A DNA stretch of 30,500 nt from a virus, in the IMG/VR virus record IMGVR_UViG_3300021197_001422, positions 1-30,500 of that record. One strand, written 5' to 3'. The translations under genes were made by a program, and so were the position numbers. Shown here one piece after another: positions 1 to 30,500 of the stretch (positions within the stretch are counted from its first letter, which is position 1; every line of letters begins with the position of its first letter). The notes below the pieces were generated by a model. That model was not told the origin of the DNA. It saw only the letters and a list, made by a program, of their open reading frames with translations, and made no database searches.

Positions 1-164
1 CTCCACCTTTAGAATTTGCAGAGTTATTCAATATGTGTAATAAATTAGGGGTGGTTAAGTTTATTGATAAGAAACCAGAGGGTAGTCATTGGGAAAATTT
101 AAAGATACAATATCTAAAAGATAATCCAGATGTAGTTATCTTTGAAGGAGCAATGCCAAAATGA
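1..164 (+). CDS. C-terminal end of an unidentified protein (partial)
   Basis: An open frame enters from the left edge (first full codon at base 3) and stops with TGA at 162-164, giving 53 visible residues ending in EGAMPK. The stop overlaps the ATG of the next gene by ATGA, the coupling used throughout this cluster, which supports it as a real gene end. The visible part is a mixed charged/hydrophobic sequence (for example DNPDVVIFEGAMPK) without a motif I recognise. Function unknown; the N-terminus lies outside the window. Confidence 0.6.
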   Translation, partial: PPLEFAELFNMCNKLGVVKFIDKKPEGSHWENLKIQYLKDNPDVVIFEGAMPK

Positions 165-583
165 GGTTAAAAGAAAACACAGCTGTAAGCACAGATCTTA
201 AAACAATTTTAGGTATCGTTACAGGTGTTGCTGTTGGAGTATGGGCCTACTTCGGTATTGTTGAGCAGCTCAACAAGCACGACACGCGACTAGAACTTAT
301 GGAGTCTGATCTTGAAAAGAACACAGAGTTTAGAATAAAATGGCCACGGGGAGAAATGGGATCATTGCCCGCCGATTCTGAACAATTCATGATGATTGAG
401 AATCTTTACACTACCACTGAAAAGATTAACAAACACATTGAGAACATGGCTTTAAACAAAGTGAATATTGAATTTTTAAGAAAACAAATGGATAAAGTTT
501 TAGAAGATATTGAAGAACTAAAAGATAAAAATAGGGATATGTATTACAATGGCAACGGATCGAATAATAAAACAGGTAATTAA
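161..583 (+). CDS. Membrane-anchored coiled-coil protein, possible lysis accessory
   Basis: 140 residues. Residues about 14-33 (ILGIVTGVAVGVWAYFGIV) form one hydrophobic segment. The rest is charged and heptad-like (residues 36-55 and 82-125, ending in IEFLRKQMDKVLEDIEELKDK), so an N-terminally anchored coiled coil is likely. This layout is common for small phage membrane proteins such as spanin- or holin-like accessories, but no family signature fixes the role. It starts in an ATGA overlap with the preceding gene and its 3' end overlaps the next small gene (ATG at 549). The M15 peptidase 1 kb downstream makes a lysis-related role possible; that is inference only. Confidence 0.7.
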   Translation: MRLKENTAVSTDLKTILGIVTGVAVGVWAYFGIVEQLNKHDTRLELMESDLEKNTEFRIKWPRGEMGSLPADSEQFMMIENLYTTTEKINKHIENMALNKVNIEFLRKQMDKVLEDIEELKDKNRDMYYNGNGSNNKTGN

Positions 584-719
584 TTATATTTCTGATATGC
601 AGAAAAAAGCAAAACAAATGCGTTTTGTTAAAGACCTTAAAGAAGAAGTAGAGATTGGTGCGAATGGCACACAAAGATACAAAATTAAAGAAGGTAAAAA
701 CAAAGGTAAAGTATTATGA
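549..719 (+). CDS. Small charged protein, unknown function
   Basis: 56 residues, starting MATDRIIKQVINY and ending NKGKVL, stop TGA at 717-719. It overlaps the end of the upstream gene by 35 bases and the start of the next gene by ATGA, exactly as the other genes in this chain. The sequence is helical and rich in Lys/Glu, with a middle part MQKKAKQMRFVKDLKEEVEI that could be a short coiled coil. I recognise no family. The gene is supported mainly by the coupling at both ends. Confidence 0.55.
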   Translation: MATDRIIKQVINYISDMQKKAKQMRFVKDLKEEVEIGANGTQRYKIKEGKNKGKVL

Positions 720-928
720 TAGAGGCTGTTGTAGGATTATTAATGTTTGTATCAGGAGATATTAAAGAGGCACGTATACAAGAGTCGATGGGAACTTGTT
801 TGAAGCACAAGCGCGAGGCGAAGAGACAGTACAGTAAAAATGTAAGGTATCAATGTTGGTCCGGTGAGGCTGAAATTGAATTAAATATTGATGGTTCAAA
901 ATCAATCAAAAAAATTCACATACAATAA
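716..928 (+). CDS. Small protein with hydrophobic N-terminus, unknown function
   Basis: 70 residues. Residues 1-13 (MIEAVVGLLMFVS) are hydrophobic, enough for a short signal or anchor; the remainder is hydrophilic with two cysteines (C28 and C47) that could form a disulfide if exported. A basic stretch (KHKREAKRQYSKN) follows the first cysteine. The 2386-2613 gene has a comparable plan: hydrophobic N-terminus, two cysteines, about 70 residues. Starts in an ATGA overlap and ends in TAATG with the next micro-ORF. Function unknown. Confidence 0.65.
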   Translation: MIEAVVGLLMFVSGDIKEARIQESMGTCLKHKREAKRQYSKNVRYQCWSGEAEIELNIDGSKSIKKIHIQ

Positions 929-984
929 TGGAACCCATTTGTTATATATTTTTAATGCTTTGGTTGATGGGAGTTAGCAACTAA
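928..984 (+). CDS. Hydrophobic micropeptide (18 aa)
   Basis: The micro-ORF reads MEPICYIFLMLWLMGVSN. It is almost wholly hydrophobic and would insert as a single membrane helix. Evidence is positional: its ATG shares a base with the stop of the previous gene (TAATG) and its own stop shares a base with the ATG of the next micro-ORF, so translation would be coupled through it. It may instead be a chance link or a coupling spacer. No function assigned. Confidence 0.35.
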   Translation: MEPICYIFLMLWLMGVSN

Positions 985-1067
985 TGGAGCCCTTTATTCC
1001 AATAAATACTATAATTGCTATTATACTTTTGGGTGTAGTTATTTGGTACGGTCTTAACGACAAATGA
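984..1067 (+). CDS. Single-pass membrane micropeptide (27 aa)
   Basis: 27 residues: MEPF followed by a hydrophobic helix of about 17 residues (INTIIAIILLGVVIWYG) and a short polar tail LNDK. Such one-helix peptides occur among phage lysis and superinfection proteins, but nothing here identifies the role. Coupled at both ends (TAATG at the start, ATGA at the end). It begins MEP like the preceding 18-residue peptide, which may indicate duplication. Confidence 0.5.
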   Translation: MEPFIPINTIIAIILLGVVIWYGLNDK

Positions 1068-1189
1068 AAAAACCAAATAAAAAGCGCAATCCTGCTGCCC
1101 GTCAGTTAAGATATTTCAAGAAAAAAATATTTAAAAACAAAAAGAAATACGATAGGAAGCAGAATGAAAACAAATTTGTTAGTGCATAA
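1064..1189 (+). CDS. Very basic small protein (41 aa)
   Basis: 41 residues starting MKKPNKKRNPAARQLRYF; about 16 are Lys or Arg, which suggests nucleic-acid or ribosome contact. It starts in an ATGA overlap with the membrane micropeptide and runs 26 bases into speD. I believe similar small basic proteins occur in marine phages, but no function is known to me. Stop TAA at 1187-1189. Confidence 0.6.
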   Translation: MKKPNKKRNPAARQLRYFKKKIFKNKKKYDRKQNENKFVSA

Positions 1190-1571
1190 ACATTTGATAA
1201 TTAGAGCAGAATCTCGCGAACCTTTAAAGTTTGAAGAGCACGCTGAGATATGGATGAGAAATTTTGTAGAAAGTATTAACATGAAAATATTAATGGGACC
1301 TTATTGTAAGTATTCTGATGTTCCAGGTAATAGAGGTTTAACAGTAGCCGCTATAATTGAGACATCTCATGTAGTTATGCACATCTGGGATGAGCCATTT
1401 CCGGCCCTAATTCAGCTAGATATTTACTCTTGCGGAGAGTTTGATGAACATGATATATGTAAACGTATTAGTGAAGATTTAAATTTAACAAAAATTGAGT
1501 ACAAATATTTAAACAGAGAAACAGGACTAACTGATATTTCAAAAGGTGTACTAAACTATCCCAAAAAATGA
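1164..1571 (+). CDS. speD: S-adenosylmethionine decarboxylase proenzyme
   Basis: 135 residues, close to the short prokaryotic AdoMet decarboxylase class. Family knowledge: the chain cleaves itself before a serine that becomes the pyruvoyl cofactor; the enzyme makes decarboxylated AdoMet, the aminopropyl donor for spermidine. Visible here: IETSHVVMHIWDE with candidate pyruvoyl Ser68, His73 five residues later as in bacterial SpeD, and LDIYSCGEFD with Cys90 as the likely acid/base cysteine. The spacing from Ser68 to Cys90 is about two residues longer than in the Thermotoga enzyme. No spermidine synthase is visible nearby, so the phage enzyme would feed the host pathway. Overlaps the peptidase gene by ATGA. 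Start chosen at ATG 1164, inside the basic small protein gene. Confidence 0.9.
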   Translation: MKTNLLVHKHLIIRAESREPLKFEEHAEIWMRNFVESINMKILMGPYCKYSDVPGNRGLTVAAIIETSHVVMHIWDEPFPALIQLDIYSCGEFDEHDICKRISEDLNLTKIEYKYLNRETGLTDISKGVLNYPKK

Positions 1572-2038
1572 AACTAACCGCCAACATAACTCTTGACGAG
1601 CTTACCAAAAGCCAGGTGGCTGAAAGGAAGGGGATAAACAATAACCCTAACCCAGCTCAAATAGAAAATTTAAAAGCATTAGCGGTAAATATATTACAAC
1701 CGGTACGTTCTCATTTTGAAAAACCCCTAATTATATCCAGCGGATTCCGTTGTGCCCAGCTTTGTGTAGAAATTGGTAGTAGTGTAAACAGCCAACATGT
1801 GGCAGACGATAACGCAGCCGCAGCAGACTTTGAAATACCTGGTGTAGACAATAGAGAGTTAGCTCTTTACATCAAAAATGAGCTAACCTATGACCAACTC
1901 ATCTTAGAATTTTACAAAGATAATGAACCTACATCCGGATGGATTCACTGTAGTTATTCAACTGATCAGAACAGGGGTCAATCCTTAAGAGCCCAGAGAA
2001 TCGATGGTAAGGTAACTTACACACCCTGGTTGGAATGA
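1568..2038 (+). CDS. M15-type zinc peptidase, probable endolysin
   Basis: 156 residues. The fold signature of the peptidase M15A group (D-Ala-D-Ala carboxypeptidase / L,D-peptidase) is present: SSGFRC around residue 60, SQHVADDNAAAADF with zinc ligands His77 and Asp87, and GWIHCSY with the third ligand His127. Glu114 in LILEFY is a candidate catalytic acid. There is no signal peptide, as expected if a holin releases it. It would cut peptidoglycan peptides for lysis. Coupled to speD by ATGA and to the zinc-ribbon gene downstream by ATGA. The insertion of extra residues between His77 and Asp87 relative to the short H-x6-D form is unremarkable for this family. Confidence 0.85.
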   Translation: MKLTANITLDELTKSQVAERKGINNNPNPAQIENLKALAVNILQPVRSHFEKPLIISSGFRCAQLCVEIGSSVNSQHVADDNAAAADFEIPGVDNRELALYIKNELTYDQLILEFYKDNEPTSGWIHCSYSTDQNRGQSLRAQRIDGKVTYTPWLE

Positions 2039-2250
2039 AGAAAATAAAAATAGGTTATATTGATACAGTACACGGTCTATGTCCTCACTGTGATGAAGAT
2101 ACTTTATTAGTTGCAATCGTAACTGATATTTATAAATGTACAATGTGTGGTCAAGAAACAAAACAATATATTAATGGATCTATTAAATACTTAAAATTAG
2201 ACGAGACAGATAGAGAATGGATCAAGAAACAAACAGATAACGATGGCTAA
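2035..2250 (+). CDS. Zinc-ribbon protein, unknown function
   Basis: 71 residues with two CxxC knuckles, C16-P-H-C19 and C35-T-M-C38, separated by 15 residues, the layout of a zinc ribbon. The C-terminal half is charged and helical. Zinc ribbons of this size in phages bind nucleic acid or partner proteins; nothing visible specifies which. Starts in an ATGA overlap with the peptidase gene, and the ATG of the following 47-residue gene lies inside its end. Confidence 0.7.
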   Translation: MKKIKIGYIDTVHGLCPHCDEDTLLVAIVTDIYKCTMCGQETKQYINGSIKYLKLDETDREWIKKQTDNDG

Positions 2251-2386
2251 GAAAAAAGATTTTTTAAATAAAACTGTACACGAACCCATTCATCATACTA
2301 CTTCGATTGGACGTAGACCTAGCCTACAAAAAATGAACAAACATAAACGTAGAACATTTAAATTATACCGGGGACAGGGGCGTTAA
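2243..2386 (+). CDS. Small basic conserved-looking phage protein (47 aa)
   Basis: 47 residues, begins MAKKKDFLNKTVHEP and ends KLYRGQGR. The pattern SIGRRP followed by MNKHKRRTFK and YRGQGR is one I associate with small marine-phage proteins, from memory and without a name. It is strongly basic, so RNA or DNA contact is plausible. Overlaps the zinc-ribbon gene by 8 bases; its stop shares a base with the ATG of the next gene (TAATG). Confidence 0.6.
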   Translation: MAKKKDFLNKTVHEPIHHTTSIGRRPSLQKMNKHKRRTFKLYRGQGR

Positions 2387-2613
2387 TGTTTGAAAAAGTA
2401 ACAATAATAACGTTGTTATATTTAACAACACTAGGAGATATTAAACAACAATCATTTGAAATTGTGTCGGGTGATAGCTGTGAGTCTTGGTATAATTCAA
2501 ACGTAAAAGTTCATGAACGTAAACAACGTAAGATGTTTAGTAATCATGTTTATCATGAGTACAAAGGTAAACAAGTTATAGGTTATATATGTGGAGATGA
2601 TCCACCTCAATAG
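2386..2613 (+). CDS. Probable exported small protein with paired cysteines
   Basis: 75 residues. The N-terminus (residues 2-17, FEKVTIITLLYLTTLG) is hydrophobic and could act as signal or anchor. The rest is polar with two cysteines, C32 and C69, suitable for a disulfide in the periplasm. Architecture resembles the 716-928 product. The TAG stop lies at the edge of a perfect inverted repeat at 2612-2632 which it shares with the convergent minus-strand gene. Function unknown. Confidence 0.6.
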   Translation: MFEKVTIITLLYLTTLGDIKQQSFEIVSGDSCESWYNSNVKVHERKQRKMFSNHVYHEYKGKQVIGYICGDDPPQ

Positions 2614-2632
2614 TTTAGAATCATTCTAAACT
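2612..2632. repeat. Perfect palindrome between convergent genes, copy 1
   Basis: AGTTTAGAAT and ATTCTAAACT are perfect inverted arms around a single C. It contains the end of the plus-strand TAG stop and the minus-strand TAG stop of the convergent gene. The same arms recur at 9120-9140. It may be a weak bidirectional terminator or a protein-binding site; the core TTTAGAA-N3-TTCTAAA resembles, from memory, the alphaproteobacterial Irr iron-control element. Confidence 0.75.
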
Positions 2633-2835
2633 GATTCTCCAGGTTTACATCTGAATTGTACGGTTATAGCACCTCTATTAACTTCGGCTTCTCCTAATTC
2701 TCTCATTAAACCCATAGCGTTAAGATAACCTGCGGTTGCACAGTCATAATGGCTTTTATACTCGCCTGCTGGCATTTCATTCATGCATGCTAATTGTATT
2801 GCAGAACATACCTGCATTATTAATAAAAATTTCAC
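2626..2835 (-). CDS. Small probable exported protein, minus strand
   Basis: 69 residues with a GTG start at 2835-2833, preceded on the minus strand by AAAGGAG four bases away, a strong ribosome site. The N-terminus (MKFLLIMQVCSAIQLAC) looks like a signal or lipoprotein-like leader. The mature part has cysteines at C32 and C63 and the helical stretch GYLNAMGLMRELGEAEV. I believe this family occurs in other marine phages, with unknown function. It is the only minus-strand gene in the first 6.9 kb. Its ribosome site overlaps the -35 box of the plus-strand promoter at 2836-2864. Confidence 0.7.
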   Translation of the reverse strand: MKFLLIMQVCSAIQLACMNEMPAGEYKSHYDCATAGYLNAMGLMRELGEAEVNRGAITVQFRCKPGESV

Positions 2836-2864
2836 TTGACTCCTTTATGAGAAAGTTCTATATT
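2836..2864 (+). promoter_or_regulatory. Sigma70-like promoter for the 2897 cluster
   Basis: TTGACT at 2836-2841, a 17-base spacer, and TATATT at 2859-2864. It would start transcription about 26 bases before the ATG at 2897. A TATCCT (2864-2869) / AGGATA (2884-2889) inverted pair lies in the leader, the second arm overlapping the ribosome site AGAAGGAT. Confidence 0.65.
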
Positions 2865-2896
2865 ATCCTAACTAAATAACAGAAGGATATACTAAA

Positions 2897-3070
2897 ATGA
2901 CGGACATTACAAAATATAAATCTGTGGCACTATCACATAGTAGCGCTCAGACTTTAGATAAGATCAGGCGAATCATTTTGCCTGGAGCTATAGTATCAAG
3001 AGCTAAAACTCTAGATATGTTAATTAATGAGAAAGCAAAGAAGTTAAATGGCAAGCTCAAAGCTAAGTAA
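2897..3070 (+). CDS. Small ribbon-helix-helix-like protein
   Basis: 57 residues, ATG 2897 with AGAAGGAT seven bases upstream, stop TAA 3068-3070. The pattern YKSVALSHSSAQTLDKIR followed by a turn, VSRAKTLDMLINEKAKKL, fits the beta-strand / helix / helix order of ribbon-helix-helix (Arc/CopG) DNA-binding proteins and the usual length. First gene after a good promoter, so a regulator is a natural candidate for the TAGGA dyads found later in the window; that link is speculation. Ends 23 bases inside the next gene. Confidence 0.55.
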   Translation: MTDITKYKSVALSHSSAQTLDKIRRIILPGAIVSRAKTLDMLINEKAKKLNGKLKAK

Positions 3071-3380
3071 ATTCGTAGTAGCTGTTGATAATACAAACAT
3101 CAATAGTGAAGAAGCAAAGCTGTGGACAAGTGTAGTTTCTATGGCTGCCTTTGATGCTGTTAAGAAAACAGAATACGATGTGTATGCAAATAGAGAAATA
3201 CAAGAAGCAAGAAACTGGTTTAGAAATAAAAGCTGGGACTTTCACTATGTATGTAATCTAGCAGGAATGAATCCTGATTATGTACACTTTAAAATGATGA
3301 GACAAATAAATAAAATAGAGAAAGGAATGAAACAATGGAGCAAAAGACCTGCCCTAGGTGCTTCGGCAACGGCTACATAA
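3048..3380 (+). CDS. Conserved-looking phage protein of unknown function
   Basis: 110 residues. The centre, EARNWFRNKSWDFHYVCNL followed by AGMNPDYVHFKMMR, is a distinctive block that I associate with a widespread small phage protein family of unknown function; the NPDYV-helix portion resembles a DNA-binding helix-turn-helix tail. The C-terminus is lysine-rich. It overlaps the preceding gene by 23 bases and the next by 46 bases, typical of this compact cluster. The last residues (RPALGASATAT) are encoded in the overlap and may be poorly conserved. Confidence 0.65.
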   Translation: MASSKLSKFVVAVDNTNINSEEAKLWTSVVSMAAFDAVKKTEYDVYANREIQEARNWFRNKSWDFHYVCNLAGMNPDYVHFKMMRQINKIEKGMKQWSKRPALGASATAT

Positions 3381-3538
3381 GAATACCCAATGAGGCAGTT
3401 GGTGTACCTAAACAAGTAGTTGCACAATGCACTATGTGTAAGAGTCAAGGTGAAGTAGAACTTGATGAAGAGTCTTACAACGGTGGAAAAGCGTATGCTG
3501 CATTTTTACAAACATTCTTTAAAGGAAGGAAACAATGA
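3335..3538 (+). CDS. DnaJ-like zinc-knuckle small protein
   Basis: 67 residues. C6PRC9FGNGYI and C32TMC35KSQGEV form a pair of CxxCxxxG knuckles like half of the DnaJ zinc-binding region, so one zinc is expected. No J domain is present. Small proteins of this type in phages are of unknown role, perhaps binding nucleic acid or unfolded protein. The start at ATG 3335 is in the end of the previous gene; AAAGGAATG lies a few bases upstream. Ends in ATGA with the lipoprotein gene. Confidence 0.7.
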   Translation: MEQKTCPRCFGNGYIRIPNEAVGVPKQVVAQCTMCKSQGEVELDEESYNGGKAYAAFLQTFFKGRKQ

Positions 3539-3702
3539 AAATAATAGCAATAATAATCGTAGCATTAGCTATGACTTCATGCACAAAATACAAAATGCAT
3601 TTTGGTAAAGCATGTACACCAGACAACAGAGAGTGGTCTTATGTTTGGTTTATGGAAAAAGATGGAACAGTTAACGTGAGTAAGGAGAACTGTGTAGTAT
3701 GA
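3535..3702 (+). CDS. Small lipoprotein
   Basis: 55 residues. Signal peptide II pattern: MK, hydrophobic run IIAIIIVALA, then lipobox M-T-S-C with Cys16 as the lipidation site. The mature part is about 40 residues with two more cysteines (C27 and C53), likely a disulfide. It would sit in the inner or outer membrane facing the periplasm. Small phage lipoproteins are often superinfection-exclusion or receptor-masking factors; that is family analogy only. Coupled on both sides by ATGA overlaps, ribosome site AAAGGAAGG upstream. Confidence 0.65.
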   Translation: MKIIAIIIVALAMTSCTKYKMHFGKACTPDNREWSYVWFMEKDGTVNVSKENCVV

Positions 3703-3980
3703 TGAGTCAAAAAGATGTAGAGGAATTTGCAGCTATGATTGCTCAAATGCAAGACGATAAAAGTTTTCATCCTAAATATAATAAGAAAGGGGATAAGACA
3801 TTGCCAAATAAAAGAGGACCTAATGATCTCGAAGAACAGATACGTGTGTTAGAGTTTAGAAATGCTAAACTACATAACCATAACGAAAAGATAGAACGAG
3901 AAATATTAGAGTTAAGAAATAAAATAAAAAAGTTAGAAGCATTACAAACTAATCAATTTAGAAACAAAGGAGACATGTGA
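3699..3980 (+). CDS. Coiled-coil protein, unknown function
   Basis: 93 residues. The N-terminal third is acidic and helical; the middle is basic (KYNKKGDKTLPNKRGP); residues 43-84 form a clear coiled coil with heptads through LEEQIRVLEFRNAKLHNHNE and EILELRNKIKKLEAL. It would dimerise. Starts in an ATGA overlap after the lipoprotein gene and ends overlapping the methyltransferase start (GTGA). No family recognised. Confidence 0.65.
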   Translation: MMSQKDVEEFAAMIAQMQDDKSFHPKYNKKGDKTLPNKRGPNDLEEQIRVLEFRNAKLHNHNEKIEREILELRNKIKKLEALQTNQFRNKGDM

Positions 3981-4702
3981 CTATAACTAAAGACGATATG
4001 GCTAAATTTTGGGCACCTAATCCTAAGATGTTAGCCTACATAAAAGCTGTAGCTGCTAAAGATAAAAAGATACTGGAACTAGGACCAGGAAAACAACCCA
4101 TTGATTTTGCTACAGATTTCTGTGGTAGAGGAGATCACGAAGAAAAAGATTTTAAAAATTATAAAACTTGTGATTTTAATCATGACAAACTTCCATACGA
4201 AGACAATGAGTTTGATTTTGTTTATGCAAGACATGTTGTTGAGGATTTATATAACCCTTTTAATTTATTAAATGAGATGAGTCGTGTAGCTAAAAAAGGT
4301 TACATTGAAACACCATCACCACTGGCTGAGTGTAGTCAACTGTGTGATATAAATATTAAAGGTGAGTTACCAGGTTATAGAGGCTACTGTCATCACCGTT
4401 GGTTAGTTTGGAACAACGGAAAAGGTTTACAACTTATAGAAAAATTTCCTATGATTGATAGACTTAAGTATGACGATAAAGCTATAAACAATGTCTTACA
4501 AGATCCTATCTATTGGGGTACGTTTTATTTCTGGAAAGATAAAATAGAATACAACATGATTAAACATGGTATTGGTCAAGACTACTTAGTTAACAACCCA
4601 GATGATTATTTTAAGAAACTTACACGAGGTATGTTAGAAGGCGCTGGTTGTAGTGGACATTATAAAAAACTTATATCGGGAGAAACTAATGGCAAAGCAT
4701 AG
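3977..4702 (+). CDS. SAM-dependent methyltransferase
   Basis: 241 residues, GTG start at 3977 with AAAGGAG upstream and a GTGA overlap with the previous stop. Class I methyltransferase features: motif I as ILELGPGKQP (residues 32-41), an acidic residue at the end of the second strand (TCDFNH, about D67), and DNEFDFVYARHVVEDL (76-91), followed by NLLNEMSRVAKKGYIETPSP, which matches the post-motif layout of the Methyltransf_11 type. The target is not readable; in phages such enzymes may modify small molecules, sugars or DNA. ETPSP is not the DNA-amino methylase signature (DPPY), so a DNA adenine or cytosine-N4 methylase is unlikely. Confidence 0.8.
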   Translation: MTITKDDMAKFWAPNPKMLAYIKAVAAKDKKILELGPGKQPIDFATDFCGRGDHEEKDFKNYKTCDFNHDKLPYEDNEFDFVYARHVVEDLYNPFNLLNEMSRVAKKGYIETPSPLAECSQLCDINIKGELPGYRGYCHHRWLVWNNGKGLQLIEKFPMIDRLKYDDKAINNVLQDPIYWGTFYFWKDKIEYNMIKHGIGQDYLVNNPDDYFKKLTRGMLEGAGCSGHYKKLISGETNGKA

Positions 4703-4877
4703 AGAAACAGAACACATTATAGATATACCAACGTTTCAAAAACATTGGATCTATGACAGGCCTTACGGTCATGATATTGTCATCGCTGCCGATACTGGTA
4801 AAACTATAATTAAATGTAGATGGACTGATAGAAAACGAGGCGATAACGGGAGGGTTAGTGCCAAGGGACAAGATTAA
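4689..4877 (+). CDS. Small protein of unknown function
   Basis: 62 residues from ATG 4689, chosen because GGGAGAA lies five to ten bases upstream; an ATG at 4653 would add 12 residues but has no ribosome site. Sequence starts MAKHRETEHIIDIPTFQKHW and is rich in His, Arg and Lys. I recognise no fold. It overlaps the methyltransferase end by 14 bases and the HNH gene start by 20 bases. Confidence 0.6.
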   Translation: MAKHRETEHIIDIPTFQKHWIYDRPYGHDIVIAADTGKTIIKCRWTDRKRGDNGRVSAKGQD

Positions 4878-5757
4878 AAAAGCTATAGCTGACCAAAGAT
4901 ATGGTCAATCTGAGAAAGGTTTTGTAGGTAATAAATGGGTTCACTTATCAAAGCCTTCAGCCAGACGTAGACATAAGAATGGTAGAGAAATAAAAATTAG
5001 TCTGACTAAACAAACTTACTGGTTGGAATACTTAAACCATAAACAAATCATGAAAGACAAATACCCAGAGTCTGATGGTAAACTTTGTAGGTATTGTGAG
5101 AAGCCTTTTACTTTTAAAGAAGCTGTAACTAATCCTGGTAACAAGGGAGCTAAACGAAAGAGTAGAACTATTGAAACGAATTTGTCTATTGATAGACTTG
5201 ATAATAATAAAGGATATGAAGAAGGCAATGTTATTTTCTGTTGTGCTGGATGTAACAACAGGAAGAATCAAGTACTCATCCAAGATTGTAAGAACATATT
5301 AAGAGTGTATAATGATCGTTTTGACAATCATCAAACTTATGAAATGGAGGATAAACAAATGACTAAGAAAAAACCTAAATTAAGATTTACTACTTATGAT
5401 GGCGGAAATGACGAAATTCATTGCCCAATTTGCGGAATGGAGAACACGCATATAACTGATGTTGAAGTGTATGCTAGACATGAAGATATGAAGGGATGTA
5501 AAACGATTAATGCTTGTGGTTACTCAGGTAACCTATCAACTAGAACTACTGACAATTCTAAAAACCCGTCGTGTCGTAGACACGCTATTGTTTTAAAAGG
5601 ACACTGTGAAAATGGTTGTTATTTTGATATATCTTTTGCGCAGCATAAAGGTCGTACGGAGGTAAATACTGAATTAACTAAACAAAAAAATCTTAGTAGT
5701 AATCAATATGAATACATTAAAGGTATAAGAGAATGGGAGGAGAAAACAAGACATTGA
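4858..5757 (+). CDS. HNH endonuclease fused to a zinc-cluster protein
   Basis: 299 residues, GTG start at 4858 after GGGAGGG. Residues 77-133 are an HNH-type domain with zinc knuckles C77-R-Y-C80 and C129-A-G-C132, and the core NLSIDRLDNNKGYEEGNVIF, like phage homing-type HNH nucleases. Residues 168-299 form a separate unit: knuckle C189-P-I-C192, NPSCRR (236-241), then C250 and C254 and a QHKGRTEV stretch. That pattern matches a small free-standing phage protein known to me without a function. The junction contains GGAGG at 5346-5350 and an in-frame ATG at 5359, so the C-terminal protein can also be made alone. Ends overlapping the exonuclease gene. Confidence 0.75.
   Translation: MPRDKIKKAIADQRYGQSEKGFVGNKWVHLSKPSARRRHKNGREIKISLTKQTYWLEYLNHKQIMKDKYPESDGKLCRYCEKPFTFKEAVTNPGNKGAKRKSRTIETNLSIDRLDNNKGYEEGNVIFCCAGCNNRKNQVLIQDCKNILRVYNDRFDNHQTYEMEDKQMTKKKPKLRFTTYDGGNDEIHCPICGMENTHITDVEVYARHEDMKGCKTINACGYSGNLSTRTTDNSKNPSCRRHAIVLKGHCENGCYFDISFAQHKGRTEVNTELTKQKNLSSNQYEYIKGIREWEEKTRH
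5346..5361 (+). promoter_or_regulatory. Internal ribosome binding site and in-frame start
   Basis: GGAGG at 5346-5350 followed eight bases later by ATG 5359, in frame with the HNH gene. It would give a 132-residue protein beginning MTKKKPKLRF, equal to the C-terminal zinc-cluster domain alone. Its presence argues that the two halves were once separate genes. Confidence 0.6.
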
Positions 5758-6440
5758 AGTGGAATAAACTTTATACTTACCCGAAGTCTACACGTGAATT
5801 GATTAAAGGATCAAGGCACTATGATATTGATGGTAACGAAAAATTACCAAGTGTTACGACGATATTGTCTGCGACTCAATCTGCCGAGAAGCGTGAGTCA
5901 TTAGCCAATTGGCGTAAACGAGAAGGCGAGGAGAAAGCACAAAGGATCATGGACCAAGCGGCAGCTAGAGGAACAGCTATGCACAAGATCTTAGAAGGAT
6001 ATGTAGAAGGCAAGAATGTTGTGGATATGACGCCCGTAGGCGAACAAGCAACACCCATGGCCAAGAAAATCATAGAAGATGGCCTGAATAACAGACTCGA
6101 TGAAATCTGGGGCTCTGAGGTGACTGTTCATTATCCAGGGTTATATGCTGGAGCTACAGACTTAGTTGGAATCTATGAAAAGAAACCAAGCATCATGGAC
6201 TTCAAACAATCTAACAAGCCAAAGAGAGTAGAATGGATTAGTGATTATTTTATGCAGCTAGGAGCATATGCCATGGCCCATAACTTTGTATATGGTACAA
6301 AAATAGAACAGGGAGTCATTCTAATGTGTACTCCAGACAACTATTTCCAGAAGTTTGTTGTAAATGGGCAACAGTTTGTTGCATTTCAGCATCAGTTTCT
6401 AGCAAGGGTTGATCAATATTATAGTCAAAACTCACCATAA
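5733..6440 (+). CDS. PD-(D/E)XK exonuclease (RecB/Cas4-like)
   Basis: 235 residues. The RecB-type nuclease order is visible: RGTAMH (80-84), E129, GATDLV with D143, IMDFKQS with D156 and K158, then DYFMQLGAYAMA with Q175 and Tyr in motif IV. These are the metal-binding and catalytic residues of the PD-(D/E)XK exonuclease family, which degrade or trim DNA ends, often for recombination or host DNA breakdown. Two starts are possible: ATG 5733, or TTG 5754 that would make a TTGA overlap and has GGGAGGAG 11 bases upstream; the protein core begins LKWNKLYTYPKS either way. Last gene of the left cluster, followed by a terminator-like structure. Confidence 0.8.
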   Translation: MGGENKTLKWNKLYTYPKSTRELIKGSRHYDIDGNEKLPSVTTILSATQSAEKRESLANWRKREGEEKAQRIMDQAAARGTAMHKILEGYVEGKNVVDMTPVGEQATPMAKKIIEDGLNNRLDEIWGSEVTVHYPGLYAGATDLVGIYEKKPSIMDFKQSNKPKRVEWISDYFMQLGAYAMAHNFVYGTKIEQGVILMCTPDNYFQKFVVNGQQFVAFQHQFLARVDQYYSQNSP

Positions 6441-6454
6441 GTACTTTTCACCAC

Positions 6455-6482
6455 AAATTTTTAACTCTGAAAAATTTTTTTT
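6455..6482 (+). terminator. AT-only terminator-like hairpin after the exonuclease gene
   Basis: AAATTTTT (6455-6462) pairs with AAAAATTT (6470-6477) around a 7-base loop, followed by T-run to 6482. The stem is weak (no GC pair), but the eight Ts and the position 15 bases after the stop of a long gene cluster fit an intrinsic terminator. Confidence 0.5.
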
Positions 6483-6490
6483 GTAAATTG

Positions 6491-6581
6491 GTGAGTAAGT
6501 GAGTAAATCGTCTAGAAGTGTTGTGAGAGTAGACGAGTAGTTGCACAGAGGGGGTGAGACACAGCTGAGACAAGTGAGACA
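6491..6581 (+). repeat. Short iteron-like repeats (G/C)TGAG(T/A)NN
   Basis: Two adjacent GTGAGTAA (6491-6498, 6499-6506), GTGAGAGT (6523-6530), GTGAGACA (6554-6561), CTGAGACA (6565-6572) and GTGAGACA (6574-6581). All are in the same orientation in the gene-free gap between 6440 and 6587. A 7-bp-stem hairpin (TCGTCTA 6508-6514 with TAGACGA 6530-6536) sits in the middle. Candidate binding array for an initiator or activator. Confidence 0.55.
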
Positions 6582-6586
6582 AAACT

Positions 6587-6721
6587 ATGTTAAATACAAC
6601 TAATAGATGGTATACACCCCTCGCGAGACAATTATTTGAATGTTTTGAAAAACTAATAAATGTTATAAAAAGTAGTTATGGTAAAAAGGAAGAAGAGCAA
6701 ATACAAAAATGCGATCATTAA
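6587..6721 (+). CDS. Possible small protein (44 aa)
   Basis: An ORF begins MLNTTNRWYTPLARQLFEC and ends EEEQIQKCDH, stop TAA 6719-6721. The mix of aromatic and helical residues looks protein-like, and it overlaps the next gene start by 44 bases, but there is no ribosome site upstream and no family match I can name. Listed with low confidence. Confidence 0.35.
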   Translation: MLNTTNRWYTPLARQLFECFEKLINVIKSSYGKKEEEQIQKCDH

Positions 6722-6965
6722 TAATAAGCGTTATTATTTTTACAGTATTCGTTGGGTCGACATCACAGCTGATGGCGGACACGCCACCGAAGAAGAGTTC
6801 GAAAAAATGGAGCCTGCTATCATTGTTACCCATGCCTACGTGTTTAAAAGAACAAATAAACTGGTGTACACCTTTGCGTCTTATGATGAAAAGGAAGCCG
6901 TCTTCTCAGACAGAAACGTCATCCCACCCGGTTGCATATTAAAAATGGAAAAGATTCTCTTATGA
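6678..6965 (+). CDS. Conserved-looking protein of unknown function
   Basis: 95 residues. After a basic start (MVKRKKSKYKN) come YYFYSIRWVDITADGGHATE, EEFEKMEPAIIVTHAYVFKR and SYDEKEAVFSDRNVIPPG, a pattern that I take for an all-beta small domain known from marine phages but unnamed. Start ATG 6678 lies inside the preceding small ORF and has no strong ribosome site. Convergent with the small terminase gene, overlapping it by 6 bases. Confidence 0.65.
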   Translation: MVKRKKSKYKNAIINNKRYYFYSIRWVDITADGGHATEEEFEKMEPAIIVTHAYVFKRTNKLVYTFASYDEKEAVFSDRNVIPPGCILKMEKILL

Positions 6966-7469
6966 GTCTTTCTGAGATTTTGGTTTTGATAGCACTCGTT
7001 CTTTTAATTCTTTTTCATCGACACCCTCAAGAATCGGAGAGTAATCATCTATTATTCTCTTCATACGACTCTCAAGTTCTTCAGTTGTTAAATCCTCTAG
7101 CTTACCAGTTCTAATTATTTTCTGTTCAATATATAATCCTGCTGCTTTTCCACGTGCAACTTCTGCATTTACAGCTGCGGACCAGGCACCTTTTTTAAGA
7201 GCTTCAGCTCTAATCTGGCCTAACTCTGATATATGTTTTTCATAAGTTACTTCATATTTCTTCTGCCATTCTTCTCTTAACTCACCTATGTATTTAACTA
7301 CGAGTGGATATAATTTTGGATTCTGTAATTGAGATGCATATTGTCTTGCTCCTTCTTTGGCAAAGCCTGCATCAACAGCACATTGTGTTGCTGTTTTTCT
7401 GCCTTCATTCGTTACTAATTCGTAAGCGAATTTCATTTGCATTTCTGTAAGTTTCTTTGGTAGTCCCAT
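6960..7469 (-). CDS. terS: Terminase small subunit
   Basis: 169 residues from the ATG at 7469. The N-terminal part (MGLPKKLTEMQMKFAYELV, then ATQCAVDAGFAKEGARQYAS and QLQNP) is the helix-turn-helix layout of the Terminase_2 small-subunit family, which binds the packaging start site and recruits the large subunit. The following part is helical (EWQKKYEV..HISELGQIRAEAL) for oligomerisation, with an acidic C-terminus. An ATG 18 bases upstream (7487) exists but lies before the predicted transcription start. There is no ribosome site; the promoter at 7505-7477 would give an essentially leaderless message. Unusual: opposite strand to, and 3.8 kb away from, the large subunit. Confidence 0.85.
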   Translation of the reverse strand: MGLPKKLTEMQMKFAYELVTNEGRKTATQCAVDAGFAKEGARQYASQLQNPKLYPLVVKYIGELREEWQKKYEVTYEKHISELGQIRAEALKKGAWSAAVNAEVARGKAAGLYIEQKIIRTGKLEDLTTEELESRMKRIIDDYSPILEGVDEKELKERVLSKPKSQKDS

Positions 7470-7505
7470 TGACAAATACATATACATTGTTTATAAAAAT
7501 GTCAA
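7469..7505. promoter_or_regulatory. Two interlocked face-to-face sigma70-like promoters
   Basis: Plus: TTGACA 7469-7474, 17-base spacer, TATAAA 7492-7497. Minus: TTGACA 7505-7500, 17-base spacer, TATGTA 7482-7477. An 8-bp perfect inverted repeat, CATTGACA (7467-7474) and TGTCAATG (7500-7507), makes each -35 box abut the start codon of the oppositely directed gene. Predicted starts fall at about 7504 and 7470, next to ATG 7505 (plus) and ATG 7469 (terS, minus). Confidence 0.65.
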
Positions 7506-7729
7506 TGTTAAGCGGAAAGGTATTAAGACAAGTATTAGATAAAATGTTGAAGTCTCCTGCAGCTCAGGAAGCTAGGGTGCAAGTAATATTACCTGATGGT
7601 AAATATTATGACATTACTGGTGTACAATTGATGGAAAATAAATTATTAGGTGTGAGAGAAACACATCGAATAGCACTTACAATCAAGCCAGAGACGTGGA
7701 ATATGGGGAAGGTTATTAAGAAGCTGTAA
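7505..7729 (+). CDS. Small conserved-looking protein, unknown function
   Basis: 74 residues from ATG 7505 (MLSGKVLRQVLDKML). Upstream in-frame ATGs at 7499 and 7457 precede the transcription start predicted from the promoter at 7469-7497, so the third ATG is preferred; no ribosome site is seen. The body, EARVQVILPDGKYYDITGVQ LMENK and ETHRIALTIKP, is two beta-rich halves typical of a small phage protein that I know only as hypothetical. Its transcript would be in competition with terS. The VRR-NUC-like gene follows directly. Confidence 0.65.
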   Translation: MLSGKVLRQVLDKMLKSPAAQEARVQVILPDGKYYDITGVQLMENKLLGVRETHRIALTIKPETWNMGKVIKKL

Positions 7730-7731
7730 AG

Positions 7732-8103
7732 GTGAAACCCGAGCAAAAACTTTGGCATGAAATTAAGTTATACAACAAGAAAAATAATTGTAATTTGTCG
7801 TTCACAAGGCTTGAAAACCTTAGTAATCTTGGTACTCCTGACTTGTTGGTCTACAGTCCTAGCGGCAACTTTAAAACACTTGAATTAAAATATACAAAGC
7901 ATAACAAAATACGCTTCTCCCCACATCAAATATCGTTTCATATTAAACATCCGAAGAACTCTTTTATCTTAGTTAAAGGGGGTAATCCTTTAACCTATAA
8001 ACTTTATGAGGGAAGGTTTATCAAGGAGCTTGTGACTTATGGCTTGAGCCTTGATGCTTGTGCCTCTGACCTTGGAGCTTGCTGCTTGCGCCTTAGAGCT
8101 TGA
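7732..8103 (+). CDS. VRR-NUC-like / resolvase-like PD-(D/E)XK nuclease
   Basis: 123 residues with GTG start 7732 three bases after the previous stop. Nuclease core: early acidic helix (EQKLWHEIKLY), GTPDLLV with D37, KTLELKYT with E51 and K53, and SPHQISFH with Q66, the order of the VRR-NUC / Holliday-resolvase-like branch of PD-(D/E)XK enzymes. It would cut structured or replicating DNA; the partner is unknown. Length is near the family minimum. The last 20 or so residues (from LSLDACASDLGACCLRLRA) are encoded by a degenerate 7-bp tandem repeat and are probably an added tail. Confidence 0.75.
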   Translation: MKPEQKLWHEIKLYNKKNNCNLSFTRLENLSNLGTPDLLVYSPSGNFKTLELKYTKHNKIRFSPHQISFHIKHPKNSFILVKGGNPLTYKLYEGRFIKELVTYGLSLDACASDLGACCLRLRA

Positions 8104-8225
8104 GCCTTTATTCTTGGAGCTTGCGCCTGCCGCTTGTGGCTTGTGACTGGATACCCGTTATCCCTGCACCATTGCTCATGGACTAAATCGATTTGAGTTT
8201 GAATAAGCCGGCTAGTGCTGGCCAT
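8037..8225 (-). CDS. Small protein with a heptapeptide-repeat tail
   Basis: 62 residues on the minus strand. N-terminal half MASTSRLIQTQIDLVHEQWC and RDNGYPVTSH looks like an ordinary helical domain. The C-terminal half is a repeat of about seven residues (RQAQAP, RIKAQAL, RRKQQAP, RSEAQAS) encoded by the 7-bp tandem array at 8041-8148, read antisense to the nuclease tail. It starts 14 bases inside the end of the GP88-like gene and ends convergent with, and overlapping, the plus-strand nuclease gene. Function unknown. Confidence 0.5.
   Translation of the reverse strand: MASTSRLIQTQIDLVHEQWCRDNGYPVTSHKRQAQAPRIKAQALRRKQQAPRSEAQASRLKP
8041..8148. repeat. Degenerate 7-bp tandem repeat, (G/C)CTTGNN
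   Basis: About 15 consecutive units such as GCTTGAG, CCTTGAT, GCTTGTG, CCTTGGA, GCTTGCT, GCTTGCG. Three units equal 21 bases, so both strands encode peptides with a 7-residue period. A shorter copy lies at 8910-8950 on the other side of the GP88-like gene. Confidence 0.8.
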
Positions 8226-8889
8226 AGGCTACATTCTTAACTTCAGGATTCCAGCAACGTCTACAGCTGCCACAGTGGCCCAGATCTAAATCTTTTTTCT
8301 TTTCTTTGGTCATAGTATCAAACGCTTCTAATGTGTGAACAGTTCCAGTCTTATCAGTTCTAAATGCAGGGCAATTTTCATTGTTGTGTGAGCTGGTGAC
8401 TGTTGAAGTCGTGGGCCAGCTCTCTGGCGCTTCCTGGTCGACCATCGTCGCGGAAAACCGGATAACTAAATTATCCGGTTTAATCGGGAGGAATCTTTTA
8501 ACCCACGCTTCACGCGTTGGAATCCAGTGTTTAACTGTTGGCGTAGATTTACAAACAGCAAAAATTTTCATTAGGTGTTCTTCGTCTTGTACATCTCCTG
8601 AATCATGCCATCTAAAATATTTTGATTTCTTTGAATTAATAATTAAGCTCATTGCGCCGACCCATAGCGGGGATCTTATGGCCCTTAATCTTTTATATTG
8701 CGCAGCTTGCACAACTTTAAAAACATAACAGCCCTTGAGAGCGTAGCAGCCATCGCAGACGCTGCCTTTTACTTTGGCAAGCTTCGAACCTGTTTTACAT
8801 TCTTTGGCAGGTAAACCGTAAGCCCATCCTGGCATTTTGCTCGGCTTTGATAATGATCCCGTAATTTCTAACGCTTCTTTTACTTTCAT
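8212..8889 (-). CDS. GP88-family cysteine-rich phage protein
   Basis: 225 residues, minus strand, with GAGAGGAG immediately upstream of ATG 8889. It matches what I recall of the GP88 family (named after a mycobacteriophage gene product): KMPGWAYGLPAKECKTGSKL, then SVCDGCYALKGCY, FRWHDSGDVQ (92-101), HWIPTRE (121-127) and a C-terminal cluster C206-G-S-C209-R-R-C212. The N-terminal C31, C45, C48, C54 and C-terminal cluster suggest a metal or iron-sulfur site. Function is not established to my knowledge. It is flanked on both sides by the 7-bp repeats and overlaps the small gene downstream. Confidence 0.8.
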   Translation of the reverse strand: MKVKEALEITGSLSKPSKMPGWAYGLPAKECKTGSKLAKVKGSVCDGCYALKGCYVFKVVQAAQYKRLRAIRSPLWVGAMSLIINSKKSKYFRWHDSGDVQDEEHLMKIFAVCKSTPTVKHWIPTREAWVKRFLPIKPDNLVIRFSATMVDQEAPESWPTTSTVTSSHNNENCPAFRTDKTGTVHTLEAFDTMTKEKKKDLDLGHCGSCRRCWNPEVKNVAYGQH

Positions 8890-8909
8890 AACTCCTCTCT
8901 TATCCTATA

Positions 8910-8950
8910 GCTTGAGCCTTGTCAAGCTTGTTGCTTGTTGCTTTGGCCAA
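8910..8950. repeat. Second, short 7-bp repeat array
   Basis: GCTTGAG, CCTTGTC, GCTTGTT, GCTTGTT, GCTTTGG; same consensus as 8041-8148. It encodes the C-terminal end of the minus-strand ORF 9110-8922 and lies in the promoter/leader zone of the GP88-like gene. Confidence 0.7.
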
Positions 8951-9110
8951 GCCTATCTCTAGTTAAAGACTTAGACTCAATCGGAGGTCTCCTCCATCGT
9001 CGTTCTACACTTGACCCCAGGTCCATCAGGGACAAGTAAACCTTGCTCACCTCCCTAATGGACCAGGGCTCAAGGGCGGGGCAAATTAATAACCGGTGTT
9101 TCCCCGCCAT
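8922..9110 (-). CDS. Possible small protein, minus strand
   Basis: 62 residues, ATG 9110 with AGGAAG four bases upstream. The middle, LEPWSIREVSKVYLSLMDLG, reads like a helical domain and RRWRRPP is strongly basic; the end (SNKQQA) is made by the short 7-bp repeat array. Local GC is higher than the surroundings. Supported by ribosome site, absence of a competing frame and position in the minus-strand cluster; no family recognised. Confidence 0.5.
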   Translation of the reverse strand: MAGKHRLLICPALEPWSIREVSKVYLSLMDLGSSVERRWRRPPIESKSLTRDRLGQSNKQQA

Positions 9111-9117
9111 TGGCTTC

Positions 9118-9142
9118 CTAGTTTAGAATAATTCTAAACTAG
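9118..9142. repeat. Perfect palindrome, copy 2 (12-bp arms)
   Basis: CTAGTTTAGAAT and ATTCTAAACTAG around one A. The inner 10-bp arms are identical to those at 2612-2632. It spans the minus-strand stop of the 9288-9139 gene and lies eight bases upstream of the ATG of the 9110-8922 ORF, so it could act as terminator or as operator for the next gene set. Confidence 0.75.
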
Positions 9143-9288
9143 AAATTTGTTAATTCGCACTCATTAAACCAGTCGTTGCTTTCATGCTCGCAATCAATAC
9201 AATACTTGTTTGAATTGACCGCCCATTCATCTGGTTTAGGAGTACAACCGCAATGCTTACAAGTGAAATTAAATTCAAGTTGTTTCAT
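9139..9288 (-). CDS. Small zinc-finger protein (49 aa)
   Basis: 49 residues: MKQLEFNFTC then K-H-C-G-C with C10, C13, C15, and C30-I-D-C33 followed by an acidic helix. Two close cysteine pairs 17 residues apart indicate a single zinc site. The start (ATG 9288) overlaps the end of the coiled-coil gene by 14 bases, so the two are likely co-transcribed from the promoter at 9531-9503. The stop lies within the palindrome. Function unknown. Confidence 0.6.
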   Translation of the reverse strand: MKQLEFNFTCKHCGCTPKPDEWAVNSNKYCIDCEHESNDWFNECELTNF

Positions 9289-9478
9289 TGCTCTCAAGCT
9301 CCTTTATTCTTTGTTCTAGTTTAAGAACCCTAGTAGCTAACAAATTCAAATTATCTGTATTTGTTGAAACTACTTTGCCCAGTTTTAAAAGGTTCTCGGC
9401 GTTGGTTCCTATCATAGTCGCTAGGTCTTTTATCATTTTAAAAGCACTAGTCAGGTCATGATTTACTTTGTTTAACAT
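9275..9478 (-). CDS. Small coiled-coil protein
   Basis: 67 residues from ATG 9478, chosen over ATG 9496 because GGAGG lies just before it and the earlier ATG coincides with the predicted transcription start. Heptad-like throughout: VNHDLTSAFKMIKDLATMIG, NLLKLGKVV and LNLLATRVLKLEQRIKELES. It would form a dimer or trimer bundle. First gene of the minus-strand set leading to GP88. No family recognised. Confidence 0.65.
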   Translation of the reverse strand: MLNKVNHDLTSAFKMIKDLATMIGTNAENLLKLGKVVSTNTDNLNLLATRVLKLEQRIKELESNETT

Positions 9479-9502
9479 ATTTCCTCCGTTGTTCATAATT
9501 AG

Positions 9503-9531
9503 AATATAGGATATTCCTAGTTATATGTCAA
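9503..9531 (-). promoter_or_regulatory. Minus-strand promoter with TAGGA dyad
   Basis: On the minus strand: TTGACA (9531-9526), 17-base spacer, TATATT (9508-9503). The 13-bp dyad TAGGA-N3-TCCTA occupies 9507-9519, overlapping the -10 box and the spacer, the classic place for a repressor. Drives the 9478 gene. Confidence 0.7.
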
Positions 9532-9541
9532 TTATTAAATG

Positions 9542-9556
9542 TGTTCATTTTGGGTC
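9542..9556 (+). repeat. 15-mer repeat TGTTCATTTTGGGTC, copy 1
   Basis: First of five copies of TGTYCATTTTGGGTC found between 9542 and 11043. This one lies between the divergent promoters at 9531 and 9565. Confidence 0.7.
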
Positions 9557-9564
9557 CTTGGTCC

Positions 9565-9593
9565 TTGACTTATTATTCTATATAGGATAATCT
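9565..9593 (+). promoter_or_regulatory. Promoter for the 9628 gene
   Basis: TTGACT 9565-9570, 17-base spacer, TAATCT 9588-9593. The spacer ends in TATAGGA and the -10 follows directly (TATAGGATAATCT); an identical TATAGGATAA stands ten bases after a TTGACA upstream of the minus-strand GP88-like gene (8900-8925). A weak -10, moderate confidence. Confidence 0.5.
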
Positions 9594-9627
9594 GGGACCA
9601 GATATATAAACAAACAATGGAGGAAAT

Positions 9628-10170
9628 ATGTCTAAAACTATGACTAAATATCAATTGGACCACTTCAAATATAAGGTGAGAAGAAATTTCGAACCTTTAA
9701 TCAGGGAGCAGGAACTATTGGTAAAACAATACAAGACCGAGGCAACAAACAAGATAGTAGGCAAGCTAGCCAAAAAAATGGGAGCTGATAAAATCTTGGA
9801 CCAATTAAAGAAGGCGGAGGCGCATTTAAAAAAAGCTCAAGATAGCGCTAAAACCTTTTTTAAGAAAAAGGCCTCAAAAGAAAAAAAGGACCTGAACAAT
9901 TATAGGTTTAACCAAGACGAGAAGCTCACACTTTCAGATTGTGAAGAACAATTGAGAGACTGGGCGACTGAGTTAGTTGAAAGAGAAATAAGAAAAAGGC
10001 CCGAAGGTGAGAAGCTAAAACAATTGGAGCAATTGCAACAACACTCAATTGATACAGTTATGGAAGCGGGAACACCAGATGAGCTGATAAGAAAATTAGA
10101 TACATCAACAAAGAAAATTGGCATTGCCTGGGTTGTTGATACATCTAAAGTTAAACAGATAGCGAGTTAA
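9628..10170 (+). CDS. Helical coiled-coil protein, unknown function
   Basis: 180 residues, ATG 9628 after GGAGGAAAT. Almost entirely helical and charged: YQLDHFKYKVRRNFEPLIRE, a basic middle (KKKASKEKKDLNNY) and a heptad region around LKQLEQLQQHSIDTVMEAG. The last 25 residues (IGIAWVVDTSKVKQIAS) look like a beta segment. Perhaps a DNA- or assembly-associated protein; I recognise no family. It is followed at two bases by the small membrane protein gene, with which it shares the terminator at 10341. Confidence 0.65.
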   Translation: MSKTMTKYQLDHFKYKVRRNFEPLIREQELLVKQYKTEATNKIVGKLAKKMGADKILDQLKKAEAHLKKAQDSAKTFFKKKASKEKKDLNNYRFNQDEKLTLSDCEEQLRDWATELVEREIRKRPEGEKLKQLEQLQQHSIDTVMEAGTPDELIRKLDTSTKKIGIAWVVDTSKVKQIAS

Positions 10171-10171
10171 T

Positions 10172-10333
10172 ATGATTGAACTAATACATTTAATATTTGT
10201 TGAGAGCCCGATAGGGCTCTCAATCTTGCTACTTGGAATAGTGTTTATAGGCATTATGGGTTATAGAGCCGATATGCAAGACACATTTTCAAGACGATAC
10301 GAGCAAGACGAAAAATGGCGCAAGGATAACTAA
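10172..10333 (+). CDS. Small single-pass membrane protein
   Basis: 53 residues starting MIELIHLIFVESPIG, with a hydrophobic helix of about 17 residues (LSILLLGIVFIGIMGY) and a charged tail RRYEQDEKWRKDN. One membrane helix, tail likely in the cytoplasm. Codons 10-17 form a perfect 10-bp inverted repeat (10200-10223). The terminator begins eight bases after the stop. Role unknown; small membrane proteins in this position may be lysis- or exclusion-related. Confidence 0.6.
   Translation: MIELIHLIFVESPIGLSILLLGIVFIGIMGYRADMQDTFSRRYEQDEKWRKDN
10200..10223 (+). other. Strong stem-loop inside a coding region
   Basis: TTGAGAGCCC pairs perfectly with GGGCTCTCAA around GATA. No T-run follows, so it is not a standard terminator. 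It lies early in the 10172-10333 gene and could attenuate transcription or translation. Confidence 0.6.
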
Positions 10334-10340
10334 CCAATAA

Positions 10341-10368
10341 AAAGCGGGGCAACCGCCCCGCTTTTTTT
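10341..10368 (+). terminator. Strong intrinsic terminator
   Basis: AAAGCGGGGC (10341-10350) pairs with GCCCCGCTTT (10355-10364) around AACC, followed by further Ts. Ends the 9628-10333 transcript; with its A-rich upstream side it could also work in reverse. Confidence 0.9.
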
Positions 10369-10380
10369 ATATCCACACAA

Positions 10381-10395
10381 ACCCAAAATGAACAC
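10381..10395 (-). repeat. 15-mer repeat, copy 2 (inverted)
   Basis: On the minus strand GTGTTCATTTTGGGT, the reverse of copies 1 and 3-5. It lies just upstream of the promoter at 10404. Confidence 0.7.
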
Positions 10396-10403
10396 ATAGT
10401 GTA

Positions 10404-10432
10404 TTGACATAACTAGGAAAATCCTATACACT
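10404..10432 (+). promoter_or_regulatory. Promoter with TAGGA dyad
   Basis: TTGACA 10404-10409, 17-base spacer, TACACT 10427-10432. TAGGA-AAA-TCCTA occupies 10414-10426, entirely inside the spacer. The transcript would run through the GC-rich stretch 10436-10582. Confidence 0.65.
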
Positions 10433-10435
10433 AGG

Positions 10436-10582
10436 ATGGTGGCTGGGGACGGCGGTGGTATATTAGCGTTCACGATTTGTTCCGAAGGGTGTCCATTTTG
10501 GGTCGAGCCAGGACAAAAGGAGAACGGCGCAAGAACAAAATGTAACTGTCCATTTTGGGTCGCGCCGGGTGAATTGGCTTGA
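10436..10582 (+). CDS. Possible cysteine-containing small protein, or a noncoding RNA
   Basis: A 48-residue ORF in an unusually GC-rich stretch. It contains ICSEGCPFWVEPG and CNCPFWVAPGE: two copies of the 15-mer repeat (TGTCCATTTTGGGTC) are read in the same frame as C-P-F-W-V, 19 codons apart. Four cysteines could bind metal. Against coding: the ATG lies only three bases after the -10 box of the nearest promoter, there is no ribosome site, and other copies of the 15-mer are noncoding. A short regulatory RNA from the 10404 promoter is an equal alternative. Confidence 0.3.
   Translation: MVAGDGGGILAFTICSEGCPFWVEPGQKENGARTKCNCPFWVAPGELA
10490..10504 (+). repeat. 15-mer repeat TGTCCATTTTGGGTC, copy 3
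   Basis: Exact match to copy 4 and one base different from copy 1; followed by GAGCC. In frame with the 10436 ORF (Cys-Pro-Phe-Trp-Val). Confidence 0.7.
10547..10561 (+). repeat. 15-mer repeat TGTCCATTTTGGGTC, copy 4
   Basis: 57 bases after copy 3, followed by GCGCC. Lies just upstream of the promoter at 10579. Confidence 0.7.
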
Positions 10583-10607
10583 TTTAAATAAAGGAGTATC
10601 CTATAAC
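10579..10607 (+). promoter_or_regulatory. Promoter with AGGA-N3-TCCT dyad
   Basis: TTGATT 10579-10584, 17-base spacer, TATAAC 10602-10607. AGGA-GTA-TCCT at 10592-10602 overlaps the spacer and first -10 base. The leader AACAACGGAGGAAACATG of the 10629 gene is nearly identical to the leader of the minus-strand 9478 gene, so the two promoters look like copies. Confidence 0.7.
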
Positions 10608-10628
10608 AGTTATAACAACGGAGGAAAC

Positions 10629-10823
10629 ATGAACACAAATGACAGGATATCTAGATACTTCAAACACGAAGGCGGTCTAATGTTTGAGGATAATATAAAA
10701 ATTCCGCTCGGCATTGTATGGAGAGCGGCGTTAGTTATGGGGCTACAAAACAGGGAGAAGTTTTGGTTAGATATAATCAGAATGACGAAGCAAGATAAAA
10801 GGTTCAAGGCTAAGAATGTATAA
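10629..10823 (+). CDS. Small protein, unknown function
   Basis: 64 residues from ATG 10629, chosen for the GGAGG six bases upstream and the promoter at 10579; a GTG at 10569 lies before the promoter. Begins MNTNDRISRYFKHEGGLM and continues with a helical region around IPLGIVWRAALVMGLQNREKF. A ribbon-helix-helix or small helical regulator is conceivable, but not shown. Ends overlapping the next gene by 8 bases. Given its position under an operator-bearing promoter, a regulatory role is worth testing. Confidence 0.6.
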   Translation: MNTNDRISRYFKHEGGLMFEDNIKIPLGIVWRAALVMGLQNREKFWLDIIRMTKQDKRFKAKNV

Positions 10824-11022
10824 AACAATTCGACACCAATATTCAAAACGTAGATTTAGTAAAGTTCAGCGTGTAGGCATTTTCCCCAATGCCTACGCAA
10901 TTAGAGACTACAAGACTAAGAAGCTTCATCACATTGAATATATATCGCGAGGCCGTTGGAAGTTTTACGGCAAGCACTTCAATAAACTTGCCGACATAAA
11001 CTGGCGGCACGTATGTCAATAG
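10816..11022 (+). CDS. Small basic protein
   Basis: 68 residues with about 18 Lys/Arg and several His; starts MYKTIRHQYSKRRFSKVQRV. Motif-like parts IFPNAYAIRDYKTKKLHHIE and SRGRWKFYGKHFNKL suggest a beta-rich nucleic-acid-binding domain, without a family I can name. A 9-bp perfect inverted repeat (GTAGGCATT at 10873-10881 with AATGCCTAC at 10887-10895, 5-6 base loop) lies inside the gene. Last gene before the hairpin cluster. Confidence 0.6.
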   Translation: MYKTIRHQYSKRRFSKVQRVGIFPNAYAIRDYKTKKLHHIEYISRGRWKFYGKHFNKLADINWRHVCQ

Positions 11023-11028
11023 AATAAC

Positions 11029-11043
11029 TGTTCATAATGGGTC
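11029..11043 (+). repeat. 15-mer repeat, copy 5 (TGTTCATAATGGGTC)
   Basis: Two central bases differ from copy 1. Followed at once by GGCGCC, the first arm of the hairpin cluster. Confidence 0.6.
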
Positions 11044-11182
11044 GGCGCCCTGCGGGCGCCCGGCTTATTCGGCCCTTCGGGCCGGGCATATCTCGGCCCC
11101 TTCGGGGCCTCGAGGGGTCCCAAACCGATCCAGGAATTAAAACCTTTTTTTTAACGTCAATCACCCTTTTTGCAAAAGGGGT
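11044..11182 (+). other. Cluster of GC-rich hairpins upstream of the large terminase gene
   Basis: Hairpin 1: GGCGCCC-TGC-GGGCGCC (11044-11060). Hairpin 2: CGGCCC-TTC-GGGCCG (11070-11084). Hairpin 3: GGCCCC-TTC-GGGGCC (11095-11109), followed by the palindrome CCTCGAGG. Hairpins 2 and 3 close on C-UUCG-G, the extra-stable tetraloop. A fourth, ACCCTTTT-TGC-AAAAGGGG, lies at 11163-11181, after eight Ts (11145-11152). GGGGTCCCAA occurs twice (from 11114 and from 11178). Gene-free stretch 11023-11246; candidate packaging site, origin, or structured RNA/terminator block. Confidence 0.8.
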
Positions 11183-11188
11183 CCCAAT

Positions 11189-11198
11189 ACTGTACAGT
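11189..11198. repeat. Palindrome ACTGTACAGT
   Basis: Perfect 10-bp palindrome about 50 bases before the large terminase gene. Possible protein-binding site in the terL leader; no -35/-10 pair with normal spacing could be placed around it. Confidence 0.5.
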
Positions 11199-11246
11199 AT
11201 AGTGTAAGTTTTAGAGATAGACGTCCCTAAAATACTTTTTAAGTTT

Positions 11247-12728
11247 ATGAATATAGACCCAAAAAAATTGCAGAATTTTGAAAAGCTTCCGGCTGATGTA
11301 AGACGTGAGTTCAGTTTATTAATGAATCAGTGGGAGAATAAAAAATCGACTCAGAAAGTACAGTCAGATTTTATGTCTTTTGTAAAACACGTTTGGCCTG
11401 ATTTTATTGAGGGAAAGCATCACAAAAAAATTGCGGAAAAATTTAACCGAATCGCATCTGGTAAAATTAAAAGAGTTATTATCAATATGCCACCAAGACA
11501 TACAAAGTCTGAGTTTGCATCTTATCTATTACCTGCCTGGTTAGTGGGCCGTAATCCAAAATTAAAAATAATTCAATCAACACACAATACTGAATTAGCT
11601 GTAAGGTTTGGACGAAAGACCAAGAACCTAATGGACTCGCAAGAATACAAACAGGTTTTTGAAACAAGGCTCAAGGAAGATTCTCAAGCTGCAGGAAAAT
11701 GGGAAACAGAACAAGGTGGTGAATACTATGCTGCCGGTGTTGGATCTGCAATTACTGGGAGGGGTGCTGATCTATTAATTATTGATGACCCACATTCTGA
11801 ACAAGACGCATTAAACATGCAAGCATTAGAACGTGCGTACGAGTGGTATACTTCTGGACCTAGGCAACGTTTGCAGCCAGGTGGTACAATTGTTTTAGTT
11901 ATGACTCGTTGGCATCAAAAAGATTTAACTGGACAATTAATCAAATCACAAAAAGAACCTAAAGCTGATCAATGGGAGTTAATAGAATTTCCTGCTATCA
12001 TGCCATCAGGTAAACCATGCTGGCCAGAGTATTGGAAGCTAGAAGATTTACAAGCTGTTAAAGCAACATTACCTGGATCAAAATGGAATTCACAATACAT
12101 GCAAAATCCAACTTCGGAAGAAGGAGCACTGATCAAAAGAGAATGGTGGCAAGATTGGGATGCAGATGATCTTCCAGCATTAAGACATGTTATACAATCT
12201 TATGATACTGCATTTATGAAAAAATCTTCTGCCGATTTTTCTGCAATTACAACCTGGGGCGTGTTTCAAAAAGATGAAGATTCAGGTCCTTGTTTAATGT
12301 TGATTGATGCATGGAAAGGTCGAGTCGAGTTTCCAGAACTAAAGCGTATCGCATTAGAACAATACGGATATTGGCAACCTGAAACAGTTATCGTAGAATC
12401 TAAAGCATCAGGGCTACCCCTAACTTATGAGTTGAGAAAGCAGGGAATACCTGTTATAAATTTCTCACCATCAAAGGGAAATGACAAGCATACTCGTGTC
12501 AACTCAGTTTCCCCATTGTTTGAAAGTGGTAAAATCTGGGCACCTACTCATATGGAGTTTGCTCAAGATGTTATCGAAGAGTGTGCTGCTTTCCCTTATG
12601 GTGATCACGATGACTTGGTCGATAGTATGACACAAGCTGTGATGAGGTTTAGACAAGGTGGTTTGATAGAGCATCCTGAAGATTACAAAGAGGATCAAGG
12701 ACCACGAAAAGCAAAGAAGTTTTATTAA
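11247..12728 (+). CDS. terL: Terminase large subunit
   Basis: 493 residues, the DNA-packaging motor ATPase and nuclease. ATPase: Walker A-like MPPRHTKSE (81-89; the usual GKS is TKS here), Walker B LLIIDDPH (176-183), coupling motif VLVMTRWHQKDLTG (216-229). Nuclease (RNase H-like): SYDTAF with D320, VIVESKASG with E384, GDHDDLVDS with D455/D456 and D459. The length and motif set fit the phage terminase group with this fused C-terminal domain. ATG 11247 has no clear ribosome site. The C-terminus reads MRFRQGGLIEHPEDYKED, including a GG motif shared with neighbours. Starts the late gene block; terS is far away and inverted. Confidence 0.95.
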   Translation: MNIDPKKLQNFEKLPADVRREFSLLMNQWENKKSTQKVQSDFMSFVKHVWPDFIEGKHHKKIAEKFNRIASGKIKRVIINMPPRHTKSEFASYLLPAWLVGRNPKLKIIQSTHNTELAVRFGRKTKNLMDSQEYKQVFETRLKEDSQAAGKWETEQGGEYYAAGVGSAITGRGADLLIIDDPHSEQDALNMQALERAYEWYTSGPRQRLQPGGTIVLVMTRWHQKDLTGQLIKSQKEPKADQWELIEFPAIMPSGKPCWPEYWKLEDLQAVKATLPGSKWNSQYMQNPTSEEGALIKREWWQDWDADDLPALRHVIQSYDTAFMKKSSADFSAITTWGVFQKDEDSGPCLMLIDAWKGRVEFPELKRIALEQYGYWQPETVIVESKASGLPLTYELRKQGIPVINFSPSKGNDKHTRVNSVSPLFESGKIWAPTHMEFAQDVIEECAAFPYGDHDDLVDSMTQAVMRFRQGGLIEHPEDYKEDQGPRKAKKFY

Positions 12729-12729
12729 T

Positions 12730-13314
12730 ATGGAAAATAGTTACGAACAACTTATAGACGATTACAAAAACGGTATTTTAGTAGAAGCCGGAGAAAGTTT
12801 AACAGATTACATCAGTAGAATGGGTGGAGTAAATTATCCTGATAAAAAAGCTAATGGTGGAGTTATAACTGCATTAAGAATTGGTTTAGCTAACGGATCT
12901 TTAGATCCAGATGAATTAGCAGCTTTAAAAGAAGAAGTTAAACAAAACCCTACGATGGTTAATGAAATTACAGATATAGAATTTGGTGTTAATAAACCAG
13001 GTCCAGCTACAGATCAAGGACCTTATATAAAATTTGATAAGAAAAAAGAAGAGGAGGATATGCAAAAAGAATTAGAAGGCGAAAGTAAAATTGATTTAGG
13101 TTATACTAAACCATCTGGAGAAGAAAATGTCCCTTCGCAAAGAATTATAGATATGCAGATAAAAGCAATTGAGAGAATGATTGATGAGGGAGAAGATAAC
13201 GTAGAAAAAATCATATTCACTACCGGAGCTAGACCAGGTCTAGTAGATCTTATAATAAAACGAAAAGCTCAAAGTAAAGCTAATGGCGGCGTAGCTGGAA
13301 TATTGAAGGTATAA
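12730..13314 (+). CDS. Acidic protein next to terminase, unknown function
   Basis: 194 residues, starting one base after the TerL stop. Acidic and helical, with DDYKNGILVEAGESLTDYI at the start and KKKEEEDMQKELEGES in the middle. It carries two copies of an ANGGV motif (KKANGGVITAL near residue 41 and SKANGGVAGIL at the end), resembling GG motifs in the small proteins at 16540-17856. No family recognised; because it sits between TerL and portal, a packaging or head-assembly accessory is likely by position. Confidence 0.65.
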   Translation: MENSYEQLIDDYKNGILVEAGESLTDYISRMGGVNYPDKKANGGVITALRIGLANGSLDPDELAALKEEVKQNPTMVNEITDIEFGVNKPGPATDQGPYIKFDKKKEEEDMQKELEGESKIDLGYTKPSGEENVPSQRIIDMQIKAIERMIDEGEDNVEKIIFTTGARPGLVDLIIKRKAQSKANGGVAGILKV

Positions 13315-13469
13315 TGAAATACCCTAAAACAAATCTGTTGCCTCCAAAATCAGGCCCTAATCCTCAAGGCTTGAATATATCCTATAATACTGTTAAAGAG
13401 GTAAAGGAGAAAATATATAATGGCGGACAACGTAGACAAATCATTACCAAACACAAGAAGCGAAGTTAA
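13314..13469 (+). CDS. Small proline/glycine-rich protein overlapping portal start
   Basis: 51 residues starting MKYPKTNLLPPKSGPNPQGL, stop TAA at 13467-13469. The PPKSGPNPQGLNI block is distinctive and I believe recurs next to portal genes in marine phages. It contains another GG motif (IYNGGQRR) and a basic tail. It is linked by TAATG to the previous gene and overlaps the portal gene by 50 bases, whose ribosome site AAAGGAG lies inside it. Function unknown. Confidence 0.55.
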   Translation: MKYPKTNLLPPKSGPNPQGLNISYNTVKEVKEKIYNGGQRRQIITKHKKRS

Positions 13470-15906
13470 AATACCATCTCAAGAGGAGATTACAGAAAAA
13501 GTACAAGAGAAAGTTACTGAAGAAGTAACAGCTCCTGATGGTGTTGAAACGATTCAAAACGAAGATGGATCAGTAGATGTAAACTTTGATCCTAGAGCCG
13601 TTGCTCCTGAAGAAGGTGACGAGCACTATTCTAATTTAGCTGAGTTCCTTGGTGATGAGATTCTTGATCCATTAGGCACACAACTACAAACAAATTTTGA
13701 AGAGTATAAAGAATCTAGAAGAGACTGGGAAAGAACTTATACATCAGGATTAGATTTATTAGGATTTAAATACGAAGACAAAACAGAACCTTTTCAAAAC
13801 GCTAGTGGTGCTACGCATCCAGTTTTAGCAGAAGCGGTTACACAATTTCAAGCTTTGGCTTATAAAGAATTACTCCCGGCCGAAGGACCAGTAAGAACAG
13901 CGGTCGTTGGAAAAGTTACTCCAGAAAAAACTCAACAAGCAGAGAGAGTCAAAGATTACATGAATTACGAACTTATGGAAAAGATGCCAGAGTACGAACC
14001 TGACTTTGATCAATTATTATTTTATTTACCTTTAGCGGGTTCAGCATTTAAGAAAACGTATTACGATGAATTAATGAATCGTGCAGTTTCTAAATTTGTA
14101 CCGGCAGATGATCTGGTTGTTCCGTATACGGCTACCTCATTAGACGATGCGGAAGCAATCGTTCATGTTTTAAAAATGGACGAGAACACTTTGCGTAAAC
14201 AACAAGTAGCAGGTTTCTATAGAGATATCGATTTAGGAACACCGACTGATAATGCTACAACAACTTCAGATCTTAAAGCTAAAGAACGAGAACTAGAAGG
14301 AATTAGAAAAACAGCACAAGAAAATGTTTTTACGCTTTTAGAAATACATACGGATTTAGATTTAGAAGGATACGAAGATAAAGATGTGGATGGTAACCCA
14401 ACAGGGATTAAACTTCCGTACATTGTTACTTTAGAAGAAGCAACAAGATCTATTTTATCTATTAGAAGAAACTATGAAATTGGTGATCCTAATAAATCTA
14501 GAATAAAATATTTCACTCACTTTAAATTTTTACCTGGTCTTGGTTTCTATGGCCTAGGTTTAATTCACATGATTGGTGGACTATCAAGAACAGCAACACA
14601 AGCCTTACGACAACTATTAGACGCAGGAACTTTATCTAACTTACCTGCAGGGTTTAAACAAAGAGGAATTAGAATCAGAGATGATGCACAGTCAATTCAA
14701 CCTGGAGAGTTTAGAGATGTAGATGCTCCTGGTGGAAATATAAAAGATTCATTTATGATGCTTCCATTTAAGGAACCATCACAAACTTTGTTACAGCTTA
14801 TGGGCGTCGTAGTACAAGCAGGTCAAAGATTTGCTTCAATAGCAGACTTGCAAGTAGGAGAGGGTAATCAACAAGCAGCTGTGGGTACGACCGTAGCATT
14901 GCTAGAAAGAGGATCGAGAACAATGTCGGCGATCCATAAAAGATTATATGCTTCACTAAAAAGTGAATTTAGATTATTAGCTCGAGTCTATAAACTTTAC
15001 CTCCCACCAGAATACCCCTATGATGTTGTGGGTGGTTCGCGAACAGTTAAACAAGCTGACTTTGATGACCGAGTTGATATACTGCCAGTTGCAGATCCAA
15101 ATATATTTTCTCAAACACAGAGGATCTCTCTCGCACAAACGGAACTTCAGCTGGCAGTTTCCAATCCACAAGTCCATAACGTTTATCAAGCGTATAGAAA
15201 TATGTATGAAGCGTTAGGTGTAAAAGATATTGATTTGTTATTAAAAAAACCACAACCGCCAATGCCAAAAGATCCTGCATTAGAACATATTGATGCAATG
15301 GCAGGTAAACCTTTTCAAGCTTTCCCTGGTCAAGATCATAGAGCTCACATTACGGCGCATTTAAATTTCTTAGCTACTAACTTAGTACAAAATTCACCGA
15401 TGATGGTAGCAAGTATTGAGAAAAATATTATGGAACATATTTCATTAATGTCTCAAGAGCAGATTGAAATAGAATTTGCACAAGAATTACAAACAGTAGC
15501 TATGATGCAACAACAAATTCAGCAAAATCCGCAGCTTCAACCTCAGTTAATGAACATGATGCAAAAGATTGAGTCTAGAAAAGCTGTATTGATTGCTGAA
15601 ATGATGGCAGAATTTAAAAAAGAAGACTCAGAAATTAATGGTGGCTTAGGTGCTGACCCATTAACTAAGTTAAAAGCAAGAGAATTAGACTTGAGAGCAG
15701 CCGAAAATCAAAGAAGAGCTGAAGATGATGAAGAAAGAATCAATCTTGATCGTATGAAAGCTATGATGAACCAGGCTAACTTCCAACAGAAGCTAGATCA
15801 GACGGAAGATTTAGCTGAATTAAGAGCTGCAACAAGTTTAACGAAGCAGGAAATGTCTACCGCAGGCAAAAAATTTGATTTCGGTAGAAATTTCCCTAAA
15901 AAGTAG
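13420..15906 (+). CDS. Portal protein (P22-like)
   Basis: 828 residues. Twelve copies would form the head vertex ring for DNA entry and exit. Recognition rests on size, place after TerL, and the blocks DWERTYTSGLDLLGFKYE, HMIGGLSRTATQALRQLLDA, TLLQLMGVVVQAGQRFASIA, and VGTTVALLERGSRTMSAIHK, which fit the long portal type of P22-like podophages. N-terminal 50 residues are acidic and variable; the C-terminal 150 (from about EQIEIEFAQELQTVAMMQQQ) are helical and Gln/Met rich, like the barrel extension. Ribosome site AAAGGAG before ATG 13420. Longer than P22 gp1 (about 725 residues). Confidence 0.9.
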   Translation: MADNVDKSLPNTRSEVKIPSQEEITEKVQEKVTEEVTAPDGVETIQNEDGSVDVNFDPRAVAPEEGDEHYSNLAEFLGDEILDPLGTQLQTNFEEYKESRRDWERTYTSGLDLLGFKYEDKTEPFQNASGATHPVLAEAVTQFQALAYKELLPAEGPVRTAVVGKVTPEKTQQAERVKDYMNYELMEKMPEYEPDFDQLLFYLPLAGSAFKKTYYDELMNRAVSKFVPADDLVVPYTATSLDDAEAIVHVLKMDENTLRKQQVAGFYRDIDLGTPTDNATTTSDLKAKERELEGIRKTAQENVFTLLEIHTDLDLEGYEDKDVDGNPTGIKLPYIVTLEEATRSILSIRRNYEIGDPNKSRIKYFTHFKFLPGLGFYGLGLIHMIGGLSRTATQALRQLLDAGTLSNLPAGFKQRGIRIRDDAQSIQPGEFRDVDAPGGNIKDSFMMLPFKEPSQTLLQLMGVVVQAGQRFASIADLQVGEGNQQAAVGTTVALLERGSRTMSAIHKRLYASLKSEFRLLARVYKLYLPPEYPYDVVGGSRTVKQADFDDRVDILPVADPNIFSQTQRISLAQTELQLAVSNPQVHNVYQAYRNMYEALGVKDIDLLLKKPQPPMPKDPALEHIDAMAGKPFQAFPGQDHRAHITAHLNFLATNLVQNSPMMVASIEKNIMEHISLMSQEQIEIEFAQELQTVAMMQQQIQQNPQLQPQLMNMMQKIESRKAVLIAEMMAEFKKEDSEINGGLGADPLTKLKARELDLRAAENQRRAEDDEERINLDRMKAMMNQANFQQKLDQTEDLAELRAATSLTKQEMSTAGKKFDFGRNFPKK

Positions 15907-15934
15907 GTATAAACTATTTAATAAGGAGAAAACT

Positions 15935-16156
15935 ATGGTTAAAATAACTAAAGAGCTAGGAGTTGGTAAAGACGGCTACCAAACAGGTGGTGTTGAGTAT
16001 AAAGAAGAGGTTGGGAAAGTAGCAGTAGACCCAAGATCTAAAATTATTACCAACCAAGACGATCCTGTGAACAAAATCAACGAAGGAAATACAGTTGATG
16101 TTCGAGGTAGAAGAAGAATGCTAGCTGATAAGAAAAAAACAGCAACTTGGTATTAG
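15935..16156 (+). CDS. Small protein following portal
   Basis: 73 residues from ATG 15935, with AAGGAG eight bases upstream; an in-frame ATG at 15875 lies inside the portal gene without a ribosome site. Begins MVKITKELGVGKDGYQTGGV; Lys, Gly and Arg rich, with a TGGV motif like its neighbours and a basic end (RGRRRMLADKKKT). Late-block position suggests a minor virion or assembly protein. No family recognised. Confidence 0.6.
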   Translation: MVKITKELGVGKDGYQTGGVEYKEEVGKVAVDPRSKIITNQDDPVNKINEGNTVDVRGRRRMLADKKKTATWY

Positions 16157-16159
16157 TTT

Positions 16160-16543
16160 ATGTGGCTACAAGCGATTAAATTAGCCGCACAAGCTGGTTC
16201 TAAAATTTATGCTAACAGACAAAAAGCTAAAATGGCAATGTCTGAAGCACAATTATTGCATGCAGAAAAACAAGCTCGAGGTGAGGAAGCTTACCAAGGT
16301 AAATTGTTAGAAGCGAGACAATCAGATTGGAAGGACGAAGCCGTTCTTATAATATTGTCAACTCCGGTAGCGGTGTTGGCATGGGCAGTCGTATCAGACG
16401 ACCCGACAGCGATGGACAAGGTCAAAATGTTTTTTGACATGTTCTCGCAATTACCGTCATGGTTTACAAATTTGTGGATCCTTGTCGTGGCGAGTATTTA
16501 TGGTATCAAGGGAACACAAATTTTTAGAGGAGGTAAAAAATGA
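16160..16543 (+). CDS. Putative holin-like membrane protein
   Basis: 127 residues. A basic helical N-terminus (residues 1-55) is followed by DEAVLIILSTPVAVLAWAVV (first membrane helix, about 59-78), an amphipathic linker containing DKVKMFFDMFSQLPSWF, and LWILVVASIYGIKGTQIF (second helix, about 104-121). The layout with LPSWF before the last helix resembles the 3-TM holin/gene-transfer-release family as I remember it. Holins make pores for endolysin release. The separation from the M15 peptidase gene by 14 kb is not unusual. A virion membrane-interacting protein is the alternative. Confidence 0.55.
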   Translation: MWLQAIKLAAQAGSKIYANRQKAKMAMSEAQLLHAEKQARGEEAYQGKLLEARQSDWKDEAVLIILSTPVAVLAWAVVSDDPTAMDKVKMFFDMFSQLPSWFTNLWILVVASIYGIKGTQIFRGGKK

Positions 16544-16866
16544 GACAAAACGGAGTAAGATCAAATGTTAGATTTATGAAATCTGGCGGAAGAGCCATGA
16601 AAGCTGGCGGAGGATCAATGTCGACTGCAAGAAAAGATATGAAATCTGGTTATTACCAAGATGACATGGGCATGAGAGGTGGTGCTATGTACAAAAAAGG
16701 TGGTAAAGTTGGCAAGAAGAAACAAGGTTACAACGCTAGAAAAGATGAATCTATTGCTATGAGAATCAAAAAGAAAAGAACTAAGAAGCAATTAAAAGCT
16801 TCTAGAGATGATTCTTATGGAAGATCTGGATCTAAAGCTAAAAAATCTGGAAAAATAAATAAATAG
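16540..16866 (+). CDS. Lys/Gly-rich small protein with GG motifs
   Basis: 108 residues, extremely basic (about one third Lys/Arg). GG motifs: MKSGGRAMKAGGGSM, MRGGAMYKKGGKVGKK. The second half, GYNARKDESIAMRIKKKRTK, KQLKASRDDSYGRSG, looks like a conserved core known in phages as hypothetical. ATGA overlap with the holin-like gene; the stop TAG (16864-16866) abuts the GTG of the next gene. Probably binds DNA or RNA, perhaps packaged in the head; no motif defines it further. Confidence 0.65.
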   Translation: MRQNGVRSNVRFMKSGGRAMKAGGGSMSTARKDMKSGYYQDDMGMRGGAMYKKGGKVGKKKQGYNARKDESIAMRIKKKRTKKQLKASRDDSYGRSGSKAKKSGKINK

Positions 16867-17183
16867 TGGCTAAACTTTGTCCCTCAGGAAAAGCTGCAGC
16901 AAAACGTAAGTTTAAGGTATACCCTTCGGCTTATGCAAATATTTGGGCATCTAAATACTGTAAGGGCAAAGTTGGTCGAACTAAAAAAGCAAACGGAGGA
17001 TCTGCAATGGCTAAAAATGTACCAAGTAAATTTAAAGGCTTTAGTAAATTACCAGAAGGTGTACAAAACAAAATTTCTCCATCTCTAGCTAAAAAATATG
17101 AGAGTGGTGGAAGAGTTGTTGGTGGCGTAATGGGAAGAGGCCAAGGTAAAGTTATTAAGCATAAAAAAACACAAATAATTTAA
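16866..17183 (+). CDS. Basic small protein, SGKAAAKRKFKVYPSAYAN family
   Basis: 105 residues with GTG start at 16866. Residues 5-34, CPSGKAAAKRKFKVYPSAYA then NIWASKYCKGK, with C5 and C33, form a block I have seen in many cyanophage and marine-phage small proteins of unknown function. Then come GG motifs (KKANGGSAMAKN; YESGGRVVGGV) and a basic end. Likely a small virion-associated protein by its position among head genes; that is inference. Coupled to both neighbours by one-base overlaps. Confidence 0.65.
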   Translation: MAKLCPSGKAAAKRKFKVYPSAYANIWASKYCKGKVGRTKKANGGSAMAKNVPSKFKGFSKLPEGVQNKISPSLAKKYESGGRVVGGVMGRGQGKVIKHKKTQII

Positions 17184-17443
17184 TGGCAAAAAAAGGTCTT
17201 AAAGAATGGTTAGACGAGAAGTGGGTAGATATAGGAGCACCGAAGAAAGACGGGAAATATCAACCTTGCGGTCGTCAGAAGGGAAGCAAGCGGAAGTATC
17301 CAAAATGCGTGCCACTTGCAAAAGCCACACGAATGTCAAGCTCGCAAAAGGCGAGTGCTGTCAAACGAAAAAGACAAGTATCTAATACTGGACCTAAACC
17401 AACTAACGTAAAAACATTTGCAAGATTCGGAGGACTAGTATGA
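17183..17443 (+). CDS. DUF5872-like basic small protein
   Basis: 86 residues. The order LKEWLDEKWVDIGAPKKDGK, CGRQKGSKRKYPKCVPLAKA and TGPKPTNVKTFARFGG matches a small family I recall as DUF5872, found in phages and giant viruses, with no known function. Two cysteines (about C29 and C42) may bind metal. It is strongly basic. Ends in FARFGGLV, another GG motif, and overlaps the next ATG by ATGA-type coupling. Confidence 0.7.
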   Translation: MAKKGLKEWLDEKWVDIGAPKKDGKYQPCGRQKGSKRKYPKCVPLAKATRMSSSQKASAVKRKRQVSNTGPKPTNVKTFARFGGLV

Positions 17444-17856
17444 GAATGCCAAATTCAAAATATATTGGTTCATACATGAAGAGTGATTTTCAAACTCCAA
17501 AAGGAACTCTTAACGCACAAAATTCAAGTTATAAAAAATACTATGCTGGAATGGTAGACGCACCAGGATTTAAAGATGGTGGTCGAGCAAAAATGCCAGC
17601 TAGAAATAAAAAAAACTTTAGACCTACAAAGTCTGGAGCAGGTATGACTCAAGCCGGGGTCATGGCCTACAGAAGAAAAAATCCGGGTTCTAAACTAAAA
17701 ACAGCCGTGACGGGTAAAGTAAAACCAGGATCAAAAGCTGCAAATCGACGTAAGTCGTACTGTGCAAGAAGCGCAGGCCAAATGAAAAAATTTCCAAAGG
17801 CAGCAAAAGATCCTAATTCTAGACTACGTCAAGCTAGAAAAAGATGGAAATGCTAG
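17440..17856 (+). CDS. Basic small protein with ARSAGQMKKF-type domain (DUF6321-like)
   Basis: 138 residues. The C-terminal 80 residues contain KSGAGMTQAGVMAYRRKNPG, SKLKTAVTGKVKPGSKAANR, RKSYCARSAGQMKKFPKAAK, and DPNSRLRQARKRWKC, a well-kept block seen in many phage and some bacterial small proteins (DUF6321-like from memory). It resembles a zinc- or RNA-binding basic domain, with C104 and the terminal C138. The N-terminal part contains FKDGGRAKMPARN. No known function; its location among head genes suggests a virion or DNA-condensing role. Confidence 0.7.
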   Translation: MRMPNSKYIGSYMKSDFQTPKGTLNAQNSSYKKYYAGMVDAPGFKDGGRAKMPARNKKNFRPTKSGAGMTQAGVMAYRRKNPGSKLKTAVTGKVKPGSKAANRRKSYCARSAGQMKKFPKAAKDPNSRLRQARKRWKC

Positions 17857-18038
17857 AAGCACTTAAGAAACGATACGAAGCACAAATTGCTGAATCAATA
17901 GCAACTTTAAATATCTACACTAAAAGTTCTGTAGGAATAGGTGAACATCCTCAACATTTGAATGAAATGGACAAACTTCTACAAGTTATTGTGGATGCAG
18001 AAGAGAAAATAAAAATAATAGAAAGGTACGTTAAATAA
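17844..18038 (+). CDS. Small helical protein
   Basis: 64 residues, MEMLEALKKRYEAQIAESIA, followed by SSVGIGEHPQHLNEMDKLLQ and an ending EKIKIIERYVK. Two helices with a hairpin turn, a probable coiled-coil hairpin. The start ATG 17844 (or 17850) lies in the end of the preceding gene. Similar two-helix proteins accompany late genes in marine phages in my memory, with no known role. The next gene starts in a TAATG overlap. Confidence 0.6.
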   Translation: MEMLEALKKRYEAQIAESIATLNIYTKSSVGIGEHPQHLNEMDKLLQVIVDAEEKIKIIERYVK

Positions 18039-18280
18039 TGGAAGATCCAATAACAATAATAGATAAAATACAAAAGTATTTAAAGGAATCCTACCAAGGA
18101 TTAGGTGACACTATGATAGGTGGTGGGGTTGACAATATGGAGAAATACAAGTACATGTTAGGACAGGCACATGCCTATTTAAAAATTTCACAGGAAATCT
18201 CTAACCTGCTAGAACCAAAGAAGGAGCAAAAAAATGAAGACGGAACAATTATCAGATTCAAACGCGATACCGAAAACTAA
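18038..18280 (+). CDS. Small helical protein, unknown function
   Basis: 80 residues: MEDPITIIDKIQKYLKESYQ, a glycine-rich turn (GDTMIGGGVDNMEKYKYM), then a helix LGQAHAYLKISQEISNLLEP and a charged end. Paired with the preceding small helical gene by TAATG. The arrangement helix-turn-helix and the KYMLGQAHAY block look conserved, but I cannot name the family. It overlaps the co-chaperonin gene by 47 bases, whose ribosome site AAGGAG lies inside it. Confidence 0.6.
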   Translation: MEDPITIIDKIQKYLKESYQGLGDTMIGGGVDNMEKYKYMLGQAHAYLKISQEISNLLEPKKEQKNEDGTIIRFKRDTEN

Positions 18281-18701
18281 ATTAGCGTTAGAAGAAAAAT
18301 ATCAAAAAGAAAACAAAGATATTGAAAAAAAAGAAAAAGAAGTTTTAGACAAAATTCAAAACAAAGAATCTACAAAATTACCTCAACCAACCGGTTGGAG
18401 AATATTAGTCTTACCTTTTAAAATGGCAGCCAAAACAAAAGGTGGATTATTCCTATCAGAAGAAACTATAGAAAGACAGCAAGTCGGATCAAACTGCGGA
18501 CTCGTTTTAGAAATGGGACCACACTGTTATGACAAAGACAAATTTCCAGAAGGACCTTGGTGTAAAAAAGGTGACTGGATAGTTTTTGCAAGATATGCAG
18601 GAAGCAGAATCATGATCGACGGTGGGGAAGTTAGACTTTTAAACGACGATGAAGTTCTAGCTACCATCAAAAATCCAGAAGATATCGTCCATCAATATTA
18701 A
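18234..18701 (+). CDS. GroES-like co-chaperonin
   Basis: 155 residues, ATG 18234 after AAGGAG. The first 45 residues are a charged helical extension absent from GroES. From about residue 50 the Cpn10 fold is readable: LPQPTGWRILVLPFKMAAKT, KGGLFLSEETIERQQVGSNC (mobile-loop region), GLVLEMGPHCYDKDKFPEGP, CKKGDWIVFARYAGSRI, and GGEVRLLNDDEVLATIKNPE. It likely caps the host GroEL to fold phage head proteins, as T4 gp31 does. No GroEL gene is visible. Placement just before scaffold and capsid genes supports a role in capsid folding. Confidence 0.85.
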   Translation: MKTEQLSDSNAIPKTKLALEEKYQKENKDIEKKEKEVLDKIQNKESTKLPQPTGWRILVLPFKMAAKTKGGLFLSEETIERQQVGSNCGLVLEMGPHCYDKDKFPEGPWCKKGDWIVFARYAGSRIMIDGGEVRLLNDDEVLATIKNPEDIVHQY

Positions 18702-18715
18702 CATAGGAGATAACT

Positions 18716-19714
18716 ATGCAAGACGTTGAAAAAAACGTTCCTATTGATACTTCAGGAAATGAAGTTGATGTAGATATAGAAGAAACAAAAGACGAAGCTG
18801 TTGTCGAACAAAAAGAAGAAACAGTTGAAAATCCAAATGTTCGTGAAGTTGTCAAAGAGGAAACAAAACCTGTTGAGACAAAAGAAGAACCCAAGGAAGA
18901 AGTAAAATCAGAAGAACCTAAAGCTGAAGAAGAAAAACCAAAAGACGAACTTGGTGAATACAGCGATGGTGTTAAAAAAAGAATTGCTAAACTTACGAAG
19001 AAGTGGAGAGAAGCGGAAAGACAAAAAGAAGCCGCTATCACTTACGCTCAAAAAGTTGAAGCAAACAGAAAAGCAGTAGAAGCAAAACTTGGAAAATTAG
19101 AACCAGGTTTTCTTGATGCCACTGAAAAAAGTATTACTGCAGGTTTAGATGCAGCGAAAGCCAAACTAGCAAAAGCTAGAGAAGCTAACGATGTAAATGC
19201 AGAGGCTGACGCAATGGCAGAAATATCTGAAGTAGGAGTTAGAAAAGCACAATGGTTAGAAGCTAAAGCAAAAGCTGAAGAGCAAACTAAAGCTAAACCA
19301 GAAACTAGACCAACTCTTGATCAAGTATTACAACCAAAACAACCTACGCAAGACCCAAGAGCGGAAGAATGGGCTTCTAGAAACGAGTGGTTTGGTAAAG
19401 ATAGTGCTATGACATACACTGCATTTGATCTTCATAAGAAATTAACTGAAGATGAAGGGTTCGATCCTAATAGTAATGAATATTATGTGGAAATAGATAA
19501 GAGAATAAGACTTGAATTTCCTAATAAATTTGGTACAACAGAGGTTAAACCAACGGCCAAACCTACACAAATAGTAGCTGAAGCGAAGCGAAGTGTAAGA
19601 CCTGGACGCAAGACTGTGAGACTCACGCCATCACAGCAAACAATCGCTAAAAAATTAGGTGTGCCACTCGAAGAGTATGCAAGACAATTAAGTCAAATCA
19701 CGAAGGAGGTATAA
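18716..19714 (+). CDS. Scaffolding protein
   Basis: 332 residues. The first 85 are highly acidic with many Glu and Lys (VEQKEETVENPNVREVVKEE, KPVETKEEPKEEVKSEEP), the middle is a long Ala/Lys/Glu coiled coil (AERQKEAAITYAQKVEANRK, AEADAMAEISEVGVRKAQWL), and the C-terminal 40 residues are basic (EAKRSVRPGRKTVRLTPSQQ). That composition, the size and the place directly upstream of capsid genes are those of phage scaffolds, where the basic C-terminus binds the capsid protein. No protease gene is seen. Ribosome site AGGAG before ATG 18716. Confidence 0.8.
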   Translation: MQDVEKNVPIDTSGNEVDVDIEETKDEAVVEQKEETVENPNVREVVKEETKPVETKEEPKEEVKSEEPKAEEEKPKDELGEYSDGVKKRIAKLTKKWREAERQKEAAITYAQKVEANRKAVEAKLGKLEPGFLDATEKSITAGLDAAKAKLAKAREANDVNAEADAMAEISEVGVRKAQWLEAKAKAEEQTKAKPETRPTLDQVLQPKQPTQDPRAEEWASRNEWFGKDSAMTYTAFDLHKKLTEDEGFDPNSNEYYVEIDKRIRLEFPNKFGTTEVKPTAKPTQIVAEAKRSVRPGRKTVRLTPSQQTIAKKLGVPLEEYARQLSQITKEV

Positions 19715-19718
19715 GCAT

Positions 19719-20183
19719 ATGACAAAAGAAATAGAAAAAAGAACTTCCCGTGCGAGCCAAACTAGAGACAAGAGCTCTAAGAAAAAAGTTTGGACTCCAC
19801 CATCAAATTTAGATGCACCACCAGCGCCTACTGGTTTTCAACATAGGTGGCTAAGAGCCGAAACCATGGGTTTCAACGATGCTAAGAACATTCAGGGCAG
19901 ATTAAGATCTGGTTATGAATTAGTAAGAGCCGATGAATATCCTGACGGTGATTATCCAAGAGTTGAAGACGGCAAATACGCTGGAGTGATCGGAGTTGGT
20001 GGCTTGTTGCTGGCAAGAGTGCCTGTTGAGATCGCGCAACAAAGAAATGCTCACTATCAAAAGAAACATGAGCAAGTCGTTGAAGCAATGGATCACGATC
20101 TTAAAGGACAACAGCATAAGAGTATGCCTATCAATATCGATAGACAAACTCGTGTAAACTTCGGTGGTACAAAGAAAAGTTAA
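19719..20183 (+). CDS. Conserved-looking head-region protein
   Basis: 154 residues, start ATG 19719 with GGAGG 9 bases upstream. Basic N-terminus (RASQTRDKSSKKKVWTPP), then PPAPTGFQHRWLRAETMGF, RLRSGYELVRADEYPDGDYP, and GVIGVGGLLLARVPVEIAQQ. The block GFQHRWLR through ARVPVEIA looks like a family I have seen next to scaffold and capsid genes of pelagic phages, function unknown. Located between scaffold and the decoration-like protein, so a minor head protein or assembly factor is likely. Confidence 0.65.
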   Translation: MTKEIEKRTSRASQTRDKSSKKKVWTPPSNLDAPPAPTGFQHRWLRAETMGFNDAKNIQGRLRSGYELVRADEYPDGDYPRVEDGKYAGVIGVGGLLLARVPVEIAQQRNAHYQKKHEQVVEAMDHDLKGQQHKSMPINIDRQTRVNFGGTKKS

Positions 20184-20234
20184 TTTTTTAACGATTCCTA
20201 GACCAACGATTAACTAACAAACGGAGAAAAAAAC

Positions 20235-20816
20235 ATGGCAACTAACAAAGATGCTCCATTCGGAATGAGAGCAATTGGTAAAGTTGGTCAAAATAACGAC
20301 AACCAAGGTCTATCAGAATATAATATCGCTGCTAGCGCCCCGGCAATTTTTCAGAACGATGCTGTAAAAGCAATCAACACTGCAACAATTGCACAAGCGG
20401 CTGCAGGTGATACTTTAATCGGTACACTTACTGGTGTGTTTTTTACCGACGCCAATACAAACAAGCCAACGTTCGCTAACCATTTGAAAGCTTCAAATAC
20501 GGCAACGGACATTGTTGGTTTTATATCAGATGACCCGTATGAAAGATTTGAGATTCAGTCTAACGCTGCATTAGCGTTAACATCTGTTTTCTTAAATGCG
20601 GACATCGAAGTTACGGCTGGGACTACAGCAAACTTTCAGTCCAAGTCTGAACTAAACGCATCTACGGTTACTACAAGTACAGCTCAATTGAGAGTACTTG
20701 GTGTGACTAAAGACGCAGAAAACAATAACACTTCAAATGTGACTACGTACGCTACAAACGCAAACTTTGTTTGCAGCATTAACGAGCACTTCTTGAAGGG
20801 TACTGTAGGAGTATAA
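20235..20816 (+). CDS. Virion protein, decoration-like
   Basis: 193 residues starting MATNKDAPFGMRAIGKVGQN. Beta-rich and neutral, with little charge and many Thr/Asn/Ala (ATIAQAAAGDTLIGTLTGVF, ALALTSVFLNADIEVTAGTT), the composition of a surface-exposed virion protein. PFGMRPIGK-type starts are familiar to me from head proteins of marine phages annotated only as structural. Directly upstream of the capsid gene with 11 bases between; strong ribosome sites for both. A capsid decoration or head-fibre role is inferred. Confidence 0.65.
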   Translation: MATNKDAPFGMRAIGKVGQNNDNQGLSEYNIAASAPAIFQNDAVKAINTATIAQAAAGDTLIGTLTGVFFTDANTNKPTFANHLKASNTATDIVGFISDDPYERFEIQSNAALALTSVFLNADIEVTAGTTANFQSKSELNASTVTTSTAQLRVLGVTKDAENNNTSNVTTYATNANFVCSINEHFLKGTVGV

Positions 20817-20827
20817 GGAGATAAACT

Positions 20828-21730
20828 ATGGCAATAAGTAGAGGACAACTAGTTAAAGAACTAGAACCAGGTTTAAACGCCCTTTTCGGCCTGGAGTATA
20901 AACAATACGAAAACCAACATGCTGAGATCTATGCTACTGAAACTTCAGACAGAGCGTTTGAAGAAGAAGTAATGTTATCTGGCTTTGGACAAGCACAAAC
21001 TAAACCAGAAGGTTCTGGTGTAGTGTTTGACAACGCACAAGAAACATACACGGCAAGATACACTATGGAAACTGTTGCGTTAGCGTTCGCGATTACTGAA
21101 GAAGCAATCGAGGACAACTTGTATGACAGACTTGCGTCTAGATATACAAAAGCGTTAGCAAGATCTATGGCTCAGACTAAACAAACAAAAGCGGTAACAC
21201 CTCTTGTGAATGGATTTACTACATTCCAATCTGGTGACAGCACAGTTTTGTTTAGCAGATCTCACCCAACAATCGCTGGAAACGTTGCGAATACGTTAGC
21301 AGTACAAGCTGACCTTAACGAAACGTCATTAGAGCAGTCTTTAATAGACATCGCTGAAATGACTGACGAAAGAGGTTTATTGATTGCAGCAAAAGGATTA
21401 AAATTAATTATTCCTTCAGCTCTTCAATTCACAGCTGAGAGACTAATGGCTTCTCAAGGTAGAACAGCTACAGCTGATAATGATATCAATGCTATCAGAT
21501 CTATGGGAATGGTTCCTCAAGGTTACAGAGTGAACAATTTCTTAACTGATCCTGATCAGTTCTTCATTATTACTGATGTACCAAATGGTATGAAGTACTT
21601 TGATAGATCACCTATCAAAACAGCTATGGAAGGTGACTTTGATACTGGAAACGTAAGATACAAAGCTAGAGAAAGATACGTATTTGGCGTATCTGACTAT
21701 AGAGGTATCTACGGTTCTAACGGAGCGTAA
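20828..21730 (+). CDS. Major capsid protein
   Basis: 300 residues, HK97-like fold expected. Recognition: LVKELEPGLNALFGLEYKQY at the start, EVMLSGFGQAQTKPEGSGVV, MAQTKQTKAVTPLVNGFTTF, FSRSHPTIAGNVANTLAVQA, GLLIAAKGLKLIIPSALQFT, and MKYFDRSPIKTAMEGDFDTG close to the end; this matches the Mu gpT-like major head subunit group. No N-terminal scaffold or delta domain is fused; a separate scaffold precedes. Ribosome site AAGGAG at 20817. A strong terminator follows at 21742. Confidence 0.9.
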   Translation: MAISRGQLVKELEPGLNALFGLEYKQYENQHAEIYATETSDRAFEEEVMLSGFGQAQTKPEGSGVVFDNAQETYTARYTMETVALAFAITEEAIEDNLYDRLASRYTKALARSMAQTKQTKAVTPLVNGFTTFQSGDSTVLFSRSHPTIAGNVANTLAVQADLNETSLEQSLIDIAEMTDERGLLIAAKGLKLIIPSALQFTAERLMASQGRTATADNDINAIRSMGMVPQGYRVNNFLTDPDQFFIITDVPNGMKYFDRSPIKTAMEGDFDTGNVRYKARERYVFGVSDYRGIYGSNGA

Positions 21731-21741
21731 TAAATAAATTT

Positions 21742-21769
21742 AAAGGGGGCTGTTGAAGGCCCCCTTTTT
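21742..21769 (+). terminator. Intrinsic terminator after major capsid gene
   Basis: AAAGGGGGC (21742-21750), 8-base loop, GCCCCCTTT (21759-21767), then Ts. Twelve bases after the capsid stop. It would limit read-through into the tail genes and raise the capsid message ratio. Confidence 0.9.
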
Positions 21770-21789
21770 ATGATAGAAAGAAAGAACCC

Positions 21790-22044
21790 ATGAAAAATTT
21801 CAGAGTACAAATCAGAGCATATGGCTATCATGCTGACTTTAATCTTGTGTCAGAAGATGAGGATAAAGCCTTTGAAGATGCACTAGTTGACAAGCTAGGA
21901 CAAAATGATATAGTCTGGGAAAAAGACGGATTTACTAGTAAATCCAAATTGTGGTTAACCTATGAGGAGGTTATAAATGACACACGTTCAGAACCTTTAC
22001 ACGGAAAAAAGGAGTCTAGAACTGAAGTGGTCGCAGCACTATAA
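21790..22044 (+). CDS. Small conserved-looking protein after capsid
   Basis: 84 residues: MKNFRVQIRAYGYHADFNLV, then SEDEDKAFEDALVDKLGQND and a helical/charged end. The first 40 residues look like a small alpha/beta fold. Starts 20 bases after the terminator with the A-rich segment AAGAAAG upstream. It overlaps the next gene by 68 bases, so its extreme C-terminus may be loosely constrained. Function unknown; position suggests a head-related accessory. Confidence 0.6.
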   Translation: MKNFRVQIRAYGYHADFNLVSEDEDKAFEDALVDKLGQNDIVWEKDGFTSKSKLWLTYEEVINDTRSEPLHGKKESRTEVVAAL

Positions 22045-22192
22045 TCAAGAGAAAAGATATACTCTTGATATGGTAAGGATTGATGACAAAATAAGACAAG
22101 TCATTAATCACATTAAGCAAGCTGAAGCTAAAGAAGCTCACTTGATTAATAAGATAGATGCTGCTCAACCCAACGTTTCTGTAGCTACGTAA
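21977..22192 (+). CDS. Small coiled-coil protein
   Basis: 71 residues, ATG 21977 after GAGGAGG, a very strong ribosome site. Helical: MTHVQNLYTEKRSLELKWSQ, then MVRIDDKIRQVINHIKQAEA and KEAHLINKIDAAQ, with heptads typical of a helical hairpin. Unknown function. Ends before the gene-poor gap 22193-22364. Confidence 0.6.
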   Translation: MTHVQNLYTEKRSLELKWSQHYNQEKRYTLDMVRIDDKIRQVINHIKQAEAKEAHLINKIDAAQPNVSVAT

Positions 22193-22296
22193 CATAAAAA
22201 ACGCTACATCGCTGAAATCGCACTTTCTTATAAGGTTCTCTTGCACTCTATTAAAATCTGCTATATATCTAAATCACTATACATTAATAATAAAAA

Positions 22297-22343
22297 GTAA
22301 ATATAGACGCGTATAGTCGACAACCCTAGAGGACTATATTTAC
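22297..22343 (+). other. Long-arm inverted repeat in the leader of the next virion gene
   Basis: GTAAATATAG (22297-22306) and CTATATTTAC (22334-22343), perfect 10-bp arms with a 27-base loop containing GTCGAC. It lies 22 bases before the ATG at 22365, between possible promoter elements (TTGCAC near 22240 and TATATC 17 bases later) and the ribosome site AGGAGG. Candidate operator or leader hairpin. Nothing else seen in the 22193-22364 gap. Confidence 0.55.
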
Positions 22344-22364
22344 ATATTCTAGGAGGAATATAAA

Positions 22365-22835
22365 ATGGCAAATACTACATTTTCGGGACCGGTAAGAGCG
22401 GGAACGATTTCAAACACAACAGGTACAGTACTTGGATCTAACATTGCGAATGTTGGACAAGTTGTAATGGCTCAATCAGTAAAAGTTGACATTATTGGTG
22501 CTTCACATTTAAATCAAGTTTGCGCAGTAGTTCCAGCAAATTCACAAATAGTAGACGTTATTCTTAACGTAACTACAGTGAATAATGATGGTGGTGCAGC
22601 AACTGTTTCAGTGGGAACCGTAGCGGATGGAGATGCATTTATAAATGGAGCTAATGTTAAAGCTTTAGCAACTACTCATGGTACTTTAGATACAGAAGCA
22701 ACTAATGTTGGTGCAACTGACATACAAGTTCTTGCTGATTTTACAGGTGCTAATGGAGATGGTACAACTGGTGCAGCTACAGTTACTGTTATGTACTTAC
22801 AAAATAATTCTGTTCAAGACGCAGCAGATCTATAA
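22365..22835 (+). CDS. Beta-rich virion protein
   Basis: 156 residues, start ATG 22365 after TAGGAGGAA. Almost no charged residues; Thr, Asn, Gly, Ala and Val dominate (for example MANTTFSGPVRAGTISNTTG, VILNVTTVNNDGGAATVSVG, GDGTTGAATVTVMYLQNNSV). This composition suggests a trimeric beta surface protein, such as a head fibre or decoration protein. It has its own leader hairpin and strong ribosome site, so high expression is likely. No defined family recognised. Confidence 0.6.
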   Translation: MANTTFSGPVRAGTISNTTGTVLGSNIANVGQVVMAQSVKVDIIGASHLNQVCAVVPANSQIVDVILNVTTVNNDGGAATVSVGTVADGDAFINGANVKALATTHGTLDTEATNVGATDIQVLADFTGANGDGTTGAATVTVMYLQNNSVQDAADL

Positions 22836-22845
22836 TAATTAATTA

Positions 22846-22895
22846 TCTTGGTGGGAAACTTCAGGACATTTATATGATTTTGATACCCACCGAGA
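22846..22895 (+). other. Stem-loop between two virion genes
   Basis: TCTTGGTGGG (22846-22855) pairs with CCCACCGAGA (22886-22895) with one G-U pair, 30-base loop. TTGGT (22848-22852) could alternatively pair with ACCAA (22895-22899). No T-run, so not a simple terminator; it may be a processing or stability element in the 22365-23219 message. Confidence 0.55.
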
Positions 22896-22916
22896 CCAAA
22901 TATTAGGAGAAAAAAT

Positions 22917-23219
22917 ATGGTATTCGGATCAGATAACGAAGCAACACAACAAACGACTGAGACAGGAACAGTTCAGTCTGGAAGAACAAGAGTTTACGGA
23001 TTGTATTATACTGGAACAGCGACTGCTGGAGACATCGTTTTAAAAGATGGAGGATCTGGTGGAAGTGCAAAAGTAACTCTTTCAAAAGCAGCTGTTGCGG
23101 AATCTAAAATGGTTGAGTTTCCAAGACCTGTTTTATTTAAAACAGATGTGTATGCAACTTTTACGACTGAACAAGTTACGTCTATTACTGTTTTTCATAG
23201 CGGCGGAAACCAAGATTAG
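22917..23219 (+). CDS. Small virion-like protein
   Basis: 100 residues, ribosome site TAGGAG 8 bases upstream. Beta-rich: GTVQSGRTRVYGLYYTGTAT, AGDIVLKDGGSGGSAKVTLS, VAESKMVEFPRPVLFKTDVY, ATFTTEQVTSITVFHSGG. Alternation of hydrophobic and polar residues and the length suggest a single beta sandwich, perhaps a small tail or head protein. No family name. Next gene starts 11 bases after its stop. Confidence 0.6.
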   Translation: MVFGSDNEATQQTTETGTVQSGRTRVYGLYYTGTATAGDIVLKDGGSGGSAKVTLSKAAVAESKMVEFPRPVLFKTDVYATFTTEQVTSITVFHSGGNQD

Positions 23220-23230
23220 GAGGCTGACTA

Positions 23231-24172
23231 ATGGCCAACACGACTTCTGGAACTACAACGTTTGAAAAAACTTTTTATATCGATGAGATAGTTGAAGAGT
23301 GTTACAACAGACTTGGGCTGTTTGATATGAGCGGTTACAATTTAAAAACCGCAAGAAGATCTTTAAACATAATGTTTCAAGAGTGGGGTAATAGAGGACT
23401 TCATTATTGGGAAGTAGGAAATACAAATATTACTTTAGTTAATGGTCAAAACGAATATGCCATTTATCGTTCTACAGGTGACGGAAATTCTAACGGAGTT
23501 ACTTCAACTTTAACAGCAGCCATAACTACAACTTCTCAAACCACTGGAATTACAATCGCTTCAAAAGATAGAATGCCTACAGAAGGAACAATTAATGTGG
23601 GTTCTGAAAATATAAGCTACACAGGATTTAATAGTTTAGAATTAACTGGAGTAACAAGGGGAGTTAACGGAACAACTGCAGCTACTCACTCCAACGGTGC
23701 TGCTATCACTAATTTTGTAAATGGTGCTTCTGATATTTTAGAAGCTTCTTTTAGAAATAGCTCTAATGTTGATTCACCTTTATCAAAAATAAATAGATCA
23801 GCTTATCAAGCTTTATCTAATAAATCGGCTACAGGTCAGCCATCACAATATTTTGTTCAAAGATTTATAGACAGAGTAACTATTCAATTATATTTAACAC
23901 CCGGATCTTCAGAGAATGGTCAAGTTATTAATTTTAATTTTGAGAAAAGAATTCAAGATGCAGGTGTTTACACAAACGCAACTAATGTTCCATACAGATT
24001 TGTACCTTGTATGGTTGCCGGCTTAACTTATTACTTATCTATGAAATATAAAAAAGATGAAACACAAGCTTTAAAATTAATATACGAGGATGAATTGGCT
24101 AGAGCTTTAGCAGAAGACGGATCTCCATCAAGTACGTTTATATCTCCTAAAAGCTACTATCCTACAGCATAA
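23231..24172 (+). CDS. Tail/head adaptor protein, P22 gp4-like, with inserted beta domain
   Basis: 313 residues. The start FYIDEIVEECYNRLGLFDMS and LKTARRSLNIMFQEWGNRGL, HYWEVGNTNITLVNGQNEYA match the helical adaptor fold (P22 gp4-like) that binds the portal. The C-terminal half (TGQPSQYFVQRFIDRVTIQL, FNFEKRIQDAGVYTN, YRFVPCMVAGLTYYLSMKYK) returns to the adaptor. Between them, residues about 103-165 hold an extra beta module: TEGTINVGSENISYTGFNSL then TRGVNGTTAATHSNGAAI. This pattern (G-x-E-x-I-x-Y-T-G ... T-R-G-x-n-G-T-x-A-x-x-H) is a modular insert. Start ATG 23231 after AGGAGG. Confidence 0.75.
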   Translation: MANTTSGTTTFEKTFYIDEIVEECYNRLGLFDMSGYNLKTARRSLNIMFQEWGNRGLHYWEVGNTNITLVNGQNEYAIYRSTGDGNSNGVTSTLTAAITTTSQTTGITIASKDRMPTEGTINVGSENISYTGFNSLELTGVTRGVNGTTAATHSNGAAITNFVNGASDILEASFRNSSNVDSPLSKINRSAYQALSNKSATGQPSQYFVQRFIDRVTIQLYLTPGSSENGQVINFNFEKRIQDAGVYTNATNVPYRFVPCMVAGLTYYLSMKYKKDETQALKLIYEDELARALAEDGSPSSTFISPKSYYPTA

Positions 24173-24174
24173 TT

Positions 24175-25005
24175 ATGGGAAACACAGCACGAGGAAAATA
24201 CGCAAAATTTATTTCAGACAGATCTGGATTAGAGTTTCCATACAGAGAAATGGTTAGAGAATGGAATGGTGCAAGAGTCCATACTTCTGAGTTTGAACCT
24301 AAGCAACCTCAATTAGAACCAACACCTTTTACAGCCGACCCTCAAGGTTTACAACATCCAAGACCTGCAAGAAAAGAACCACCTACAACTGATATTTTAC
24401 CAGAAAATCCTTTTTCAACTAATGGCACAACAACAATAACAGTTAGTCAACCTTTTAGTGGATTAGTAAATAATGATCAGGTTAGATTTACAGGATTACC
24501 AAGACCCATTGGCGGTGTTCCAGTAGCCGCGTTTACTTTAAAAACTACTTTGGCTTCTGATTTAACAGCCACTGAAGTTGGATCTTTAACTTTAACTGAT
24601 GCAACTTATTATCCAAATTCAGGATATTTAATGATTCAAAAAGTTATTGAACCTGGTATATTACCATCACCAAATGAAAATATAACTGTAGGTCAATTTC
24701 AAAATGAAGTTATTCAATATAGCTCAAAAGCAGGTAATGTTTTAAGTGGTTTAATAAGAGCATCTGCAGCGCCTTTTAGAGGCTTAACGTTAAATCCTAC
24801 TATAGCTGGAGCTCACAGCTCTGGAGCTATTGTTTTTGGGTCTTATCCAATAACAATGATTGAAACAACGGTTAACCAAGCTGGACAACCACCACAAGTT
24901 ACTGTAAAAAATAGTTATAGTTTTACAGTTAATTCAGCTGCAACATCAACAGAAACAGGAGGAGGATTTCAAAGTATTGTAAGTCCTTTAAATGATAGAG
25001 CATGA
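24175..25005 (+). CDS. Virion structural protein of the adaptor/tail region
   Basis: 276 residues starting two bases after the previous stop. The N-terminal block GKYAKFISDRSGLEFPYREM and VREWNGARVHTSEFEPKQPQ, LEPTPF is one I associate with structural proteins of several marine phages. The rest is beta-rich: an early TTITVSQPFSGLVNNDQVRF piece and a C-terminal module with FQNEVIQYSSKAGNVLSGLI, then AHSSGAIVFGSYPITMIETT, similar in kind to the insert in the preceding gene. Ends in an overlap with the next gene (ATGA-type). Role inferred from position: neck or tail connection. Confidence 0.65.
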   Translation: MGNTARGKYAKFISDRSGLEFPYREMVREWNGARVHTSEFEPKQPQLEPTPFTADPQGLQHPRPARKEPPTTDILPENPFSTNGTTTITVSQPFSGLVNNDQVRFTGLPRPIGGVPVAAFTLKTTLASDLTATEVGSLTLTDATYYPNSGYLMIQKVIEPGILPSPNENITVGQFQNEVIQYSSKAGNVLSGLIRASAAPFRGLTLNPTIAGAHSSGAIVFGSYPITMIETTVNQAGQPPQVTVKNSYSFTVNSAATSTETGGGFQSIVSPLNDRA

Positions 25006-25649
25006 CATATTTAGAATTAAAACAAAAAATTAGAGATTACACAGAAGTTAGTTCAACAGTGTTTACCGATACTATTATTCAAGGTTTTATTGAAGATGCT
25101 GAATTTAGAATTTTAAGAGATGTTGATTCGGATAATAACAGATTTTATGCAACAGCTAATTTAGTCGTTAATCAAAGATATGTTTTAGTTCCTCAAGATA
25201 CCTTAGTTATTAGATCAGCTCAGATTGTTAAACCACCAAGTGGCAGCGAAGACAGAGGCTTTTTACAGTTTAGAGACACTAATTTTATGAGCGAATATAA
25301 CCCTACAGATGCTACTGGAGAGCCAAAATACTATGGTTGGTGGGATGCCAACAATATTGTATTTGCTCCTGTTCCAGATCAAACTTATGAAATTCAGATA
25401 AATTATATCTTGAAACCCACTGGATTATCCGCTACAAATAGTACCTCATATTTAGGTACGAACTTTCCCAACGGACTTTTGTATGCATGCCTAGTCGAGG
25501 CTTACGGATTTTTAAAAGGCCCACAAGATCAGTTGACACTATACGAAAATAGGTATAAACAAGCTGTAGAGGCCTTCTCAATCGAAGCAATGGGAAGACG
25601 AAGACGAGATGAATATCAAGCTGGTGTTCCTCGTATAGGAAAACAATAA
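25002..25649 (+). CDS. Head-tail connector / adaptor-like protein
   Basis: 215 residues starting MTYLELKQKIRDYTEVSSTV, FTDTIIQGFIEDAEFRILRD, then NRFYATANLVVNQRYVLVPQ, YYGWWDANNIVFAPVPDQTY, EIQINYILKPTGLSA and a helical end (LLYACLVEAYGFLKGPQDQL). Alpha-helical start, beta middle and C-terminal helices fit phage gp6-like or T7 gp11-like connector proteins. Part of the neck set with the two preceding genes. Next gene preceded by AAGGAG. Confidence 0.7.
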   Translation: MTYLELKQKIRDYTEVSSTVFTDTIIQGFIEDAEFRILRDVDSDNNRFYATANLVVNQRYVLVPQDTLVIRSAQIVKPPSGSEDRGFLQFRDTNFMSEYNPTDATGEPKYYGWWDANNIVFAPVPDQTYEIQINYILKPTGLSATNSTSYLGTNFPNGLLYACLVEAYGFLKGPQDQLTLYENRYKQAVEAFSIEAMGRRRRDEYQAGVPRIGKQ

Positions 25650-25658
25650 GGAGTTAAA

Positions 25659-26117
25659 ATGGCAATTACACAAGCGGTAGCAAATAGTTTTAAACAACAA
25701 CTATTAGAAGCAAAACAAAATTTTTTAACATCAGGATCTGGTGGAAATAGTTTCAAACTAGCTCTTTATTCCAGCTCAGCAACTTTAAATTCAGCAACAA
25801 CTGTTTACGCTACTAACCCAGGCGGCGGAGCTAATACTGAAGTATCAAACTCAGGCTCTTATTCAGCTGGTGGGGGAGCTTTAGTAAACTCTGGAACTTC
25901 TATTTCAGCTGGTGTTGCAAGAACAACGTTTGCAAATTTATCTTTCACGTCTGCAACAATTACTGCAAGAGGTGCTTTAATTTATAACACATCACAGTCA
26001 AACGCTGCGGTTTGTGTTTTAGATTTTGGATCAGATAAAACGGCAACATCTGGAACGTTTACAATTCAATTCCCAGCAAACACATCAACTGCCAGTATCT
26101 TAAGGATATCAGGTTAA
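25659..26117 (+). CDS. Virion structural protein, tail region
   Basis: 152 residues with ribosome site AAGGAG 6 bases before ATG 25659. Helical N-terminus (ITQAVANSFKQQLLEAKQNF) and a beta-rich, Ser/Thr/Ala/Gly rich remainder (FKLALYSSSATLNSATTVYA, LVNSGTSISAGVARTTFANL). I believe similar proteins are annotated as structural in marine phages. Possible tail-tube or fibre-base protein. Nothing catalytic seen. Confidence 0.6.
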   Translation: MAITQAVANSFKQQLLEAKQNFLTSGSGGNSFKLALYSSSATLNSATTVYATNPGGGANTEVSNSGSYSAGGGALVNSGTSISAGVARTTFANLSFTSATITARGALIYNTSQSNAAVCVLDFGSDKTATSGTFTIQFPANTSTASILRISG

Positions 26118-26134
26118 TTAGGAGGTAGCCTCCT

Positions 26135-27718
26135 ATGGCCGATAAAACATATACAGTCACTGTCGCAAGTGGAAGCTTGTATGGTGGTGGCACAGGTAAT
26201 GTTTTCTATTTAGACGGAGTTCGAAATGCAACAGGACCCGGTGAAATTGATTGGGTTCAAGGAGCCACTTTAAGATTTGAACAAAGTGATTCTTCAAACA
26301 ATAATCATCCATTATTATTTACCACAGACGCTAGTTCACCAAACTCTTACAGAATAAGTGCTGGGGTAAGTTATTATTTAGATGGAGCTTCAGACGTAGG
26401 ATCTTATACTAATACCTCTTTATTTAATGCGGCTACAACAAGATATGTAGAAATTACTCCTGCTAACAATGTTGACTTTTTTTATTATTGTTATGTTCAT
26501 GGTATTGGAATGGGAGGTCCAATAGATCTCGTACAAAATGCATGGGGAGCTTTAAATTGGTCACAAGGTGCTTGGCAGGATCAAGGAAATAGTGGAGCGA
26601 CTTTAACCGGAATTGGAACAACGTTTAGTTTAGGTTCTGTAAGTGTAACGGCTATTGTGCAAGAGGGTTGGAGTAACAGAGAATGGGGTCAAGGTCTATG
26701 GGGAAATGACGCTGATAGTAGACCAATTCCAACAGGAGTTTCTGTATCTGCAAATTTAGGAAGCGTAAGTGTTACGACTGTAATAGCGGAAGGTTGGGGA
26801 AGATTAAATTGGAACGAATCAGCTTGGGGACAAGCAGGAACAACTTTATTAACAGGATTACCTCTATCAACATCTTTAGGATCTGTCTCAATTACAAACG
26901 AAGTAAACACTGGTTGGGGAAGAGAAGCCTGGGGAAATGAACCATGGAATGAAAATACTGCTGTACAAACTGTAGATGTAACTGGTATTCCAACAACAAT
27001 AAATTTAGGATCAGTATCCACAACTGCAGAAGTAAACACTGGTTGGGGTAGAAAAGCTTGGAATGATCAAACTTGGGGCTCTCCAAACGAATCAGCACAA
27101 GTAACAGGTATTGGTTTATCAGCGAGTTTAGGATCTGTTTCAATAACAGCTGAAGTAAATTCAGGTTGGGGAAGAACTAATTGGGGTGAATTAGGTTGGG
27201 GTATTCCAGGGACTTTAATACCTGTAGGATTCTCAATGTCATTTTCTTTAGGCACAGTAACAGCAACCGCTGAAGTAAATGTGGGTTGGGGAAGAAAAGA
27301 ATGGGGTCAAGGTTTATGGAATAACGATGGAGACAATTTAGTAGTACCTACAGGATTTGGTATGAATGTGGTTCAAGGTCTTCCTTCTATTGATACAGAA
27401 ATTAACACTGGTTGGGGAAGATCTACGTGGGGTGCATTAGATTGGGGTGGATTCTCAGATTCTATAGTTGTAGGAGTTTCTGGAAATCCTATAACTGTGT
27501 CATTAAATAGTGTAGATTCTATACCAAATACTATTGCTACACCTACTGGAATTAATGCAACAATTAATTTAGGAACCCTTGACATTGACGCAGATGCGAA
27601 TATAACAGTATCAGGAAATAGCTTGACAGCAGCCACAGGATCGCTTAATGCTATTATCTGGAACCAAGTTGATACAGGCACAGCACCCACTTGGAAAAAT
27701 GTTGACACCGCTGCTTAA
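26135..27718 (+). CDS. Tail protein: cupredoxin-like domain plus eight WGR-type repeats
   Basis: 527 residues. Residues 1-130 look like a cupredoxin-type beta domain: HPLLFT with His58, and YYCYVHGIGMGGPI with Cys119, His122, Met126, the ligand pattern of a type-1 copper site (H ... C-x2-H-x3-M). Residues 135 to about 463 are eight repeats of roughly 41 residues, each GWGRxxWGxxxW ... TGxxxxxxLGSVSxTAEVNT, giving an elongated beta fibre with regular Trp. The C-terminal 60 residues differ. It probably forms a tail fibre or spike; metal binding is an inference. A 17-base gap follows the previous stop, ribosome site GGAGG. Confidence 0.7.
   Translation: MADKTYTVTVASGSLYGGGTGNVFYLDGVRNATGPGEIDWVQGATLRFEQSDSSNNNHPLLFTTDASSPNSYRISAGVSYYLDGASDVGSYTNTSLFNAATTRYVEITPANNVDFFYYCYVHGIGMGGPIDLVQNAWGALNWSQGAWQDQGNSGATLTGIGTTFSLGSVSVTAIVQEGWSNREWGQGLWGNDADSRPIPTGVSVSANLGSVSVTTVIAEGWGRLNWNESAWGQAGTTLLTGLPLSTSLGSVSITNEVNTGWGREAWGNEPWNENTAVQTVDVTGIPTTINLGSVSTTAEVNTGWGRKAWNDQTWGSPNESAQVTGIGLSASLGSVSITAEVNSGWGRTNWGELGWGIPGTLIPVGFSMSFSLGTVTATAEVNVGWGRKEWGQGLWNNDGDNLVVPTGFGMNVVQGLPSIDTEINTGWGRSTWGALDWGGFSDSIVVGVSGNPITVSLNSVDSIPNTIATPTGINATINLGTLDIDADANITVSGNSLTAATGSLNAIIWNQVDTGTAPTWKNVDTAA
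26537..27525 (+). repeat. Eight coding repeats of about 123 bp in the tail protein
   Basis: Units begin with GG(T/A)TGGGG(A/T)AGA (Gly-Trp-Gly-Arg) at roughly 120-bp steps. The first two units are degenerate at the start; units 3-8 are closely alike, with LGSVS and EVNT blocks. Eight units between residues 135 and about 463 of the 527-residue protein. Confidence 0.85.
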
Positions 27719-27754
27719 TTTTAATAAAATACGAACAAATAAGGATTTAAAACT

Positions 27755-28828
27755 ATGGCAAACAGTACATCAAGCTTTCTAAAACTTACCGTACAAGCGA
27801 CTGGTGAAAACTCAGGTACGTGGGGTACAATTACAAACACAAATTTATTAATTCTTGAGCAAGCATCAGCTGGTTATGAAGCGGTAGCACTTAATGCTAC
27901 AACAGGAGCAACTTTAGTTGCAACAAATGGTGCTGTTTCAAACGCTAAAAATATAGCGTTAGAATTAACAGGAACAATTACAGGAGCAGTAGATGTTATT
28001 GTTCCAGTAACAGAAAAATATTACATTATTAAAAACTCAACATCTGGAGCTCACGCAGTAACAGTTAAAGTATCAGGTCAAACTGGTGTAACTTGGGCTG
28101 CTGCTGATAAAGGAACTAAAGTTCTTTATGGTAACGGAACAGATATGGTTAACTCTAATTTAGAGAAATTATCATCTGACTACGCTCCTCAACTTTCAGC
28201 TAACTTAGACGCAAATGGTCAAAACATTTTAATCGATGGTGGAAATTTCATCGGAGACGAAAACGGTTTAGAGCAAATTAAATTTGTAACTACAGGATCA
28301 GCTGTAAATGAATTTTCAGTAACTAACGCTGCAGCAGGAAATGCTCCAGCTTTAGCAGCTACTGGTGGTGACACAAACATTGATATGACTTTAACTCCAA
28401 AAGGAATTGGTAGAGTTACATTAAATGGTGGTGGTAAAATTCAACAACTTGCAGAAAAAGTTACAACATCTGCAACAGCAGCCACTGGAACAATTAACTA
28501 TGATGTTATTACACAAGCAGTTTTAAATTACACATCTGATGCAGCAGCAAACTTCACAGTAAACTTAAGAGGAGATGGATCTAATTCATTAAACTCTATT
28601 ATGGATACAGGTGAATCTATTACTGTAGCATTTATTGTAAAACAAGGTGGTACACCATATTACAATAATGCTTTTCAAATTGATGGATCTTCTGTAACTC
28701 CAGAATGGCAAGGTGGAGCAGCACCAACAGCTGGTAATGCTAGCTCATTAGATGTTTACACATACACAGCGATTAAGACTGGTGATGCTACGTTTACAGC
28801 GTTAGCAGCTCAGACTCAATTCGCTTAA
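27755..28828 (+). CDS. Tail-fibre-like structural protein
   Basis: 357 residues, ATG 27755 after AAGGATT. The start MANSTSSFLKLTVQATGENS GTWGTITN is the signature I associate with phage tail-fibre or fibre-base proteins. Long Thr/Ala/Asn beta stretches follow, with VTEKYYIIKNSTSGAHAVTV, KVSGQTGVTWAAADKGTK and SNLEKLSSDYAPQLSANLDA, LTPKGIGRVTLNGGGKIQ. It probably trimerises and links to the tail. No enzymatic motif seen. Followed by 18 bases and the glycine-rich protein. Confidence 0.7.
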   Translation: MANSTSSFLKLTVQATGENSGTWGTITNTNLLILEQASAGYEAVALNATTGATLVATNGAVSNAKNIALELTGTITGAVDVIVPVTEKYYIIKNSTSGAHAVTVKVSGQTGVTWAAADKGTKVLYGNGTDMVNSNLEKLSSDYAPQLSANLDANGQNILIDGGNFIGDENGLEQIKFVTTGSAVNEFSVTNAAAGNAPALAATGGDTNIDMTLTPKGIGRVTLNGGGKIQQLAEKVTTSATAATGTINYDVITQAVLNYTSDAAANFTVNLRGDGSNSLNSIMDTGESITVAFIVKQGGTPYYNNAFQIDGSSVTPEWQGGAAPTAGNASSLDVYTYTAIKTGDATFTALAAQTQFA

Positions 28829-28846
28829 TAGGAGGATTAAAGAAAG

Positions 28847-29836
28847 ATGCCAATTATAGGTTCTAGAGGAGCAGCTTCCGCAGGAGGCTTCGGTCAGAGA
28901 CAAGGTCAAAAAGTTGTAGAGGTTCAATATGTAGTTGTTGCCGGAGGTGGCGGCGGTGGAACTCATGCGGCGGGCGGCGGAGGAGCTGGCGGGTACAGAA
29001 CAAATGTTCCTGGACAAGCTTCTGGAGGTCCCGCTGGAGGTACAGCTGAATCTACTTATAACGCAGTTGTTGGCAAAGCTCTTACAATAACAGTTGGAGG
29101 GGGAGGAGCAGGAGTTGCTCCCGCTATTTATCCAACTCCTACTAAACCAGTTGACGGATCTGATTCAGTTTTTGACGAGATTACATCTTTAGGTGGCGGT
29201 TATGGAAATAATTCATCAAGTCCTTCATTACCCGCTCCCGCAAAAACACCAGTAGCTAGTGATGGACAACCTGGCGGATCGGGAGGCGGTGGATATGGCG
29301 GCGGCCCTGCTGCACCACCAAGCCCAACATCTGTTCCAGTAGGAAATCCAACTCAAGGTTATCCTGGAGGAAGAGGATCATCATCTGGCCCAGGATTTGG
29401 CGGCGGAGCTGGCGGAGGAGCTACGGGAGCTGGAAACTTAGGACAAAGTGGTGGACCTGGAGCTGGCGGAGCTGGACAAACAACTAATATTACAGGATCC
29501 CCTGTGACTCTTGCAGGCGGAGGAGGCGGAGGCCTTAGAATTAATGGTGGATCACCGAGCGTTGGAGGCCCAGGCGGAGGCGGTCGAGGCGGAAAAGGTG
29601 GAGCTGATTTAGGAACGGCAGGAACCGTAAATACGGGAGGCGGAGGAGGAGCAGGCGGCTATCAACCAGCTTATGCTTCTGGTTCTTCTGCAGGTGGTTC
29701 AGGTGTTGTTTATTTATCTACACCAACTGATTTTACAGCAACTTTCAGTCCTGGTATAACTCAAACACCAAGCACTACACCAACGGCAAAAATTTACACA
29801 GTGACAGCTGGAACAGGAACAGTAACTTTTAGTTAA
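28847..29836 (+). CDS. Glycine-rich tail tip / adhesin-like protein
   Basis: 329 residues, nearly a third Gly, with runs such as VVVAGGGGGGTHAAGGGGAG, GGSGGGGYGGGPAAPPSPTS, and GGRGGKGGADLGTAGTVNTG. Such glycine-rich domains form polyglycine-II bundles in known phage adhesins (T4-like gp38 family), where loops between them contact the host receptor. The N-terminus MPIIGSRGAASAGGFGQRQG and the C-terminal beta part (ATFSPGITQTPSTTPTAKIY) would anchor it. The local GC rise is due to Gly codons. Ribosome site AGGAGG 14 bases upstream. Confidence 0.75.
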   Translation: MPIIGSRGAASAGGFGQRQGQKVVEVQYVVVAGGGGGGTHAAGGGGAGGYRTNVPGQASGGPAGGTAESTYNAVVGKALTITVGGGGAGVAPAIYPTPTKPVDGSDSVFDEITSLGGGYGNNSSSPSLPAPAKTPVASDGQPGGSGGGGYGGGPAAPPSPTSVPVGNPTQGYPGGRGSSSGPGFGGGAGGGATGAGNLGQSGGPGAGGAGQTTNITGSPVTLAGGGGGGLRINGGSPSVGGPGGGGRGGKGGADLGTAGTVNTGGGGGAGGYQPAYASGSSAGGSGVVYLSTPTDFTATFSPGITQTPSTTPTAKIYTVTAGTGTVTFS

Positions 29837-29841
29837 TAATT

Positions 29842-30270
29842 ATGGCACATTACGCAGTTATAAATTCAGATAATAAAGTTGTTCAAGTTTTCCTTGGAAA
29901 AGACGAAGGTCAAGGAACAGATTGGGAAGTTGAATACGGTAAATTTTATCCTGATCATATTGTAAGAAGAACTTCTTTTAACACTAGAGGTGGTAAATAC
30001 TTTAACGCTGACGGCACAGAACACGAGGATCAATCAAAGGCTTTTAGAAAAAATTATGCAGGTAAAGGATGCATCTGGGATGAAGCTCGTGATGCTTTTT
30101 ATTTTGAATGTAATTATCCTTCTTGGACTTTTAGTGAAGAAACTTGTATGTGGACAGCACCTATTGATCCAGTACAATCTGATCATCCAACAGGAGAAGA
30201 GTTTGATCAAGGATGGAGACTTGCTTGGGATGAAGAAAATCAAGCTTGGACAAAAAAACAATTAGCCTAA
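29842..30270 (+). CDS. Accessory tail-region protein
   Basis: 142 residues starting MAHYAVINSDNKVVQVFLGK. The pattern NKVVQV at the start, SFNTRGGKYFNADGTEH, FRKNYAGKGCIWDEARDAFY and NYPSWTFSEETCMWTAPIDP is a family found repeatedly next to fibre genes in T4-like cyanophages and other marine phages, with no function known to me. Five bases after the previous stop. Ends convergent and overlapping by 9 bases with the 2OG oxygenase gene. Confidence 0.7.
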   Translation: MAHYAVINSDNKVVQVFLGKDEGQGTDWEVEYGKFYPDHIVRRTSFNTRGGKYFNADGTEHEDQSKAFRKNYAGKGCIWDEARDAFYFECNYPSWTFSEETCMWTAPIDPVQSDHPTGEEFDQGWRLAWDEENQAWTKKQLA

Positions 30271-30500
30271 TATTTCATTAATTAATTCTACATCAACAGG
30301 ATGAATACCTACCATGGGTCTTCCATCAAAAACATTTTTGTTTTTAAAAGGACCATTTTTCTCGTTATAGTGTAGAAAAACTTGAGAACAAGATTTACCT
30401 TTAAATTTATCTCTCCAATGTGCTAAATCACAACCTCTATAAATTAACATATCACCAGGATTTAAATTTATTTTAATTTTTGGTTCTAAATATATAGACC
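30262..30500 (-). CDS. 2OG-Fe(II) oxygenase-like protein, C-terminal part (partial)
   Basis: Only the last 79 or so codons are in the window; the frame stays open to base 30500, where the gene enters from the right on the minus strand. Visible: INLNPGDMLIYRGCDLAHWR, then DKFKGKSCSQVFLHYNEKNG, NVFDGRPMVGIHPVDV. The His in AHWRD and the Arg before it, with QVFLHYN, fit the C-terminal half of prolyl-4-hydroxylase-type 2OG-Fe(II) oxygenases often carried by marine phages. The HxD half lies outside. Convergent with, and overlapping, the accessory tail gene. Confidence 0.75.
   Translation of the reverse strand, partial: SIYLEPKIKINLNPGDMLIYRGCDLAHWRDKFKGKSCSQVFLHYNEKNGPFKNKNVFDGRPMVGIHPVDVELINEILG

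Follow-up and report, generated by a model that had tools for sequence, protein, structure and literature searches.

A probable pair of overlapping divergent promoters, predicted to give leaderless messages, between terS and a small gene of pelagiphage-like DNA

We describe here a promoter block of about 41 bp that lies between the terminase small-subunit gene, terS, and a divergent gene for a 74-aa protein, and that probably consists of two overlapping sigma70 promoters giving rise, as predicted from the DNA, to two leaderless mRNAs. It was found in a 30,500-nt stretch of viral DNA (IMG/VR record IMGVR_UViG_3300021197_001422, positions 1 to 30,500; hereafter the window). The SAR11 group comprises the commonest bacteria of the ocean. 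The large terminase encoded in the window shares 78% identity with its counterpart in Pelagibacter phage HTVC027P, whose host is the SAR11 strain Candidatus Pelagibacter HTCC1062 and which has been placed among the HTVC023P-type pelagiphages (PMC12753301, PMC9599517); the window is therefore probably from a phage of this type or one near it.

The minus-strand gene at 6960..7469, start codon ATG 7469, had been called terS in the preliminary description, and a match to PHROG 51 (E 7e-11) bears this out; it corresponds to gp29 of HTVC027P, whose annotated start matches position 7469. On the plus strand the 74-aa gene (7505..7729, start codon ATG 7505) corresponds to gp31 of HTVC027P. Its spacing from the next plus-strand gene, 7732..8103, which matches PHROG 2165 (listed as a DNA helicase), suggests that the two are probably co-transcribed. 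The 74-aa family is essentially confined to phages. Among phage records the gene was found in HTVC027P alone (DSL-LC04 and 023Pt_psg01 have a distant terS), and only three contigs of the genome collection encode a member. Neither PHROG nor Pfam nor PDB offered the protein a convincing relative, and it has no recognised domain; for two AlphaFold models (mean pLDDT 65 and 73.6) the only matches were viral proteins that are themselves uncharacterised, with a best E of 0.05.

The first bases of the two start codons, 7469 and 7505, lie 36 bases apart. An interlocked TTGACA/17/TATAAA and TTGACA/17/TATGTA had been reported for this interval, and the sequence reads exactly so. The plus promoter has its -35 box, TTGACA, at 7469..7474, where the box and the A of the terS start codon have one base pair in common, then a 17-nt spacer, the -10 box TATAAA at 7492..7497 and 7 nt to ATG 7505. 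The minus promoter begins with TTGACA at 7500..7505 (read from 7505 to 7500), which overlaps the A of ATG 7505, and continues through a 17-nt spacer to a weak -10 box, TATGTA, at 7477..7482 on the minus strand, followed by 7 nt to the terS ATG. Neither -10 hexamer has the final T, and TATGTA matches TATAAT at 3/6 positions; in many relatives the -10 position holds TATATT or TATAAT. Alternative in-frame starts at ATG 7499 (plus) and ATG 7487 (minus) were rejected, relatives keeping only 7505 and 7469.

Scoring was by a sigma70 weight matrix with the frequencies of E. coli, not SAR11; by this measure the plus promoter ranks as strong and the minus promoter as moderate. Among random window positions with the same -10-to-start geometry the plus score was reached in 0.08% and the minus score in 0.66%. 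When the 35 bp between the start codons were shuffled, the minus score alone recurred in 8.5% of shuffles, and both scores together in 0 of 200. Neither site was among the results of a generic consensus promoter scan, and no better promoter was found on either strand within the neighbouring few hundred bases (on the minus strand, within 400 bp).

The two facing boxes lie within the arms of a perfect 8-bp inverted repeat, CATTGACA at 7467-7474 and TGTCAATG at 7500-7507, which could be taken for an operator of a phage or host regulator and not for a -35 pair. The perfection of the arms in the window is in keeping with an operator, but a perfect repeat is also what two facing -35 boxes yield, and taken alone this one is at chance level: 8-bp inverted repeats with a gap of 20-30 nt number 10 in the window as against 5-15 in shuffled windows. 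Moreover, all that relatives keep of the arms is TTGA and TCAA, at the -35 positions, with changes to TTGC or GCAA such as -35 boxes allow, and their blocks hold no conserved dyad besides these boxes. We consider an operator highly improbable. The repeat is thus no rarer than chance would have it, and the -10 box of the minus promoter is weak; the case for paired promoters is carried by conservation.

In two IMG/VR scans both genes were found together at 159 loci, the window among them, of which 126 are distinct, and terS and the 74-aa gene are divergent in 159/159. Both ATGs abut the block in 64 of the 126 distinct loci. Another minus-strand ORF holds the block ATG, with terS displaced downstream, in 27; terS keeps its place at the block but the plus gene has a leader in 14; and the remaining 21 show other arrangements. 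Retention of the interlocked block thus extends to 91 distinct loci, including those where a new gene fills the minus slot. When the DNA between the ATGs was shuffled, fewer than 5% of shuffles reached both promoter scores for 93% of 74 distinct blocks, a set that includes a few false ones inside RNA leaders (L007, L011, L070, L155 and L157). Loss of a -35 box in close relatives had been named as a finding that would speak against the pair; both boxes are kept there, and inserts fall outside the block. Window and relatives alike have the geometry and the scores expected of two divergent promoters with overlapping polymerase-binding sites.

The block differs in sequence among groups of relatives and the two promoters are still recognisable, with good promoters on both strands in loci L103, L099, L160 and L031. 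For instance, L103 has TTGCAA-17-TATATT on both strands, and L160 has TTGACT-16-TATAAA on one and TTGACT-16-TATACT on the other. In L003 the minus block scores better if the spacer is taken as 15 nt and the -10 box as TATATT. One group has its plus ATG several bases farther from the -10 box, a point against the leaderless reading. The direction that looks the stronger, as judged by the boxes, varies by lineage. This bears on the possibility that the plus promoter alone is real, the minus match being a coincidence and terS being transcribed from farther upstream. The weakness of TATGTA would suit such a reading, as would the largest group of relatives, in which about 10% of shuffles reach the minus score. 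However, other groups have their stronger promoter on the minus strand (TTGAAC-17-TATAAT in L038 and L040), terS or its replacement starts at the block with no ribosome site, and the 400 bp searched on the minus strand offer nothing better, so that we regard a lone plus promoter as quite improbable.

With regard to translation, the earlier claim that neither gene has a ribosome site stands: no Shine-Dalgarno (SD) sequence precedes the start codon of terS or of the 74-aa gene, as expected of leaderless genes. SD sequences are in ordinary use in HTVC027P, where 53/87 genes have at least 4 SD bases as against 19% of random positions, and gp30 and gp31, the genes at its block, have none. Among relatives, an SD-like sequence precedes terS in 1/72 loci where terS is at the block versus 25/48 where it is displaced, and an SD of at least 4 bases in 0/64 of the loci where both genes abut the block. 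The position of terS has shifted at least 23 times on the TerS tree. In independent pairs the association of SD with position never runs in the wrong direction, although the pairs are few (median p 0.125); in supported pairs nearly all informative cases are as predicted, with only four or five per pairing and a sign test above 0.05. Together the counts and the tree pairs suggest that a block-adjacent minus gene does without an SD and that terS tends to have one once another gene has come before it. The same comparison across loci is uninformative as to the leaderless status of the plus gene.

A second candidate leaderless gene, starting at 9496 behind a minus-strand TTGACA/17/TATATT (window 9478-9531, ATG 6 nt past the -10 box), was rejected. 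In its sequence, ATGAACAACGGAGGAAATATG, the ATG is followed by an SD, GGAGG, and by a second in-frame ATG 18 nt on, so the gene is probably led, and ATG 9496 would probably just place an AUG at the 5' end of a message whose gene is SD-led in the ordinary way.

The ORF that displaces terS from the minus slot usually has 49-60 aa, often with a WDGRSR motif, and usually starts 39 nt from the plus ATG. HTVC027P is of this type, with the starts of gp30 and gp31 39 bases apart across TTGATA-17-TATAAA. Its minus-slot gene, gp30, occupies 15768-15944 (L162:5786-5962), and gp31 starts at 15983. Against Pfam ArfA, gp30 scores E 4e-4 and 20.2 bits, below the cut-off of 25.5, and its published ArfA label is for that reason uncertain. 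The one published expression result that we found gives gp30 a distinct pattern, with high levels at 3 h and again at 12-15 h (PMC12753301); this fits special control at the block and is neutral as to reciprocity with gp31.

How such a block might work can be outlined from its geometry. The intergenic stretch of 36-44 bp that separates terS from the 74-aa gene would be a fully overlapping divergent promoter pair, and we infer that the sigma70 RNA polymerase of the SAR11 host would read both promoters. Each -35 box being set against the opposite start codon, polymerase could bind in one orientation at a time, and, provided that both promoters work, mutual occlusion would follow from the geometry. 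Transcripts of the window would start at the AUG or within about two bases of it and would be translated leaderless, and the two directions would probably share one polymerase site in a ratio set by their -35 and -10 boxes.

The preliminary description had gone further and held that the two genes are expressed exclusively. This does not follow: one polymerase per DNA copy is not exclusivity over an infection, and the two directions might share the site in time. A true either/or switch, with terS and the 74-aa gene on at different times and aided by a regulator, seems to us unlikely. Steric overlap is certain if both promoters function, and the separate profile of gp30 in the minus slot of HTVC027P (PMC12753301) would be in line with a switch, but no regulator, activator site or reciprocal timing is on record, and terS, a packaging gene, is not known as a switch component.

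A more serious alternative, which we rate at somewhat below an even chance, is that the overlap reflects genome compaction only, with two ordinary leaderless promoters too weak to compete and no regulatory meaning in their overlap. The bidirectional promoters of E. coli that were tested showed no polymerase competition at natural strength, and did so only once one direction had been strengthened (PMC12825309), and the 21 distinct loci with other arrangements and the 14 with a one-sided leader (of 126) imply that strict leaderless symmetry is not required. Against compaction alone, the block is kept in 91 distinct loci, those with a new minus gene among them, and moves as a unit; such retention favours constraint, but says nothing for competition. 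Our preferred reading, overlapping sigma70 promoters with leaderless products, lends itself to direct tests of its main claims, HTVC027P being cultured on HTCC1062 with public time-course RNA-seq (PRJNA1253180). If the starts are confirmed, some 41 bp would suffice as a promoter for two genes, neither of them with an untranslated leader, and the block would allow competition between polymerases and translation of leaderless messages to be measured free of further layers of regulation.

Several described systems share features with the block. The leaderless genes of lambda (cI, at PRM/PR) and of Tn1721 (tetR) each adjoin a divergent promoter, so that here too a phage or transposon gene without a leader sits beside a promoter facing the other way. 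There, however, one side is leaderless and its product is a repressor, whereas both sides of the block are predicted to be leaderless and one product is TerS. A lambda-type switch needs a repressor on operators; the block has terS and a 74-aa protein with a moderate-confidence model and no solved relatives. The cI and tetR genes were named as the first leaderless cases (PMC3017554). A survey of TA-led leaderless genes (PMC3160421) describes starts at which, much as at the block, a signal resembling a -10 box and lying about 10-12 bp upstream replaces the SD, but concerns single genes in cellular genomes and not an interlocked pair in a phage; the window's TATAAA and TATGTA lack the final T of the TANNNT signal, which many relatives have. 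Bidirectional promoters with a shared -10 element (PMC10268837, PMC12825309) resemble the block in being divergent, sigma70-dependent, short and pseudo-symmetrical, with occlusion possible. The block falls outside this class, having separate -10 boxes and predicted starts about 35 bp apart, whereas those of Warman et al. share the -10 and start 7-25 bp apart (PMC10268837).

A further parallel is offered by the PCR and PM promoters of the EcoRV and CfrBI restriction-modification systems (PMC5333194), which likewise serve divergent genes from overlapping sites that admit one polymerase at once. To that extent the statement that no described switch is built this way falls, overlapping divergent promoters being known. 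It holds for the leaderless part: in EcoRV a C protein regulates and the C transcript is not leaderless, whereas both sides of the block are predicted to be leaderless and no regulator is known. Overlapping divergent promoters have been described before, and so have leaderless mRNAs. Within the open-access literature we found no description of a conserved block with both divergent genes leaderless; given that scope, our claim to novelty for it is a weak one.

Loci with a leader before the plus gene led us to a structured RNA. In 17 distinct loci this leader carries an element in which a fixed internal loop, GGCUUACGA/GAUACUG, separates an outer helix from a variable inner hairpin. An IMG/VR scan for the loop sequence gave at least 107 distinct matches; in about 88 of the 107 listed the outer stem has at least 5 pairs, and of the 80 listed matches that have an ORF downstream, 78 stand directly before a gene of the 74-aa family. 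Examples of such leaders are L036:3920-3985, L011:1842-1906, L071:620-677 and those in L186, L190 and L282. In 47 sequences, both partners vary at 12 of 13 pairs. Covariation is strong, with a score of 0.836 versus 0.248 for shuffles and no more than 0.212 when slid; the outer helix, but not the inner one, was in part a criterion of selection. The element matches no Rfam family, is absent from the window, HTVC027P and the leaderless relatives searched, and is apparently an undescribed class of structured RNA. We speculate, and rate it as unlikely, that the 74-aa family is controlled at the 5' end either by this leader RNA, perhaps bound by the 74-aa protein, or, as in the window, by having no leader and a polymerase site shared with leaderless terS, lineages having swapped one mode for the other.

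Some copies of the element stand apart from the family. Those in L253 and L266 precede an unrelated long ORF, and those in L168, L175, L181, L193, L215, L226, L241 and L247 have no ORF of at least 45 aa just downstream; such copies are possibly second targets or trans-acting. A second, small hairpin with GGGAGACUG (the GGGAGACTG element) precedes the 74-aa gene in L153, L155, L157, L158 and L161, and also the primase gene gp04 of HTVC027P (L165:1842-1850). In the window, degenerate GCTTGAGCCTTGAT-like and GCTTGTT repeat units occur at 8042-8116 and 8926-8943, outside the neighbouring genes or at their ends. An Rfam search of the window gave no match. Among relatives the Flavobacterium-1 RNA is found on the minus strand, above its gathering score, at L011:3637-3758 (114 bits) and L157:5884-6007 (83.6 bits), and a type II hammerhead ribozyme match on the minus strand at L226:9483-9544 comes near the threshold (34.5 bits versus a gathering score of 37).
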